A stretch of DNA of 64,000 nt from positions 53,108-117,107 of the forward strand of contig JACWDT010000003.1 in NCBI GenBank assembly GCA_014653985.1. The letters run 5' to 3'. This document shows positions 1 to 64,000 of the stretch, in pieces (the stretch's first letter is position 1; each line of letters starts with the position of its first letter). This DNA comes from Pelagibacterales bacterium SAG-MED22. Its GTDB lineage: Bacteria > Pseudomonadota > Alphaproteobacteria > Pelagibacterales > Pelagibacteraceae. The notes beneath the pieces were generated by a model. That model had not been told where the DNA came from. It made no database searches and worked only from the letters and a program-made list of their open reading frames with translations. The position numbers were made by a program, and so were the translations under genes.

Positions 1-2379
<2,379 letters not shown>

Positions 2380-2398
<19 letters not shown>

Positions 2399-3132
2399 TC
2401 ATTACGGGTGGAGCTACCAGAATTGGTGCTGCAATTGCAAAACAATTATCTGGTACTAATAAAGAAATACTAATTCACTTTAATAAATCAAAATCAAAAG
2501 CTGAAAAACTCAAAAAAGATCTAGAGTTAAATGGTACTAAAGTTTACCTTGTCAAAGGTGATTTGAGCAAAGAAAATGATGTAAGTAAAATTGTTAAATA
2601 TGCAAAATCAAAATTAAAATATTTTGATTGTTTAATAAACAATGCTTCATTGTTTGAAAATGATAAACTTGAAAGTTTTACAACAGACAGCTGGGATAAA
2701 CATTTAAAAACTAATTTGAGAACTCCTGCTCTATTATCAAAAGAATTTGCTAAAAATGTTAAGGGAAAAAACAACAACATAATAAACATAATTGATCAGA
2801 GAGTTTTTAAACTAACTCCATACTTTTTTTCATATACCATAAGTAAAACTGGTCTTTATACTCTCACAAAAACAAGTGCTATGAGTTTGGCACCCAATAT
2901 AAGAGTTAACGGAATTGCTCCAGGACCAACAATCAAAAACCAAAGGCAATCTGAAAAACATTTTAGGAAACAATATTTAGCAACCCCTCTAAAAAGACAA
3001 GTTAATGTAGAACAAATCTGTAATGCAGTTGACTTTTTTATCAAAAATATATCTATTACAGGTCAAGTTTTAGCAATTGATAGTGGACAGAATCTAAACT
3101 GGCAAACACCTGATATAATGGGCAAAGAATGA
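2380..3132 (+). CDS. short-chain dehydrogenase/reductase, FolM/pteridine reductase-like
   Basis: A 250-residue SDR oxidoreductase. The N-terminal [12 protein letters not shown] matches the TGxxxxIG dinucleotide-binding motif, CLINNAS is the NNAG-type motif, and SYTISKTGL holds the YxxxK catalytic pair, followed by the SDR-type RVNGIAPGP. The position directly before a folB-like gene, with a 4-nt ATGA overlap, suggests a pterin role such as dihydromonapterin or dihydrofolate reduction (FolM type). That role is inferred from context. SDR substrate specificity cannot be read from sequence, so a generic NAD(P)H-dependent reductase remains possible. The start overlaps the uvrB end by 19 nt, implying cotranscription. 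Confidence 0.75.
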
Positions 3133-3554
3133 AAAAAAATAATCTGAACATCGTTAAAATAGATAAAAATAAAACTTTATTTAATTATGAAAAGAAAATT
3201 TTAATCAAAGAATTAATTTTAGATTTAAAACTTGGTTATTACGACTTTGAAAAAGAAAATTCACAAAAAGTTAAATTTAATCTCGAAGTTGATTATGAGG
3301 ATAAAAAACCAACAAGTGATGAGGATATTAAATCAATAGTTAATTATGGAAGAATAGTTAAACTAATAAAAAAACTTACAAAAAATAAACATTATAATTT
3401 TCTAGAGACACTAGCTGAAGATGTCTTTGATGTTCTATTCAAAGATAAAAGAATTGGAAAAATTATGCTCCAAATCGAAAAACTAGAAATTTTAAAAGAC
3501 TGCACATCTGTTGGTATTCAAGTTACCAAAAAAAGAAGTCATGATAAGCTCTGA
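3129..3554 (+). CDS. folB: dihydroneopterin aldolase family protein
   Basis: A 141-residue protein of the FolB/FolX fold, which cleaves 7,8-dihydroneopterin to 6-hydroxymethyl-dihydropterin in folate synthesis. Family features seen are the early [16 protein letters not shown] segment, IVNYGRIV (the conserved NY), [10 protein letters not shown] (LExLAe substrate-binding glutamate) and IEKLEILKD holding the usual late lysine. The sequence is diverged, so epimerase-like FolX activity cannot be ruled out. It starts inside the stop of the SDR gene (ATGA) and overlaps the preferred uvrC start by 14 nt, placing two pterin genes between uvrB and uvrC. Confidence 0.78.
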
Positions 3555-5376
3555 TCTAGGTAAAGAAGTAATTAAAAAAGAACTCCCTTTAGTTCCTAAG
3601 CTTCCTGGTGTCTATAGGATGCTGAACTCTAAAGATGAAATTCTTTATGTAGGAAAAGCAAAGAATTTACCCAATAGATTGAAAAGTTATGTTTCTGAAA
3701 AAAATCACATCATTAGAACTGAAAGAATGTTATCTCAAACAAGAAAATTGGAGATAACTACTACTTCTAACGAAAGTGAAGCCTTATTACTTGAAGCAAA
3801 TTTAATTAAAAAATTTAAACCAAAATTTAACATTCTTCTAAGAGATGATAAATCGTTCCCTTTCATATTTATTGGCAACCAAGATCAATGGCCTCAGATA
3901 AAAAGACATAGGGGGAAAAAAACTAAAGAGGGCTTTTATTTTGGTCCGTTTGCGTCAGCTGGATCTGCCAATTGGACAATCAAAATGATTCAAAAAATTT
4001 TCCACTTAAGAGTTTGTGATGACACTGTGTTTAAAAAAAGAGAAAGGCCTTGTATATTATATCAAATCAAACGTTGTTCAGGTCCATGTGTTGGTTATGT
4101 CACCAAAGAGGACTATCAACAAACTGTTGATGATGCGATTGAATTTGTCTCTGGAAAATCTAGAAGGATTCAAAAAAATCTTTCTAATCAAATGGAAAAA
4201 GCAAGTGAAGAACTTGACTTTGAAAAAGCAGTAATTCTAAGAGATAGAATAAAAGCATTAAATATAATTCAGTCATCTCAAAGAATAAATGAAGCAAACT
4301 TAGTTGAAGCAGATGTTGTTGCTGGATACAAAGAGTCTGGTAAAGCCTGTATCCAAGTTTTTTTTTATAGATCAAAACAAAATTGGGGCAATCAAGCTTT
4401 CTTTCCAAAACATGATCCAGATGAAAAACTTGGAGAAATTATAAATTCATTCGTTTCTCAATTTTATGAGAATAAAAGTGTTCCCTCATCGATAATTTTA
4501 TCTGAAGAAATTAAAGAAAAAGTTCTAATTGAAAAAACTCTGTCAAATAAGGAAGGTAAACAAATTACTATTTCTGTTGCAAAACAAGGTTCTAAATTAA
4601 AAGTAATCAATCAAGCCATTAAAAATGCAAAAGATAGTTTAAATAGAAAACTTTATGAAAGTCAAAACAATAGAGAGTTATTTGATGCTGTTGCTAGTAA
4701 ATTCAATTTAGAAACAAACATTAATTTAATTGAGGTTTATGACAACAGTCACATACAGGGTACTAATAGTGTTGGAGCATTAATTGCCTATGGGGACGAG
4801 GGTTTTATCAAAAAAAGGTATAGAAAATTTAATATTAAACACAAAAAAAATGAACAAGATGATTATGGTATGATGCGAGAGGTTTTAAATAGAAGATTCA
4901 AAAGAGCGGTTCAAGAAAAGGATAATTATTTAACTTTTCCTGACTTAGTTTTAGTTGATGGTGGAAAAGGTCAATACTCAGTTGCAAGAGAAAGCCTAAA
5001 TGAACTTGGTCTTCACGGCATTCCTATCGTTGCGATTGCAAAAGGTAAACTGAGAAATAGTGGTAACGAAACCTTTTTTCATAATGGCAAAGAGTTTAAG
5101 TTTTTAAGAAATGATCCAACATTATTTTTTCTTCAAAGAATAAGAGATGAATCGCACCGATTTGCAATAAGTGCTCATAGAGCAAAAAGAAAAAAAGGAA
5201 TAAGCAAATCTCTACTTGACCAAATTGATGGGATTGGGTCTATAAGAAAAAGGGCATTATTAAACCATTTTGGATCAGCAAGATCAGTAGAGTCTGCAAG
5301 TTTAGATGAAATAAAATCTGTTGAAGGTGTTGAGGAAAAAGTGGCAAAAAAGATATATAACTTCTTTCACGAATAA
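3541..5376 (+). CDS. uvrC: UvrABC excinuclease subunit C
   Basis: UvrC makes the incisions on both sides of a lesion bound by UvrB. The N-terminal GIY-YIG nuclease domain is visible ([20 protein letters not shown]), then a UVR domain ([17 protein letters not shown]), the RNase H-like C-terminal nuclease ([35 protein letters not shown]) and a terminal helix-hairpin-helix ([17 protein letters not shown]). The ORF track begins at a TTG (3511); the ATG at 3541 is preferred because it starts just before the conserved domain and overlaps folB less. Length from that start is about 611 residues, normal for the family. Cotranscription with uvrB through the two pterin genes is likely. Confidence 0.96.
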
Positions 5377-5378
5377 TT

Positions 5379-5963
5379 ATGCTTAAAAAAATTCCTAATA
5401 TATTAACAATAGGACGAATAATTATTGTTCCTTTTTTTGTATTGGCATTTTACTTGCCTGGATTTTATGGAGATTTGACTGCATTAATATTATTTGTTGT
5501 TGCGTCATTTACTGATTTTCTTGATGGAATGCTTGCAAGAATGATGGGTGAAGAGTCAAAACTGGGAGAATTGTTAGATCCAATAGCTGATAAGATAATC
5601 GTTGCGACAGCTTTAATTCTTTTAGTAATGGATGGTACTATAAGAAATTATGAAGTAATTGCTGCAATTATTATTCTTACTAGAGAAATATTGATTTCAG
5701 GACTTAGAGAATTTTTAGCAAAGGGAAAAATTAAACTTCCTGTTTCTAGTCTTGCTAAATTAAAAACAGTTTTACAGATGGTTTCAATCGCTCTCCTTCT
5801 ATCAGGAGATACAGGAAATAAGATTATTAACTTCCAAGATTATAATGCCCAAACTATTGGTATTATTCTTTTATGGCTATCTGCAGCATTAACACTTTTT
5901 ACTGGATATGATTATATGCGTAAAGGAATTGACCACGCTATGTCTGAAGACAATAAAGATTAA
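5379..5963 (+). CDS. pgsA: CDP-diacylglycerol--glycerol-3-phosphate 3-phosphatidyltransferase
   Basis: PgsA makes phosphatidylglycerophosphate from CDP-diacylglycerol and glycerol-3-phosphate, the committed step to phosphatidylglycerol, in the inner membrane. The 194-residue protein begins with IPNILTIGRIIIVPFF, typical of PgsA, and holds the CDP-alcohol phosphotransferase motif, read here as DFLDGMLARMMGEESKLGEL continuing into LDPIADK (pattern DGx2ARx8Gx3Dx3D). Several hydrophobic helices follow. It starts 2 nt after the uvrC stop, so it is probably the last gene of that run. Its 3' end overlaps convergent ilvE by 4 nt. Confidence 0.95.
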   Translation: MLKKIPNILTIGRIIIVPFFVLAFYLPGFYGDLTALILFVVASFTDFLDGMLARMMGEESKLGELLDPIADKIIVATALILLVMDGTIRNYEVIAAIIILTREILISGLREFLAKGKIKLPVSSLAKLKTVLQMVSIALLLSGDTGNKIINFQDYNAQTIGIILLWLSAALTLFTGYDYMRKGIDHAMSEDNKD

Positions 5964-6841
5964 GCTGCTTTTTTCTTTCTTACTAAAGTTTGATAACTTT
6001 CATTTAAATCAATTATAGTATCACAAACTTTAAACTGATTTTCTGCAATGCATGAAACTGGCGTTACTTCTGCGGCAGTGCCTGTTAAAAAACATCCAAC
6101 AAAGTTTGATAACTCCTCTGGTTTTATTTTTCTCTCGTGAACTTTAATATTTTTCGATTTTGCAATTCCAATTACTGTCCTTCTTGTAATCCCATCTAAA
6201 AAAGAGTCTGGGATTGGAGTGTGAAGTTCACCATTTTTATCTTTGAAAAAAACATTGGCACCAGTTGCTTCAGCTACATTTCCTTCATGATCTAACATTA
6301 ATGAGTCTGTATAACCTTGTTTTTCTGCTTCATGTTTTGATAGTGTGCAAATCATATAAAGACCAGATGCTTTAGTATCCCAAGGGATTGTATTAGGCGC
6401 AGGCCTTCTCCAGTTAGAAATATTTAATTTTATACCCTCGACTTTTAATTTTGGATCAAAATATGAACCCCACTCCCAGGTTGCAATTGCTACATGAATT
6501 TTTGTTTGTTGTGCAGAAATAGCCATCATCTCGCTGCCTCTCCATGCAACTGGTCTTACGTATCCATTTTCAACATTTTGTGAAGCAATAATTTTATTTG
6601 AAGCAATATTAATTTGTTCTTCTGAATAAGGGATATCAAAACCCATCCTCTTAGCAGAATGAAAGAATCTTGAAGTGTGTTCTTCTAATTTAAAAATTGA
6701 TCCGTCATAAACTCTTTCTCCCTCAAAAACACAACTCGCATAATGTAAACCATGGCTTAAAACGTGAAGTTTGACGTCTCCCCAATCTACAAGCTCATCG
6801 TTGTACCATATTTTTCCAGATCTTTTGTCGTAAGGTATCAT
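5960..6841 (-). CDS. ilvE: branched-chain amino acid aminotransferase
   Basis: IlvE is a class IV PLP aminotransferase that carries out the last step of leucine, isoleucine and valine synthesis with glutamate as amino donor. The 293-residue protein is family length. It shows the N-terminal IWYNDELVDWGDVKLHVLSHGLHYAS block, TKASGLYM with the lysine expected to bind PLP, EGNVAEATGANVFF and a late GCFLTGTAAEVTPV block, all diagnostic of IlvE rather than D-amino acid transaminase. It is a single minus-strand gene, convergent with pgsA (4-nt overlap) and divergent from the MarR gene with a 70-nt gap that must hold promoters for both. Confidence 0.94.
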   Translation of the reverse strand: MIPYDKRSGKIWYNDELVDWGDVKLHVLSHGLHYASCVFEGERVYDGSIFKLEEHTSRFFHSAKRMGFDIPYSEEQINIASNKIIASQNVENGYVRPVAWRGSEMMAISAQQTKIHVAIATWEWGSYFDPKLKVEGIKLNISNWRRPAPNTIPWDTKASGLYMICTLSKHEAEKQGYTDSLMLDHEGNVAEATGANVFFKDKNGELHTPIPDSFLDGITRRTVIGIAKSKNIKVHERKIKPEELSNFVGCFLTGTAAEVTPVSCIAENQFKVCDTIIDLNESYQTLVRKKKAA

Positions 6842-6911
6842 GATTGAAAATATTTAATTATATCTGAAAAATATCTTTGTATCTTTAATATGTCAATATA
6901 ACTTACCCATA

Positions 6912-7349
6912 ATGAAAGAACTTTTATATTTAAAAGATGATCAGCTTAAAGATTTGATAGAAAAACTTTTTGTGAGCTATAGAGAAACTTTCTCTGACTC
7001 TAAAAAGATATTAGATAAATACTCTATTGGTTTAGCACACCATAAAGTAATCCATTTATTGTCCATGTATCAGGGTATTTCGATATCTGAGCTATTAAAA
7101 AGACTAAAAGTCACAAAGCAAAGTCTTAATAGGGTTTTAAAAGATTTAATAAAATTAGACATTATTACGTTTAAAAAAGATGAGCAAGATACCCGGGTTA
7201 AGCATGTATTTTTGAATGATAAAGGGGAAAAGATATTTAATGAGGTTTTTGATCAGCAAAAAAAAAGAATTTACAACGCATTACTAAACTCAAGTTCAGA
7301 GGAAGTAATAAATTTTGATAATGTTTTGAGTAAAATTATAAATGGATAA
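6912..7349 (+). CDS. MarR-family transcriptional regulator
   Basis: A 145-residue winged-helix regulator of the MarR family. The central part reads HHKVIHLLSMYQGISISELL, then KRLKVTKQSLNRVLKDLI (recognition helix) and a wing with DTRVKHVFLNDKGEKIF, matching the usual DxRxxxxxLTxxG pattern. Its start is preceded by the TATAAC hexamer near 6897, without a clear -35 box. It overlaps the response regulator by 8 nt. A MarR gene fused in an operon to an OmpR-type regulator resembles petP-petR of Rhodobacter capsulatus; I mention this as a parallel only, because no effector or target is visible. Confidence 0.85.
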   Translation: MKELLYLKDDQLKDLIEKLFVSYRETFSDSKKILDKYSIGLAHHKVIHLLSMYQGISISELLKRLKVTKQSLNRVLKDLIKLDIITFKKDEQDTRVKHVFLNDKGEKIFNEVFDQQKKRIYNALLNSSSEEVINFDNVLSKIING

Positions 7350-8019
7350 ATTTCAAGCTCATATTTTGCTAGTTGATGACGATGAAGGAATTAGATCTTT
7401 AGTAAAAAAATATTTAAATGAAAATAATTTTTTAGTTACGACAGCAGATAGTGCTGAAAATGCGTCAGAGAAAGTAAAAATAATCAAATTTGATTTAATT
7501 ATCCTAGATATAATGATGTCAGGTAAAAGTGGTTTAGATTTTATTAATGACCATAAAAAAGATTTGGACACACCAATTATACTTTTGACAGCCAAGGGTG
7601 AGGCGAGTGAAAGAGTTGAGGGACTTGAATTGGGAGCAGACGATTATTTAGCTAAGCCTTTTGAGCCAAAAGAACTGATTTTAAGAATTAAAAATATTTT
7701 AACCAAAACTATTAAAACAGATCAAAAAAGAATTATTGAATTTGAAAATGTAAAAATTGATTTAAACAAATTGCTAATTATTAAAAACAAAAAAGAATTT
7801 AAAATCAATAATACTGAAAAGATAATTTTAGAAAAAATGATTAATAATCCAGGAAATACATTTTCAAGAGAAAGTATTGGTCAATTGATTAATTTAGATA
7901 AAGAAAGGTCAATTGATGTGATTATAACTCGTTTAAGAAAGAAAATAGAAATTGATCCGAAAAATCCAAAATTTTTACAAACCATAAGAGGAGCAGGATA
8001 TGTTCTCTGGATTGAATAA
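7342..8019 (+). CDS. OmpR-family response regulator
   Basis: A 225-residue two-component response regulator. The receiver domain shows the acidic pair (LLVDDDEG), the phospho-acceptor aspartate in LIILDIMM near residue 55, the conserved T in LLTAKGEASERVEG and K in LAKPFEP. The C-terminal domain is an OmpR/PhoB winged helix (DVIITRLRKKIE, TIRGAGYVLWIE). It overlaps the upstream MarR gene by 8 nt and the downstream kinase by 20 nt, so the three are almost certainly one transcript. OmpR- or PetR-like assignment is plausible; the regulated genes are unknown. Confidence 0.93.
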   Translation: MDKFQAHILLVDDDEGIRSLVKKYLNENNFLVTTADSAENASEKVKIIKFDLIILDIMMSGKSGLDFINDHKKDLDTPIILLTAKGEASERVEGLELGADDYLAKPFEPKELILRIKNILTKTIKTDQKRIIEFENVKIDLNKLLIIKNKKEFKINNTEKIILEKMINNPGNTFSRESIGQLINLDKERSIDVIITRLRKKIEIDPKNPKFLQTIRGAGYVLWIE

Positions 8020-9319
8020 TTTATTAAGAAAAGTTTTACCTAAAAGATTGTTCTACAGAGCACTTTTAATTGTTGCAGTCCCCGTCATTGTTCTTCAGCT
8101 AATCATCACAATTGTATTTTTTGATAGCTTGTGGATTAAAACTAACAAAGGAATGACAAGAACATTAGTAAACGAAATAAGTGCGTTTATTGAAGCATAT
8201 GAAAGTGAGGAGGAGGATAAACAAGAAATAAATAACTTATTTTCATTATTTTTAGATTTAAATATTCAACTTGAACTCAACGAAGAATTACAAGATCAAA
8301 AAAAAGAAAGATGGTTTAGTCCAATTGACCGAACATTAAGAAGAGAATTAAAATCAAGATTTTCAGTAGAAGACTATTGGTTCGACTCAACAAACTATAA
8401 AGAGTTAATTGATTTAAGAATTAAATATAAAGATGGATATTTTAAATTTTTAGTTCCTAAAGATCGTGTTACTAGTTCTTCTGCAAGAATATTTGCACTA
8501 TGGATAACTGTACCTGCAATAATTATGGTGATCATATCTCTAATATTTTTAAAAAATCAAACAAGGCCTATTACCAATCTTGCACGTGCTGCAGAAAGAT
8601 TTGGTAAAGGTGAAGAAATTGAGGAATACAAACCCTCTGGAGCTCTTGAAATAAGACAGGCGGGTCATGAATTTGATAAAATGAGAAAAAGAATTGAAAG
8701 ACATCTTAATCAAAGAACAGAGATGTTGTCGGGTATAAGTCATGATTTAAGAACACCTTTAACAAGGATGAAGCTACAACTTGCATTTATTAAAGACAAA
8801 GACTCAGTAGAAAAATTAACTGAGGATATAAATGAAATGGAAAAAATGCTAAATGAATATCTTCAATTTACAAGCTCATCGTATGCTGAGAAAGATGAAG
8901 TGTTTAATCTGTCTGGACTAATTGAAGAAGTAATTAAAAAATATAATAATGAAAATATTTCAAAGCATTTGTTACCTAGGGTTTATATTAACGGTAGAAA
9001 AAATTTAATCAACAGATGTCTAAATAATCTAATTGATAACGCCTTAAAGTACGCCACTAAAGTTGAGGTAAATGTTAGTAAAAAAAATACAAATCTATTT
9101 ATTATGATTGATGATGATGGTCCTGGTATCGCAAAAAGTGAACACGACAATGTATTCAAACCATTCTATAAAATAGACAAAGGAAGATCTGACTCTAAAT
9201 CCAGCGTTGGACTTGGTTTATCAATTGCATCCGATATTATTAAATCCCATGGGGGAAATATTAAACTTGAAAAGTCTAAAATGGATGGCTTGAGAGTTAA
9301 GATTTTTTTACCTATTTAG
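8000..9319 (+). CDS. EnvZ-like sensor histidine kinase
   Basis: A 439-residue membrane histidine kinase. Order of parts: TM1 around residues 21-45 (LLIVAVPVIVLQLIITIVFF), an extracytoplasmic segment of about 115 residues rich in E, D, K and R, TM2 around 163-184, a HAMP linker, the DHp H-box SGISHDLRTPLTRMK with the phosphorylatable His at 248, N-box NRCLNNLIDNALKYA, G1 box DDDGPGI and G2 box VGLGLSIASDI. The HDLRTPLTRMKL H-box is EnvZ type. It starts within the response regulator gene, supporting a cognate pair. It overlaps convergent ubiK by 8 nt. Confidence 0.92.
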   Translation: MFSGLNNLLRKVLPKRLFYRALLIVAVPVIVLQLIITIVFFDSLWIKTNKGMTRTLVNEISAFIEAYESEEEDKQEINNLFSLFLDLNIQLELNEELQDQKKERWFSPIDRTLRRELKSRFSVEDYWFDSTNYKELIDLRIKYKDGYFKFLVPKDRVTSSSARIFALWITVPAIIMVIISLIFLKNQTRPITNLARAAERFGKGEEIEEYKPSGALEIRQAGHEFDKMRKRIERHLNQRTEMLSGISHDLRTPLTRMKLQLAFIKDKDSVEKLTEDINEMEKMLNEYLQFTSSSYAEKDEVFNLSGLIEEVIKKYNNENISKHLLPRVYINGRKNLINRCLNNLIDNALKYATKVEVNVSKKNTNLFIMIDDDGPGIAKSEHDNVFKPFYKIDKGRSDSKSSVGLGLSIASDIIKSHGGNIKLEKSKMDGLRVKIFLPI

Positions 9320-9548
9320 TTTTTGTTTTTTTTTTACCTTCAAGCTTTTTAATTTTGATTTCTAAGTTCTCAACTCGTTTTGAAAGAATATCAAATTCAT
9401 CCTTGCTTGTTAATTTCATTTTAAAAACAAATTCGTCTCTTTTAGATTTAAAAATATTTAGAATTTCAGCCGACAAATCTTTTGAGGAAACCAACCCTTG
9501 CTCAATCAATTTTGCAAACTTATCAATTATAAATTTAGAATTTTTCAT
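9312..9548 (-). CDS. ubiK: UbiK/YqiC-family accessory factor
   Basis: A 78-residue protein of the BMFP/YqiC (UbiK) family, which in E. coli supports aerobic ubiquinone synthesis, apparently by trimerising and binding the Ubi complex or membrane. The N-terminal amphipathic part KFIIDKFAKLIEQG is followed by the family-type LTSKDEFDILSKRVENLE, which predicts a C-terminal coiled coil ending in a lysine-rich tail. The start at 9548 (MKNSK) is preferred over the upstream ATG at 9563 because family members begin near this point. Other quinone genes in the window (ubiA, possibly the FAD hydroxylase) fit this role. Confidence 0.75.
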   Translation of the reverse strand: MKNSKFIIDKFAKLIEQGLVSSKDLSAEILNIFKSKRDEFVFKMKLTSKDEFDILSKRVENLEIKIKKLEGKKKTKTK

Positions 9549-9580
9549 ATTTAAGATATACATTATAAGTATAAATTAAA

Positions 9581-10363
9581 ATGTTCATTAATAATTTTGA
9601 CCCAGTTGCAATTGAAATTTTTTCCTTAGAAATCAGATGGTATTCGTTAGCTTATATTGTTGGTATTTTGTTTGGATGGTTTGTTGCAAAAAAAATATTT
9701 ATTAAAAATGACGATATCAGTAAAAAATTTGATGATTACATCACTTATTTAATAATTGGAATTATTTTAGGTGGAAGAATTGGTTACATATTATTCTACA
9801 ATCTAGAATATTATTTAAATAATTTGTTGCATATTTTTAAGATTTGGGAAGGCGGTATGTCTTTTCATGGCGGATTAATTGGAATTATAATTGCGAGTAT
9901 AATTTTTGGAAAAAGAAATAATCAAAATCCTTTTTTATATATGGATATTGTAGCATTAGTTGCTCCTATTGGAATTTTTTTTGGAAGACTATCAAACTTT
10001 ATAAATTCAGAGCTATATGGAAAAGTAACTAATGTGCCATGGTCAGTAACTTTTGTTCAAGTAGATAATTTGCCAAGACATCCTACCCAAATATACGAAG
10101 CTATACTAGAGGGAATAATTTTAATACTAATTTTAATTAATTTTAAAAATAAAAATTTTTTGCTTAAGCCCGGTTTAATATCAAGCCTATTTTTAATTTT
10201 TTACTCAATATTTAGATTTTCTATTGAATTTTTAAGAGTTCCAGATGAGCAGTTAGGTTATTTATTATTTAATTTAACTATGGGACAAATTTTAAGTGTA
10301 TTCCTAACATTGGCTGGGTTGGTCCTATTTTATTTTAAAAATGAAGATAAACAAATCAACTAA
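9581..10363 (+). CDS. lgt: prolipoprotein diacylglyceryl transferase
   Basis: Lgt transfers diacylglycerol from phosphatidylglycerol to the lipobox cysteine of prolipoproteins in the inner membrane, the step before LspA (also in this window, near 61.5 kb). The 260-residue protein has about seven hydrophobic segments, the early IRWYSLAYIVG, the HGG motif in MSFHGGLIG near residue 95, and GRLSNFINSELYGKVT, which corresponds to the Lgt signature usually written GRxGNFxNxELxG with G changed to S. The late arginine in RFSIEFLRVPD is also present. It is divergent from ubiK with 32 nt between starts, and midA begins 23 nt before its end. Confidence 0.93.
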   Translation: MFINNFDPVAIEIFSLEIRWYSLAYIVGILFGWFVAKKIFIKNDDISKKFDDYITYLIIGIILGGRIGYILFYNLEYYLNNLLHIFKIWEGGMSFHGGLIGIIIASIIFGKRNNQNPFLYMDIVALVAPIGIFFGRLSNFINSELYGKVTNVPWSVTFVQVDNLPRHPTQIYEAILEGIILILILINFKNKNFLLKPGLISSLFLIFYSIFRFSIEFLRVPDEQLGYLLFNLTMGQILSVFLTLAGLVLFYFKNEDKQIN

Positions 10364-11396
10364 CTTATCTTTAGACCAATTTATTAATTGGGCACTTTAC
10401 GATAAAGACTCAGGTTACTACATGAAGCAAAACCCATTTGGCAAGGAGGGTGATTTTATTACAGCTCCAAATATCACAAGACTTTTTTCAGAAATTATAA
10501 CTATTTGGTTAGTTACTTTTCTTAAAAGTTTGGGCTCCCCAAACAAATTTAATTTAATTGAGCTAGGTGCTGGAAATGGTGAAATGATGAAGGTGGTTTA
10601 TCAAACATTAAAGAACTTTCCGGAACACTTTAGTTCTTGTAATTTTATGATATACGAAAAAAGTAAATATCTCATTGATCAACAGAAAATAAACCTTGAA
10701 TCTGAGAAAATTACTTGGATCCAAGATTTAAAACAAAATTATTCAGAACCTACTATTTTTTTAGCAAATGAATTTTTTGATGCTTTGCCAATTAAACAGT
10801 TTTTTAAAAGACAAGATGACTGGTATGAAAAATTTGTAGATCTTTCAAATCCTAAAGAGGCAAAATTTAATGAAGTTAAAACAAATATTAAATTAATTGA
10901 GGAAAAATTAAATTTAGAGATTTCAAAAGGGCAAGATATAGTTGAATATTCTCCTGATGCTTTAGAATATTTAAATATTATAGGTAATATAATTGAAAAA
11001 AGTGAAGGTGGAATACTTCTTATAGACTATGGTTATTTAAATTCTAAAATGCAAGATACCCTTCAAGCAGTTAATAATCACAAATATTCGAATATTTTAG
11101 AAAATATTGGTGATTCTGACATTACGTACAACATCAACTTTAATTTATTTCAAAAATTTATTGATCAATTTAAAAATTTGGACACAGTAGTTACAACTCA
11201 AAAAAAATTCTTAACCAGTATGGGAATTCTTCAAAGAGCTGAAATTATAAGTAAGGATATAACTTTTTCAAAAAAAACAGACTTATTTTACAGAATAAGA
11301 AGACTTATAGATGAAAAACAGATGGGCGAATTGTTTAAAGTTATGCTTATAAAATCTAAAAATAATAAATTTCAAACAGGATTTCAAAGTGATTAA
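10341..11396 (+). CDS. MidA-family SAM-dependent methyltransferase
   Basis: A 351-residue protein of the MidA/NDUFAF7 family (DUF185). The N-terminus has YDKDSGYYMKQNPFGKEGDF, a conserved MidA block, followed by the SAM-binding glycine loop LIELGAGNGEMM near residue 75, FLANEFFDALPIKQF near 150, and LLIDYGY near 230. The mitochondrial homologue methylates an arginine of a complex I subunit and is needed for complex I assembly. By analogy this may be a respiratory assembly methyltransferase, but the bacterial substrate is unknown. It overlaps lgt and pgeF, so all three are probably cotranscribed. Confidence 0.85.
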   Translation: MKINKSTNLSLDQFINWALYDKDSGYYMKQNPFGKEGDFITAPNITRLFSEIITIWLVTFLKSLGSPNKFNLIELGAGNGEMMKVVYQTLKNFPEHFSSCNFMIYEKSKYLIDQQKINLESEKITWIQDLKQNYSEPTIFLANEFFDALPIKQFFKRQDDWYEKFVDLSNPKEAKFNEVKTNIKLIEEKLNLEISKGQDIVEYSPDALEYLNIIGNIIEKSEGGILLIDYGYLNSKMQDTLQAVNNHKYSNILENIGDSDITYNINFNLFQKFIDQFKNLDTVVTTQKKFLTSMGILQRAEIISKDITFSKKTDLFYRIRRLIDEKQMGELFKVMLIKSKNNKFQTGFQSD

Positions 11397-12147
11397 ATCT
11401 AAAAAACTTTCAAATATAAAAAATTTGAAACACGGCTTCTTTAATAGCAAAGGTGGTATATCTAAAAATATTTATGAAAGTTTAAACTGTGGACCAGGAT
11501 CAAGAGATAAACCAGGTAATGTAAGAAAAAATTTAGAATTAGTAAAAAAAAAAATAAATCACTCAGCTGGGGATATTTTTTTAATTAATCAAATTCACAG
11601 CAGTAAATTCATTTATATTGATGAAAAATATCATTTTAAATCAAAGCCAAAAGTAGATGCGGTGATTACTAATCAGAAAAACTTACCAATTGCTGTTTTA
11701 ACAGCAGACTGTGTCCCAATTTTGATTTGTGATCAGCAAAAAAAAATAATTGGAGCAATCCATGCGGGCTGGAAAGGAGCATATAAGGGAATAGTCGATA
11801 AAGTGATCAAATTTATGATTAAGAAAGGATCTAAGCCACAAAATATTTCTGCTGTAATAGGCCCTTCTATTTCAGTTGATAACTATGAGGTTCAAAATGA
11901 CTTCAAGAACAAATTTTTAAAAAAAGATAGAAGAAATAAAAAATTTTTTAGAATAAAGCACAAAAAGTTATATTTTGATTTATCAAAGTACGTAAAATCT
12001 ATACTTTTAAAGAATAAAATAAAAAAAATAGAAAAAATTAAAATTGATACATTTGATGTTAAAAATAAATTCTTTAGCGCCAGAAGAGCTTTAAGTTTAA
12101 AACATGATGATTATGGTAGAAATATTTCAATAATTATGCTTAATTAG
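11389..12147 (+). CDS. pgeF: PgeF/YfiH family polyphenol oxidase-like protein (DUF152)
   Basis: A 252-residue protein of the PgeF (YfiH, DUF152) family. In E. coli PgeF removes wrongly built muropeptides with serine; other members act on adenosine and related nucleosides. Family motifs: INQIHSSK, LTADCVPILICD, IHAGWKGAYKGI (His/Cys zinc-site elements) and GPSISVDNYEV. The start is a GTG at 11389, overlapping the end of midA by 8 nt; no in-frame ATG lies near. The lgt-midA-pgeF order is common in alphaproteobacteria. Which of the reported activities this protein has cannot be told from sequence. Confidence 0.86.
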   Translation: MIKSKKLSNIKNLKHGFFNSKGGISKNIYESLNCGPGSRDKPGNVRKNLELVKKKINHSAGDIFLINQIHSSKFIYIDEKYHFKSKPKVDAVITNQKNLPIAVLTADCVPILICDQQKKIIGAIHAGWKGAYKGIVDKVIKFMIKKGSKPQNISAVIGPSISVDNYEVQNDFKNKFLKKDRRNKKFFRIKHKKLYFDLSKYVKSILLKNKIKKIEKIKIDTFDVKNKFFSARRALSLKHDDYGRNISIIMLN

Positions 12148-12157
12148 GTTTTTTCGA

Positions 12158-13090
12158 ATGAAATTATTATCTGGAACTAGCAATAAGCCTCTCAGCAAGG
12201 ATATTGCAAAATTTTTAAAATCTAAACTAGTTAATTCAAGTATCAAGAATTTTGCAGATGGTGAGATATATGTTGAGTTAAATGAAAATATAAGAGGAAA
12301 TAGTATTTTCATAATTCAGTCTATCTCATCTCCTGCTAACGATAACCTAATGGAGCTTTTGCTGTGTATAGATGCTCTAAAAAGATCTTCAGCTAAAAAT
12401 ATAACAGCAGTTATTCCATATTTTGGTTATGCAAGACAAGATAGAAAAGTTGTTCCAAGAACATCTATCTCAGCAAAACTTGTCTCAAATTTAATAACAA
12501 AAGCTGGCGCAGACAGAGTTGTGACAGTTGATTTGCATGCAGGCCAAATTCAAGGATTTTTTGATATTCCGGTAGACAACTTGTTTTCTACACCCATTTT
12601 TGCAAGACATGTAAAAAAAAACATTAAAAGTAAAAATATTGTATGTATTGCACCTGATGTTGGTGGTACTGAAAGAGCAAGAGCGCTTGGAAAGATTTTG
12701 AATGTTGGTCTTGCAATTGTTGATAAAAGAAGACCAAAACCTGGTCAATCTCAAGTGATGAATGTAATTGGAGAAGTGAAAGATAAAACTTGTGTAATAG
12801 TGGATGATATCATTGACTCAGGTGGAACTATAGTCAATGCGGCTAAAGCATTAAAGGATCGGGGTGCAAAAGAAGTTTACGTTTATATCACCCACGGTGT
12901 TTTAACTGGAGAAGCTGTAAAAAAAATTAAAAATTCAGTAATTAAAAAATTAGTAATCACAGATACAATTGACAATAGAGACAAAACGAAAAGTGCAAAA
13001 AACATAGAAGTTCTATCTATTTCAGCCTTGATGGGAGAAGCTATTAAAAGAATATCAAACTCAACCTCCGTTTCTGATTTATTTAAATAA
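12158..13090 (+). CDS. prs: ribose-phosphate pyrophosphokinase
   Basis: Prs makes PRPP from ribose-5-phosphate and ATP for purine, pyrimidine, histidine and tryptophan synthesis. The 310-residue protein is family length. It shows FADGEIYVELNENIRG, the ATP-binding region YFGYARQDRK near residue 90, DLHAGQIQGFFDIPVDN near 127-143, KRR in VDKRRPKPG (flexible loop) and the PRPP-binding loop VIVDDIIDSGGTI near 210. It sits 10 nt after pgeF and 45 nt before rplY; prs-rplY-pth-ychF is a widely conserved bacterial order. Confidence 0.97.
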   Translation: MKLLSGTSNKPLSKDIAKFLKSKLVNSSIKNFADGEIYVELNENIRGNSIFIIQSISSPANDNLMELLLCIDALKRSSAKNITAVIPYFGYARQDRKVVPRTSISAKLVSNLITKAGADRVVTVDLHAGQIQGFFDIPVDNLFSTPIFARHVKKNIKSKNIVCIAPDVGGTERARALGKILNVGLAIVDKRRPKPGQSQVMNVIGEVKDKTCVIVDDIIDSGGTIVNAAKALKDRGAKEVYVYITHGVLTGEAVKKIKNSVIKKLVITDTIDNRDKTKSAKNIEVLSISALMGEAIKRISNSTSVSDLFK

Positions 13091-13135
13091 TTACCTTGAG
13101 TTATTAAGGATCTTGAGCTAAAAACCTTTGTTTTT

Positions 13136-13849
13136 ATGAATTCATTAGACGCCAATATAAGAGACACTAAAACTAAAGGTGAACTAAATTCCATTAGAGA
13201 AAATGGCAATGTGCCTGCTATAATTTATGGTGGAGAGACTCAAAATGAAAAAGTGGCAATCTCAAAAAAATTATTAAAATCATTAATTGAAAAAGAAAAT
13301 TTTTTATCAAACATAATTTCTTTAAACGTTGATGGAAAAACACAAAATGTTCTTCCTAAAGAAATAAAATACGACATTATAACTGATGAACCTATTCATG
13401 TAGATTTTTTAAGAGTAGTGCCAGGTGTTAAAATTAAAATTGAAGTTCCAGTGAAATTTATTAATCACGAAAGCTCACCAGGACTTAAAAGAGGTGGAGT
13501 GTTAAACATTGTAAGAAGAAAAGTTGAATTGAAATGTCCAAGTGAGAAAATTCCTGAAAATCTTGTGATAGATTTAGATGGAATTGATATTGGTGAGAGT
13601 TTCAAAATTTCATCAATAAGCCTAGATGAAGAGGTAACCCCTACTATTCAAGGAAGAGACTTCGTAATTGCAACTTTAGCGGCTCCAACTGTAATGAAAG
13701 AACCTGAAAAACCAGCAGAAGCAGAAGCAGCTGAGGGAGAAGAAGGTGCAGCAGGAGCAGAAGCTGCCCCTGCAGATGGTGATAAGCCTGCAGCTGAAGG
13801 TGATAAAAAAGAAGGTGAAGATAAAAAATCTGCAGAAGAAAAAAAATAA
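13136..13849 (+). CDS. rplY: 50S ribosomal protein L25/Ctc with acidic C-terminal tail
   Basis: L25 binds 5S rRNA. This is the longer CTC/TL5 form of 237 residues: an N-terminal L25 domain (about residues 5-92, RENGNVPAIIYGG) and a C-terminal beta domain (PVKFINHESSPGLKRGGVLN to about 187). Beyond residue 188 there is a roughly 50-residue low-complexity tail of Ala, Glu, Gly, Asp and Lys (PAEAEAAEGEEGAAG). Tails like this occur in alphaproteobacterial L25, but their length varies widely. The DNA encoding the tail is visibly richer in G than its surroundings. A possible promoter, TTGAGT-17 nt-TAAAAA, lies just upstream and is weak evidence only. Confidence 0.94.
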   Translation: MNSLDANIRDTKTKGELNSIRENGNVPAIIYGGETQNEKVAISKKLLKSLIEKENFLSNIISLNVDGKTQNVLPKEIKYDIITDEPIHVDFLRVVPGVKIKIEVPVKFINHESSPGLKRGGVLNIVRRKVELKCPSEKIPENLVIDLDGIDIGESFKISSISLDEEVTPTIQGRDFVIATLAAPTVMKEPEKPAEAEAAEGEEGAAGAEAAPADGDKPAAEGDKKEGEDKKSAEEKK

Positions 13850-13890
13850 GTTATCAAAATTGAAATTTACTTCTCACTAAAATCCATTAT

Positions 13891-14451
13891 ATGCTTTTAT
13901 TTGTAGGTTTAGGTAACCCAACTCCAGATAGTGAAAATAACAGACATAATGTTGGATTCAAAATAATTGATTCTATTAATAAAAAATTTGGCTTATCAAA
14001 ACAGAAACCAAAATTTAAAGGACTACTTACCACTGGTAACGTTGCTGAACAGAAGGTTTATGCTATCAAGCCATTAACCTTTATGAATAATTCCGGAATA
14101 TGTATTCGAGAACTTATTGAATATTTTAAAATTGATGCTGAAGATGTAATTGTTTTCCACGATGATTTAGATGTTGAATTTGGAAAAATTAAAGCAAAGT
14201 TTGGGGGATCAAGTGCAGGACATAACGGTATAGCATCTATTGATAAATTTATCGGTAAAGATTATTCAAGAGTAAGAGTTGGAATTGGTAAACCAAAAGA
14301 AAATATAGAAGTAAGCGATTATGTTTTACAAAATTTTGATGAGGATGAAATGATGGGGTTAGAAAAAATTACAAAAGATATTACAGACTCCATTTCGATA
14401 TTAGTGAATAAAAAATTAGATTTATTTTCAAGCACAGTAAATAATAAATAA
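13891..14451 (+). CDS. pth: peptidyl-tRNA hydrolase
   Basis: Pth frees tRNA from peptidyl-tRNAs that drop off the ribosome. The 186-residue protein has the N-terminal motif GLGNPTPDSENNRHNVGF, holding the conserved Asn and catalytic His; the usual glycine after GNP is Thr here. Other family residues are present: LTFMNNSG, VFHDDLDVEFGKIK with the catalytic Asp, and GGSSAGHNGI with the tRNA-contacting Asn. Its stop overlaps the ychF start by 1 nt (TAATG), so the two are translationally coupled. Confidence 0.95.
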   Translation: MLLFVGLGNPTPDSENNRHNVGFKIIDSINKKFGLSKQKPKFKGLLTTGNVAEQKVYAIKPLTFMNNSGICIRELIEYFKIDAEDVIVFHDDLDVEFGKIKAKFGGSSAGHNGIASIDKFIGKDYSRVRVGIGKPKENIEVSDYVLQNFDEDEMMGLEKITKDITDSISILVNKKLDLFSSTVNNK

Positions 14452-15524
14452 TGAGTTTTAAGTGTGGAATTGTTGGTTTGCCCAATGTTGGTAAATCTAC
14501 TTTGTTTAATGCACTTACAAATTCTAGTAAGGCTCAGGCTGCAAACTTCCCTTTTTGTACAATAGATCCTAATGTAGGAGTTGTTCCAGTTCCAGACGAG
14601 CGACTTGAAAAATTATCCAAAGTTTCTAACTCAAAAAAAACAATTAATACGACAATTTCATTTGTTGATATTGCTGGACTTGTGAAAGGTGCTTCAAAAG
14701 GTGAGGGTTTAGGAAATAAATTTCTTTCTCACATAAGAGAGGTAGATGCTGTAATTCATATGACTAGATGCTTTGACTCTGATGATATTCAAAATGTTAA
14801 TCCAACAGTAGATCCCATTAGAGATTTAGAGATTATTGAAACAGAGATGATGCTTGCAGATTTAGAGTCAATTCAAAAAAGATTAGAAAAAAACAATAAG
14901 AAAAATATAGAGGAAGAGCAACTCAAAATTCTAGAAATTGCATTAGATTGCATAAACAATGATAAAGATATTTCTGTTCTTAAATCTCAATTTGGAACTA
15001 AGCAACTTAATCAAAGTGGATTATTGTCCATTAAACCTAAGATATTTGTTTGTAATGTTGATGAACAAAGTGTGAAAGAAGGTAATAATTATACAAATGG
15101 CTTCATTGAGAAATACGGTGAAGAAAACACTTTAATAGTTTCAGCTGATATTGAAAATCAAATTAACGAATTAGAAAATGAAGAAAAAAAAAACTATATG
15201 GATATGATTGGATTAAAAGATACTGGATTGAGTATGTTAATTCAAAAGGGATACAAAATTCTAGAACTTGATACATATTTTACCTCTGGTCCTGAAGAGA
15301 CAAGAGCTTGGACAATTCAAAAAAACTGTACTGCTCCAAAGGCTGCAGGTGAGATTCACACAGATTTTGAAAAAGGATTTATAAGAGCTGAAACGATTTC
15401 TTATGAAGATTTTGTTTCTAATGACGGTTGGGTGAATTCTAAAACTAATGGAAAAATGAGACTAGAAGGCAAGGACTATATTGTAAAAGACGGGGATGTC
15501 TTAAACTTCCGATTTAACACGTGA
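14451..15524 (+). CDS. ychF: redox-regulated ATPase YchF
   Basis: YchF (OLA1 family) is an Obg-related ATPase that binds ribosomes and has been linked to oxidative stress. The 357-residue protein shows the P-loop GLPNVGKSTLFNAL at residues 8-21, switch II VDIAGLVKGASKGEGLGNKFL near 68, a coiled-coil insert near residues 130-175, and a C-terminal TGS-like domain (TSGPEETRAWTIQ, GEIHTDFEKGFIRAE). The NVGK-type P-loop and the loss of the NKxD motif are consistent with ATP preference. The last 24 nt overlap the end of convergent petC, the longest tail-to-tail overlap in the window. Confidence 0.96.
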   Translation: MSFKCGIVGLPNVGKSTLFNALTNSSKAQAANFPFCTIDPNVGVVPVPDERLEKLSKVSNSKKTINTTISFVDIAGLVKGASKGEGLGNKFLSHIREVDAVIHMTRCFDSDDIQNVNPTVDPIRDLEIIETEMMLADLESIQKRLEKNNKKNIEEEQLKILEIALDCINNDKDISVLKSQFGTKQLNQSGLLSIKPKIFVCNVDEQSVKEGNNYTNGFIEKYGEENTLIVSADIENQINELENEEKKNYMDMIGLKDTGLSMLIQKGYKILELDTYFTSGPEETRAWTIQKNCTAPKAAGEIHTDFEKGFIRAETISYEDFVSNDGWVNSKTNGKMRLEGKDYIVKDGDVLNFRFNT

Positions 15525-16280
15525 CCAAATTCTCTTCATGCTGAAATAAACAAGTATTGTTAAAATTATCAAATACACGATAGCCTTGAATCCCATTTGG
15601 TGTCTAGCTTCTAAACTAGGTTCAGCAGCCCACATCAAAAATGTTGTTACATCTTTTGACATTTGCTCAACAGAAGCGTTTGTACCATCAGAATATTCAA
15701 TAATTCCGTCTGATAAAGGTGCCGACATTTTAATTTTTTTACCATACATATATTTATTGTAATGAACACCGTCATCTAAAATCATTCCATTAGGAGCTTC
15801 TTCATAGCCCTGCAATAAAGAATATATATAATCTACTCCGCCTCCTCTAGCTTTTACTAATACTGACATATCTGGAGGGTATGCACCACCATTAGCTGCT
15901 TCAGCTGCTTTAACGTTTTCATAAGGCATCACAAATTTATCGGATAGTTTTCCTGGTCGTTGAAACATTTCACCATCAGCATTTGGCCCATCTGTTACCT
16001 CAAATGAGGCTGCAATTGCTTTAGCTTGAGCCACTGAAAACTCCGGCCCACCCTTTTCAGATAAATTTCTATAACTCAAATATTTCATTGAATGGCAAGC
16101 TGCACAGACTTCCGTATAGACTTGGTACCCTCTTTGAAGTGAGGCTCTATCAAATTTTCCGAATAGACCCTTGAAGGTCCAGTCAGTTTTTAAATACTCG
16201 ACTTTTTCTGCAGAAATTACATTAGTAATTGATACGCAAAGCAATATTATTATTGAAAATAGTTTAAGGATTTTGTTCAC
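15501..16280 (-). CDS. petC: cytochrome c1 of the bc1 complex
   Basis: Cytochrome c1 carries electrons from the Rieske protein to cytochrome c. The 259-residue protein has an N-terminal signal peptide (LFSIIILLCVSITNVISA), the c-heme site VCAACHSMKYLSYRN near residue 58, a KFVMPYENVKAAEAANGGAYPPD region, and a C-terminal anchor helix (AIVYLIILTILVYFSMKRIW). Its start is a GTG at 16280 that overlaps the petB stop by 1 nt (TAGTG), implying coupling. It is the last gene of the petA-petB-petC operon and overlaps ychF on the other strand. Confidence 0.95.
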   Translation of the reverse strand: MNKILKLFSIIILLCVSITNVISAEKVEYLKTDWTFKGLFGKFDRASLQRGYQVYTEVCAACHSMKYLSYRNLSEKGGPEFSVAQAKAIAASFEVTDGPNADGEMFQRPGKLSDKFVMPYENVKAAEAANGGAYPPDMSVLVKARGGGVDYIYSLLQGYEEAPNGMILDDGVHYNKYMYGKKIKMSAPLSDGIIEYSDGTNASVEQMSKDVTTFLMWAAEPSLEARHQMGFKAIVYLIILTILVYFSMKRIWSRVKSEV

Positions 16281-17542
16281 TATTCTATTTTACTTTCCTT
16301 TTTTTTAGCCATGGCCATATTAGGCGATCCTCCCAGTACAGGTTCAGTAATACTTAATGGTAAAGGTATAGTCCTCTCCTTTAACCCTAGCACTGGTAAA
16401 ATAACTAAAAAATGAAGGAAATAATAAGCTGTCGCAACTCTTGCAATCAATAAGTAAAGGCCTTCAGCAGGCATTGCACCCATATAACCTAATATTAAAA
16501 CGTCAGCTACTAGTATCCAATAAAATTGTTTATAGAGTGGTCTAAATACTGCTGATCTTATTTTTGAGGTATCTAGCCAAGGTAAAACAGCTAAAATTAA
16601 AATCGCAGATAACATAGCTACAACTCCAAGCAACTTATCAGGAACTGATCTTAAAATTGCATAAAAAGGTAAGAGATACCACTCTGGCACGATGTGTGCT
16701 GGTGTTACTAACGGATTAGCTTCTATATAATTATCAGCATGACCTAAAATATTAGGCGCATAGAATACAAAAAAAGCAAATACAATCATGAACATCAATA
16801 ATGCAAATCCATCTTTAATCACTATGTAAGGATGAAAAGGAACTGTATCTTTTGATGGTTTTTTAATATCTATTCCAACAGGATTATTGTTACCAGGAAC
16901 ATGTAACGCCCAAATGTGTAAAACTACTAACCCTAAAATTAAAAAAGGTATTAAATAATGTAGAGTAAAAAATCTTGTTAAAGTTGGATTATCCACAGAA
17001 TATCCTCCCCACAACCATGTCACTATACCTTCACCAACAAGTGGAATTGCACTAAATAAGTTTGTTATTACAGTCGCTCCCCAGAAACTCATTTGTCCCC
17101 ATGGTAAAACATAACCCATGAATGCAGCTGCCATCATCAATAAGTAAATAATTATTCCAATTATCCAAATGATTTCTCTTGGAGATTTATATGATCCATA
17201 AAATAATGATCTGAAAATATGAATATAAACTGCTAAGAAAAACATAGAAGCACCATTTGCGTGAATATATCTTATTAACCAACCATAATTAACGTCTCTC
17301 ATTATATGCTCAACACTTTCGAATGCCATGTCAGCATGAGCGATATAATGCATTGCCAAAGTTAAGCCAGTAACAATTTGAGTGATTAGACAGAACGTTA
17401 AAATCCCACCAAACGTCCACCAATAGTTTAAGTTTTTTGGAGTTGGGTAATCAGTTAAATGATTTGCCAAAGTAAGTAATGGCAATCTGTCATTAAACCA
17501 TTTACCTGCTTTTGACTTTGGTGTGTATTCGTGATCACTCAT
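16280..17542 (-). CDS. petB: cytochrome b of the bc1 complex
   Basis: Cytochrome b holds the two b hemes and both quinone sites of the bc1 complex. The 420-residue length matches alphaproteobacterial and mitochondrial cytochrome b. The protein has about eight membrane helices, with heme ligands expected in [19 protein letters not shown] and in [21 protein letters not shown], the Qo-site sequence [18 protein letters not shown] near residue 290, and the [19 protein letters not shown] helix. It lies 5 nt after petA and is coupled to petC. The start ATG encodes MSDHEYTPK. Confidence 0.97.
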
Positions 17543-17547
17543 TTTTT

Positions 17548-18057
17548 TTATCCAATTTTAATTGTGTTAGCGTTAACAAATTCATACTTTGGAACTTCCA
17601 TGTTCCATGGCGCTGGGCCTTTTCTAATTCTTCCAGATGTATCATAATGCGAACCATGACAAGGACAAAACCATCCATTATAATCTCCTTTGTCATTTAA
17701 AGGCACACATCCTAGATGAGTACATACACCTAACATCACTAACCATTCAGGATTTTTTGCTCTGTCTTCATCTTTTTCAGGGTGAATCAAATCTTCCATT
17801 TTAACAGACCTTGCTTCAGCTATTTCTTCCTGCGTTCGTCTTCTTATAAAAACTGGTTTTCCTCTCCAAAGCACGGTAATTGTATTACCTGGTTTTAAAG
17901 AGCTTACATCAACTTCAGTACTAGCTAACGCTTTTACAGACGCATCAGGATTCATTTGGTCCACTAATGGCCAAACAACTGCTGCAACTCCGACTGCTCC
18001 AACAGCATAAGAGGCTGTAAATAAGAAATCTCTTCTCTCTGGTTTTTTATCTGACAC
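17548..18057 (-). CDS. petA: Rieske iron-sulfur subunit of the bc1 complex
   Basis: The Rieske protein passes electrons from quinol to cytochrome c1 through a 2Fe-2S cluster. The 169-residue protein has a twin-arginine-like N-terminus ([18 protein letters not shown]) that also serves as membrane anchor, and the two cluster-binding boxes CTHLGCVP and CPCHGSHYD near residues 112 and 131. The start codon is GTG at 18057; no closer ATG is in frame. First gene of petABC; the 91-nt gap to divergent trmL is among the largest in the window and should hold the promoters. Confidence 0.96.
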
Positions 18058-18114
18058 GATTAGTAACTGTTTATATTGTCTGTTTTGATTTAAATTACTT
18101 AATATACGAATTCA

Positions 18115-18120
18115 TATAAT
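18115..18120 (+). promoter_or_regulatory. possible -10 box for trmL
   Basis: A perfect TATAAT hexamer lies 28 nt upstream of the trmL ATG in the petA/trmL divergent gap. No convincing -35 box is found 16-18 nt further upstream. In sequence this A+T-rich the hexamer could arise by chance. Confidence 0.3.
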
Positions 18121-18148
18121 ATAAAATATTAATTTTACTACTGATAGA

Positions 18149-18622
18149 ATGACACAGAATTCAACCATTTCAGGGCCAAAAATTGCATTATATGAGCCGG
18201 ATATTCCACAAAATACAGCAGCAATAATAAGAACTTGTGCCTGTTTAGGTGCAAAACTAGAAATTATTGAGCCATGTGGTTTTCTGGTGTCAGACAAAAG
18301 GTTTAAGAGAGTTGTCATGGACTACATGGATCTTGAACAGATCGAATTTTATCAAAGCTCTGAGAAATTTTTTGAGAAAAAGCAGAATCAGAGAATTGTT
18401 TTAATGACAACCAAGGGATCCATATCTTATACTAAATTTAAGTTTAAATCGGATGATACAATTTTATTTGGCCGTGAAAGTGCGGGTGTTCCTGAAAAGG
18501 TTCACAAACTGATCAAAGATAGATTAAAGATCCCAATGAATGATAAAGTAAGATCACTAAATATTGCTTCATCTGTAGCTATAGTGTTGGCAGAAAGTTT
18601 AAGACAAATTAAATTAATTTAA
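18149..18622 (+). CDS. trmL: tRNA (cytidine/uridine-34 2'-O)-methyltransferase
   Basis: TrmL is a SPOUT-class enzyme that methylates the ribose of the wobble base in leucine tRNAs. The 157-residue length is typical. Motifs: IALYEPDIPQNTAAIIRTCACLGAKL (motif 1), ILFGRESAGVPEKVH (motif 2) and SLNIASSVAIVLAESLRQ (motif 3, knot). The LNIASSVA form is usual for TrmL rather than TrmH. It abuts hemF directly (stop at 18622, ATG at 18623). The petABC-trmL-hemF neighbourhood is common in alphaproteobacteria. Confidence 0.93.
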   Translation: MTQNSTISGPKIALYEPDIPQNTAAIIRTCACLGAKLEIIEPCGFLVSDKRFKRVVMDYMDLEQIEFYQSSEKFFEKKQNQRIVLMTTKGSISYTKFKFKSDDTILFGRESAGVPEKVHKLIKDRLKIPMNDKVRSLNIASSVAIVLAESLRQIKLI

Positions 18623-19450
18623 ATGGACATAGATATTAAAAAAGATCTAACAAGTAATTGGTTTAAACTATTACAAAATGCGATTTGTGATGATATCGTC
18701 AAGCTTGAGAGGAACAAATTTAAATTTAAATCTACTTCTTGGAAAAGGAATACTAAAAAAGATGAGGGGGGTGGAGAATACAGAATTCTTAGCAATGGAA
18801 AAATATTTGAAAAAGTGGGTGTAAATTACTCAAAAGTATATGGAAAATTTCCAAAAAAATTTCAGAAAAATATTCTAGGTGCTGAAAAAGATCCAAGTTT
18901 TTGGGCATCAGGGATATCAATTGTAATGCATATGCAAAATCCTCATATTCCGGCAATGCATTTTAATACTAGGTTCATTTGTACAAAAAAAAATTGGTTT
19001 GGAGGTGGCTTGGATGTCACTCCAGCTATTAAAGATATGAGTGAAAAAAATAATTTTCATAAAAAACTAAAACTTATGTGTGACCAACATGATAAAAAAT
19101 ATTACGCCAAATACAAAAAATGGTGTGATGAATATTTTTATTTACCACATAGAGGTGAGGCAAGAGGAATAGGTGGTATTTTTTTTGATTATAAAAATGA
19201 TAACTTTGAAAAAGATTTTAAATTTGTAAGAGATGTAGGTGTAACATTTCAAATGTTATTTAATAATATTATAAGAAAAAAAATTCCAAAAAAATGGACT
19301 CTAAAAGAAAAAGAGAAGCAGTATATTAAGAGAGGACGTTATGCAGAATTTAACTTATTGTATGACAGAGGAACAAAATTTGGACTTCAAACTGGAGGTA
19401 ATATAGAGGGAATACTAATGTCCTTACCTCCAATTGCAAAATGGAAATAA
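18623..19450 (+). CDS. hemF: oxygen-dependent coproporphyrinogen III oxidase
   Basis: HemF carries out the aerobic oxidative decarboxylation of coproporphyrinogen III to protoporphyrinogen IX in heme synthesis. The 275-residue protein shows FWASGISIVMHMQNPHIPAMHFNTRF with the conserved histidines, WFGGGLDVTP, EARGIGGIFFDY and RGRYAEFNLLYDRGTKFGLQTGG near the C-terminus. The oxygen-dependent form fits an obligate aerobe. It lies between trmL (no gap) and greA (3-nt gap), in the same region as the heme-requiring bc1 genes on the other strand. Confidence 0.96.
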   Translation: MDIDIKKDLTSNWFKLLQNAICDDIVKLERNKFKFKSTSWKRNTKKDEGGGEYRILSNGKIFEKVGVNYSKVYGKFPKKFQKNILGAEKDPSFWASGISIVMHMQNPHIPAMHFNTRFICTKKNWFGGGLDVTPAIKDMSEKNNFHKKLKLMCDQHDKKYYAKYKKWCDEYFYLPHRGEARGIGGIFFDYKNDNFEKDFKFVRDVGVTFQMLFNNIIRKKIPKKWTLKEKEKQYIKRGRYAEFNLLYDRGTKFGLQTGGNIEGILMSLPPIAKWK

Positions 19451-19453
19451 AAA

Positions 19454-19930
19454 ATGGATAAAGAACCAATTACACTGAATGGTCTCAATAAATTAAAAGA
19501 AGAATTAATTTATTTAAAAGAAAAAAAAAGGCCTCAAATAGTAGCTGCAATTGCTGAAGCTAGATCTCACGGAGATTTAAAAGAAAATGCTGAGTATCAT
19601 GCTGCAAAAGAGGAACAATCACATAGCGAAGGACGAATAACAGAAATTAATGACATAATTGCACGAGCAAACGTAATTGATGTAACTAAATTAAATAATG
19701 ACGGTAAAGTAATTTTTGGTTCTACTGTTTATCTTGAAGATTTAGATACCGGAGAAAAAATAAATTATAAAATTGTTGGTAAAGATGAGGCTGATTTAAA
19801 ACAAAAATTAATTTTTTTTCAATCTCCTATCAGTAAGGGTTTAATTGGTAAAAATAAAAAAGATTTAGTTGAAATTACCACTCCATCAGGAGTGAAAAAT
19901 TTTGAGATTAAAGACGTAAAATATATTTAA
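19454..19930 (+). CDS. greA: transcription elongation factor GreA
   Basis: GreA rescues backtracked RNA polymerase by stimulating transcript cleavage. The 158-residue protein has the N-terminal coiled-coil with EARSHGDLKENAEYHAAKEEQ, whose two acidic residues at the coil tip reach the polymerase active site, and a C-terminal FKBP-like domain (FGSTVYLEDLDTGE to the end, SPISKGLIGK). The length is standard. Its stop overlaps the stop of convergent cca by 4 nt in total. Confidence 0.97.
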   Translation: MDKEPITLNGLNKLKEELIYLKEKKRPQIVAAIAEARSHGDLKENAEYHAAKEEQSHSEGRITEINDIIARANVIDVTKLNNDGKVIFGSTVYLEDLDTGEKINYKIVGKDEADLKQKLIFFQSPISKGLIGKNKKDLVEITTPSGVKNFEIKDVKYI

Positions 19931-21201
19931 CCTTTAGCAATTTTTTGAACTTGTTTATCTGAGATTTGAAAGCCGTTTTGAACCCAAATTTCTTCTATCA
20001 TCTTCAATTTGTTTCCTAAAACTTTGCCTTCAGGGATATTGTACTTTGACATAAGAATATTTGCCCCAACAGGTAAGGTTGGCAAAGTTTTGTTATTATA
20101 AAAATCAAGTAATTTAACTAATTTTTTTTCTAATTTTTTTGAAATAAATAACTTAAAACTAATAATATCAGTTACAGCTTGTCTGCCATTAAAATAAAAA
20201 ATTTTGTTCAAATTTTTTACAGTAAAATAATTAATATTTACTTTTTGCTTATAAAAGTTATCGACAAATTTTATTCTTTTTTGATCTTTATTAGAAATTT
20301 TAAATTTATATAAAAAATAATCTGCGTTATCAGTTCCATCAATAATTAATAATGAAATCAATAAAATAAAATCAATTTTAGATAAATTTTTCTGTGCGTA
20401 TGCATTTAACTTTTTAAAACTTTGAAGATTTTTTAATTGGGGGAAAATAATCTCTATTAACTCAAGGCTTTCTTTATCATTAAATAATTTAATAAACCCA
20501 TCTGATTTTGTTAATTTTTTAAATTCCTCTACAAGTCTTTCAGAAGAAAGTTTTGAAATTCCTCCAATATTTCTTTTAATAGTTTTAAAAATTTCAAGCT
20601 CATGTTTGTTATTAGAATAATTTAAAAAGAAGCGTAGGTATCTTAATATCCTTAAGTAATCCTCTTGAATTCTCTCCTCTGGATTTCCTATAAATTTTAC
20701 TGTTCCACTTTCTATATCTTTTTTACCATAATGTGGATCAAATAAATTTCCATCTTTATCAGAATAAATTGCATTAATAGAAAAATCTCTACGATTTGAA
20801 TCATCTTTCCAGTCTAACGAAAATTCAACTTTAGCATGCCTTCCATCTGTTGAAACATCTTTTCTAAGAGTGGTGATTTCATATTTTTGATCACCTATAA
20901 TTGCAGTAATTGTTCCATGGTCTATTCCTGTTTCATAAAAGTTGATATTATTTTTTTTGAGTACATCACAAACTTCTGTGGGTATTAAGTTTGTGGCTAA
21001 GTCTATATCATCAACTTCTTCTTTTTTTATAATCTTTCTAATACATCCACCAACATATCTGACTTCACTAGTTTCGTTAAAATTGTTTATAGCTTCAAAT
21101 ACTTTATGAGCTGAAGTTTCCTGGGTAATTTTTTTTATGTTTTGACTTATGTAATCAAGATTTCTTGATCTAAAAAATATTTTATCTAAAAATTTATCCA
21201 T
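19927..21201 (-). CDS. cca: CCA-adding tRNA nucleotidyltransferase/poly(A) polymerase family
   Basis: A class II nucleotidyltransferase of 424 residues. The catalytic head shows RYVGGCIRKIIKKEEVDDIDLATNL (GG plus the DxD metal site) near residues 48-73, then TLRKDVSTDGRHAKVEF, RRDFSINAIY and the ERIQEDYLRILRYLRF block. This domain order fits CCA addition and repair at tRNA 3' ends, although poly(A) polymerases share it. It lies directly downstream of tRNA-Gln on the same strand, 3 nt from the tRNA end. That tRNA already encodes CCA, so the enzyme would serve repair for it. Confidence 0.88.
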   Translation of the reverse strand: MDKFLDKIFFRSRNLDYISQNIKKITQETSAHKVFEAINNFNETSEVRYVGGCIRKIIKKEEVDDIDLATNLIPTEVCDVLKKNNINFYETGIDHGTITAIIGDQKYEITTLRKDVSTDGRHAKVEFSLDWKDDSNRRDFSINAIYSDKDGNLFDPHYGKKDIESGTVKFIGNPEERIQEDYLRILRYLRFFLNYSNNKHELEIFKTIKRNIGGISKLSSERLVEEFKKLTKSDGFIKLFNDKESLELIEIIFPQLKNLQSFKKLNAYAQKNLSKIDFILLISLLIIDGTDNADYFLYKFKISNKDQKRIKFVDNFYKQKVNINYFTVKNLNKIFYFNGRQAVTDIISFKLFISKKLEKKLVKLLDFYNNKTLPTLPVGANILMSKYNIPEGKVLGNKLKMIEEIWVQNGFQISDKQVQKIAKG

Positions 21202-21204
21202 ATA

Positions 21205-21278
21205 TGGCTGGGGCGCTAGGATTCGAACCTAGGATGCCGGTACCAAAAACCAGTGCCTTACCGCTTGGCTACGCCCCA
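21205..21278 (-). tRNA. tRNA-Gln (anticodon UUG)
   Basis: Read on the minus strand, a 74-nt cloverleaf is seen: acceptor stem TGGGGCG pairing with CGCCCCA, discriminator G, and an encoded CCA end. The anticodon stem CTGGT/ACCGG closes a seven-base loop with TTG at its centre, giving Gln-UUG. The T arm holds TAGG-TTCGAAT-CCTA, a canonical TTCGA loop. It lies between ispE and cca on the same strand. Confidence 0.95.
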
Positions 21279-21311
21279 ATATTGTTTTCATATAGCACAA
21301 AAAATCAAAAT

Positions 21312-22157
21312 TTATATAGTTTTTGATACATTGCACCAATAATTTTTAAATTTTCTTTTAAACTGTATCTTTGCCAACTTACAATCTTTTGAGTATTGAT
21401 AATAAGCACAAATAGCTGATCCTGAACCAGTCATCCTAACAAATAAAGGACTATTAAGGTTTTTCAAAAATAACTTTATGTTTTTTAGCCGCGGGTATTT
21501 TAAAAAAGCTATTTTCTCAAGAGCATTAACTTGCTGAATTAAATAGTTTGAACTGAACATTTGTTTTTTTGGAGAATTGAGGTTTGGTTTAGTGAACTTC
21601 CTAACTCCAGAGTATATTTTTTTTGTAGAACATCCAAAGTTAGGTTTGACCAAAAAAGTATTATATTTAGGACACTTTGTGAATTTTTTAATTTGATTGT
21701 TTGATTTCAAGATAGAACTAGAAAAATTTATTCCTAATATCACATCAGATCCAATTGAATTACATAGTTTTTCTATATTTATTTTTGTGAGTTTTATAAT
21801 TTTTTTTTTTATAAAAAAATTTAATATCGCTGCTGCATTCATGGACCCACCACCAAGTCCAGCCTCTTGAGGGATATTTTTTTTAATACTTATTTTAAAT
21901 TTTTTATTTTTTAATAAATTGGATCTATCGAGTAAATTTAGTAACTTTTGAACTGTGTTTTCTTTTTTTATATTCTTTGAAAATTTTCCATAAAAAGAAA
22001 TTTTGTGATTATTGGACTTTATATTTTGAATAGAGATCAAATCGTGTAAGTCAATAAATGAAATAATGCTCTCAATTTTATGCATTGAGTTTCTTTTTCC
22101 TGTAACATTTAGTGCTAAATTAATTTTAGCGTAAGATTTAAGATAATTATTCCTCAT
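21312..22157 (-). CDS. ispE: 4-diphosphocytidyl-2-C-methyl-D-erythritol kinase
   Basis: IspE phosphorylates CDP-methylerythritol in the non-mevalonate (MEP) isoprenoid pathway. It is a GHMP kinase of 281 residues. Motifs seen are SYAKINLALNVTGKR at the N-terminus, the ATP-binding IPQEAGLGGGSMNAAAIL near residue 92, and the C-terminal VRMTGSGSAICAYY. With ispH at 38.8 kb it supplies precursors for quinones, undecaprenyl carriers and carotenoids. It directly abuts the TPR gene upstream on the same strand. Confidence 0.94.
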   Translation of the reverse strand: MRNNYLKSYAKINLALNVTGKRNSMHKIESIISFIDLHDLISIQNIKSNNHKISFYGKFSKNIKKENTVQKLLNLLDRSNLLKNKKFKISIKKNIPQEAGLGGGSMNAAAILNFFIKKKIIKLTKINIEKLCNSIGSDVILGINFSSSILKSNNQIKKFTKCPKYNTFLVKPNFGCSTKKIYSGVRKFTKPNLNSPKKQMFSSNYLIQQVNALEKIAFLKYPRLKNIKLFLKNLNSPLFVRMTGSGSAICAYYQYSKDCKLAKIQFKRKFKNYWCNVSKTI

Positions 22158-23843
22158 TTAGGAATTTTTAAGGCCTTCAATTACTTTAATATTTATTTTA
22201 TTCCTCATACTGTCTTCAGTATCATCAAACTTTAAAACATTATTCCAAAAATATCGTGCTTGTATTTTGCGATTTAATTTCCACAATATATCTCCGTAAT
22301 GATCGTTCACTATTGGATCCTCAGGCATCAACTCCACCGCCCTTTTAAGATATTTTTCAGCCTCAATGTAATCGTCTATAAGATAATAAGCCCATCCAAT
22401 TGAGTCGATGATATAAGGATCATTACTTTTTGACTCGTATGCCCTTTTCAACATTTCCATTGATTCATCGATTTTATAATCACGTTCTAGCCACGAATAT
22501 GCCAAATAATTAAGAACATAAGCATCATCAGGATTTATTTTTAGAGAATTAAGTAAATCTTCGTCTGCTTTTTTATAATCTCCTAACCTTTCATAGCTTC
22601 CCCCTCTTCGGTAAAATAAATCTGCTCTAAGTTCAGATTGATCATCTAATGTTTCAATAATTTGAGAGTAATATTCAATTGCTTTTTGATAATTTTTTGA
22701 ATTTTTATAAAAATTTGCAATATCAAATTGCATTTTTAAGTTTGGATTATCAATTTGATTAAACTTTGCAGTAATAAACTTTATTGCATTGTCATAATCT
22801 TGTTCCTCAACAATTATTTGAGCTTCTTTTTTTAATCTAAACCAATAATAAAACTCGTCTTTTTTATTAAATTTTGTAATGATTTTTTTAACTTTATTAA
22901 ATTCTTCATTTAAATAATAGTTTTCTACAACCAAAGATAAATTAAACTCAAACTTTGGATTTAAATAATTTGATAAATTTAAATAAAAATTTGATTTCTC
23001 AAAATTATCTTGGGATGAATAAAGATTGGACACCAAAAATAAAAATTCGGAAACAACATCTTTGTGATTTTGACATGAAAAAATTTTATTAAATTCCTTA
23101 AATTTTTTATTCTCTACCCAACTTTTACTTTGGGATAGTAAAATGGTTGAGTTCATATAATCAAATTGACTAACCACATTTTCTGCTGCATTTATTTTAT
23201 TTTTATCAATTAAATAATTAAGATAAAAAAAGATATATCTAGAATAATCTCCTTGTTGACTATTAATTAAATTAAGAAAATAAGCTCCAGTCTTTTCATC
23301 GTTTAAATAACATCTTTGAAAAGTTTCCGCTATTAAAGACAAATTCCCAAAATTTTTTTTATTATTTAAAATTTTTTTATTTTTAAAAGTGTGGATATAT
23401 TGTTTTAAAGCCTCAAAAATAACTAAGTTTATTCTATTTTGATCTTGAAATTTTAAACTTTGAGTTAAATGTTCATCTGCCTCATCAAAATTATTTTTTT
23501 TTAGGCTATCAATAATTAAAATTAAATAGGCGTCGTAAAAATCTGCATTGTCTTTATTACCATTATTTTTGATCACATTAATTGCTTGTGGAATTTTATT
23601 GTCTAAAACTAATGAATTTACATACCTTTTTAAATAAGAGTCATGTTTGTTAAGTAAAACTTTTGAAAGATTGAAAAATTTTAATGCTTTAGAATTATTT
23701 TGATTTTCATATGCAATAATTCCTGAAAAATAATTTGATAAATCCCTAGAATTAAAGTCAGTAAAACTAGTACTTTTAGAATATATGGGTGTCTGATAGA
23801 GTAATCCAATAATAAATACCAATTTTATTAATTTTTTTAACAT
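22158..23843 (-). CDS. tetratricopeptide-repeat protein, probably exported
   Basis: A 561-residue protein with an N-terminal signal-like segment (LIKLVFIIGLLYQTPIYSKS). The C-terminal third holds clear TPR units, e.g. YQKAIEYYSQIIETL, YKKADEDLLNSLKINPDDAYVLNYLAYSW and YIEAEKYLKRAVELMPEDPIVNDHYGDILW; the rest is also helical and asparagine/lysine rich. TPR arrays are protein-binding scaffolds. It sits just upstream of ispE, as TPR proteins often do in alphaproteobacteria, but this does not define a function. It is divergent from the UDG gene with only 11 nt between start codons. Confidence 0.8.
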   Translation of the reverse strand: MLKKLIKLVFIIGLLYQTPIYSKSTSFTDFNSRDLSNYFSGIIAYENQNNSKALKFFNLSKVLLNKHDSYLKRYVNSLVLDNKIPQAINVIKNNGNKDNADFYDAYLILIIDSLKKNNFDEADEHLTQSLKFQDQNRINLVIFEALKQYIHTFKNKKILNNKKNFGNLSLIAETFQRCYLNDEKTGAYFLNLINSQQGDYSRYIFFYLNYLIDKNKINAAENVVSQFDYMNSTILLSQSKSWVENKKFKEFNKIFSCQNHKDVVSEFLFLVSNLYSSQDNFEKSNFYLNLSNYLNPKFEFNLSLVVENYYLNEEFNKVKKIITKFNKKDEFYYWFRLKKEAQIIVEEQDYDNAIKFITAKFNQIDNPNLKMQFDIANFYKNSKNYQKAIEYYSQIIETLDDQSELRADLFYRRGGSYERLGDYKKADEDLLNSLKINPDDAYVLNYLAYSWLERDYKIDESMEMLKRAYESKSNDPYIIDSIGWAYYLIDDYIEAEKYLKRAVELMPEDPIVNDHYGDILWKLNRKIQARYFWNNVLKFDDTEDSMRNKINIKVIEGLKNS

Positions 23844-23854
23844 TTAGACATTGT

Positions 23855-24577
23855 ATGACTAAAAAAGAAATAAATCAAAATGACAAATTTAGGGAAGAAT
23901 TGATAAATACAATTGAACCAAACTTTGTTTTTAATGATAAACCTATAAATAGATTTATTAACAATGATACAATTCTTGATGATAATCAGTCTAAAAATAA
24001 GAGTGAGTTACTACTAAAACTAAAAAAACTGATCAATTCAATTGAAAATTGTAAATTGAAAGAAAATTCAAGAAATTTAATTCTAGGAGATGGAAACATA
24101 AATAGTCCTATAATGTTAATTGGTGAGGCCCCAGGTTTAGATGAAGACAGTAGCGCAAATACTTTTATGGGAGAGGTTGGAGAGCTCCTAGATAAAATGC
24201 TGCTGGCTATCGAGATAAAAAGAAAAAATATTTATTGTAGTTATTCAATAAATTTTAGACCCCCTGAAGACAGAAAGCCAACATCAGTAGAAATCAAAAG
24301 ATATTCTGTGTTTTTAAAAGAGCACATATCAATAATCGAGCCAAAAATTGTTATTTTAATGGGAAGTACAGCTATGGAGGCAGTTACAGGAATTAACGGT
24401 AAAATTTCGAGTGAAAGAGGAAAATGGAAAGAGATCATACTAAATGGTCGAACCTATCCTTTGATGATAACTTTTAATCCATCATACTTAATAAGGTTTC
24501 CAGAAAATAAGAAATACTCATGGGAAGATCTCAAAAAAATAAGAGAGAAGATTAAAGGCTTAAATTTAAAAGTTTAA
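23855..24577 (+). CDS. uracil-DNA glycosylase, family 4-like, degenerate iron-sulfur site
   Basis: A 240-residue UDG-fold protein. Motif 1 GEAPGLDED (residues 90-98) is of family 4 type and LLDKMLLAIEI follows as expected. Family 4 enzymes bind a 4Fe-4S cluster through four cysteines. Here only C66 aligns; the first is replaced by I63, the KCRPP cysteine by F134 (INFRPP) and the last by Y150. The motif 2 HPS is NPS (residues 208-210, TFNPSYLIR). So the fold is clear, but the cluster is unlikely and catalysis may be altered. The stop overlaps the rnhB start (TAATG). Confidence 0.82.
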   Translation: MTKKEINQNDKFREELINTIEPNFVFNDKPINRFINNDTILDDNQSKNKSELLLKLKKLINSIENCKLKENSRNLILGDGNINSPIMLIGEAPGLDEDSSANTFMGEVGELLDKMLLAIEIKRKNIYCSYSINFRPPEDRKPTSVEIKRYSVFLKEHISIIEPKIVILMGSTAMEAVTGINGKISSERGKWKEIILNGRTYPLMITFNPSYLIRFPENKKYSWEDLKKIREKIKGLNLKV

Positions 24578-25149
24578 TGAAAATAATAGCAGGTGTAGAT
24601 GAAGTTGGTAGAGGAAGTTTAATTGGACCAGTTTATGCGGCAGCTGTTATTTTGAATAAATCAATTAATTCTAAAACACTCAAAGATTCTAAAACACTAA
24701 CTAAGGAAAAAAGGGAAATTTTATTTAATTACATCAAAAAAAATTCTATTTGGGCTACTGGTAAGGCATCTGTTAAAGAAATAGATAAAATAAATATTCT
24801 TCAGGCAAGTTTGCTTGCCATGAAAAGAGCAATAAAAAAACTCAAAAAAAAACCTTCACAAGTTTTAATAGATGGAAATAAAATACCAGATTTAAAAAAT
24901 TACAACTTAAGAGCAATAGTAAAAGGTGACCAAAAAATACCCTCTATTTCAGCTGCATCCATTATTGCTAAAGTAACTAGAGATAAATTTATAAAAACAT
25001 TAGCGAAAAAGAACAAAGGATATAATTGGGATCAAAATTTTGGTTATGGAACTAAACAGCATTTAAAGGCAATAAAAAAGCTTGGTGTTAACAAACATCA
25101 TAGAAAAACATTCTCACCAATATCAAAACTTAATAAACACTATATCTAG
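24577..25149 (+). CDS. rnhB: ribonuclease HII
   Basis: RNase HII removes ribonucleotides misincorporated in DNA and RNA primers. The 190-residue protein shows GVDEVGRGSLIGPVYAAAVIL with the catalytic Asp-Glu pair at the N-terminus, VLIDGNKIP with the third acidic residue, the KGDQKIPSISAASIIAKVTRD block and GYGTKQHLKAIKKLG near the end. It is coupled to the upstream UDG by a 1-nt overlap. A 92-nt gap then separates it from ccrM. Confidence 0.96.
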   Translation: MKIIAGVDEVGRGSLIGPVYAAAVILNKSINSKTLKDSKTLTKEKREILFNYIKKNSIWATGKASVKEIDKINILQASLLAMKRAIKKLKKKPSQVLIDGNKIPDLKNYNLRAIVKGDQKIPSISAASIIAKVTRDKFIKTLAKKNKGYNWDQNFGYGTKQHLKAIKKLGVNKHHRKTFSPISKLNKHYI

Positions 25150-25176
25150 TTATATTAAATTTTAGCCACACAAAAC

Positions 25177-25181
25177 GAGTC
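25177..25181. promoter_or_regulatory. GANTC methylation site (GAGTC), distal, upstream of ccrM
   Basis: The first of three GANTC sites within 49 bp between rnhB and ccrM. GANTC is the palindromic recognition sequence known for CcrM. It lies about 20 bp upstream of the predicted -35 box. Confidence 0.6.
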
Positions 25182-25209
25182 TAAATATTTCAATCTCAGG
25201 TTGACCGAA

Positions 25210-25214
25210 GAATC
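25210..25214. promoter_or_regulatory. GANTC methylation site (GAATC) in the ccrM promoter spacer
   Basis: This site lies in the spacer between the predicted -35 and -10 boxes of ccrM. Its methylation state could change polymerase or repressor binding; that is inference. Confidence 0.6.
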
Positions 25215-25220
25215 CATTTG

Positions 25221-25225
25221 GAGTC
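25221..25225. promoter_or_regulatory. GANTC methylation site (GAGTC) overlapping the ccrM -10 box
   Basis: The last two bases of this GAGTC are the first two bases of the predicted TCTAAT -10 box. Methylated adenines would therefore sit at the edge of the melting region. Confidence 0.6.
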
Positions 25226-25241
25226 TAATTATTTTTTAAAA

Positions 25242-26312
25242 ATGAAAACTGATTTCAAAAATAAAATTATTAACGGAGATAGTCTCGAAGAATTAAAAAA
25301 AATTCCACGTGAAACTTTTGATTTAATTTTTGCAGACCCTCCATACAATCTTCAATTAAAAAGCGAATTAGTCAGACCAGACAGATCTAAAGTAGATGCT
25401 GTAAATGACAAATGGGATCAGTTCGAAAATTTTAAAAAATACGATGAGTTTACATATGCGTGGTTATCAGAATGTAAAAGAATTTTAAAAAAAGATGGAG
25501 CAATTTGGGTTATTGGGAGTTATCATAATATTTTTAGAGTAGGAACTGCAATTCAAAATTTAGGATTTTGGATTTTAAACGATGTTATTTGGAATAAAAA
25601 TAATCCAATGCCTAATTTTAGAGGAACACGATTTACCAACGCTCACGAAACTTTGATTTGGGCATCTAAAAGTGAAAAATCAAAATACACATTTAATTAT
25701 CAATCACTAAAATGTTTGAATGATGATTTACAAATGAGATCAAACTGGGATCTTCCGATTTGCAGTGGTGCAGAAAGATTAAAGAAAAACGGCAAAAAAG
25801 TGCATTCAACTCAAAAACCAGAGGCTTTACTTCATAGAGTTTTATTAGCATCTACGAATAAAGATGACATGATTTTAGACCCTTTTTTAGGTTCAGGAAC
25901 AACAGCAACTGTAGCGAAAAAACTTGGTAGAAATTATTTTGGTATAGAAAAAGAAAAAAATTATTTCAAAGCTGCAGAAAAAAGAATTAAAAATGCAAAA
26001 CCTATTGAAGATGATTTACTTGATACTCTTAAAAATAATAGATCAAAACCTAGAATACCATTTGGATCATTAGTGGAGCTTGGGATAATTAAGCCAGGTA
26101 CTAACATTTTTGACAATAAGAAAAAAATTACTGCAAAAATTTTAGCAGATGGAAGTATAAAGCATAACCAATCTGAAGGCTCTATTCATAAAGTTGCAGC
26201 TACTATTTTAGGTGCTGAAAGTTGCAATGGATGGACATATTGGCATTGTGATATCAACGGCAGAATATATCCAATAGACTACTTAAGACAAAGATTAATC
26301 TCAAAAAATTAA
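25242..26312 (+). CDS. ccrM: CcrM-type orphan adenine-N6 DNA methyltransferase (predicted GANTC)
   Basis: CcrM methylates adenine in GANTC and helps time cell-cycle transcription in alphaproteobacteria. From the ATG at 25242 the protein is 356 residues. Motif IV (FADPPYNLQL) comes first and motif I (LDPFLGSGTTATVAKKLGRN) later, the beta-class order. The C-terminal domain with GSIHKVAATILGAESCNGWTYWH is typical of CcrM and absent from most restriction-linked enzymes. No endonuclease gene is adjacent, so it is an orphan. The ORF track used a TTG at 25218, but that lies inside the predicted promoter. I saw no GANTC in its own coding sequence. It overlaps the convergent FAD gene by 4 nt. Confidence 0.93.
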   Translation: MKTDFKNKIINGDSLEELKKIPRETFDLIFADPPYNLQLKSELVRPDRSKVDAVNDKWDQFENFKKYDEFTYAWLSECKRILKKDGAIWVIGSYHNIFRVGTAIQNLGFWILNDVIWNKNNPMPNFRGTRFTNAHETLIWASKSEKSKYTFNYQSLKCLNDDLQMRSNWDLPICSGAERLKKNGKKVHSTQKPEALLHRVLLASTNKDDMILDPFLGSGTTATVAKKLGRNYFGIEKEKNYFKAAEKRIKNAKPIEDDLLDTLKNNRSKPRIPFGSLVELGIIKPGTNIFDNKKKITAKILADGSIKHNQSEGSIHKVAATILGAESCNGWTYWHCDINGRIYPIDYLRQRLISKN

Positions 26313-27460
26313 TTATTGTAAATTTTTCCTAAATAATTTTCTAAAAATTTTTTGTTCTTAGTTAATATTTTCAATCCCATATTTCTAAAGAACACTATAA
26401 TTGGATTTGATACATGAAAAGCAAATTGATTTAGTTTTGATCTTTTATTAATCATTTTTACCCTTGAAACTCTATTACTATAATAATTAGATTTGTTATT
26501 TGTGATACTTTCAAATAATTCTGATGCACCTTCAATAGACTGTGAGGCTCCTTGTGCAAAAGAAGGTGGAAAGGCAAAAAAGGCGTCTCCAACAAGATGA
26601 ATATTTTCAACTGATTTATGAAAATCTTTACTAACAAAAACTGGGAAGCACTTGATATTATTTAGGTTACTTAAAATTGAAGAAGAAATTTTATTTTGTA
26701 ATTTATTTTTAATTCCCTCGATAAAAGCTTTTTCCTCAAATAGGCTATGGTTTTTAAGCTCATTTGCAGTTAATTGATGCTTTAAAACACCAATAAAATT
26801 GTATTCTCCAGTACTGTTATCAATTGGGTAAATAACATAATGAAAATCAGGACCTACAAATAAAGAAATGTTCATTTCATTTAAATTAATTAAGTTAGCC
26901 CGTGGGATTTTACCTCTAATTGCAATACAATTATTATAAGTTGGTTGAATTTGATTATTAGAAATTAAGGATTTTCCTTTAGAAAAAATACCATCAGATA
27001 TAATTAGATATTCACAAATAAAATTTTGATTATTTTTAAAAGTTAAATTTATTTGATCATTTTTTTTTTCTATTTTCTCAATATTATGTTCATATTTTAT
27101 AACCTGCTCATCCAATCTATTTTTTAAAAATTCAACTAATGTAGATCTTTTCATTGTGGTATATTTACATTCTTCAGAATTGTATTCAGAAATATTCAAA
27201 TCAGATATTTTTTTTTGATTTTCAATCTCATAAAAATCAATTTTTTCAGGATTAAATTTTTCTTTCTTTTCTATTTCATTAAATCCGATTTTGTTTAAAA
27301 GCTTGATACTATTGGTTGAAAGTTGAATCCCATACCCCTCTTCTAACTCTATTGAGTGCTTTTTTTCAAATATTATAACTTGATAATTGGGATTATCTTT
27401 AAATAAATTAGCAATAAATAAACCTGAAATTCCTGCTCCTATAATTCCAATTTTTTTCAT
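26309..27460 (-). CDS. FAD-dependent aromatic hydroxylase (PHBH fold), possibly ubiquinone synthesis
   Basis: A 383-residue flavoprotein monooxygenase. It has the N-terminal FAD-binding GIIGAGISGLFIANLF, the DG-type motif in YLIISDGIFS near residue 165, and the second FAD motif HLVGDAFFAFPPSFAQGASQSIEGA near 290. These define the p-hydroxybenzoate hydroxylase fold shared by UbiH, UbiF, UbiI, UbiL and by aromatic-degrading hydroxylases. With ubiA and ubiK elsewhere in the window, a ubiquinone-ring hydroxylase is plausible but not shown. It is coupled to mutY upstream (ATGA overlap). Confidence 0.7.
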   Translation of the reverse strand: MKKIGIIGAGISGLFIANLFKDNPNYQVIIFEKKHSIELEEGYGIQLSTNSIKLLNKIGFNEIEKKEKFNPEKIDFYEIENQKKISDLNISEYNSEECKYTTMKRSTLVEFLKNRLDEQVIKYEHNIEKIEKKNDQINLTFKNNQNFICEYLIISDGIFSKGKSLISNNQIQPTYNNCIAIRGKIPRANLINLNEMNISLFVGPDFHYVIYPIDNSTGEYNFIGVLKHQLTANELKNHSLFEEKAFIEGIKNKLQNKISSSILSNLNNIKCFPVFVSKDFHKSVENIHLVGDAFFAFPPSFAQGASQSIEGASELFESITNNKSNYYSNRVSRVKMINKRSKLNQFAFHVSNPIIVFFRNMGLKILTKNKKFLENYLGKIYNN

Positions 27461-28440
27461 TTATTACTTTCTAGGTATCTAACAATTCTTTTTGTAAAAG
27501 TTGGTAATGTGTAGTTTTTTAACTTCTTAGGATCGATCCAGTGGGAAGTTGGGAATGAACCTAATTTATTCTTATGTTCAATTTTTATATTCATATTCAT
27601 ATTTGACATCTTGAAATTAACTATATCTGTTGAACTTATAGGCTTTGATAATTCTTGCATGGGAAAAATACTAAAATTTTTCAAAAAATTAAATTTAGTA
27701 TTTTTAATCAAAAGATATTTATTTTTATCTTTATATACTTTTAACAAATAATATTTATTGTTATTCTTTTTTTTGATTTTAGTAAGTAGAAAATCTTTTT
27801 TTTTTAAAGCAATACAGTTACTTGAAATTGGACATTGTTCACAATGAGGATTATTTGGTTTGCAGATTAAAGCTCCTAATTCCATTAAGGCTTGAGCATA
27901 ATCACTTGCCCTATTCGAATATCCAAAGATTTTTTTTTTCTCAATTAAGTTCTCTTTATAAATTTCATTTTCTTTTTTTAAATATAAATATCTTTTAAGA
28001 ACTCTTTCAATGTTTCCATCTAAAGGGATAATGCGTTTATTAAAAGCTATAGCTGATATTGCACTCGCAGTGTAATCACCAATACCTGGAAGAGATTTTA
28101 ATTCTAAATAGTTTCTTGGAAGTTTTTTATCAAATTTTTTAATAACTAATTGAGCAGTTTTTTTTAAATTTCTTACCCTAGAATAATATCCAAGCCCTTC
28201 CCAAAGTTTAATCAGTTTATGATTTTCGAAATTTGCTAAAGTCTCTAAGTCAGGAATATTTTTTATAAATCTATTAAAGTAAGGGATAACTGTTGCAACC
28301 TGAGTTTGCTGTAACATAAATTCACTAACTAGTGTGTAATATTGCTTTTTTTTATGAGAGACATTTTTTCTCCAAGGTAAAACTCGCTTATTAATGTCAT
28401 ACCAATTAAGAATTTTATTTGTTATTATTGGTTCTTTCAT
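27457..28440 (-). CDS. mutY: A/G-specific adenine DNA glycosylase
   Basis: MutY removes adenine mispaired with 8-oxoguanine. From the ATG at 28440 the protein is 327 residues. It shows ILNWYDINKRVLPWR, EFMLQQTQVATVIPYFNRF with the catalytic Glu, the helix-hairpin-helix LKSLPGIGDYTASAISAIAF with a following catalytic Asp (PLDGNIERVLKR), and an intact 4Fe-4S loop CKPNNPHCEQCPISSNC. The C-terminal NUDIX-like domain is diverged. The ORF track extends to a TTG at 28485, but that would overlap the divergent DUF721 start; the ATG directly abuts that gene's ATG (CATATG). Confidence 0.93.
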   Translation of the reverse strand: MKEPIITNKILNWYDINKRVLPWRKNVSHKKKQYYTLVSEFMLQQTQVATVIPYFNRFIKNIPDLETLANFENHKLIKLWEGLGYYSRVRNLKKTAQLVIKKFDKKLPRNYLELKSLPGIGDYTASAISAIAFNKRIIPLDGNIERVLKRYLYLKKENEIYKENLIEKKKIFGYSNRASDYAQALMELGALICKPNNPHCEQCPISSNCIALKKKDFLLTKIKKKNNNKYYLLKVYKDKNKYLLIKNTKFNFLKNFSIFPMQELSKPISSTDIVNFKMSNMNMNIKIEHKNKLGSFPTSHWIDPKKLKNYTLPTFTKRIVRYLESNK

Positions 28441-28929
28441 ATGCAATTTAAAAATAATACTAAGCAGAGAAATGTCTCCATTCAAGGCTTAAGATCTTTT
28501 AAAGACACTTTGCCAAAAAATGTAAAAAGAATTATTAATAAAAAAGGTCACATTTATTCAGAAACCCTGAGTAATTGGAAGTACCTTGTGGGTGATGAGT
28601 TGTTCAAGTGCTGTTATCCAAAAAAATTTAAAAGTTCAAATAAATTTGGTGTAAGCACATTGGTGATAATGGTCAAAAGAGGTCACGAAGTTGACATGGA
28701 ATATTCTAAAAAAGATATTTTAAATAAGATGAATGCCTATTTTGGTTATTCAGTTGTTGAGAAACTTAAATTCATTAGTTTTGATAATGAACAAAAAATT
28801 TCTTCTAAACTAAAAATTAATGAGAAAAATGTGACAATAAACAAATATAAAGATAAAATTAGTAATGTTAAAAATGAAAAAATTAAGCAATCATTATTAG
28901 AGCTAACTAAAGTGTTTAAAAAAAAATGA
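28441..28929 (+). CDS. DUF721 (DciA-like) protein
   Basis: A 162-residue DUF721 protein. DUF721 includes DciA, the helicase-loading protein of bacteria that lack DnaC/DnaI. The N-terminal half reads LPKNVKRIINKKGHIYSETLSNWKYLVGDELFKCCYPKKF, matching the WxxivGxxla/p pattern of the family, followed by ISFDN and a lysine-rich tail. The mutY-DUF721-dsbA-smc order is common in alphaproteobacteria. Its ATG abuts the mutY ATG with no base between, so its promoter and RBS must lie inside mutY or it is translated leaderless. The helicase-loader role is inferred from family. Confidence 0.8.
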   Translation: MQFKNNTKQRNVSIQGLRSFKDTLPKNVKRIINKKGHIYSETLSNWKYLVGDELFKCCYPKKFKSSNKFGVSTLVIMVKRGHEVDMEYSKKDILNKMNAYFGYSVVEKLKFISFDNEQKISSKLKINEKNVTINKYKDKISNVKNEKIKQSLLELTKVFKKK

Positions 28930-29504
28930 AAAAAATCTTAATAATTTCCATATTTTTTTTCTTCAGTTCTTTAAGTACTCAAGCAGATGAAATAAAAAGA
29001 ATTCTTGTAGGAAATAAGAGTGCAAAAATATCGATTATTGCTTTTGAATCTTTGACTTGTAGTCACTGTGCTAACTTTCATAAAGATGTTTATCCTTTAT
29101 TAAAAAAAGAATATTTAGATACAGGTTTAGCTAAGATTGAGTTTAGACATTTTCCTCTAGATAATGCTGCTTTTAATGCTTCAAAAGTTGCTCAATGTAA
29201 AAATGATGGGAATATAGAGATATTGGAAAGTTTGTATGCTAATCAACAAAAGTGGGTAAAAGGAAGTTCAGTTGAGGAAGCGAATATTAATCTTAAAAAA
29301 TTTTTATCAACACAAGGTTTCAATATTGATTTTGAAAGTTGCATTAACGACAAGCAAATTGAAGATTTTGTATTAAATGACCGAATCGATGGAGCCAAAA
29401 ACTTCAAAGTAAATGCTACCCCTACGATAATAATTAATGACGAAAAGTTTGATAAAACCTTAAATTACAAAAATTTAAAAAAAGCTCTTGAAAAACTGAT
29501 ATAA
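28926..29504 (+). CDS. DsbA-family periplasmic thiol-disulfide protein
   Basis: A 192-residue thioredoxin-fold protein of the DsbA/DSBA-like group (Thioredoxin_4). A signal peptide is clear (KKILIISIFFFFSSLSTQA), the redox motif is TCSHCANFH (CxxC as CSHC) near residue 46, and the cis-proline loop is NATPTIIIN near 165. The segment IEFRHFPLDNAAFNASKVAQC is typical of this subgroup, with a helical insert. It overlaps DUF721 by 4 nt (ATGA) and lies 8 nt before smc. Oxidase or isomerase activity cannot be decided from sequence. Confidence 0.87.
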   Translation: MKKILIISIFFFFSSLSTQADEIKRILVGNKSAKISIIAFESLTCSHCANFHKDVYPLLKKEYLDTGLAKIEFRHFPLDNAAFNASKVAQCKNDGNIEILESLYANQQKWVKGSSVEEANINLKKFLSTQGFNIDFESCINDKQIEDFVLNDRIDGAKNFKVNATPTIIINDEKFDKTLNYKNLKKALEKLI

Positions 29505-29512
29505 GTTTGTGA

Positions 29513-32086
29513 ATGGAGTTTAAAAAAATCCAGTTAAACGGATTTAAATCTTTTGCAGAAAAAGCAGATTTTTTAATCGAAGATGGCTTAACTGGTATTG
29601 TTGGACCTAACGGGTGTGGAAAATCTAATATAGTTGAATCTCTAAGATGGGCAATGGGTGAAACATCTGCAAAAAGCATGCGTGGATCTGGGATGGAGGA
29701 TGTAATTTTTTCAGGCACTTCAAATAAAGCTTCAAAGAATATTGCCGAAGTTACTATAGAAGTTGAAAATAAAGATAAAGAAGGTCCAATTCAGTATCGA
29801 GAGCATGATCAAGTTCAAATTAAAAGAAAAATAGAAAGAGATAAAGGTTCTAAATTTTACATAAACGGTAAAGAAGTACGAGCTAGAGATGCTCAAATGT
29901 TTTTTGCTGATCTATCTACTGGTGCACATTCTCCATCTATGATTAGTCAAGGAAGAATTGGAGCTTTAGTAACTGCAAAACCTACAGATCGAAGAGCAAT
30001 ATTAGAGGAAGCTGCAGGTATTTCTGGGCTGCATGTGAGAAGACATGAAGCAGAATTAAGATTGGGTGCTGCAGAAAATAATCTTAAAAGAGCTGATGAG
30101 CTTAGAAGACAACAAGAAAAGCAATTAGCAAATCTTCAAAAACAGGCAGAGGAAGCTACAAAATATAAACTTATCTCTGAAGAAATAAAAAAAATTGAGG
30201 CTGGTTTATATTATTTAAAATTAATTGAGATAGACAAAGAAATCAGGATAGAAAATGAAATAAATAATGAAGCTGAAGGTGAAGTTGATGGATTTAATAC
30301 TAAAATATCAGAGCTGGAAAGTTTAATAAAACTTTCAACTGATAAAGTTTCACCACTTAGAGAAAAAAATATAGAAAATTTGTCAAGAATTCAAAGACTT
30401 AATCTAGAGCTTCAAAGTTTAGATGAAGAAAACACAAGAACTCAAGATGAAATAGAAACTATTAAAAAATCAATTCAAACTCTTGATGACGATATCGCAA
30501 GAGAAAAAGGGATAATTATTGACGCTAATTCTAATGAAAAACGACTAAAAGAGGAAAAATCGGATTTAATAGAGACAGACTCTAAATATTTTGAAACAGA
30601 AAAGCTTTCTAACGAAGAGCTAGAAGTAGAAAAAAATAGATTAATGGAAGAACAAAAAGCTGTTGATGATGTTATAAATAGCTTTGCTGAGCAGACGATC
30701 AATATTAGCTTGGGCCCAATTAAAAATGTCCAAAGTTCAATCCTAAGGGTTAAAGAATTAATTGATAGTAATGAAATTAATCAGGCAGTTACTTTACTAG
30801 ACAGATGTAACATGGAGCTTAATAATTTTTTAAATGACCTAAAAGATGACAAATCTAGGGATGAATTATTAAGTGTTAATGAAAAATCACAAAATATAAA
30901 ATTACTGCAAGAAAAATATGCTGATGCTTATAGTAAAAATCAATCTATCAAAAATGAATCTATAAAAAGAAATGAAAGAATCAAAACCATTGAAACTGAA
31001 ATTGAAAGTTGGAAAAATTTATTATCAAATTCAGAAAAAATGGTTTTAGAACTTACTGAAAGAAAAAATAAATTGTCATCTCAATTGAATGATTTAGAAA
31101 ATCAACCAAGAGTTCAGGCTGAACGGAAAGGTCAAATTTCAGAAAATTTGAGAATTTCTGATAAGGAAAAAATTGATAACGAATTAATTATTGATGAAAC
31201 TGACAAAAAAATTGAAACTTTAAGAAGTGAATTAAATCAAATTCAAGAGCAATCAATACAAATCAGAGAGAGAAAAGCTAGTTCAGGTGCAACTATTGAA
31301 GGTCTTCAAAAAAGAAAAGGAGATTTATTAGACCGTATAAGTTCTGAACTTAATCTTAATGAAGAAAACATTTTAGAAAATTCAAATTTAAATGGTGTTG
31401 ATGAGCTTCCCAACGCTGTTGATCAAGAAGATGCGTTGGATAAAAAAAAGCAAGAAAGAGAAAGGTTTGGCTCTGTAAATTTAAAAGCAGATGAGGAAAC
31501 TAATAAATATGAGGAAGAGATTAAAAAAATGGAGCAAGACCGAGCAGATTTAGTAACAGCTATTGTAAAATTAAAAGATAGCATAAATGAACTTAATCAA
31601 AAGGGACGTGAAAGATTAATAGAGGCTTTCGAGAAAGTTAATAGAAAGTTTAATGAGGTCTATACAAAATTGTTTAATGGAGGGAATGCAAAACTAGAAT
31701 TAGTTGACTCTGATGATCCTCTTGAGGCTGGATTAGAGATGTTGGTAAGCCCTCCTGGAAAAAGATTACAATCAATAACCTTATTATCTGGGGGAGAACA
31801 AGCACTAACTGCACTTTCATTGATCTTTGCAGTATTTTTAACTAACCCTTCTCCAATTTGTGTTTTGGATGAGGTTGATGCTCCACTGGATGACGCAAAT
31901 GTAACAAGATTTTGCAGTCTACTTGAAGAGTTGACTAAAATAACAAATACTAAATTTATCATTGTAACTCATCATGCTTTAACCATGTCTAAAATGAATA
32001 GATTATATGGGGTAACGATGCCTCAAAAAGGTATTAGTCAGTTAGTTGCTGTTGATTTACAAAAAGCAGAGAGTATGGTTGCCTAA
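29513..32086 (+). CDS. smc: SMC chromosome-segregation ATPase, short form without recognisable hinge
   Basis: An 857-residue SMC ATPase. The head halves are intact: Walker A GPNGCGKSN (31-39), SISQGRIG-type Q/D-loop region near 143-150, GSVNLKADEE near 653, signature LLSGGEQALTALSL (757-770) and Walker B ICVLDEVDAPLDD (782-794). Between them are charged coiled-coil arms at about 170-395 and 450-700. Usual bacterial SMCs are about 1,150-1,200 residues with a hinge of roughly 120 residues at mid-protein. Here residues 400-450 (SLGPIKNVQSSILRVKEL and following) show no hinge signature. ScpA/ScpB partners are not in the window. It lies 8 nt after the DsbA-like gene. Confidence 0.9.
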   Translation: MEFKKIQLNGFKSFAEKADFLIEDGLTGIVGPNGCGKSNIVESLRWAMGETSAKSMRGSGMEDVIFSGTSNKASKNIAEVTIEVENKDKEGPIQYREHDQVQIKRKIERDKGSKFYINGKEVRARDAQMFFADLSTGAHSPSMISQGRIGALVTAKPTDRRAILEEAAGISGLHVRRHEAELRLGAAENNLKRADELRRQQEKQLANLQKQAEEATKYKLISEEIKKIEAGLYYLKLIEIDKEIRIENEINNEAEGEVDGFNTKISELESLIKLSTDKVSPLREKNIENLSRIQRLNLELQSLDEENTRTQDEIETIKKSIQTLDDDIAREKGIIIDANSNEKRLKEEKSDLIETDSKYFETEKLSNEELEVEKNRLMEEQKAVDDVINSFAEQTINISLGPIKNVQSSILRVKELIDSNEINQAVTLLDRCNMELNNFLNDLKDDKSRDELLSVNEKSQNIKLLQEKYADAYSKNQSIKNESIKRNERIKTIETEIESWKNLLSNSEKMVLELTERKNKLSSQLNDLENQPRVQAERKGQISENLRISDKEKIDNELIIDETDKKIETLRSELNQIQEQSIQIRERKASSGATIEGLQKRKGDLLDRISSELNLNEENILENSNLNGVDELPNAVDQEDALDKKKQERERFGSVNLKADEETNKYEEEIKKMEQDRADLVTAIVKLKDSINELNQKGRERLIEAFEKVNRKFNEVYTKLFNGGNAKLELVDSDDPLEAGLEMLVSPPGKRLQSITLLSGGEQALTALSLIFAVFLTNPSPICVLDEVDAPLDDANVTRFCSLLEELTKITNTKFIIVTHHALTMSKMNRLYGVTMPQKGISQLVAVDLQKAESMVA

Positions 32087-32095
32087 ACTATACAA

Positions 32096-32371
32096 ATGCC
32101 AAAAGATCCGTTAAAAACTCGCCTAGAGATTGCAAAAAACAAGGTTTCGAAGAGAAATCTTTTTGATAAAAAAAATAATCCCTCACCTATTGGAACAGCC
32201 TTTAAATTAAGCACTGAACTGGTCGCTGCAGTTGCTGTAGGGACAATTATTGGGTTTATTTTTGATAAGACCTTTGGTACTAAACCCTGGTTTATATTAA
32301 TATTTTTTTTTGTGGGAGTGGTTGCTGGAATAACGAACGTAATTAGATCTGCAAAAAATATGCAAAAATAA
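32096..32371 (+). CDS. atpI: ATP synthase accessory subunit I (AtpI/AtpZ type)
   Basis: A 91-residue protein with a charged N-terminus and two membrane helices (LVAAVAVGTIIGFIFD and WFILIFFFVGVVAGITNVI) linked by the short KTFGTKPW loop. This is the alphaproteobacterial AtpI/AtpZ form that precedes atpB and is thought to help c-ring assembly or divalent cation supply. It begins 9 nt after smc and ends 6 nt before atpB, heading the Fo operon. Position and topology carry the assignment. Confidence 0.87.
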   Translation: MPKDPLKTRLEIAKNKVSKRNLFDKKNNPSPIGTAFKLSTELVAAVAVGTIIGFIFDKTFGTKPWFILIFFFVGVVAGITNVIRSAKNMQK

Positions 32372-32377
32372 ATACTT

Positions 32378-33112
32378 ATGGCAGCAAATCCTATGTCTCA
32401 ATTCGATGTTTATCGAATTGGACCTGAAATAAAAATTGGAGCATTTGATATATCATTTACTAACGCCAGTTTGTTTATGATCATTAGTACAGTTTCGATC
32501 TTACTTGTGTTTAACTTTGGCTCAAAAAGAAATTCGGTATTACCAAATAAAATGCAATTACTAGCAGAGCTTAGTTATACATTCGTTGCGAAAATGATAA
32601 GTGATACAGCTGGATCAAAAGCAAAACCTTATTTTGCATTTATATTTTCTCTATTCATGTTTGTTCTATTTTGTAACATGTTTGGTATGATCCCTTACAC
32701 ATTTACTGTAACGAGTCATATAATAGTTACATTTATTTTGGCTTCATTCATTTTTATTGGAGTGACAATTATTGGCTTTATCAAACATGGATTTGGTTAT
32801 CTAAAATTATTTGTGCCTAGTGGGGTACCAGCTGTGCTACTACCTTTAATAGTAGTCATAGAAATTATATCTTATTTAAGTAGACCAATAAGTTTATCGG
32901 TTCGATTATTTGCGAATATGATGGCTGGTCACACAATGATGAAAGTTTTCGGAGGCTTTGTGATAAGTCTTGGATTAGTCGGTGGTTGGCTTCCACTGAG
33001 TTTTTCGGTTGCATTAACAGGTTTAGAGATCTTAGTTGCTTTTCTTCAAGCTTATGTTTTTGCGATCTTAACCTGCATCTATTTAAATGATGCATTAAAT
33101 TTACACCATTAA
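32378..33112 (+). CDS. atpB: ATP synthase subunit a
   Basis: Subunit a forms the proton half-channels of Fo against the c ring. The 244-residue protein has five to six membrane helices. The key region ISLSVRLFANMMAGHTMMKV carries the essential arginine near residue 175 (RLFANM), and AFLQAYVFAILTCIYLNDAL gives the C-terminal helix. GMIPYTFTVTSH is also typical. It is followed after 18 nt by atpE with a strong ribosome-binding site. Confidence 0.97.
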   Translation: MAANPMSQFDVYRIGPEIKIGAFDISFTNASLFMIISTVSILLVFNFGSKRNSVLPNKMQLLAELSYTFVAKMISDTAGSKAKPYFAFIFSLFMFVLFCNMFGMIPYTFTVTSHIIVTFILASFIFIGVTIIGFIKHGFGYLKLFVPSGVPAVLLPLIVVIEIISYLSRPISLSVRLFANMMAGHTMMKVFGGFVISLGLVGGWLPLSFSVALTGLEILVAFLQAYVFAILTCIYLNDALNLHH

Positions 33113-33118
33113 TTAACC

Positions 33119-33125
33119 AAGGAGG
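33119..33125 (+). promoter_or_regulatory. strong Shine-Dalgarno sequence for atpE
   Basis: AAGGAGG lies 5 nt before the atpE ATG. It is a near-perfect anti-16S match in a window where most starts have weak or no such site. High translation of subunit c fits its many copies per Fo ring. Confidence 0.8.
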
Positions 33126-33130
33126 AAATA

Positions 33131-33358
33131 ATGGAATTAGAAGCAGCAAAAATGATCGGAGCTGGTTTAGCAGCAATTGCTTTAGCAGGTGCCGGTGTAG
33201 GTATCGGAATAATTTTTGGAAATTATTTGTCTGGAGCGATGAGAAATCCGTCCGCAGCACAAAAACAGTTTCCTAATTTGCTTTTAGGTTTCGCTCTAGC
33301 GGAAGCTACAGGATTATTTGGATTAGTAGTTGCATTAATCATTTTATTTGCGTTTTAA
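33131..33358 (+). CDS. atpE: ATP synthase subunit c
   Basis: The 75-residue c subunit forms the rotor ring. It has two helices joined by a polar loop (AMRNPSAAQKQ). Helix 1 is glycine rich (GAGLAAIALAGAGVGIGIIFG). Helix 2 holds the proton-binding Glu in GFALAEATGLFGLVVALIILF. The surrounding residues look like a proton-type rather than sodium-type c subunit, as far as can be told by eye. It is preceded by the strongest ribosome-binding site noticed in the window. Confidence 0.98.
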   Translation: MELEAAKMIGAGLAAIALAGAGVGIGIIFGNYLSGAMRNPSAAQKQFPNLLLGFALAEATGLFGLVVALIILFAF

Positions 33359-33362
33359 ATTA

Positions 33363-33953
33363 ATGATTAAAAAAATATATTTTCAGTCGATATTTTTTAG
33401 CTTCTTATTTTTAAAAGAAGCTTTTGCAGCTGAAAGCGGAGGTATGCCTCAATTAAATCCTGAGTTTTGGATTTCTCAAATTTTTTGGTTAATACTTACT
33501 TTTGGAACTATGTATGTTGTTTTGTCAAAATTCATACTACCAAAAATTAGTAACAATTTAGAGTCGAGAAAATCTCAAATTTTAGAAAATATTGAGGCGG
33601 CAGAAAAACAAAGAGAAGATAGTGAGGCTAAGCTTAAGGAATATGATGAAATTATATTAAAGAGCAAGAGTGAGGCTAAAACTATGTTTAATCAAACAAG
33701 AGAAAAAGTGCTAAAAGATATAATGGCTAAAAAAGAGGTTTTAGATCAGCAAATAGATGATGAAATTAATAAAGCTGAAAAAGAAATAGAAGTTTTAAGA
33801 GTTAGCGCTCCAGATAAAATAAATAAAATAGCAATTGAGACTTCTTCAGAACTTTTAGAAAAATTAATTGGTTCTGGCGTAAACAGTAGTAGCATATCTG
33901 CAATTGTTGATGATCTATCAAAAAGAAATGGGGATAAATACTATGGCAATTGA
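33363..33953 (+). CDS. atpG: ATP synthase subunit b' (peripheral stalk)
   Basis: A peripheral-stalk b-type subunit. From the ATG at 33363 (MIKKIYFQ) it is 196 residues: a signal-like hydrophobic start ending in EAFAAESGG, a membrane helix (FWISQIFWLILTFGTMYVVLSKF), then a long charged coiled coil (LESRKSQILENIEAAEKQREDSEAKL). A paired b and b' is typical of alphaproteobacteria and photosynthetic bacteria. The ORF-track start is a TTG inside the atpE end, so the ATG is preferred. Naming of b' varies (atpG, atpX or atpF'). Confidence 0.92.
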   Translation: MIKKIYFQSIFFSFLFLKEAFAAESGGMPQLNPEFWISQIFWLILTFGTMYVVLSKFILPKISNNLESRKSQILENIEAAEKQREDSEAKLKEYDEIILKSKSEAKTMFNQTREKVLKDIMAKKEVLDQQIDDEINKAEKEIEVLRVSAPDKINKIAIETSSELLEKLIGSGVNSSSISAIVDDLSKRNGDKYYGN

Positions 33954-34440
33954 TGCAACATTTTGGGTAGCAGTATCATTTGTAATCTTTTTTGGTGCTT
34001 TAATTTATTTAAAAATTCCACAAAAGATTTCTCAAATTTTAGATAAGATGATCTCTGATATTAAAAATGAAATTAATGAGAGTGAAAAATTAAGAACTGA
34101 AGCAAAAAATTTGCTAGATAATGCTCAAAAAAAATTAGACACCACTCAAACGGTTAGTAATGACATTTTAGATCAAGCAAAAAAAGATTCGGATAGATTG
34201 GTAATAGAATTGAACGATAAATTCCATAAATCTTCTGAGATCAAAAAAAATCTTGCTCAAAATAAAATAAGTCAAATGAAAGAAGCAGCTATAAAAGAGA
34301 TAAAAGATGCTTCAATTAAAATAGCAGTGGACTCAGTTAAAAAAATTATTTCCACATCAGTAGATAAATCAAAACTCGATGCTGTATTTCAAAAAAATTT
34401 AGATGAAACTAAAGAGCAGCTAAAAAAAATTAGCTCATAA
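33943..34440 (+). CDS. atpF: ATP synthase subunit b (peripheral stalk)
   Basis: The second stalk subunit. The ATG at 33943 (MAIDATFW) is preferred: a GGGGA sequence lies 8 nt upstream and family members start just before the membrane helix FWVAVSFVIFFGALIYL. It gives 165 residues, mostly coiled coil (EKLRTEAKNLLDNAQKKLDTTQ). The ORF-track start at 33904 is a TTG inside b'. It overlaps b' by 11 nt and ends the Fo operon. The F1 genes are not in this window, matching the usual alphaproteobacterial split of Fo and F1. Confidence 0.93.
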   Translation: MAIDATFWVAVSFVIFFGALIYLKIPQKISQILDKMISDIKNEINESEKLRTEAKNLLDNAQKKLDTTQTVSNDILDQAKKDSDRLVIELNDKFHKSSEIKKNLAQNKISQMKEAAIKEIKDASIKIAVDSVKKIISTSVDKSKLDAVFQKNLDETKEQLKKISS

Positions 34441-34479
34441 TACACTTACAATTTTCTAAAAAAACTATAAATTATTAAT

Positions 34480-35940
34480 ATGAATTCTATAGTGATTGGA
34501 TCTGGATTTGGAGGAATTGCTGCAGCTTTGCGCCTAAAGGCAAAAGGACATCAAGTTAAATTAATTGAAAAACATCCTGATCTTGGGGGTAGAGCAAGAG
34601 TGTTTAAGAAAAATGGTTTTATATTTGATGGTGGCCCAACTGTAATTACTGCACCCTACTTAATTAATGAGTTGTTTGAATTATTTAAAAAGGATCCAAA
34701 AAACTACATTGAGTTATCTCCTCTTAAAATTTGGTATCAATTTATTTTTGAGGATAAATCTAAATTTAATTATTCTGGTGATGAGGATAATATGGTTAAA
34801 CAAATTGAGGATATAAGCAAAGATGATGTTAAAGGATATCAAAAATTAGTAAGTTTTACCAAAAAGATTTTTGATAAAGGGTTTACAGAGTTAGCAGATG
34901 TTCCTTTTGATAAACCTTTTGTAATGATGCAACAACTTCCAGCGCTACTTAAACTTAAAAGCTATAAATCAGTTTACTCATTAGTATCTTCATTTATAAA
35001 AAATGAAAAATTAAGAAGAATGCTCAGTATGCATCCACTATTGGTAGGAGGTAATCCATTCACCACTACTTCAATTTATGGACTAATACTTTACTTAGAA
35101 AAAAAATGGGGAATCCATTATTCTATGGGAGGCACAGGAAATATTATTAAAGGTCTAGAAAAACTTATGCTTGAAGAGGGAATTGATATAATAAAAAATA
35201 GTGAAGTTACTGAAATCATTTCAAAAGGTAATAAAGTTACTGGTATTAAATTAAATAACCAAGAAATCATTGAGGCTGAAAATGTTGTTTGTAATGCAGA
35301 TCCACCGGCTTTTTACGAAAAAATGTTAAAAAAAAATGGTCAAAGCTCTTTTGTTTTTAATTGGAAAAAGAAAAGAATGGAATATTCAATGGGTCTTTTC
35401 GTTTACTATTTTGGAACAAAAAAGGTTTATGAAAATGTTGAGCATCATACAATTAAGTTTGGAAATAAATACAAAGAACATTTGGAAGATATTTTCAATA
35501 ATAAGAAATTAAATAATGACATTAGCTATTACCTTCATAGACCCTCAGCAACAGATAAAGCAATGGCACCTGAAGGAAATGACTGTTTTTATGTTCTAGT
35601 ACCAGTACCAAATAATCAATCTAAAATCGATTGGCAAGCTGAAGGTGAAAACATGAAAAATTTAGTAATTGATAAAATGGAAAAAGATTTAATGCCAAAT
35701 CTTAGAGAAAATATTGTGGCTGATTTTTATTTAACTCCAGATTATTTTGAAAAAGAGTTAAACACAAAATTTGGATCTGGATTTTCAATTCAGCCTAAAT
35801 TCACTCAATCTGCATATTTTAGATTTCATAATAAATCTGAAATTTATGACGGACTTTATTTTGTTGGAGCTGGAACGCACCCAGGAGCTGGGGTGCCCGG
35901 GGTGTTATCGTCAGCAAAAGTCTTGGATAAACTGCTTTAA
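34480..35940 (+). CDS. crtI: phytoene desaturase
   Basis: CrtI desaturates phytoene to lycopene. The 486-residue flavoprotein starts with the Rossmann motif VIGSGFGGIAAALRLKAKGH and LGGRARVF, holds FDGGPTVITAPY near residue 45, and ends with the carotenoid-oxidoreductase signature GLYFVGAGTHPGAGVPGVLSSAKV. It leads crtI-crtB-crtY-blh. A 39-nt gap separates it from atpF; a TATAAA lies in that gap, with no clear -35, so the cluster may have its own promoter or be read through from the Fo operon. Confidence 0.95.
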   Translation: MNSIVIGSGFGGIAAALRLKAKGHQVKLIEKHPDLGGRARVFKKNGFIFDGGPTVITAPYLINELFELFKKDPKNYIELSPLKIWYQFIFEDKSKFNYSGDEDNMVKQIEDISKDDVKGYQKLVSFTKKIFDKGFTELADVPFDKPFVMMQQLPALLKLKSYKSVYSLVSSFIKNEKLRRMLSMHPLLVGGNPFTTTSIYGLILYLEKKWGIHYSMGGTGNIIKGLEKLMLEEGIDIIKNSEVTEIISKGNKVTGIKLNNQEIIEAENVVCNADPPAFYEKMLKKNGQSSFVFNWKKKRMEYSMGLFVYYFGTKKVYENVEHHTIKFGNKYKEHLEDIFNNKKLNNDISYYLHRPSATDKAMAPEGNDCFYVLVPVPNNQSKIDWQAEGENMKNLVIDKMEKDLMPNLRENIVADFYLTPDYFEKELNTKFGSGFSIQPKFTQSAYFRFHNKSEIYDGLYFVGAGTHPGAGVPGVLSSAKVLDKLL

Positions 35941-36791
35941 TGTCTGCTAAAAATTATTTAGCAACATATGCAAAATCTTTTAATTGGGCTGGTTTTTTTT
36001 TACCAAAAAATACTTACAAAAAATGTTCAGCCCTTTACGATTTTTGCAGAGTAGCTGATAATATTGCAGACGATGAAAACACTATTACGGTAAAAAAACA
36101 GAAATTTGAAAAATTTAAAGATAATTTTGAAAATAAAAATTTCAAAGATCCAATAATTAAAAATATTTGGGATTTGATTTCTGAATATAATATTTCAATT
36201 AGAATTATTCATGATTTATTTGACGGTATCAATTCAGATATCAAAGAACAAGTAAAGTTAACCACAGAAAAAGAATTATTAATTTATTCTTATCGAGTAG
36301 CAGGAACCGTAGGACTAATGATGGCCAAAATACTAAAGGTTAATAAAAAAAATTCTTTAAAATCTGCAATTGATCTTGGTATCGCTATGCAACTAACAAA
36401 TATTTCAAGAGATGTAATTGAAGATTTTAATAATAACAGGTTCTACATTGATCAAAATTTTGAAAATATAAAATCTACAATTGAATTATCAGAAAAATTT
36501 TATGAAAATTCTTTTTACTCAATTAAAGAAATACCCTTAAGTTTTAGATTTTCTATTTTAGTTGCAAGAAGAGTTTATAGAAAAATAGGTTATAAAATTT
36601 TAAATAAAAAAAACTTCGAAAATTACAAAAGATCAGGAAAAATTTATGTCAATAATGTAGAAAAAATAGTTGAGACATTACTTGCAATGATTGATTTACT
36701 TAAACTTGTATTAACCAATAATAATGATGATAATATTGATCATGACCATTATTTAATTAATGAAGAAATTAAATTAGATGAGAGAATTTGA
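35940..36791 (+). CDS. crtB: phytoene synthase
   Basis: CrtB joins two geranylgeranyl diphosphates to phytoene. The 283-residue protein carries the aspartate-rich motifs DFCRVADNIADDEN near residue 33 and NISRDVIEDFNNNRFYI near 155, both expected to bind Mg-diphosphate, plus YRVAGTVGLMM. Its ATG overlaps the crtI stop by 1 nt (TAATG) and its end overlaps crtY by 14 nt. A GGPP synthase (crtE) is not in the window and must be supplied elsewhere. Confidence 0.94.
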   Translation: MSAKNYLATYAKSFNWAGFFLPKNTYKKCSALYDFCRVADNIADDENTITVKKQKFEKFKDNFENKNFKDPIIKNIWDLISEYNISIRIIHDLFDGINSDIKEQVKLTTEKELLIYSYRVAGTVGLMMAKILKVNKKNSLKSAIDLGIAMQLTNISRDVIEDFNNNRFYIDQNFENIKSTIELSEKFYENSFYSIKEIPLSFRFSILVARRVYRKIGYKILNKKNFENYKRSGKIYVNNVEKIVETLLAMIDLLKLVLTNNNDDNIDHDHYLINEEIKLDERI

Positions 36792-37842
36792 CTATATAAT
36801 TGTTGGCGGTGGTTGCGCTGGGTTATCTTTGGCATATGAATTAGAAATTCATAAAAAATTCAAAAATAAAACATTAGCAATTATTGAACCTAGAAACGGT
36901 TATATTAGAGATAAAACTTGGTCTTTTTGGAAAGTTGCAGCTCATAATTTTGAGGATTGTGTAAAGCACAGCTGGAGTAATTTTTCTATCAATATACCTA
37001 ACCAAACTAAATACATAGAATGTGATAACTTTCCTTATCAATCTATTGATAGCGGCCTATTTTACCAAAAGATAATCAACACCTTACAAAAAAATACTAA
37101 TATTCATTTTTTTAAGAATATAAATGAAATTAATACTGAAAATTCATTTGTGTTCAACAGTGTCAGTGATGTTTATGATAGTAAAAATGACTTATGGCAA
37201 CATTTTTCGGGTATTGAGATTGAAACAAACAAAGATGTTTTTGACGATCAAATATTTAACTTAATGGATTTTGATTGTGATCAAAGAGATAGTGTACACT
37301 TTTTTTATACCTTACCCTTTTCAAAAAAAAAAGCACTTATTGAGACAACATGGATCTCTAATTTAAATCATCTATCAAACAAAGATTATTCAACTCAGCT
37401 TGAAGATTATATTAAAAATACATTAAAAATAAAAAATTATGAGATTAAATTTAAAGAAACTGGTGCAATCCCACTATTCCAGCCGAAAAATATAAAAAAA
37501 ATAAATCAAATGGAAATTGGTACTGCAGGAGGTATGACAAGATTAAGTACCGGATATACCTTTATGAATATTCAAGACCAAAGCAAATATATTAGAGAAA
37601 ATTTTGAGAGTATCGAAAAAGTAGATAATTTTACTATAAATTCAAAATATAAGTTCTTAGATAATATATTTTTAAAAGTATTAAAAAAAAATTCAGAAAA
37701 AATGCCTGAAATATTCTTTAAAATGTTTAATTGTTCTCCAAGCACAGTTATCAATTTTTTATCAAATAAAAGTAATATCTATGAGGACTTCTCTATTATT
37801 TTAAAGATGCCAAAACTGGTTTTTTTAAGAGAATTGTTCTGA
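36778..37842 (+). CDS. crtY: lycopene beta-cyclase
   Basis: A 354-residue CrtY-type lycopene cyclase, converting lycopene to beta-carotene. The N-terminal FAD/NAD motif YIIVGGGCAGLSLAYEL is followed by RDKTWSFW, a CrtY signature. Later come LMDFDCDQ, HFFYTLPFSKKKALIETTWI, and IGTAGGMTRLSTGYTF, also typical. Overlap with crtB and a 1-nt gap to blh place it in the same transcript. Confidence 0.93.
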   Translation: MREFDYIIVGGGCAGLSLAYELEIHKKFKNKTLAIIEPRNGYIRDKTWSFWKVAAHNFEDCVKHSWSNFSINIPNQTKYIECDNFPYQSIDSGLFYQKIINTLQKNTNIHFFKNINEINTENSFVFNSVSDVYDSKNDLWQHFSGIEIETNKDVFDDQIFNLMDFDCDQRDSVHFFYTLPFSKKKALIETTWISNLNHLSNKDYSTQLEDYIKNTLKIKNYEIKFKETGAIPLFQPKNIKKINQMEIGTAGGMTRLSTGYTFMNIQDQSKYIRENFESIEKVDNFTINSKYKFLDNIFLKVLKKNSEKMPEIFFKMFNCSPSTVINFLSNKSNIYEDFSIILKMPKLVFLRELF

Positions 37843-37843
37843 A

Positions 37844-38779
37844 ATGAATAATCAAATAAAAAAAATAAATCTAAATCACTCTTTTGCATTTTTTTTATTT
37901 TGTAATGTATTTTCAGTAGTAGTCTTTAAATTTACTAATTTAAATTTATCAAACTTATTTTGCTTGCTTCTTATACTAACCATAGGTGTTTCTCACGGTG
38001 CCCTAGATCATTTAAAAGGTAAAAAACTTCTTACAATTTTAAATATTAAAAAATTTTATATTTTTTATTTAATTTATATATTATTGGCTCTTTCAGTGAT
38101 ATTGGTATGGACAATTGTGCCAGCTATTACTTTAATAGTTTTTTTGGCTGTTGCTTCGTTTCATTTTGGTAAAGAAGATACGCAATTTTTAATTAACAAA
38201 AACTCAAACTTAATTTCAATACTTTATTTTTTTAGAGGCATATTGATTATTATTACACCTTTGTACTTCAATTTTGATGAGACAGTGACAATATTTAAAA
38301 TGTTACTAATCAATAGTGAGCAATTTTACTCAAGTTTAGGTTTTATTGAAAAGTATAAAATAATTGAAATAGCTATTGGTTTAAGTGCGCTATCAAGTAT
38401 CATTTTATTTTTAAGAGAATTTAATATTAAAAAATTTGCAATTTTTTTAGATTTTTTCTCAATTATAATTTTAAATTATTACTTGTCACCTCTAGTTGCA
38501 TTTACTATTTACTTTTGTTTTTTACATTCCATTAGGCACACTATTTCACTTGCTATAGAAATGGATAGTTCCAATCTAAAAAATGGTTTAAAATTATTTG
38601 CTCAAAAAGCTTTTCCATTAACAGTTTTGACTGCCATTTTCTCTGTGCTGGGTCTTTATTTCCTTTATAATGTATATGAATTAAATAGTGCAATATTAAA
38701 AATAATTTTTATAGGTTTGGCGTCTTTAACCTTTCCACATATATTGCTGGAATATTTTTTAGAAAAAAATGAAAAATAA
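37844..38779 (+). CDS. blh: beta-carotene 15,15'-dioxygenase (Brp/Blh family)
   Basis: Blh cleaves beta-carotene into two retinals. The 311-residue integral membrane protein has many hydrophobic helices and conserved histidines expected to bind the catalytic iron: GVSHGALDHLKG near residue 49, VASFHFGKEDTQF near 108, LHSIRHTI near 228 and LTFPHILLEYF near 300. Together with crtIBY it completes a route to retinal, as found in proteorhodopsin-bearing marine bacteria. Its end overlaps ispH by 11 nt. Confidence 0.93.
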   Translation: MNNQIKKINLNHSFAFFLFCNVFSVVVFKFTNLNLSNLFCLLLILTIGVSHGALDHLKGKKLLTILNIKKFYIFYLIYILLALSVILVWTIVPAITLIVFLAVASFHFGKEDTQFLINKNSNLISILYFFRGILIIITPLYFNFDETVTIFKMLLINSEQFYSSLGFIEKYKIIEIAIGLSALSSIILFLREFNIKKFAIFLDFFSIIILNYYLSPLVAFTIYFCFLHSIRHTISLAIEMDSSNLKNGLKLFAQKAFPLTVLTAIFSVLGLYFLYNVYELNSAILKIIFIGLASLTFPHILLEYFLEKNEK

Positions 38780-39713
38780 AGAATTAAAAATCTTGTTGTC
38801 TGCACCACGTGGATTTTGTGCAGGTGTTGAAAGGGCAATTGAAATTGTTGAAAAATCAATTCAAAAATTTGGTGCTCCAGTTTATGTTCGACATGAAATT
38901 GTTCATAACAAACATGTTGTTGATAATCTAAAAAATAAAGGGGCTATATTTGTTGAAGAGCTTGAGGAAATAAAGGACAAAACTAGACCCGTTATTTTTT
39001 CTGCTCATGGTGTACCAAAAAAAATACCAGAAGATGCTAAAAACTATAAAATGACTTATGTTGATGCAACATGTCCTTTGGTTTCAAAAGTTCACAGAGA
39101 AGCGGAAAATCTTAATAAAGCAGGATATCAAATTATTTTAATTGGACACAAAAACCATCCAGAAGTAATTGGAACTATGGGACAACTCCCAGATGGTGCG
39201 GTTAGACTAGTACAGAATGAAGATGAGGCTCAAAATTACCATGCTGAAAAAAATGATAAAATTGCTTATATAACTCAGACAACATTATCGGTAGATGACA
39301 CCAAGGAAATAATAAAAATCCTAAAAAATAAATATCCATCAATGAAAGAACCAATGAAGGAAGATATTTGTTATGCCACCACCAATAGGCAGGCTGCGGT
39401 TAAGAATATAGCAAAACAATGTGATATGTTTTTTGTAATTGGAAGTAGAAATTCTTCAAACTCAGTAAGACTGGTAGAAGTTGCAAAAAAATCTGGATGT
39501 GAAAATACACACTTAATTCATTCGGAAAGTGAAATTCCATATAATGAAATAGAAAAATTTAATACTATAGGTATTTCATCAGGTGCGTCAGCTCCAGAAG
39601 TTTTAGTTGAAAATTTTATAAATGCTTTGAAAAATAAATTCGCTATTAAAATTAATGAAGTTGAAATAATAAAAGAAAACGTAGTTTTTAAAATTCCTAA
39701 TAGATTAAATTAA
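38769..39713 (+). CDS. ispH: 4-hydroxy-3-methylbut-2-enyl diphosphate reductase
   Basis: IspH (LytB) carries out the last MEP-pathway step, giving IPP and DMAPP through a 4Fe-4S cluster. The 314-residue protein shows LSAPRGFCAGVERAIEIVE with the first cluster cysteine, VRHEIVHNKHVV, VIFSAHGVP, DATCPLVSKVHREA with the second cysteine, LIGHKNHPEVIGTMGQ, ICYATTNRQAAV with the third cysteine, and ISSGASAPE. Overlap with blh suggests that precursor supply and retinal synthesis are cotranscribed. Confidence 0.97.
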   Translation: MKNKELKILLSAPRGFCAGVERAIEIVEKSIQKFGAPVYVRHEIVHNKHVVDNLKNKGAIFVEELEEIKDKTRPVIFSAHGVPKKIPEDAKNYKMTYVDATCPLVSKVHREAENLNKAGYQIILIGHKNHPEVIGTMGQLPDGAVRLVQNEDEAQNYHAEKNDKIAYITQTTLSVDDTKEIIKILKNKYPSMKEPMKEDICYATTNRQAAVKNIAKQCDMFFVIGSRNSSNSVRLVEVAKKSGCENTHLIHSESEIPYNEIEKFNTIGISSGASAPEVLVENFINALKNKFAIKINEVEIIKENVVFKIPNRLN

Positions 39714-40682
39714 ATGGCCGTTTATACAAAAATTGATAAAAGTGACATTAAACTAATAAATACTAAGTTTAAAATTGAAAAAATTATTAGCTTTCAAGGA
39801 ATTAAACAAGGTATTGAAAATACTAATTATTTATTAAAATCAAAAGATAAAAAATTTATCTTAACAATTTTTGAAAAAAGAGTTTCAAACAAAGAAATCC
39901 CTTTTTTTATGAAACTAATGGATAAATTAAATAGTTCTAAAATAAATTGTCCTAAACCTTTAAGAACTAAAAGTGATAGTTATCTAATAAAATTAAAAAA
40001 AAAAACTGCCTGTATCGTATCTTTTTTAGAAGGAAAAGATAAAAAAAAACTTAATATCAAGGATTGTTACGCTGTTGGCAAAATCACTGCACAAATGCAT
40101 TTGGTTACTGAAAAACTAAAACTTTATCGAAAAAATTCAATGGGTATTAAAAATCTTAACTCTTTATTAAAAAGTATTAAGTTTAAAGATAATAAATTCT
40201 CAAAAATAGATCTTTTTTTGAAAAATAATTTAAAGGATATTAATAAATATTGGCCAAAAAAGTTACCAAATGGAATTATTCATGGAGATCTATTTATTGA
40301 TAATATCTTTTTTAAAAAAAATAAACTCTCAGGGATTATAGATTTTTACTTTGCTGGAAACGATTATTTTATGTATGAAATTGCAATTTGTATTAATGCT
40401 CTATGTTTTGACCTAAAGGGTAAAAAATTTTCAATGAATAAACAAAAAATTAAAAGTTTAATTAAAGGTTATGAGAGTATTAAGAAAATTTCCTCTAGAG
40501 AAAAAAATGCTATTAATGTCCTATGTAGAGGGGCAGCTTTGCGTTACTTATTAACTAGACTTTATGATTATTCTAACACTCCTAAAACAGCTTTAATAAA
40601 GATAAAAAATCCTAACGAGTATTATCAAAAACTACTTACTCATAATAGTTTAGATTCTTATAAAGATTATTTACCCAGATGA
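39714..40682 (+). CDS. thrB: homoserine kinase, APH-fold type
   Basis: A 322-residue kinase of the aminoglycoside phosphotransferase fold, matching the alphaproteobacterial ThrB form rather than the GHMP-type homoserine kinase. Features: QGIKQGIENTNYLLKSKDKKFILTIFE (nucleotide-binding lobe), the catalytic loop IIHGDLFIDNIFF near residue 190, and GIIDFYFAGNDYFMYEIAI, the DFG-like metal site. It makes O-phosphohomoserine, the substrate of ThrC, whose gene lies 0.9 kb away on the other strand. It abuts ispH and overlaps rnhA by 4 nt (ATGA). Confidence 0.88.
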   Translation: MAVYTKIDKSDIKLINTKFKIEKIISFQGIKQGIENTNYLLKSKDKKFILTIFEKRVSNKEIPFFMKLMDKLNSSKINCPKPLRTKSDSYLIKLKKKTACIVSFLEGKDKKKLNIKDCYAVGKITAQMHLVTEKLKLYRKNSMGIKNLNSLLKSIKFKDNKFSKIDLFLKNNLKDINKYWPKKLPNGIIHGDLFIDNIFFKKNKLSGIIDFYFAGNDYFMYEIAICINALCFDLKGKKFSMNKQKIKSLIKGYESIKKISSREKNAINVLCRGAALRYLLTRLYDYSNTPKTALIKIKNPNEYYQKLLTHNSLDSYKDYLPR

Positions 40683-41104
40683 TAAAAATTTATACAGATG
40701 GTTCCTGCTTGTCGAATCCAGGAAATGGTGGATGGGCTGCGATAATCAATATGAATGGAGAAATTAAAAAAATTAGCGGAAATGAAAAAAATACGACAAA
40801 TAACAGAATGGAACTTATGGCTCCAATTAATGCCTTGAAAAATATAAACTCAAAAGATCCAATAGAGATATTTACAGATTCAAAATATGTAAAAAGTGGA
40901 ATTACTGAGTGGATTAATACTTGGGTATTAAATAACTGGAAAACATCAAAAAAAGAGAATGTTAAAAACAAAGATTTATGGCTTGAATTATATAAATTAA
41001 ACCAAACCTTAAACATTAAATGGAATTGGGTTAAAGCACATGCCGGAGATCCTCTAAATGAAGAAGTGGATATGATGGCTAAAAAAGCAGCTAATTTAAA
41101 TTGA
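40679..41104 (+). CDS. rnhA: ribonuclease HI
   Basis: RNase HI cuts the RNA strand of RNA-DNA hybrids. The 141-residue protein shows IYTDGSCLSNPGNGGWAAI with the first catalytic Asp, NRMELMAPINAL with the Glu, IFTDSKYVKSGITEWI with the next Asp, and VKAHAGDPLNEEVDMMAKKAA with the histidine loop and last Asp. It ends 9 nt inside the convergent peroxiredoxin gene. Confidence 0.97.
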   Translation: MIKIYTDGSCLSNPGNGGWAAIINMNGEIKKISGNEKNTTNNRMELMAPINALKNINSKDPIEIFTDSKYVKSGITEWINTWVLNNWKTSKKENVKNKDLWLELYKLNQTLNIKWNWVKAHAGDPLNEEVDMMAKKAANLN

Positions 41105-41584
41105 ATCTAAAAAATTCTCTGCAGCTGACATCTCACAGGTCGCTGTATCTTCTTCAGCTTTTATCTTAGTTGCGATATTATTTTCAACCAGCATAGTATA
41201 TCTTGCTGATCGCGTTCCTTGACCTCTGTCAAATCTGTCAATATCTGCGCCTATTGATTTAGTAAATTCACAGTATGGATCTGCTGCCATAAAAATCTTG
41301 TCCTCTACCTTTTGGCTGTCACCCCAAGCTTTCATTACATTAGGATCATTTACTGAAACACAAATAATTTTTGTAATCCCTTTTTGTTTAGCAACTTCAA
41401 AATTGTTAACATAACCTGGCAAATGTTTAGCGGAACAAACTTTAGTAAAAGCCCCGGGAACCCCTATAACTATAGTTTTATTGTTGTCAAATAACTCCGA
41501 AGTAGATATTTTTTTTGGTGCACCAGTTTCGTCTAAATGGTAAAATTCTGAATTTGGAATTTTATCCCCCTCTTTAATTTTCAT
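41096..41584 (-). CDS. peroxiredoxin, Prx5 type
   Basis: A 162-residue thiol peroxidase of the Prx5 (AhpC/TSA, redoxin) group. The active-site block is VIGVPGAFTKVCSAKHLPGYV with the peroxidatic Cys near residue 50, followed by KGITKIICVSVNDPNVMKAW, and a late cysteine in TATCEMSAAENFL that could act as resolving residue. It removes hydrogen peroxide or organic peroxides in the cytoplasm. It overlaps thrC by 4 nt (ATGA), so it is the last gene of the minus-strand run that includes the cytochrome oxidase genes. Confidence 0.92.
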   Translation of the reverse strand: MKIKEGDKIPNSEFYHLDETGAPKKISTSELFDNNKTIVIGVPGAFTKVCSAKHLPGYVNNFEVAKQKGITKIICVSVNDPNVMKAWGDSQKVEDKIFMAADPYCEFTKSIGADIDRFDRGQGTRSARYTMLVENNIATKIKAEEDTATCEMSAAENFLDSI

Positions 41585-42963
41585 TTAATTTTTCCTAAAA
41601 TATATTGTTTAATTTCTTTGAGATTATTTTCAATTATACCATAATTTTCTTTCTCATCCAAAATAAACTTTAATTCATCTGGTAAATCAGATTTTAAGTT
41701 TATAGCTTTTAAAATTGCATCTGGAAATTTACATGGGTGTGCAGTTGCAAGAACAATATTGTTTCCTTTTAAATCATGCTTATCAAAAGCTCCATATCCT
41801 ATAGCTGTGTGTGGATCTAAAACCATATTAAATTTTTCATAGATATTTTTTATCACATCAAGTGTTTCCTGCTCACTCATTCTTGCAGATAAAAAATCTT
41901 GATTAATTTTTTTTAATTTATCAACGTCGATTGTATATTTACCATTCTGTCTGATATTTTTCATATCATCTAAAGTTTGCGAACTATCATGATTATTTAA
42001 ATCATAAATTAATCTCTCAAAATTACTTGCAATTTGAATGTCCATACTTGGAGAAATTGTTTCAGAGACATGTTCGGCTTCATATTTGCCTTTAGATATA
42101 GCTCTATGTAAAATATCGTTTTGATTTGTGGCTACTATTAATTTATTAATTGGAAGACCCAACTTCTTCGCCAAATAACCTGCATATACATCTCCAAAAT
42201 TTCCAGTTGGTACTGAAAAATTTATTGGCTGATTGTCATCCTCGGCTAAAAAATAACAATAAAAATAATATACACTTTGCGCAATAATTCGTGCCCAATT
42301 AATTGAATTAACACCAGACATGTTTATCTGATTAGAAAATTCTTTATCTGAAAACATGGATTTAACTAAATTTTGACAATCATCGAAATTACCTTTTACA
42401 GCAATATTAAATACATTCTCATCTTTTCCAGTTGTCATTAATTTTCTTTGAACAGGTGAAATACGGTTATGAGGATGAAGAACAAATATATTTAAGTTTT
42501 TTTTCCCTTTAATTGCATCAATGGCAGCTGCACCAGTATCTCCTGATGTGGCAACTACAATATTAATCTTTTCATTTTCATTATTTAAATAAAATTCATA
42601 TAAATTACCCAGGAGTTGCATTGCAACGTCTTTAAAAGCTAAGGTTGGACCATGAAACAATTCAAGCACGGAACGGTCGCCCACTTTAATAAGATCAATA
42701 ACATTATCTTTTCTGAAAACTGAGTAGGATTTTTCTATTATTTTACTTAACTCACCCTGTGAAGTAAAATTACCGATAAATGGATAAATAATTTTTTTTG
42801 CTAAATCTGAATAACTAAGTTTTTTAAAATCACCTATTTCAGACTCTGAATATTTGTGTAAAGACTCTGGGATGAAAAGACCACCATCATCAGCAAGACC
42901 TTTAAGAAAAACATCTTTAAATTCAAAGTTTTTTGATTTGTCTCTTGTGCTTATATACTTCAT
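41581..42963 (-). CDS. thrC: threonine synthase
   Basis: ThrC converts O-phosphohomoserine to threonine with PLP. The 460-residue length and N-terminal YISTRDKSKNFEFKDVFLKGLADDGGLFIPE identify the class common in proteobacteria and yeast. The PLP lysine lies in FHGPTLAFKDVAMQLLG near residue 113; VATSGDTGAAAIDA and INFSVPTGNFGDVYAGYLAKKLG follow. It abuts SURF1 on one side and is coupled to the peroxiredoxin on the other. Confidence 0.96.
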   Translation of the reverse strand: MKYISTRDKSKNFEFKDVFLKGLADDGGLFIPESLHKYSESEIGDFKKLSYSDLAKKIIYPFIGNFTSQGELSKIIEKSYSVFRKDNVIDLIKVGDRSVLELFHGPTLAFKDVAMQLLGNLYEFYLNNENEKINIVVATSGDTGAAAIDAIKGKKNLNIFVLHPHNRISPVQRKLMTTGKDENVFNIAVKGNFDDCQNLVKSMFSDKEFSNQINMSGVNSINWARIIAQSVYYFYCYFLAEDDNQPINFSVPTGNFGDVYAGYLAKKLGLPINKLIVATNQNDILHRAISKGKYEAEHVSETISPSMDIQIASNFERLIYDLNNHDSSQTLDDMKNIRQNGKYTIDVDKLKKINQDFLSARMSEQETLDVIKNIYEKFNMVLDPHTAIGYGAFDKHDLKGNNIVLATAHPCKFPDAILKAINLKSDLPDELKFILDEKENYGIIENNLKEIKQYILGKIK

Positions 42964-43617
42964 CTAATAATTTTTTTTTCTAAAATATAGATATATTAAA
43001 AGAATTGAAATCGCCATTGAAAACCAAGTAATTGCATACTTTTTATGGTTGTTTGAAATTTTTGCAGTGATCACTCTTGGCTTTGGTATTTTATAGTTTC
43101 CATTTAAATAAATAATATAATTAGAAAATTTTCTTCCAGTCTGATTAAAAATGTCATCTCTATCAAGGGTGAACCAATAATTTTTTTTAATTTCATTTTG
43201 AGGCTTAAACATACTTGACTTGGTTTGTAACATTAAAGTTCCAAGTATTTCATTTTGATTGATTTGATTGATTTCTGGTAGATCTTTTTTATCAAAAGGT
43301 ATCCAGCCTCTGTTAATTAAAAAGTTTTCATTTTCAATCAATATTGGGTTCACTACTTCAAACCCAGGTTTTCCTTTTTCATTCAAATGATATAAATAAA
43401 TTTGATTATCAAAATCAATTTGACCAGACGTTTTTATTCTTAAATAGTTTTTTTTATTGGTTTGAGTTAATTCTATAGGATCATTTTTTAGAGAATTTTC
43501 AATTTGATTTATTAAATCTAGCTTCCAATTTAGTCTGTAAATTTGCCAAAAACCTAATGAGAAAAGAACAAGAATTATAAACCAAACAAATACTGAAAAT
43601 AAAAATTTATTCTTCAA
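42964..43617 (-). CDS. SURF1-family cytochrome oxidase assembly protein
   Basis: SURF1 helps insert heme a into cytochrome oxidase subunit I. The protein has one N-terminal membrane helix (FVWFIILVLFSLGFWQIYRLNWK), a periplasmic domain with GKPGFEVVNPILIENENFLINRGWIP, and a C-terminal helix (YAITWFSMAISILLIYLYF). The ORF track starts at a TTG (43656) inside ctaE. I prefer the TTG at 43617 (encoding MKNKFLFSV), just before the helix, but the start is uncertain because no ATG is available. The location after ctaE is standard. Confidence 0.88.
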   Translation of the reverse strand: MKNKFLFSVFVWFIILVLFSLGFWQIYRLNWKLDLINQIENSLKNDPIELTQTNKKNYLRIKTSGQIDFDNQIYLYHLNEKGKPGFEVVNPILIENENFLINRGWIPFDKKDLPEINQINQNEILGTLMLQTKSSMFKPQNEIKKNYWFTLDRDDIFNQTGRKFSNYIIYLNGNYKIPKPRVITAKISNNHKKYAITWFSMAISILLIYLYFRKKNY

Positions 43618-43627
43618 GAGTTGTAGA

Positions 43628-44416
43628 TTAACTTCCCCAAATATAAATAGCAGCAAATAAAAATAACCAAACTACATCAACAAAATGCCAGTACCAAGCT
43701 GCTGCCTCAAATCCAAAATGATGGTCTTTAGTAAAGTGACCTAATTTTCCTCGCCATAAACAAACAGCTAAAAATATTGTTCCAACTATTACGTGAAATC
43801 CGTGGAAACCCGTAGCCATATAAAAAACTGCTCCATAAATGTGACCTGAATAATCAAAAGTGGCATGATGGTATTCGTATGCTTGTAATAAGGTAAAAAA
43901 GAAACCAAGAACAACTGTTGCTGTTAATCCTTGAATAAATCCTTTTCTATCACCTTCGAGTAAAGAATGATGAGACCAAGTAACTGTAGTTCCAGATAAC
44001 AATAGTACTAAAGTGTTAATTAGAGGGATATCCCATGGATCAAATGTTTCGATATCTTTTGGAGGCCAAACATTTCCAACAAACTCATTTGGGAATAAAC
44101 TTGCATCAAAATATGCCCAGAACCAAGCTACAAAGAACATCACTTCTGATGCAATAAACAGTGTCATTCCATATCGGTGATGAATTTGCACAACAGGAGT
44201 ATGATGACCTTGATGTTCTGCTTCAATCACAACATCTCTGAACCACATATAGGCTCCATAAATAACTAGTGCTAACCCAAGATACATTCCCCACGAAACA
44301 TCGTTGTGCATGTAAAAAATTGTTCCTATTGCTAACACTAAGCACGAGAAGGAAACATATATAGGCCACGGACTTGGTTCTACTAAGTGATAATCATGTT
44401 TTTTTTCAGCTGACAT
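43628..44416 (-). CDS. ctaE: cytochrome c oxidase subunit III
   Basis: Subunit III stabilises the aa3-type oxidase. The 262-residue protein has about seven helices and the usual motifs: HDYHLVEPSPWPIYVS at the N-terminus, MTLFIASEVMFFVAWFWAYFDASLFP, TVTWSHHSLLEGDRKGFIQG, MATGFHGFHVIVGTIFL and the C-terminal AAWYWHFVDVVWLFLFAAIYIWGS. It lies 9 nt after ctaG. Confidence 0.97.
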   Translation of the reverse strand: MSAEKKHDYHLVEPSPWPIYVSFSCLVLAIGTIFYMHNDVSWGMYLGLALVIYGAYMWFRDVVIEAEHQGHHTPVVQIHHRYGMTLFIASEVMFFVAWFWAYFDASLFPNEFVGNVWPPKDIETFDPWDIPLINTLVLLLSGTTVTWSHHSLLEGDRKGFIQGLTATVVLGFFFTLLQAYEYHHATFDYSGHIYGAVFYMATGFHGFHVIVGTIFLAVCLWRGKLGHFTKDHHFGFEAAAWYWHFVDVVWLFLFAAIYIWGS

Positions 44417-44425
44417 TTTTCGAGA

Positions 44426-44959
44426 TTATGATTGTTTATAGTAATCTGTCGAGAAAAAAGTATACGACATAGTTACATCCTGTAAATTTTTTACGGTTGG
44501 ATCATTTACAAGTTCTGGGTCTAAGTAAAAAGTCATAACATAAGTTGCTTTTTCTCCAGCTCTCAGCTCCTGCTTCTCAAAACAAAAACAACCTAATTTA
44601 CTATAGTATTTTCCAAAACTTGCAGGTGAAACATTAAAACTAGCAACACCATAAGTAGTATCATCTCCGTAATTTTCTACCTCAAATTCTATTTTGTTAA
44701 CTTGACCAACTTTAACATCTATTACATTAGATTTAGCCTTAAAGTCCCACGTAAGGTTATTTACATTAGTGTCAAATCTAACACTTACGATTTTATCTAA
44801 AACCATTTTTGGTGGTTCTTTAGAAACTTGTGTTGTTCCACCAAAACCAGTTACTCTACAAAATAAATCGTAAAGTGGTACTGCAGCAAAAGATAAACCG
44901 AGCATCAAACAAAATATTCCTGCAAGTAGTATTGGCGTTAATGTTTTTTTTCTAATCAT
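44426..44959 (-). CDS. ctaG: cytochrome c oxidase assembly protein CtaG/Cox11
   Basis: CtaG (Cox11) delivers copper to the CuB site of subunit I. The 177-residue protein has one N-terminal membrane helix (LLAGIFCLMLGLSFAAVPLYDLFCRVTG) and a periplasmic domain with the copper-binding LGCFCFEKQEL near residue 120. The FCRVTGFGGTTQ and AGEKATYVMTFYLDPEL segments are family signatures. Its ATG overlaps the stop of the small upstream ORF (ATGA). Confidence 0.96.
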   Translation of the reverse strand: MIRKKTLTPILLAGIFCLMLGLSFAAVPLYDLFCRVTGFGGTTQVSKEPPKMVLDKIVSVRFDTNVNNLTWDFKAKSNVIDVKVGQVNKIEFEVENYGDDTTYGVASFNVSPASFGKYYSKLGCFCFEKQELRAGEKATYVMTFYLDPELVNDPTVKNLQDVTMSYTFFSTDYYKQS

Positions 44960-45081
44960 ATCTGTCTGTCAAAAACTCCAACGTTATATAAAGTAAATAG
45001 AAACAAGAAAACCATAAAACCTAAAATTGCTATAGCTGTTAAAATATTCTTTTTTTTTGTTTTTTTATCAGGTGTCATCAT
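44956..45081 (-). CDS. small single-helix membrane protein between ctaB and ctaG
   Basis: Not in the ORF track because it is short. Reading minus from the ATG at 45081 gives a 41-residue peptide: a lysine-rich start (MMTPDKKTKKKN), one hydrophobic helix (ILTAIAILGFMVFLFLFTLY) and a short tail (NVGVFDRQI), then TGA. Both its start and its stop overlap the neighbours by 4 nt (ATGA with ctaB and with ctaG), strong evidence for a real coupled gene. Short ORFs are found at this place in other alphaproteobacterial cytochrome oxidase operons; a role in oxidase assembly is inferred. Confidence 0.82.
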   Translation of the reverse strand: MMTPDKKTKKKNILTAIAILGFMVFLFLFTLYNVGVFDRQI

Positions 45082-45989
45082 AAAATTTTATCGATCAAAA
45101 AAAGAACAAATATTAAAAATAAATATAAAATTGAATATCCAAAAATAGTTTTTGCTTTTTTTGAATCAAATTTGTTTTTCTTAAATTTGTAAAGTTCAAA
45201 ACATAGGTAGTTATAGTAAAGTGTTAAAATTAAAGAAGGTACTAAAAAAATTAAACTAACAAAGCCGATAGCATAAGGCAAGATAATGATTGGTAACATC
45301 AGTATTGAATAAATTAATATATTTAATTTTGTGCTTTCTATCCCATTAGTTAATGGAAGCATTGGAATTTTTGCTCTTTTGTAATCATCAGATTTGTATA
45401 AGCTTAAAGCCCAGAAATGGGATGGGGTCCAAAAAAAAATTATTAGAAAAAATGTTATTGGCTCTAATGAAAGTGAATTAGTGGCAATTGTCCAACCAAT
45501 TACTGGTGGTAAAGCCCCGGCAGCACCTCCTATTACTATATTTTGTGGAGTTTTTCTCTTCAGCCAAATTGTATAGACGAAAACATAAAACAAGATCGTA
45601 GATAACAATAAGCCAGCAGATATTCTGTTAGCAAAATAGTCTAATGCTATTACAGAAAATATTGATAACGTAATACCAAATACCAATGCCTGATTTTTAT
45701 TTACTTTTCCAGTTGGTATTGGTCTCAAGCAAGTCCTAGACATAAGTGCATCTAAATCAGATTCGTACCACATATTAAGTGCACCTGCTGCACCTGCGCC
45801 TATTGAAACTAAAATAATACCAATGATTGCATCTTTTGTAGGAATAATATTTGGTGCCATCATTAAGCCTACAGCACAAGTAAAGATTACTAATGACATC
45901 ACTCTTGGCTTCATTAGCTTAAATAATTCAGATAAATTAAATACGTCTTCCTGACTTAAATTTCTGTTTTTTAATTTAGACTTGATCAT
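45078..45989 (-). CDS. ctaB: protoheme IX farnesyltransferase
   Basis: CtaB (Cox10) makes heme O from heme B and farnesyl diphosphate, the first step to heme A. The 303-residue UbiA-superfamily protein has about eight to nine helices, LMKPRVMSLVIFTCAVG at the start, the aspartate motif NMWYESDLDALMSRTCLRPIPTGKV near residue 73, and the second motif ALSLYKSDDYKRAKIPMLP near 195. It lies 33 nt downstream of ctaD. Confidence 0.96.
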   Translation of the reverse strand: MIKSKLKNRNLSQEDVFNLSELFKLMKPRVMSLVIFTCAVGLMMAPNIIPTKDAIIGIILVSIGAGAAGALNMWYESDLDALMSRTCLRPIPTGKVNKNQALVFGITLSIFSVIALDYFANRISAGLLLSTILFYVFVYTIWLKRKTPQNIVIGGAAGALPPVIGWTIATNSLSLEPITFFLIIFFWTPSHFWALSLYKSDDYKRAKIPMLPLTNGIESTKLNILIYSILMLPIIILPYAIGFVSLIFLVPSLILTLYYNYLCFELYKFKKNKFDSKKAKTIFGYSILYLFLIFVLFLIDKIL

Positions 45990-46022
45990 TAATTCTATGT
46001 TTAAAAAAATCTAAATTAATAA

Positions 46023-48472
<2,450 letters not shown>

Positions 48473-48532
48473 TTTTAATCACTATATAGATTGTCTTTAA
48501 AAAAATTACACTTTAGTTTTCGCGACAAAATA

Positions 48533-49234
48533 TCAATTAATAGCGTAATTTATGATCGATATAGCGGAAATAACTGCAGTTTCAGATCTAAGTATGTTTT
48601 CATTAATTTTTATGGCTTGAACACCTTTGTAAGAGAGAATCTCCTCTCTTTCAAGCTCAGAAAAATCTCCTTCTGGACCTACCACGATACAAGTTGGCTT
48701 ACTACTGAGTTTTTTTAAATCTAGCTTATTGTTACTTGAATTAAGATCTGTGAAAATCAAATCCAAATCGTTCTTATTTAAAAAACTATTAAGATTTTGT
48801 GGTTTTTCAATCTTTGGAATTTGAATTCTATTCGATTGTTCGGCTGCTTCTATTATAACTTTTTCTAATCTTTCCTTGTTTATTTTTCTAACTATTGTTC
48901 GGTCAAATATAATAGGTAAAAATTTTGTAATTCCTAATTCGGTTGCTTTTTGAATCATAAAATTAAAGTAATTAGATTTAATAGGAGAAAAGGCTAACCA
49001 AAGTTCTTTGGAGTTTTCTACTTGTCTTAATTGTTTGGTAATTTTAAATTCAACTAAGCTTTTTGAAATAGCTAAAATTTTTGCCTGCCATTCTCCACTA
49101 TTATTAAATAAAGAAAAAACTTCGTTCTCTTTAACTCTCATAACTTTTGAAACATAATGAGATTGTGATTTATCGAGCTTGTCTGATAAATTAATAGATA
49201 AACTTTTTGGAAAAAATAATCTAATATTACTCAT
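48533..49234 (-). CDS. rsmE: 16S rRNA (uracil-1498 N3)-methyltransferase
   Basis: RsmE is a SPOUT methyltransferase acting on U1498 of 16S rRNA. From the ATG at 49234 it has 233 residues: an N-terminal PUA-like domain (NIRLFFPKSLSI, HYVSKVMRVKENEVFSLFN), then AFSPIKSNYFNFMIQKATELGI, AAEQSNRIQIPKI, and the knot CIVVGPEGDFSELEREEI with LRSETAVISAISIINY. The longer ORF-track start would cover the divergent HAD gene and is rejected. The two start codons are separated by 16 nt. Confidence 0.93.
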   Translation of the reverse strand: MSNIRLFFPKSLSINLSDKLDKSQSHYVSKVMRVKENEVFSLFNNSGEWQAKILAISKSLVEFKITKQLRQVENSKELWLAFSPIKSNYFNFMIQKATELGITKFLPIIFDRTIVRKINKERLEKVIIEAAEQSNRIQIPKIEKPQNLNSFLNKNDLDLIFTDLNSSNNKLDLKKLSSKPTCIVVGPEGDFSELEREEILSYKGVQAIKINENILRSETAVISAISIINYAIN

Positions 49235-49250
49235 ATTAATAAAATAGTTG

Positions 49251-49913
49251 ATGAAAAATATTAAAGCAATAATTTTTGATGCATACGGTACTCTGTTTGA
49301 TGTCAATTCGGCTGCAGAGAAATGTAAAGATAAAATTGGTGATAAATGGGAAGGCTTTGCAAACTTTTGGCGAACCACACAGCTAGAATATACTTGGCTT
49401 AGAAGTTTAATGAAAAGGCACAAGGATTTTTTGAAAATTACGGAAGATAGTTTGGATAAATCTATGAAAACTTACAAAATAGATCCTACGATGAAAAATG
49501 AACTATTGAATCTTTATAAAACTCTTTCTCCTTATAAAGAAGTACATGAAGTGTTAATAAAACTTAAAGAAAAAAATTTTAAATTAGCTATTCTTTCAAA
49601 TGGGTCTCCCTCTCTTTTAGACGAATTAGTTAAAAGTAATAATTTAGAAAATTTATTTGATGATCTTTTTTCAATAGAACAAGTTGGAATTTATAAACCA
49701 GACTCTAAAGTTTATGATATGCCAATAAAAAAATATCAAATTCAAAAAAATGAAGTTTATTTTCTGAGTGCAAACACATGGGATGTATCAGGTGGAGGAA
49801 ATTATGGATATAATTCTATTTGGGTAAATAGAAATGACAATATTTTTGATAAACTTGACTATTCACCTAAACATCAAATTAGACAACTTGGAGAATTACT
49901 TGATATACTCTAA
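49251..49913 (+). CDS. haloacid dehalogenase type II family hydrolase
   Basis: A 220-residue HAD-superfamily protein. Motif I is IIFDAYGTLFDVNSA with the nucleophilic Asp near residue 8, motif II is LAILSNGSPSLL, motif III the lysine in GIYKPDSKVYD, and motif IV SANTWDVSGGGNYGYNSIWVNR. The DAYGTLFD and SANTWDVSGG forms are those of L-2-haloacid dehalogenases, which hydrolyse 2-haloalkanoates; true substrate is unproven. The ATG at 49251 is preferred over the TTG one codon earlier. Confidence 0.87.
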   Translation: MKNIKAIIFDAYGTLFDVNSAAEKCKDKIGDKWEGFANFWRTTQLEYTWLRSLMKRHKDFLKITEDSLDKSMKTYKIDPTMKNELLNLYKTLSPYKEVHEVLIKLKEKNFKLAILSNGSPSLLDELVKSNNLENLFDDLFSIEQVGIYKPDSKVYDMPIKKYQIQKNEVYFLSANTWDVSGGGNYGYNSIWVNRNDNIFDKLDYSPKHQIRQLGELLDIL

Positions 49914-49933
49914 TAAATTCTTTTGTTGTTAAA

Positions 49934-50770
49934 ATGAAAAACATTGAAATCAGTAAAATTATTGACCCTATTCCTGCATCTGATGGTGCGGGAGTTAAGT
50001 TGAAAAGAAGTATTGGTGTAGAACCAAATTATTTTGATCCATTTTTGATGTTAGATGAGTTTGGATCAGAGAATAGTGAGGATTACATTGCAGGTTTCCC
50101 ACCCCATCCACATCGAGGAATTGAAACAGTAACCTATATGTTAGCTGGAGATTTTGAACATAAAGATAGCACTGGAGGTGAAGGAAGAATGACTGCAGGA
50201 GATGTTCAGTGGATGAAAACCGGAAGTGGAATAATTCATTCCGAAATGCCTGCAATGAAAGAAGGCAAACTTCATGGATTTCAGTTATGGATTAATATGC
50301 CTGCTAAATTAAAGATGAGTAAGCCTGAATATATTTACATAGATTCAGATAAAATGAGTGTTCATAAAGATAAAGAAAAACAGGTTAAAGTTATAGCTGG
50401 AAATTTTGAAAATGCTGAAGGCCCTGTTAAAGGTCATAATGTTGAGCCAATCTATTTTGATATTGAGCTGACCAAAGATAAATTGTTTAGCTATAAATTA
50501 CCTTCAACTCATAACACTTTTATTTATCTAATAAATGGTGAAATTGAAATTGGAAAAAATAAACACGATGATGTTAAAGATAGTACTTTAATACTTTTAA
50601 CTCGAGGTGAAGATTTAACAGTGAAAGCTAAATCAAATGCTAAGTTCTTGGTGGTTTCTGGCAAGCCTATTAATGAGGAAATAGCAAGAGGTGGTCCTTT
50701 CGTGATGAATACTAAAGCAGAAATCTTGCAAGCTGTTCAAGATTATCATAATGGTACATTTGTAAAATAG
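49934..50770 (+). CDS. pirin family protein
   Basis: A 278-residue bicupin of the pirin family. The N-terminal cupin shows GVEPNYFDPFLMLDEFGS, the metal-ligand segment FPPHPHRGIETVTYMLAGDFEHKD and SGIIHSEMP, giving the expected three His and one Glu. Some pirins show quercetin dioxygenase activity and others act as redox-sensing cofactors, so the role is open. It lies 20 nt after the HAD gene and 3 nt before the quinone oxidoreductase, a likely small operon of uncertain purpose. Confidence 0.9.
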   Translation: MKNIEISKIIDPIPASDGAGVKLKRSIGVEPNYFDPFLMLDEFGSENSEDYIAGFPPHPHRGIETVTYMLAGDFEHKDSTGGEGRMTAGDVQWMKTGSGIIHSEMPAMKEGKLHGFQLWINMPAKLKMSKPEYIYIDSDKMSVHKDKEKQVKVIAGNFENAEGPVKGHNVEPIYFDIELTKDKLFSYKLPSTHNTFIYLINGEIEIGKNKHDDVKDSTLILLTRGEDLTVKAKSNAKFLVVSGKPINEEIARGGPFVMNTKAEILQAVQDYHNGTFVK

Positions 50771-50773
50771 ATT

Positions 50774-51745
50774 ATGAAAGCTATAAAAATAGAAAAATTT
50801 GGAAGTCCTGATGTATTGAAAGTTGAAAATGTTGAAATTGGCAAACCTAAAACAAATGAAGTTTTAATAAAAAACTTATCTATTGGCATAAATTATATTG
50901 ATACATATCACCGAACAGGGCTCTACCCCATTCCACTTCCAAGTGGGATTGGTCTCGAAGCATGTGGTGTTATTGAAGAAGTTGGCCCTGATGCTACTTT
51001 ATTTAAAGTAGGAGATAGAGTTTCCCATGCATCTATGCCTATTGGTGCATATTCTGAAAAACATATTATGCCAGAGAATAAACTTGTGCCAGTTCCAGAT
51101 GGAGTTTCAGACGAGGTTGCGTCATGTGTTACTTTAAAAGGTATTACAGCTGAGTATTTATTACACAGAGCATATCCATTAAAGAAAGGTGACAAAGTTC
51201 TTTACCATGCAGCAGCTGGAGCACTAGGACAAATACTATGTCCTTGGGCCAATTCTATTGGTGCAGATATTATTGGTACTGTTGGATCTAAAGAAAAAGA
51301 GGAAATTGCTAAGAAAAATGGTTGTCATCATGTAATTAATTATACCGATAGAGACTTTGTAGAAGAAGTTGAAAAAATTGTTGGAAAAAATGGAATTGAT
51401 GTTGTCTATGATGGTGTAGGTTTAAAAACTTTTGAAGGTTCAATTGAAGTACTGAAAGTCAGAGGGATGATGGTAGCTTTTGGAAATGCATCAGGTTATG
51501 TAGACACAATTGATGTAAAAAAACATATTAATGCTAAAGGATTATTTTTTACACGTCCTTCCATCGCTCATTACACTATTGAAAGAGAAGAATTACTAGA
51601 GTCAGCAAAAAAAGTTTTTAATGCTGTTTTATCTGGTAAATTTAAAATTGAAATTTCAAAAAAATATTCACTTGATGAAGTTAAACAAGCTCACAAGGAT
51701 TTAGAAGGTAGATTACTCACTGGTCCAGCTGTTATTAAGCCATAA
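50774..51745 (+). CDS. qor: NADPH:quinone oxidoreductase, zeta-crystallin type
   Basis: A 323-residue zinc-free medium-chain dehydrogenase/reductase. The N-terminal domain shows INYIDTYHRTGLYPIPLPSGIGLEACGVIEEVG, the family signature, and the Rossmann region has VLYHAAAGALGQILCPWANSIGADIIGTVGS followed by DVVYDGVG. No structural or catalytic zinc cysteines are seen. It would reduce quinones by single electrons with NADPH, though many relatives act on other enones. Confidence 0.9.
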   Translation: MKAIKIEKFGSPDVLKVENVEIGKPKTNEVLIKNLSIGINYIDTYHRTGLYPIPLPSGIGLEACGVIEEVGPDATLFKVGDRVSHASMPIGAYSEKHIMPENKLVPVPDGVSDEVASCVTLKGITAEYLLHRAYPLKKGDKVLYHAAAGALGQILCPWANSIGADIIGTVGSKEKEEIAKKNGCHHVINYTDRDFVEEVEKIVGKNGIDVVYDGVGLKTFEGSIEVLKVRGMMVAFGNASGYVDTIDVKKHINAKGLFFTRPSIAHYTIEREELLESAKKVFNAVLSGKFKIEISKKYSLDEVKQAHKDLEGRLLTGPAVIKP

Positions 51746-51754
51746 CCAGATACT

Positions 51755-52156
51755 CTATTCATAGATATCCATGTCAGACATATGAAGTTTTAACGCATTA
51801 GTTGATACTTGAATTTCGACTATAAAAAAAATTATTGATATAATCATAGATAAACAACATGATCCAAAAATAATTCTGGCAATGAAAATTTCACTTAAAT
51901 AAAGTCCAAAAACAGTTAACATATTAAATAAAAAGCCAAAGGCAGCAAATACCATTGAGAATTTTAAAAGGCTTATTCTTTTATTAAGATTAATAAATTG
52001 CGCTTTCCATTCAGGTGGAGTGTGTTTTTCAAAAACATGAGCATCATGAATTTTTCTAATTAAAGCACTCAGTGTGTGAAACCTATTACTGTAAACACCC
52101 ATTAATAAAGGTATTGCAGGGAACATTAGGGCTGTAACGGTATAATCTATATTCAT
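51755..52156 (-). CDS. DUF2721 membrane protein
   Basis: A 133-residue protein matching the DUF2721 family in pattern: an N-terminal helix (TVTALMFPAIPLLMGVYSNRF), a basic middle segment with LSALIRKIH and LNKRISLLKFSMVFAAFGFLF, and a C-terminal pair of helices (IFGSCCLSMIISIIFFIVEIQVSTNAL). Function is unknown. The ATG at 52156 is preferred over the TTG used in the track. It is convergent with qor (9-nt gap) and divergent from ubiA (49-nt gap). Confidence 0.75.
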   Translation of the reverse strand: MNIDYTVTALMFPAIPLLMGVYSNRFHTLSALIRKIHDAHVFEKHTPPEWKAQFINLNKRISLLKFSMVFAAFGFLFNMLTVFGLYLSEIFIARIIFGSCCLSMIISIIFFIVEIQVSTNALKLHMSDMDIYE

Positions 52157-52205
52157 ACGAATCAATTTGATTATGAAACTAGGCTTTGTTATTTACAAGT
52201 AAATT

Positions 52206-53072
52206 ATGAACCAATTTAACCTATTTATCGAACTTACAAGATTAAAAAAACCAATTGGTTTTATGCTTCTATTCTGGCCATGCACTTGGGGACTTACATT
52301 GGCCTATGATTTTTCTACTAGCCTAAATAACTATTTTTTTTATTTACTTTTATTCTTCTTAGGGTCAGTGTTTATGAGATCAGCAGGGTGTATAGTAAAC
52401 GATATCTTAGATAAAGAATTTGATGCAAAAGTTTTTCGTACGAAAAATCGTCCAATCGCCTCAGGAAAAGTGTCTATTAAACTTGCTGTACTTTATGCCC
52501 TCACGCTTTGTTTATTAGCCTTTTTAGTTTTGATTAATTTCAATTTGTTTACAATAATTCTTGCTTTTGGCTCCATGCCTCTTGCTTTCACTTATCCATT
52601 GATGAAAAGGTTTACTTATTGGCCACAATTATTCTTAGGTATCACTTTTAATTATGGGTTAATACTTGGATGGTCTGCTGTTAAAGGTGAAATTAGCTTA
52701 GCACCGATACTATTCTACTTTGGAGCCATATTTTGGACACTGGGGTATGACACGATTTATGGATACCAAGATATTAAAGATGACGAAATAATAGGATTAA
52801 AATCAACATCAATAAAATTCAAAGGGAAAGCTAAAAAATTTTTATTTGTATGTTATTTTTTTTTATTATCTTTCTTACTGATTGGAGGTTACGAAATGAA
52901 ATTTCATTTTAGCTACTATTTGCTTTCTATAATTCCATTTATTCACTTATTTATTTATCAAATGAAAATATTTAATTTAAATAAACCCGCCAGTTGTTTA
53001 AAAGCGTTCAAAAGTAATAATTTTTTTGGTCTTATAATTTTTATAAATATCTTAATAGTCAAAACTTTATAA
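52206..53072 (+). CDS. ubiA: 4-hydroxybenzoate polyprenyltransferase
   Basis: UbiA prenylates 4-hydroxybenzoate, the first membrane step of ubiquinone synthesis. The 288-residue protein has about eight helices, LTRLKKPIGFMLLFWPCTWGL at the start, the first Asp motif GCIVNDILDKEFDAKVFRTKNRPIASG near residue 60, and the second YDTIYGYQDIKDDEIIGLKSTSIKF near 180. These agree with UbiA rather than CtaB or chlorophyll-type relatives. Its stop overlaps the msbA-like start (TAATG). Confidence 0.95.
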   Translation: MNQFNLFIELTRLKKPIGFMLLFWPCTWGLTLAYDFSTSLNNYFFYLLLFFLGSVFMRSAGCIVNDILDKEFDAKVFRTKNRPIASGKVSIKLAVLYALTLCLLAFLVLINFNLFTIILAFGSMPLAFTYPLMKRFTYWPQLFLGITFNYGLILGWSAVKGEISLAPILFYFGAIFWTLGYDTIYGYQDIKDDEIIGLKSTSIKFKGKAKKFLFVCYFFLLSFLLIGGYEMKFHFSYYLLSIIPFIHLFIYQMKIFNLNKPASCLKAFKSNNFFGLIIFINILIVKTL

Positions 53073-54808
53073 TGAAAAATTCTATAATTTATAAAAGACT
53101 GTATAATGATTATTCAAAAAAATATTTAGATAAAATTATTTTATCTGCATCTTTTTCTATATTAGTTGCAGGAAGTACATCAGCAATTGCCTGGCTTTTA
53201 GATCCTGCAATAAAAAAACTTTTTATTGAAAAAGATCAAACACTAATAGTTTATATCCCATTGATGATTATTTTGGCATTTACCACAAAAGGCTTATCTT
53301 TATATTATGCAAAAGCAACAATGATTAGTGTTGGTGAGGCAATTAAAAAAAAACTTCAATTTGATATGGTTAATACATTATTGGGAGCTGACACACAGAT
53401 TATTGACAAAAAACACTCAGGTAAATTTATTTCCAACCTTACTTATGATGTAACACATATTACTAATCTGCTTAGTAATGCAATATTAACATTATTTAAA
53501 GATTCTTTAACATTGATAGGTCTTTTGTTTGTAATGTTTTTACAAAATTGGAAATTGGCTCTTATTTCGATTATTATGATTCCATTAGCAAGTTTTTCTG
53601 CAAAAACACTAGGTAAAAGAATAAGTAAAGTTACCACCGAAGCACAACAGAAATCTGGTTATTTAACAACTTATTTAGTTGAGTTATTTAAAAATCATAA
53701 ATTAATAAAAATTTTTCAAAAAGAAGAATATGAGAAAAAAAGAGCTGAAAAATATTTATCACAACTACAAGAAAAAAATCAAAAAATTCAAACAGTTTTT
53801 GTAAGAATGTCTCCTATAATGGAAACTTTAACAGGAGTAATGATTGCCGTTTTGATTTTTTACTCTGGTACATTAATGTCAAGAGGCGAATTAGATATTA
53901 ATAATTTCTTTTCTTTTCTTGCTGCAATGATGTTGGCTTACCAACCAGTAAGATCTTTATCAACCCTTAATATGGTTTTGAATCAGGGTCTTTCCGCGGC
54001 ATCAAGAATTTTACCAATTATAGATCAAACAAATAACATTAATGATTCATCTAATGCAAAATCAATTCAAGTGAAAAATTCAAATATCAAATTTCAAAAT
54101 GTTAATTTTTCATATGAAATAAGTGAAGGACAAACTCTTGATTCAATAAATTTAGAATTTGAAGGCGGAAAAATGACTTCTTTAGTGGGCCATAGTGGAT
54201 CTGGAAAATCAACCATCATGAATTTAATACCAAGATTTTATGATGTACAGTCCGGTGAAATATTTATTGATGATCAATCAATAAATAAATTAACTATCAA
54301 ATCACTTAGAGAGCAAATTTCTATGGTAAGTCAAGAAACAACTTTGTTTGATGATACAATTAAAAATAATATTAAATATGCTAGAGAAAATGCTACAGAT
54401 GATGAAATCTACCACGTTGCAAACTTGTCTTTTTGTGAGGAATTTATTAGCAATCTGCCAAATAAATACGAAACATTAATTGGGGAAAATGGTGTGAGAT
54501 TATCAGGTGGTGAAAAACAAAGACTCTCTATTGCGAGAGCAATGCTTAAAAAAAGTTCAGTAATTCTCCTTGACGAAGCAACTTCATCTTTAGACTCTGA
54601 GACTGAAACCAAAATTCAAGAGGCTTTAAATATTCTTACCAAAAATAAAACAACAATAGTAATAGCACACCGATTATCGACAATTTTGAACTCTAATAAT
54701 ATTTATCTCATTGATTCAGGAAAAGTAATCGAAAAAGGTAAACATGAGGATTTAATGAATAAATCTGAATTATATAGAAGTTTTTATGAAAAACAGATTC
54801 AGAAATAA
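53072..54808 (+). CDS. msbA: MsbA-like lipid-flipping ABC transporter
   Basis: A 578-residue half-size ABC exporter: six membrane helices in the first 310 residues, then an ATPase with Walker A LVGHSGSGKSTIMNLI near residue 373, Q-loop MVSQETTLFDDT, signature RLSGGEKQRLSIARAM, Walker B VILLDEATSSLDSE and H-loop IVIAHRLSTI. The context with waaA, lpxK and lpxL supports flipping of lipid A-core (MsbA). Other half-size exporters look alike, so the substrate rests on neighbourhood. Confidence 0.9.
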   Translation: MKNSIIYKRLYNDYSKKYLDKIILSASFSILVAGSTSAIAWLLDPAIKKLFIEKDQTLIVYIPLMIILAFTTKGLSLYYAKATMISVGEAIKKKLQFDMVNTLLGADTQIIDKKHSGKFISNLTYDVTHITNLLSNAILTLFKDSLTLIGLLFVMFLQNWKLALISIIMIPLASFSAKTLGKRISKVTTEAQQKSGYLTTYLVELFKNHKLIKIFQKEEYEKKRAEKYLSQLQEKNQKIQTVFVRMSPIMETLTGVMIAVLIFYSGTLMSRGELDINNFFSFLAAMMLAYQPVRSLSTLNMVLNQGLSAASRILPIIDQTNNINDSSNAKSIQVKNSNIKFQNVNFSYEISEGQTLDSINLEFEGGKMTSLVGHSGSGKSTIMNLIPRFYDVQSGEIFIDDQSINKLTIKSLREQISMVSQETTLFDDTIKNNIKYARENATDDEIYHVANLSFCEEFISNLPNKYETLIGENGVRLSGGEKQRLSIARAMLKKSSVILLDEATSSLDSETETKIQEALNILTKNKTTIVIAHRLSTILNSNNIYLIDSGKVIEKGKHEDLMNKSELYRSFYEKQIQK

Positions 54809-54810
54809 TT

Positions 54811-56061
54811 ATGTTATTTTTCTACCATATAATAATTTTTATAATTACAATATTTTCTCCAATAATAATTTTTTATAGAATTTTAAAAAATAAAGAAGAT
54901 AAAAAAAGATATATAGAAAAATTTTGTATTATTTCAAAAAAAAGAACTAAAGGAAAACTTATTTGGTTTCATGGTGCAAGTGTTGGTGAAATATTAAGTA
55001 TCGTACCACTGATTAAAAATTATGAAAAAAATAACTCTATTGCACAAATACTTGTAACATCTAGTACGTTAAGTTCATCAAAAGTTTTTCAAAAACTTAA
55101 ATTTAAAAAAACTATTCATCAATTCTATCCCATAGATAATTTATTTTTTACAAATAAATTTTTAAATTTTTGGAAACCTTGTATAGCTATCTTTGTAGAC
55201 TCTGAAATTTGGCCATGCATGTATAATAATATCAATGATAAAAAAATTCCATTAATTTTATTAAATGCGAGACTAACAAGAAAAACTTTTAAAAAATGGA
55301 TGATGTTAAGATCTTTTGCAAGATCAATTTTTAGCAAGATAACAATTACTTACCCTCAAAATCTTGAAACAGGTAAATATTTAAAAATACTTAAAGCAAA
55401 TAAGATTAGACATCTGGGAAATTTAAAATTTGCCGAAAATTTTGAAGAAAATTTAGACAGGATTAATATAAATTTAAAGAAAGAACTAAAAAAAAAAAAA
55501 ATTTGGGTTGCATCTAGTACGCATAGAAGTGAAGAAGTGTTCTGTGCAAAAGCACATATTCAGCTGAGAAAAAAGGTAAAAAATTTAATCACTATAATCA
55601 TTCCAAGACATATTCACAGATCAGAAGAAATAATTTATGAGATAAAAAATTTAGGCCTTAAGGTTTTACAACACAGCACTAAACCAAGAAGTTTAAAAGA
55701 TACTGATATTTATATTGTTGATACATTTGGTGAGACCAAAAAATTCCACAAAATTGGCTCCTCTGTTTTTTTGGGTGGTTCCATAATTGACAGAGGAGGA
55801 CAAAATCCTTTGGAAGCAGCAAGATTTGGAGCAAAAATATTACATGGACCGAATACAGATAACTTTAAGGATGTTTATAAATTATTAAAATCATTAAATG
55901 TATCAAAAAAAATCCTAACTCCAAAAAAATTAGCCTCCTCAATAACCTTTAGAAAGAATAAAATAATTGGTAATAAAATCAAAGATATTGGACAAAATAT
56001 TTTAAAAAAAACTATAAAAGAATTAGACTATTTTATTATTGATGAATTTAAAAAAACCTAA
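54811..56061 (+). CDS. waaA: 3-deoxy-D-manno-octulosonic acid (Kdo) transferase
   Basis: WaaA (KdtA) adds Kdo to the lipid A precursor. The 416-residue protein has an N-terminal membrane anchor (FYHIIIFIITIFSPIIIFYRIL), GKLIWFHGASVGEILSIVPLI near residue 48, FVDSEIWPCMYNNI near 130, and the GT-B C-terminal SSVFLGGSIIDRGGQNPLEAARFGAKILHGPN. It lies 2 nt after the msbA-like gene and overlaps lpxK by 20 nt. Confidence 0.95.
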   Translation: MLFFYHIIIFIITIFSPIIIFYRILKNKEDKKRYIEKFCIISKKRTKGKLIWFHGASVGEILSIVPLIKNYEKNNSIAQILVTSSTLSSSKVFQKLKFKKTIHQFYPIDNLFFTNKFLNFWKPCIAIFVDSEIWPCMYNNINDKKIPLILLNARLTRKTFKKWMMLRSFARSIFSKITITYPQNLETGKYLKILKANKIRHLGNLKFAENFEENLDRININLKKELKKKKIWVASSTHRSEEVFCAKAHIQLRKKVKNLITIIIPRHIHRSEEIIYEIKNLGLKVLQHSTKPRSLKDTDIYIVDTFGETKKFHKIGSSVFLGGSIIDRGGQNPLEAARFGAKILHGPNTDNFKDVYKLLKSLNVSKKILTPKKLASSITFRKNKIIGNKIKDIGQNILKKTIKELDYFIIDEFKKT

Positions 56062-56983
56062 GTTTTGGGATTATAAAAAACCAAACTTAAACGCATATTT
56101 GCTTTATCCAATAGCTTTTTTTATTGAAACCACAAAAAAATTATTTCCAAAATTAACTAAAAAAAAATTTAAAATTAAGACAGTATGTGTTGGTAATATC
56201 TACCTGGGAGGTACTGGCAAGACATCTCTGAGCATTAAATTAAATAAACTTTTAAACGATAGAAATATAAAATCCTGCTTTATCAAGAAATATTATAAAA
56301 AACAATTTGACGAACAAAAACTTCTTGAAAAAAATGGTAGACTGTTTTTATCTTCCAAAAGGATTGATGCTATAGAAAAAGCTCAAAATCAAAATTATGA
56401 TATTGCAATAATGGACGATGGTCTTCAGGATAAGACAATTCATTACGATATTAGTTTTGTTTGTTTTAATAATATAAATTGGATCGGAAATGGTATGATA
56501 CTTCCTGCTGGTCCATTAAGAGAAAATATCAATAAAATTAAAAATTATGATCATATTTTTTTAAATGGGAATTTAGATAATGTTGACTATTTAACCCAAG
56601 AAATACTTAAAATCAATTCTGATATTAATATTCATCTTGGTAAATACGAACCAATAAATTTAGATGAATTTAAGAAAAATAAAAAATATTTAGTGTTTTC
56701 AGGCATTGGTAACCACCAAACATTTGTTTCAATGATTAAAAAAAATGGCTTAGAAGTATTAAAAGATCTAGAGTTTTCTGATCATTATGCATACACAAAA
56801 AAGGATATAGATAAAATTTTAAATGAAGCAGGTAATTTAAACTGTGAAATAATAACGACAGAAAAAGATTTTTTAAGATTAAATAATTATGATGTAAGTA
56901 GAATCAAAATAATGAAAGCAGAATTGAAAATAATAGATGAAGATAAATTAATTAAATCAATAATCTCAAATGAAAAATTTTAA
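56042..56983 (+). CDS. lpxK: tetraacyldisaccharide 4'-kinase
   Basis: LpxK phosphorylates the 4' position of the lipid A disaccharide at the inner membrane. The 313-residue protein has KPKFWDYKKPNLNAYLLYPIAF at the start, the P-loop VGNIYLGGTGKTSLSI near residue 50, MDDGLQDKTIHYDISFVCF with the family DDG(L/F)Q motif, and the late FSDHYAYTKKDI and ITTEKDFLRL. The usual GGTGKTP is GGTGKTS here. The ATG at 56042 replaces the TTG one codon earlier in the track. Confidence 0.94.
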   Translation: MNLKKPKFWDYKKPNLNAYLLYPIAFFIETTKKLFPKLTKKKFKIKTVCVGNIYLGGTGKTSLSIKLNKLLNDRNIKSCFIKKYYKKQFDEQKLLEKNGRLFLSSKRIDAIEKAQNQNYDIAIMDDGLQDKTIHYDISFVCFNNINWIGNGMILPAGPLRENINKIKNYDHIFLNGNLDNVDYLTQEILKINSDINIHLGKYEPINLDEFKKNKKYLVFSGIGNHQTFVSMIKKNGLEVLKDLEFSDHYAYTKKDIDKILNEAGNLNCEIITTEKDFLRLNNYDVSRIKIMKAELKIIDEDKLIKSIISNEKF

Positions 56984-57830
56984 ATATTTTATACAATTTT
57001 CTTTAACAATTTTTTGCTTTTTAATATTTAAATTTTTAGGACCTAATTTATCTTCAAAACTTAGTGGAAAGATCTTTGAATTAATTGGGCCATTCTTTAG
57101 GTCAAGACAAATAATTCATTCAAATATTAAAAGAGGCGTTCCAGATATAAGTTCTGAAAATTTAAAAAATATAACAAGGTTAATGTGGAATAACTATGGA
57201 AGATTATTTGCAGAGTATATGTTTATTAAAGATTTTAGATATGGAAAGCTTGAGAACAAAATTAAGGTTGAAGGACAAGAGATACTAGATGAAATAAAAA
57301 GATCTAAAAAAAAAGTTATATTTATTTCTGGTCATTTTAGTAATTTCGAACTTATGGCAATGTATTTAGAAAAAACTGGTATTAAATTGTCTGCAATATA
57401 CAGACCTTTAAATAATATTTTTTTAAATGAGATTATGGAAGGGATAAGAAAAAAATTTATTTGTAAGCATCAAATTAAAAAGGGTATTGGAGGACTTAAA
57501 AAATTAATTTCTCTTAAAAAAAATAACTATTCAACAGCTCTAATGATAGACCAGAGAGTTTCTGAAGGGGTTTTGTGTAATTTATTTAATCAAGGTGCAT
57601 TAACCACAACTATACCAGCTCAATTAGTAAGAAAATTTAACATTCCCGTTGTACCAGTTTATATTGAAAGAATTAAAGATTTAAATTTTAAAATATCGAT
57701 AAATAATCCTATAAATTTTTCAAAAGAGGACTCGGTCGAAAATATTACTTTGAAATTAAATCAAATTCTTGAGAAGATGATATTAAAAAAACCTGAACAA
57801 TGGATATGGTCTCACAATCGTTGGAAATAA
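56970..57830 (+). CDS. lpxL: lipid A acyltransferase, LpxL/HtrB family
   Basis: A 286-residue member of the lysophospholipid/lipid A acyltransferase family that adds secondary acyl chains to Kdo2-lipid IVA. It has an N-terminal membrane helix (FSLTIFCFLIFKFLG), the HxxxxE catalytic motif in FISGHFSNFELMAMYLE near residue 117, a following YRPLNN block, and LMIDQRVSEGV (matching the D-Q-R/K segment of LpxL). LpxL versus LpxM cannot be told apart by eye. It overlaps lpxK by 14 nt and abuts the convergent DUF2093 gene. Confidence 0.9.
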   Translation: MKNFKYFIQFSLTIFCFLIFKFLGPNLSSKLSGKIFELIGPFFRSRQIIHSNIKRGVPDISSENLKNITRLMWNNYGRLFAEYMFIKDFRYGKLENKIKVEGQEILDEIKRSKKKVIFISGHFSNFELMAMYLEKTGIKLSAIYRPLNNIFLNEIMEGIRKKFICKHQIKKGIGGLKKLISLKKNNYSTALMIDQRVSEGVLCNLFNQGALTTTIPAQLVRKFNIPVVPVYIERIKDLNFKISINNPINFSKEDSVENITLKLNQILEKMILKKPEQWIWSHNRWK

Positions 57831-58028
57831 TTATTTTTTAATATTGTCTTCTCTTTTAATAAAAGCTTCTTGATATGAATAATATGGTTCTTGTAACTCT
57901 ACATTCCAATAAGTTAAATTCTCTAAATCTATTTTCTTTCCAGATACAGCACACACCACATAATCACCAGGATCAATAATTTCAAAATTATTTGGTAAAT
58001 ATTTTATTTTTGCTAATTTTTTTGTCAT
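57831..58028 (-). CDS. DUF2093 protein
   Basis: From the ATG at 58028 this is a 65-residue protein: AKIKYLPNNFEIIDPGDYVVCAVSGKKIDLENLTYWNVELQEPYYS. The G-Y-V-x-C-A-V-[ST]-G-x-x-I-x-L-x-x-L-x-Y-W pattern is that of DUF2093, a small alphaproteobacterial family of unknown function. The ORF-track extension to 58100 would overlap the divergent purD start and is rejected. Start codons of this gene and purD are 21 nt apart. Confidence 0.85.
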   Translation of the reverse strand: MTKKLAKIKYLPNNFEIIDPGDYVVCAVSGKKIDLENLTYWNVELQEPYYSYQEAFIKREDNIKK

Positions 58029-58049
58029 TTTTAGTTTATATAGTTTTAT

Positions 58050-59315
58050 ATGAAAGTTGGAATAATAGGAAGTGGTGGTAGAGAACATGCTATTTGTCAA
58101 AGTTTAAAAAACTCAAATAAAATATATAAAATATTCTGTTTTCCAGGTAATGCAGGTACTAAAGAAATTGCAGAAAATATAAATCTTAATTTAGAGAATT
58201 TTGAAAGTCTTAAAAATTTTATTTTTGATAAAAAAATTGATTTAATTGTTGTTGGCCCAGAAAAACCCTTAGTAGATGGACTGGTAGATTATTTAGAGAG
58301 TTTCAAAATTAAAGTATTTGGACCAAATAAAGTTGCTTCTCAACTAGAGGGTTCAAAAATATTTACAAAAAAACTTTGTGAAAAATTTCAAATACCAACA
58401 GCTAAATTTGGAATTTTTAAAAATAAAGATAGTGCTAAAGAATTTATAAAAAAAACTAATTTTCCTGCAGTCGTTAAGGCAGACAATCTAGCTTCTGGCA
58501 AGGGTGTCTATATTTGTAATGAAGAGAGTGAAGCAATCATTGCTATTGACGAAATATTTGGTGGTAAATTTGGAAAGGCGAGTAACTTGCTAATAGAAGA
58601 ATTTTTAGATGGTGAGGAAATGAGTTTCTTTACTATTCATGATGGAAATACTTTTAAGAGTTTTGAAACTGCACAGGATCATAAAAGAGTTTTGGAAGGA
58701 GACAGGGGAAAAAATACAGGAGGTATGGGGGCATATTGTCCTTCAAGATTGATTAATGAAGAATTGAAAAATAAAATTATTAATAAAATTATTAAACCAA
58801 CACTTTTAGGATTGGGTGAACTTGGGACTAAATATAAAGGATTTTTATATGCAGGTTTAATGATTGTAAAGAATGAACCATTTTTGATAGAATATAATGT
58901 ACGAATGGGTGACCCAGAGTGTCAAACAATACTTCCAAAACTTAAAACAAACTTAGGTGAAATCTTGTTGGCTTGTTGTGAAGAAAGATTAGATAAATTA
59001 GAAATTAATTGGTTAAATAAAAAAAGTTTATGTGTTGTAGTTTGCTCAAATGGATACCCTGAAGATTTTGATAAAAATATTGAAATAGAGAATATTAGTA
59101 AAATTATTTTAAAAGAAGATGATTTCTTATTTCATGCAGGAACCATAAATAAGAATGGTAAGACTTATGCGGTGGGTGGGCGCGTATTAAATTTCGTTAC
59201 TCTTTCTGAAAATCTTAGATCAGCAAGAGAAAATATTTTGCAAAATTTAGAAAAATTAAATTGGTCAGGTGGATTTTACAGAAAAGACATTGGGTATAAG
59301 GTCATTGATAAATGA
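58050..59315 (+). CDS. purD: phosphoribosylamine--glycine ligase
   Basis: PurD (GARS) forms glycinamide ribonucleotide in purine synthesis. The 421-residue ATP-grasp enzyme shows KVGIIGSGGREHAIC at the N-terminus, VVGPEKPLVDGLVDYL, FPAVVKADNLASGKGVYIC near residue 140, the family signature MGAYCPSRLINEE with YNVRMGDPECQTILP near 290, and HAGTINKNGKTYAVGGRVL near the end. It is coupled to rsmD by a 4-nt overlap. Confidence 0.97.
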   Translation: MKVGIIGSGGREHAICQSLKNSNKIYKIFCFPGNAGTKEIAENINLNLENFESLKNFIFDKKIDLIVVGPEKPLVDGLVDYLESFKIKVFGPNKVASQLEGSKIFTKKLCEKFQIPTAKFGIFKNKDSAKEFIKKTNFPAVVKADNLASGKGVYICNEESEAIIAIDEIFGGKFGKASNLLIEEFLDGEEMSFFTIHDGNTFKSFETAQDHKRVLEGDRGKNTGGMGAYCPSRLINEELKNKIINKIIKPTLLGLGELGTKYKGFLYAGLMIVKNEPFLIEYNVRMGDPECQTILPKLKTNLGEILLACCEERLDKLEINWLNKKSLCVVVCSNGYPEDFDKNIEIENISKIILKEDDFLFHAGTINKNGKTYAVGGRVLNFVTLSENLRSARENILQNLEKLNWSGGFYRKDIGYKVIDK

Positions 59316-59878
59316 GGATAATATCAGGTTCTTATAGAGGTAAGAAAATATTAGAACCAAAAGATGCTAAAACTAGGCCATTAAAAGATTTAACAAAAGA
59401 GTCTATTTTTAATATCATTAATCATTCAAATAAATTTAAGGTACAGCTTACTGGGGCTAAAGTATTAGATTTATTTTCGGGTGTAGGATCTTTTGGAATA
59501 GAGTGTCTCTCGAGAGGTGCAAGTAAGGTAATTTTTGCTGAAAATTATATGGGGGTTCTTTCAGTTTTAAAAAAGAACTTAATTAATCTTAGATGCACTG
59601 ATAGTTACGAAATTCTTGAAAAAGACATTTATAAAGAAAATACACTATTGATGCTCAATGAATTGTTTGAAATTATTTTTTTAGATCCACCCTTTAAAGA
59701 CAAAAATCTAGAGAAAATTTTTGAAACGATTGTAAAAGGGAATATTTTAAAGAAAAATGGAATAATTATTTTGCATCGTCATAAAAAAGAAAAAGATCTA
59801 ATCCCACCAAAATTTAAAATTGTTGAACAGAAACAATATGGAATTTCAAAAATAGACTATATATGTCTTTTAAGTTAA
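59312..59878 (+). CDS. rsmD: 16S rRNA (guanine-966 N2)-methyltransferase
   Basis: A 188-residue class I methyltransferase of the RsmD family. Features: MRIISGSYRGKKILEP at the start, RPLKDLTKESIFNII, the SAM motif KVLDLFSGVGSFGIECLSRGAS near residue 50, and the catalytic FLDPPFKDKNLEKI near 125 (usual NPPY-type DPPF). It methylates G966 of 16S rRNA. It converges on pgi with a 9-nt overlap. Confidence 0.94.
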   Translation: MRIISGSYRGKKILEPKDAKTRPLKDLTKESIFNIINHSNKFKVQLTGAKVLDLFSGVGSFGIECLSRGASKVIFAENYMGVLSVLKKNLINLRCTDSYEILEKDIYKENTLLMLNELFEIIFLDPPFKDKNLEKIFETIVKGNILKKNGIIILHRHKKEKDLIPPKFKIVEQKQYGISKIDYICLLS

Positions 59879-61021
59879 AATTTTTTTTGTTTCTAACTTA
59901 ATTAATTCAACGGCTGGCTGATCATAAGGGTTTAGGTTTAAGGATTTACCAATCAAAATAGTTTCCAAAATAAAGAAACAAAATAATTCTCCTAATGCTC
60001 TTTCATCTCTATTTTTTATTTCAAAACTTCGAAATGGGATATTTTTTTTACGGAAAACGTTCTCTGTAGCTTTTTTTTGAGCATAAATAACCTCCGATAA
60101 ATTTCTATTTTTCAAATAATTTTGTGAGGATAATATTTTACTATTTTTAATTTTGAATGATTTTTTTTCGTGAGTATAAAAAAAAGTAAAAAAATTATTT
60201 TTAAATCCATCAAGATAAAGCTGCATAACGCTATGGTTATCTTTTGGTAAGTTAGAAATGACTGGTAGCAATCCTTTTCCTTTTTTTCCTAAGCTTTCAG
60301 CTATCAGTTGTTGATACCAATTAAAGAGATTTTTAGCTTTCTCATCATAATTTAAAATAACAGAATTTAATTTCTTATTTTTTAAAAAACCAACTGTTGC
60401 TGTAACATTTTGGATCACATTGTTAAGAAATTTTTTATTCTTTATTAGCTGATTAAATTGACGAAAATGATCTGGCTTAAGGCCCATTAAATCAGCTGGC
60501 AACATACCTACCTCTGAAAGAACTGAATATCTACCTCCGATATAATTATTATGGTGAACTACTTCTGATTTTAATTTATTTGCTAATATATGAAGATAAT
60601 TTTTTTTATTTTCTGTAATAAAAATATTTTTATCAAATTTGTTTATGTAAATATTTGTATTAACAATCGTTTCCAAAGTATTGCCTGATTTAGAAACAAT
60701 TAAGTTAAGATGTTTTTTATTATCTTTGATTCTATTAGGTTGAAGATTATCAAAAAATATAAGATTTTTTTTTATTTTGTGTTTTAGAAAACTATATATT
60801 GCTCTGGTACCTAGACTGGAACCACCCATACCTATAATCCTAATATTTTTTAAATTTTTATATTTTGATAAACTTTTTTTAGTATAACTATCACTATAGT
60901 TCTTACTTAGTGATTGTAAAATTTTGTTATCTTCTTTTAAAAGATTAGTTAATATTTTTTTAGTATTTGAAGTTTTTTTATTTAATTTAAAATTCTTAAA
61001 AAGAATATTTTTATGATTCAT
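59870..61021 (-). CDS. pgi: glucose-6-phosphate isomerase, short divergent form
   Basis: Pgi interconverts glucose-6-phosphate and fructose-6-phosphate. This protein is 383 residues, well below the usual 445-550, yet the family residues are visible: MGGSSLGTRAIYSFL, LIVSKSGNTLETI, GGRYSVLSEVGMLPADLMG (PGI signature with the Arg), WYQQLIAESLGKKGKGLLPV (Glu), KDNHSVMQLYLDG (His) and YDQPAVELIKLET (Lys). So an active enzyme is likely. In an organism with limited sugar use it probably serves gluconeogenesis; that is inference. Confidence 0.9.
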   Translation of the reverse strand: MNHKNILFKNFKLNKKTSNTKKILTNLLKEDNKILQSLSKNYSDSYTKKSLSKYKNLKNIRIIGMGGSSLGTRAIYSFLKHKIKKNLIFFDNLQPNRIKDNKKHLNLIVSKSGNTLETIVNTNIYINKFDKNIFITENKKNYLHILANKLKSEVVHHNNYIGGRYSVLSEVGMLPADLMGLKPDHFRQFNQLIKNKKFLNNVIQNVTATVGFLKNKKLNSVILNYDEKAKNLFNWYQQLIAESLGKKGKGLLPVISNLPKDNHSVMQLYLDGFKNNFFTFFYTHEKKSFKIKNSKILSSQNYLKNRNLSEVIYAQKKATENVFRKKNIPFRSFEIKNRDERALGELFCFFILETILIGKSLNLNPYDQPAVELIKLETKKILT

Positions 61022-61024
61022 CTT

Positions 61025-61348
61025 TTATTTTTTAATTTTATCTAAAATAAAGATTTCAGTTTTTTGATTTGAATCGGATGAAATGTTTGAATTTGTATTC
61101 TTTGTATTATCTGTGACTATTAGTTCTTCTATCTGATTGATATTTTCCTGCTGACTATTTGAACGGTTTTGGTCTGGTATAGGTAATTTTTCAAAATCAG
61201 GAGGCATGACTAGAGGTTGTTTTTTTTCAACTAAAAACTCATCAGTGCTATTTTTTCTTTGAGATTGAAAGCCTTTTTTTACAGTGGTACAACTATAAAA
61301 AAAGCTTCCAAATAAAATAATAAAAAAAATTATTTTAATTTTTTTCAT
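61025..61348 (-). CDS. small lipoprotein, DUF3035-like
   Basis: From the ATG at 61348 the protein is 107 residues. A lipoprotein signal is clear: KKIKIIFFIILFGSFFYSC, with cysteine at the expected lipobox end. The mature part includes KQPLVMPPDFEKLPIPDQ, resembling the PPDFxLP motif of alphaproteobacterial DUF3035 proteins, and is rich in Asn, Gln and Ser afterwards. Function is unknown. It overlaps lspA, the enzyme that would cut its signal peptide, by 14 nt. Confidence 0.72.
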   Translation of the reverse strand: MKKIKIIFFIILFGSFFYSCTTVKKGFQSQRKNSTDEFLVEKKQPLVMPPDFEKLPIPDQNRSNSQQENINQIEELIVTDNTKNTNSNISSDSNQKTEIFILDKIKK

Positions 61349-61832
61349 TTCTACCTTTAACAATAAATTCTGAGAAAATCATAAGAAATACACCAATTGT
61401 TATAAATATATCAGCGATATTAAATATGAACCAGTGAAAATTATTTATATGTAAGTCTATAAAATCAGGAACAGCTCGATACAAAATTCGGTCAAATAAA
61501 TTTCCCAGTGCACCTCCAAAAATCATTGATAATGCATACTTTTGAATACCATTACTTTTAATTATCCAAAAAAGTAAAAATACTACTATAATTAATATTA
61601 GTATGGTTAGGTAGTTATAAAGATTTTTTTCATCAAAAGAAAATAGTCCAAAAGCTATTCCCTCATTCCAAATTAAATAGATATTTAAATATTTTGATAA
61701 GTATATTTCAGAACCACTATTTATTTTATCTAAATAAACTACATAAAGCTTAGTTAATCTGTCTAAAATAAAAATTGAAAGAATAATTGTTAGATTAACA
61801 TAAAAATTGTTATTTATTATTTTCAAATTCAT
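61335..61832 (-). CDS. lspA: lipoprotein signal peptidase
   Basis: LspA removes signal peptides from lipid-modified prolipoproteins in the inner membrane. From the ATG at 61832 it has 165 residues and four helices. The aspartic protease residues lie in SMIFGGALGNLFDRILYRAVPDFIDLH and in FNIADIFITIGVFLM. The GGALGNLFDR and NIADxxI motifs are diagnostic. The ATG overlaps the ileS stop by 1 nt (TGATG), so the track's TTG at 61835 is not preferred. The ileS-lspA-lipoprotein order is common in alphaproteobacteria. Confidence 0.95.
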   Translation of the reverse strand: MNLKIINNNFYVNLTIILSIFILDRLTKLYVVYLDKINSGSEIYLSKYLNIYLIWNEGIAFGLFSFDEKNLYNYLTILILIIVVFLLFWIIKSNGIQKYALSMIFGGALGNLFDRILYRAVPDFIDLHINNFHWFIFNIADIFITIGVFLMIFSEFIVKGRNEKN

Positions 61833-63946
61833 CAAGGATGTCTTGGACAGCTCACTTCACTTATTTTCCAACATACAGGACACTTTGTACCTTTTGCTTT
61901 TGTAGTTTGTGCACTTGTTTCAAGTTTTTCCTTAAAAGAAATTTGAGCTTTCGATGTTATACATAGTTCTGAAAAATCTATGTTCTTAGTGATTTCTTCT
62001 AATTTTTTGTCTAAATGTATACTTAAGTCTGCCTCTAAACTTGAACCAATCTCTTTATTGGCTCGTTTTTCTTCAATACTAATATTACAAATATTTCTAA
62101 TTTTGATCAGTTCTAACCATTTTTGATGCAATTTTTCATTCGAAAATAAATTAGGGAAATCTAAAAATTTTTCTAAATGAATACTTTTGTTATTTTTAAA
62201 TAACAATCTATAAATTTCTTCAGTAGTAAAAGATAAAATTGGTGCGAACCATTTTAATAATGAATTCAAAATTATATTTAACAGCAGTATAGTTGACTTT
62301 CTTTTTTTTGAGTCTAGAGGATCACAATATAATGAGTCTTTCCTTATATCAAAATAAAATGCAGACAAATCTACTGTGCAAAAATTAAGTAACTCTTTAT
62401 ATAAATTATGAAAATCATAATTTTTAAAATATTTTTTAAAGTTAACATCCAAAGAATACAACTTATGCAACATAAATTGTTCGAGTTCAGGTAATTCATT
62501 TAAATCTACTTTTTTAAAATCAATTTCTTCAAAATTATCTTTAATATTCCCAAGCAAGTACCTAAATGTATTTCTTATTTTTCTGTAGGATTCTGCATGT
62601 TGATCCAGAATTGAATAATCTATTCTTAAATCCTCTGAGTAGTTTGATGATGCTACCCAAATTCTTAGTATATCTGCTCCATATTTTTTTAGAATATCTT
62701 CTGGGGCAATTACATTTCCTAAAGATTTTGACATTTTCAATCCTTTGCCATCCACTACAAATCCATGGGACAAAATATTTTCAAACGGTGCTCTTCCCCT
62801 AGTTCCACAAGACTCTAATAATGATGAATGAAACCAGCCTCTATGTTGATCCGAGCCCTCTAAATACATTGATGCTGGCCACTTTAAATCTTCTCTTTTT
62901 TCAAGAACAAATGAATGTGTTGATCCGCTATCAAACCAAACTTCAACAATATCGCTCAACTTTTCATAATCTTCAGCTTTGTATTTACTTCCTAAAAATC
63001 TTTGTGGGTCATCTGAAAACCAGCAATCTGAACCCTCTTTTTCATAAATGGTGGCAATAGTTTCATTTACTTCATCATCTACTAAAATTTCTTTGGTTTT
63101 TTTGTTAACAAAAATTGGAAGGGGAACGCCCCACACTCTTTGTCTTGATACACACCAGTCAGGCCGGGTCTCTATCATTGATTTTAATCTCTCTTTTCCT
63201 TTACTAGGATAAAAAGTCGTATCATTAATTGCTTTTAAAGCTTTATCTCTCAACTTATGACTTTCCATAGATATGAACCATTGTGGAGTGGCTCTATGAA
63301 CTAGTGGAGCTTTTGATCTCCAAGAATGCGGATAGGAGTGCATCAGCTCTCCATTTGATAATAATTTTTTTTGCTCTTTAAGTTTTTCAATTACTATTGG
63401 GTTTGCTTTAAAAATATGAATACCTTCGAATAAGCTTACATGTTTTGTATATTTGCCATCTCCATCAACTGTTTCAATTGCTTTAATTCCATTATTAATA
63501 CAAAGATTAAAATCATCTGGTCCATGGCTTGGTGCACAATGCACAATTCCAGTACCTTGTTCAATAGTTACAAAGCGTGCCTCTAGCATAGGTATATCAT
63601 AATCGTAACCTAGATCTAAAAAAGGATGATTACAGATAGTTTCTTTTAAATCTTTACCTTTAAATGTTTTAATTTTTTTGTAATTTTTTATTTTACAATC
63701 ATTGATGACTGACTGCAGTAAGGCTTCAGCGACTACAATTTTTCTTTTTTTAAAATCACTATCATCATTTAATTCCAACTGAACATAATCAAGAGCTTCA
63801 TTATAAGCCAGTGCCCTATTGGCTGGAATTGTCCAGGGGGTTGTAGTCCAAATAATTATATCGCTACCTACAAGATCTTTTAAATTAGATTTTTTAATAG
63901 GAAAAGATGTATAAATAGTATCTGATTTATGATCTTGATATTCAAT
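61832..63946 (-). CDS. ileS: isoleucyl-tRNA synthetase, C-terminal part (5' end lost at a chimeric junction)
   Basis: The ORF track starts at an internal TTG (63778), but the frame stays open further and reads DIIIWTTTPWTIPANRALAYN, clearly IleS. At 63946 homology ends and a TGA follows in frame at 63953-63955, inside an inverted copy of another part of this gene. So about 705 C-terminal residues of the usual 900-plus are present. They include HGFVVDGKGLKMSKSLGN (KMSKS loop), DIVEVWFDSGSTHS and SDQHRGWFHSSLL, the anticodon-binding domain, and a short C-terminal zinc-like tail KCPVCWKISEVSCPRHP whose last expected Cys is His. Confidence 0.95.
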   Translation of the reverse strand: MEYQDHKSDTIYTSFPIKKSNLKDLVGSDIIIWTTTPWTIPANRALAYNEALDYVQLELNDDSDFKKRKIVVAEALLQSVINDCKIKNYKKIKTFKGKDLKETICNHPFLDLGYDYDIPMLEARFVTIEQGTGIVHCAPSHGPDDFNLCINNGIKAIETVDGDGKYTKHVSLFEGIHIFKANPIVIEKLKEQKKLLSNGELMHSYPHSWRSKAPLVHRATPQWFISMESHKLRDKALKAINDTTFYPSKGKERLKSMIETRPDWCVSRQRVWGVPLPIFVNKKTKEILVDDEVNETIATIYEKEGSDCWFSDDPQRFLGSKYKAEDYEKLSDIVEVWFDSGSTHSFVLEKREDLKWPASMYLEGSDQHRGWFHSSLLESCGTRGRAPFENILSHGFVVDGKGLKMSKSLGNVIAPEDILKKYGADILRIWVASSNYSEDLRIDYSILDQHAESYRKIRNTFRYLLGNIKDNFEEIDFKKVDLNELPELEQFMLHKLYSLDVNFKKYFKNYDFHNLYKELLNFCTVDLSAFYFDIRKDSLYCDPLDSKKRKSTILLLNIILNSLLKWFAPILSFTTEEIYRLLFKNNKSIHLEKFLDFPNLFSNEKLHQKWLELIKIRNICNISIEEKRANKEIGSSLEADLSIHLDKKLEEITKNIDFSELCITSKAQISFKEKLETSAQTTKAKGTKCPVCWKISEVSCPRHP
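62556..62617 (+). repeat. internal arm of a 62-bp exact inverted repeat (inside ileS)
   Basis: This segment of ileS is repeated, exactly and in reverse complement, at the very end of the window (63939-64000). Here it is normal coding sequence, so this arm is the source copy. Confidence 0.95.
63939..63946. other. 8-bp microhomology at the chimeric junction
   Basis: TATTCAAT fits both the natural continuation of ileS (coding for the I-E-Y stretch) and the first bases of the inverted copy. Short shared sequence at an inverted join is typical of template switching during whole-genome amplification. Confidence 0.7.
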
Positions 63947-64000
63947 TCTGGATCAACATGCAGAATCCTACAGAAAAATAAGAAATACATTTAGGTACTT
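63939..64000 (-). repeat. terminal arm of a 62-bp exact inverted repeat (probable chimera)
   Basis: All 62 bases match the reverse complement of 62556-62617. The copy interrupts the ileS frame with a stop and carries no sense of its own, so it is likely an artefact at a contig end. Confidence 0.95.

Follow-up and report, generated by a model that had tools for sequence, protein, structure and literature searches.

The core promoter of ccrM, the gene for the GANTC adenine methyltransferase CcrM, is predicted to hold a conserved methylation-responsive switch in SAR11, and comparison between genomes supports this reading well. CcrM probably controls its own production in these bacteria, which are among the most abundant in the sea. 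The locus lies in the window, the 64-kb stretch of DNA analyzed here, and comprises the following features:

24577..25149, + strand: rnhB (RNase HII), putative, the upstream neighbor, an ORF of 190 aa
25177..25245, + strand: full-length match to RF01784 'bablM sRNA', here re-read as probable promoter DNA
25177..25181, + strand: CcrM site U (GAGTC), 24 bp upstream of TTGAC
25189..25195, + strand: TTCAATC, near-invariant in the genus, forming an inverted repeat with the -35 element
25201..25206, + strand: -35 element TTGACC, from the sequence
25210..25214, + strand: CcrM site A (GAATC), inside the 17-nt spacer
25221..25225, + strand: CcrM site B (GAGTC), sharing bases with the first two of the -10 element
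25224..25229, + strand: -10 element TCTAAT, with a 17-nt spacer at 25207-25223
25242..26312, + strand: ccrM, GANTC adenine methyltransferase, 356 aa, from the ORF, its domains and a structure alignment

The initial annotation had placed GANTC sites at 25177, 25210 and 25221, none inside ccrM (25242-26312) and one in rnhB at 24685, together with a promoter TTGACC-17-TCTAAT that has site A in its spacer and site B overlapping the -10 element, and a count on the sequence bears all of this out. The ccrM promoter is absent from the output of an automatic sigma70 scan, as that scan accepts a -10 element only if its second base is A. The ccrM transcript would start at about 25236, some 6 nt 5' of the start codon, and so be nearly leaderless. 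A TTG start at 25218, within the -10 region, adds 8 codons to the ccrM ORF; we judged it spurious, and a gene caller could wrongly put the ccrM start there.

The ccrM product contains N6_N4_Mtase and RAMA domains according to a domain search, and 344 of its residues align with the Caulobacter CcrM structure 6pbd. Its best NCBIfam model is CcrM (NF050803), at 585 bits and below the curated cut-off of 830, and similarity to CcrM extends over the full length of the protein, the C-terminal RAMA domain included. The enzyme is therefore expected to methylate GANTC, which is known to be methylated in other Pelagibacter (PMC9516812).

GANTC is scarce in the window, with 94 sites observed against 174 expected from dinucleotide shuffles. 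Density is 3.4 per kb in intergenic DNA and 1.4 per kb inside genes, in a count that takes the site at 25221 as coding owing to the spurious TTG start; denser GANTC between genes is known for alphaproteobacteria (PMC3973325). Three sites within 49 bp arose in 16% of random placements of 94 sites, so the clustering is not significant. As such a triple is not improbable by chance, the case rests on comparison between genomes. Other groupings of sites were also seen. Three GANTC at exact 30-bp spacing lie at 22402-22466 of the window, inside a long reverse-strand ORF (22158-23843). Another dense cluster (L211:1437-1530, near 417,770 on contig C1 of the same genome) includes the palindrome GAGTCAAAATTGACTC and lies in the gap that separates the end of a pyruvate phosphate dikinase gene from a small lipoprotein-like ORF.

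The conservation check called for by the initial annotation was run on 167 SAR11 ccrM upstream regions, namely 80 loci from named genomes, 86 from genomes of the order (a set that holds the window's own locus a second time) and the window. These counts take in near-identical genomes, with 104 sequences being distinct in the 54 bp that were scored. TTGAC was found in all 167 loci, 30-62 nt 5' of the start codon. Site A (GANTC at TTGAC+8 to +10) was present in 151/167 and site B (GANTC at +19, +20 or +25) in 157/167, and both in 146/167, which upholds conservation of the sites and of their spacing. A GANTC in the stretch upstream of TTGAC, like site U, occurred in 140 of the 167, and its N takes all four letters.

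The usual layout in the genus has site A at TTGAC+9 and site B at +20. In one subclade of the genus site A lies at +8 with site B unmoved, while in a second SAR11 family (f2) site B lies at +19. In genus g5 it is found at +25, within the -10 hexamer and 16 bp from site A; the pair thus does not need to keep a set helical phase. One core site is retained in genus g3; in g2 and g4 the core sites are mostly gone, although CcrM and GcrA are both still there. From these alignments the sites appear to be maintained while their exact sequence and position drift slightly. Two g4 loci (L143 and L144) have TTAA-N7-TTAA, a CtrA-box-like sequence, directly past the -35 element upstream of ccrM, where core GANTC is absent; this may be chance in AT-rich DNA, and the clade is not known to have CtrA.

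The inverted repeat formed by TTCAATC and the -35 element (25189-25205 in the window) is near-invariant in the genus and absent from family f2. It is possible, judging from this pattern, that it serves as an operator for some protein. Such a repeat would fit the explanation that an ordinary promoter or another operator is what has been conserved and that the GANTC matches are a by-product, as would the N of site B, which stays G within the genus as if it were part of a fixed sequence, and the fact that some genera manage without core sites. A within-genus parsimony test of the N against fixed positions was weak, the N of site B being nearly always G, and comparison at greater depth is more useful. 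We nevertheless find this explanation very unlikely, since the rest of the window avoids GANTC and the pair of motifs recurs at the same offsets, with a different N, in families whose surrounding sequences are quite different.

This recurrence was seen in an outgroup of 66 ccrM upstream regions from 40 non-SAR11 alphaproteobacterial families, which are the better-scoring ccrM matches in a sample of the class and no random draw. The pattern TTGAC-N1-6-GANTC-N3-12-GANTC was found in 28/66 of these regions and 18/40 families (0.000 in shuffles). Counted from every upstream TTGAC, GANTC starts peaked at +8 (19), +9 (7), +10 (10) and +19 (33/70), and in a coding control (22 TTGAC) there was no GANTC start at +8, +9, +10 or +19. 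Site B of the outgroup covers about -16 to -12, so that with 17-nt spacing its last base is the first of the -10 element, and site A lies about 9-11 bp 5' of it, sliding by 1-2 bp. The distance from TTGAC to site B was constant in 25 of the 28 pair-carrying regions. CtrA boxes occurred in 4/66 regions, all of them lacking the pair, which is too few to claim a swap. The initial annotation had proposed a compact methylation feedback switch kept by a streamlined genome; conservation on the ccrM core promoter upholds the switch, but its presence in 18 of 40 other families means that it is not peculiar to such a genome.

Across the 1.19 Mb of the genome, the double arrangement TTGAC-N1-5-GANTC-N4-14-GANTC turns up only once, and that copy is the one at ccrM; the reversed-pattern control has none. 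The check elsewhere in the genome likewise came out in favor of the initial annotation. The pattern is present in 86/97 SAR11 genomes, mostly at ccrM among the places compared. In several family f2 genomes (e.g., G023:C1:427938, G014:C3:99788 and G065:C16:6849) a double match such as TTGACCTTGAGTCATTGTTTGAAGAGTC recurs at a further place away from ccrM, where it may belong to a coding sequence or mark another promoter. A wider regulon of GANTC core promoters was considered and rejected, as in the genome TTGAC-N1-5-GANTC was found 11 times against 21 in the reversed control, TTGAC-N13-16-GANTC 7 times against 18, and GANTC followed by TANNNT was rarer than in the control (98 vs. 210).

A different identity has been given to the same DNA. 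An RNA family search returned a full-length match to RF01784 at 79 bits (gathering score 38). The family goes back to a 2009 screen of Ca. P. ubique for structured RNAs, which ranked it among the less well supported motifs and in which rnhB likewise neighbors the bablM element (PMC2704228). The authors of that study described stem 1 as invariant and noted that the loop-closing pair of stem 2 often fails (PMC2704228). The full-length match above the gathering score would agree with conservation of a structured RNA in which the GANTC sites are incidental, but we give this almost no credence. Stem 2 is site A paired with site B, with exactly the N left unpaired, as happens whenever a palindromic site whose middle base is free occurs twice. 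N:N pairing was at chance level (21/84 vs. 19.9 and 6/28 vs. 8.1 in shuffled sequences), and broken or shifted A sites were found without compensation in B, so the structure fails the compensatory-change test. In family f2 the register of stem 2 fails, yet both GANTC sites persist in most sequences, and stem 1, which includes the -35 element, is near-invariant in the genus and not kept in f2. Furthermore, the predicted transcript start lies at the end of the match, and almost all of it would thus be untranscribed from the ccrM promoter. The model matches 5/20 SAR11 loci outside the genus core and 0/20 other alphaproteobacterial loci, most of which have the same DNA grammar. RF01784 is probably the ccrM promoter DNA, wrongly listed as a small RNA; the DNA and its rnhB-methylase context are the same in both descriptions, RNA there and promoter DNA here.

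As for the protein that might read the sites, a single GcrA is encoded in the window's genome, and it contains both a methyl-DNA-binding and a sigma-binding domain. Residues 1-49 align closely with the structure of the Caulobacter DNA-binding domain, and the CKWPIG...FCGR region aligns with the Caulobacter sigma-binding domain; the score against the NCBIfam GcrA equivalog model, 117 bits, does not reach the cut-off of 280. GcrA was found in 83/97 SAR11 genomes and in 52/60 other alphaproteobacteria, and across the latter 60 its presence had no clear correlation with the site pair. No CtrA was found among the four OmpR-type (Trans_reg_C) regulators of this 96.6% complete genome, the best of which scores 136 bits with the CtrA model, whose cut-off is 350, and is PhoB. 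The absence of CtrA agrees with Brilli 2010 for Pelagibacter (PMC2877005). Read from the sequence, 25150-25241 contains no CtrA box (TTAA-N7-TTAA). By eye, site U (CGAGTCT) fits the extended Caulobacter GcrA motif YGAKTCK, and sites A and B fit it partly. GcrA of Brevundimonas showed no preference for YGAKTCK (PMC7987155).

GANTC within or adjoining the -35 and -10 elements, GcrA and CcrM, three of the marks of a methylation-dependent sigma70 promoter, are all present by sequence. We consider it reasonably likely that the ccrM core promoter is a sigma70 promoter gated by GcrA and CcrM methylation, whose transcription would depend on the mark made by its own product. CcrM would methylate the GANTC sites, after which GcrA and RNA polymerase would be recruited and the promoter opened. 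Each passage of the replication fork would shift the promoter to the hemimethylated state, and in SAR11, which have no CtrA, the methylation gate might be the main cell-cycle input to ccrM. GcrA is known to bind methylated GANTC and to recruit polymerase, and mutation of GANTC cuts such promoters by 60-80% (PMC3667746); it binds domain 2 of sigma and promotes open complexes (PMC3667746, PMC7403470). Caulobacter promoters that have GANTC in the spacer, between the -10 and -35 elements, are switched on at 40-60 min (PMC4287350).

The opposite sign of feedback must also be weighed. Full methylation beside the -10 element could hinder sigma70 without any part for GcrA, and passage of the fork would then open the promoter until CcrM closed it again. 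Site B overlaps or abuts the -10 element as such hindrance would have it, Caulobacter ccrM has been described as transcribed only from the hemimethylated chromosome (PMC2217572), and in Agrobacterium GANTC methylation represses the promoter of gcrA, an effect that persists in engineered E. coli, where alphaproteobacterial factors are lacking (PMC11514494). Taking parB, by inference, as the origin marker, ccrM lies at about 0.15-0.18 of the chromosome from it in seven closed genomes of the genus, and would therefore become hemimethylated early in replication; the distance is about 0.24-0.28 in three g2/g3 genomes. On the other side, GcrA-dependent promoters with the same spacer geometry are activated (PMC4287350, PMC3667746) and full methylation gives the highest ftsZ activity (PMC3708114), although neither is direct evidence on the ccrM promoter. 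In a cultured Pelagibacter 99.86% of GANTC is fully methylated (PMC9516812), and a promoter silenced by full methylation would consequently be off most of the time. Negative feedback of this kind seems to us rather unlikely. From geometry and conservation, the sign that we infer is activation rather than simple repression. Several points count against activation through GcrA and CcrM: core sites are lost in g2 and g4 despite the two proteins, GcrA and the pair show no clear association in other alphaproteobacteria, only site U fits YGAKTCK in full, the g5 spacing is 16 bp, and repression by full methylation has precedents (PMC11514494).

The nearest known systems are the GcrA-dependent promoters of Caulobacter mipZ, podJ and ftsN (PMC3667746, PMC4287350, PMC3885167), which likewise have GANTC in or near the -35 and -10 elements with CcrM as writer and GcrA as reader; mipZ, too, has two juxtaposed sites. 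Unlike in these genes, the SAR11 target is ccrM itself, which would make a direct loop, GcrA dependence is putative, and the second site is nearly fixed relative to the -10 element across families. The Caulobacter ccrM promoter also contains GANTC, and methylation probably influences expression of the gene there (PMC2217572, PMC3667746); the initial annotation had drawn on this likeness. The likeness is imperfect: Caulobacter ccrM is driven by CtrA, whereas no CtrA was found in the window's genome and no CtrA box in this intergenic region, and the geometry fits methylated GcrA/sigma70 promoters better. Control could not be derived from site counts by Brilli 2010. A 2021 prediction named the same gene and regulator: from the GANTC content upstream, ccrM was placed among the core targets of GcrA in alphaproteobacteria (PMC7987155). 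That model ignored site position, and what is added here is the position rule, its spread in SAR11 and the single occurrence in the genome. In the open-access literature we came across no earlier account of a fixed second site, of the SAR11-wide arrangement or of the identity with RF01784. Tentatively, and with more doubt than confidence, the arrangement might be an ancestral alphaproteobacterial switch, two methylated sites separated by about one turn of the helix, with the second site ending where the promoter melts. CtrA-less SAR11 would then have it as a self-contained GcrA/CcrM loop, with the ccrM promoter among very few core-promoter targets left.

If our reading of RF01784 is right, an Rfam family listed as 'sRNA' is in fact promoter DNA, and its pairing arises from a methylation site that is palindromic. 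A hairpin with a single mismatch is what any two GANTC will resemble, and other RNA predictions in alphaproteobacteria could hold the same artefact. The loose idea that GANTC near ccrM matters becomes a position rule open to mutation tests in tractable relatives that share it. For SAR11 the ccrM promoter would offer a concrete, testable control point for the timing of the cell cycle without CtrA.
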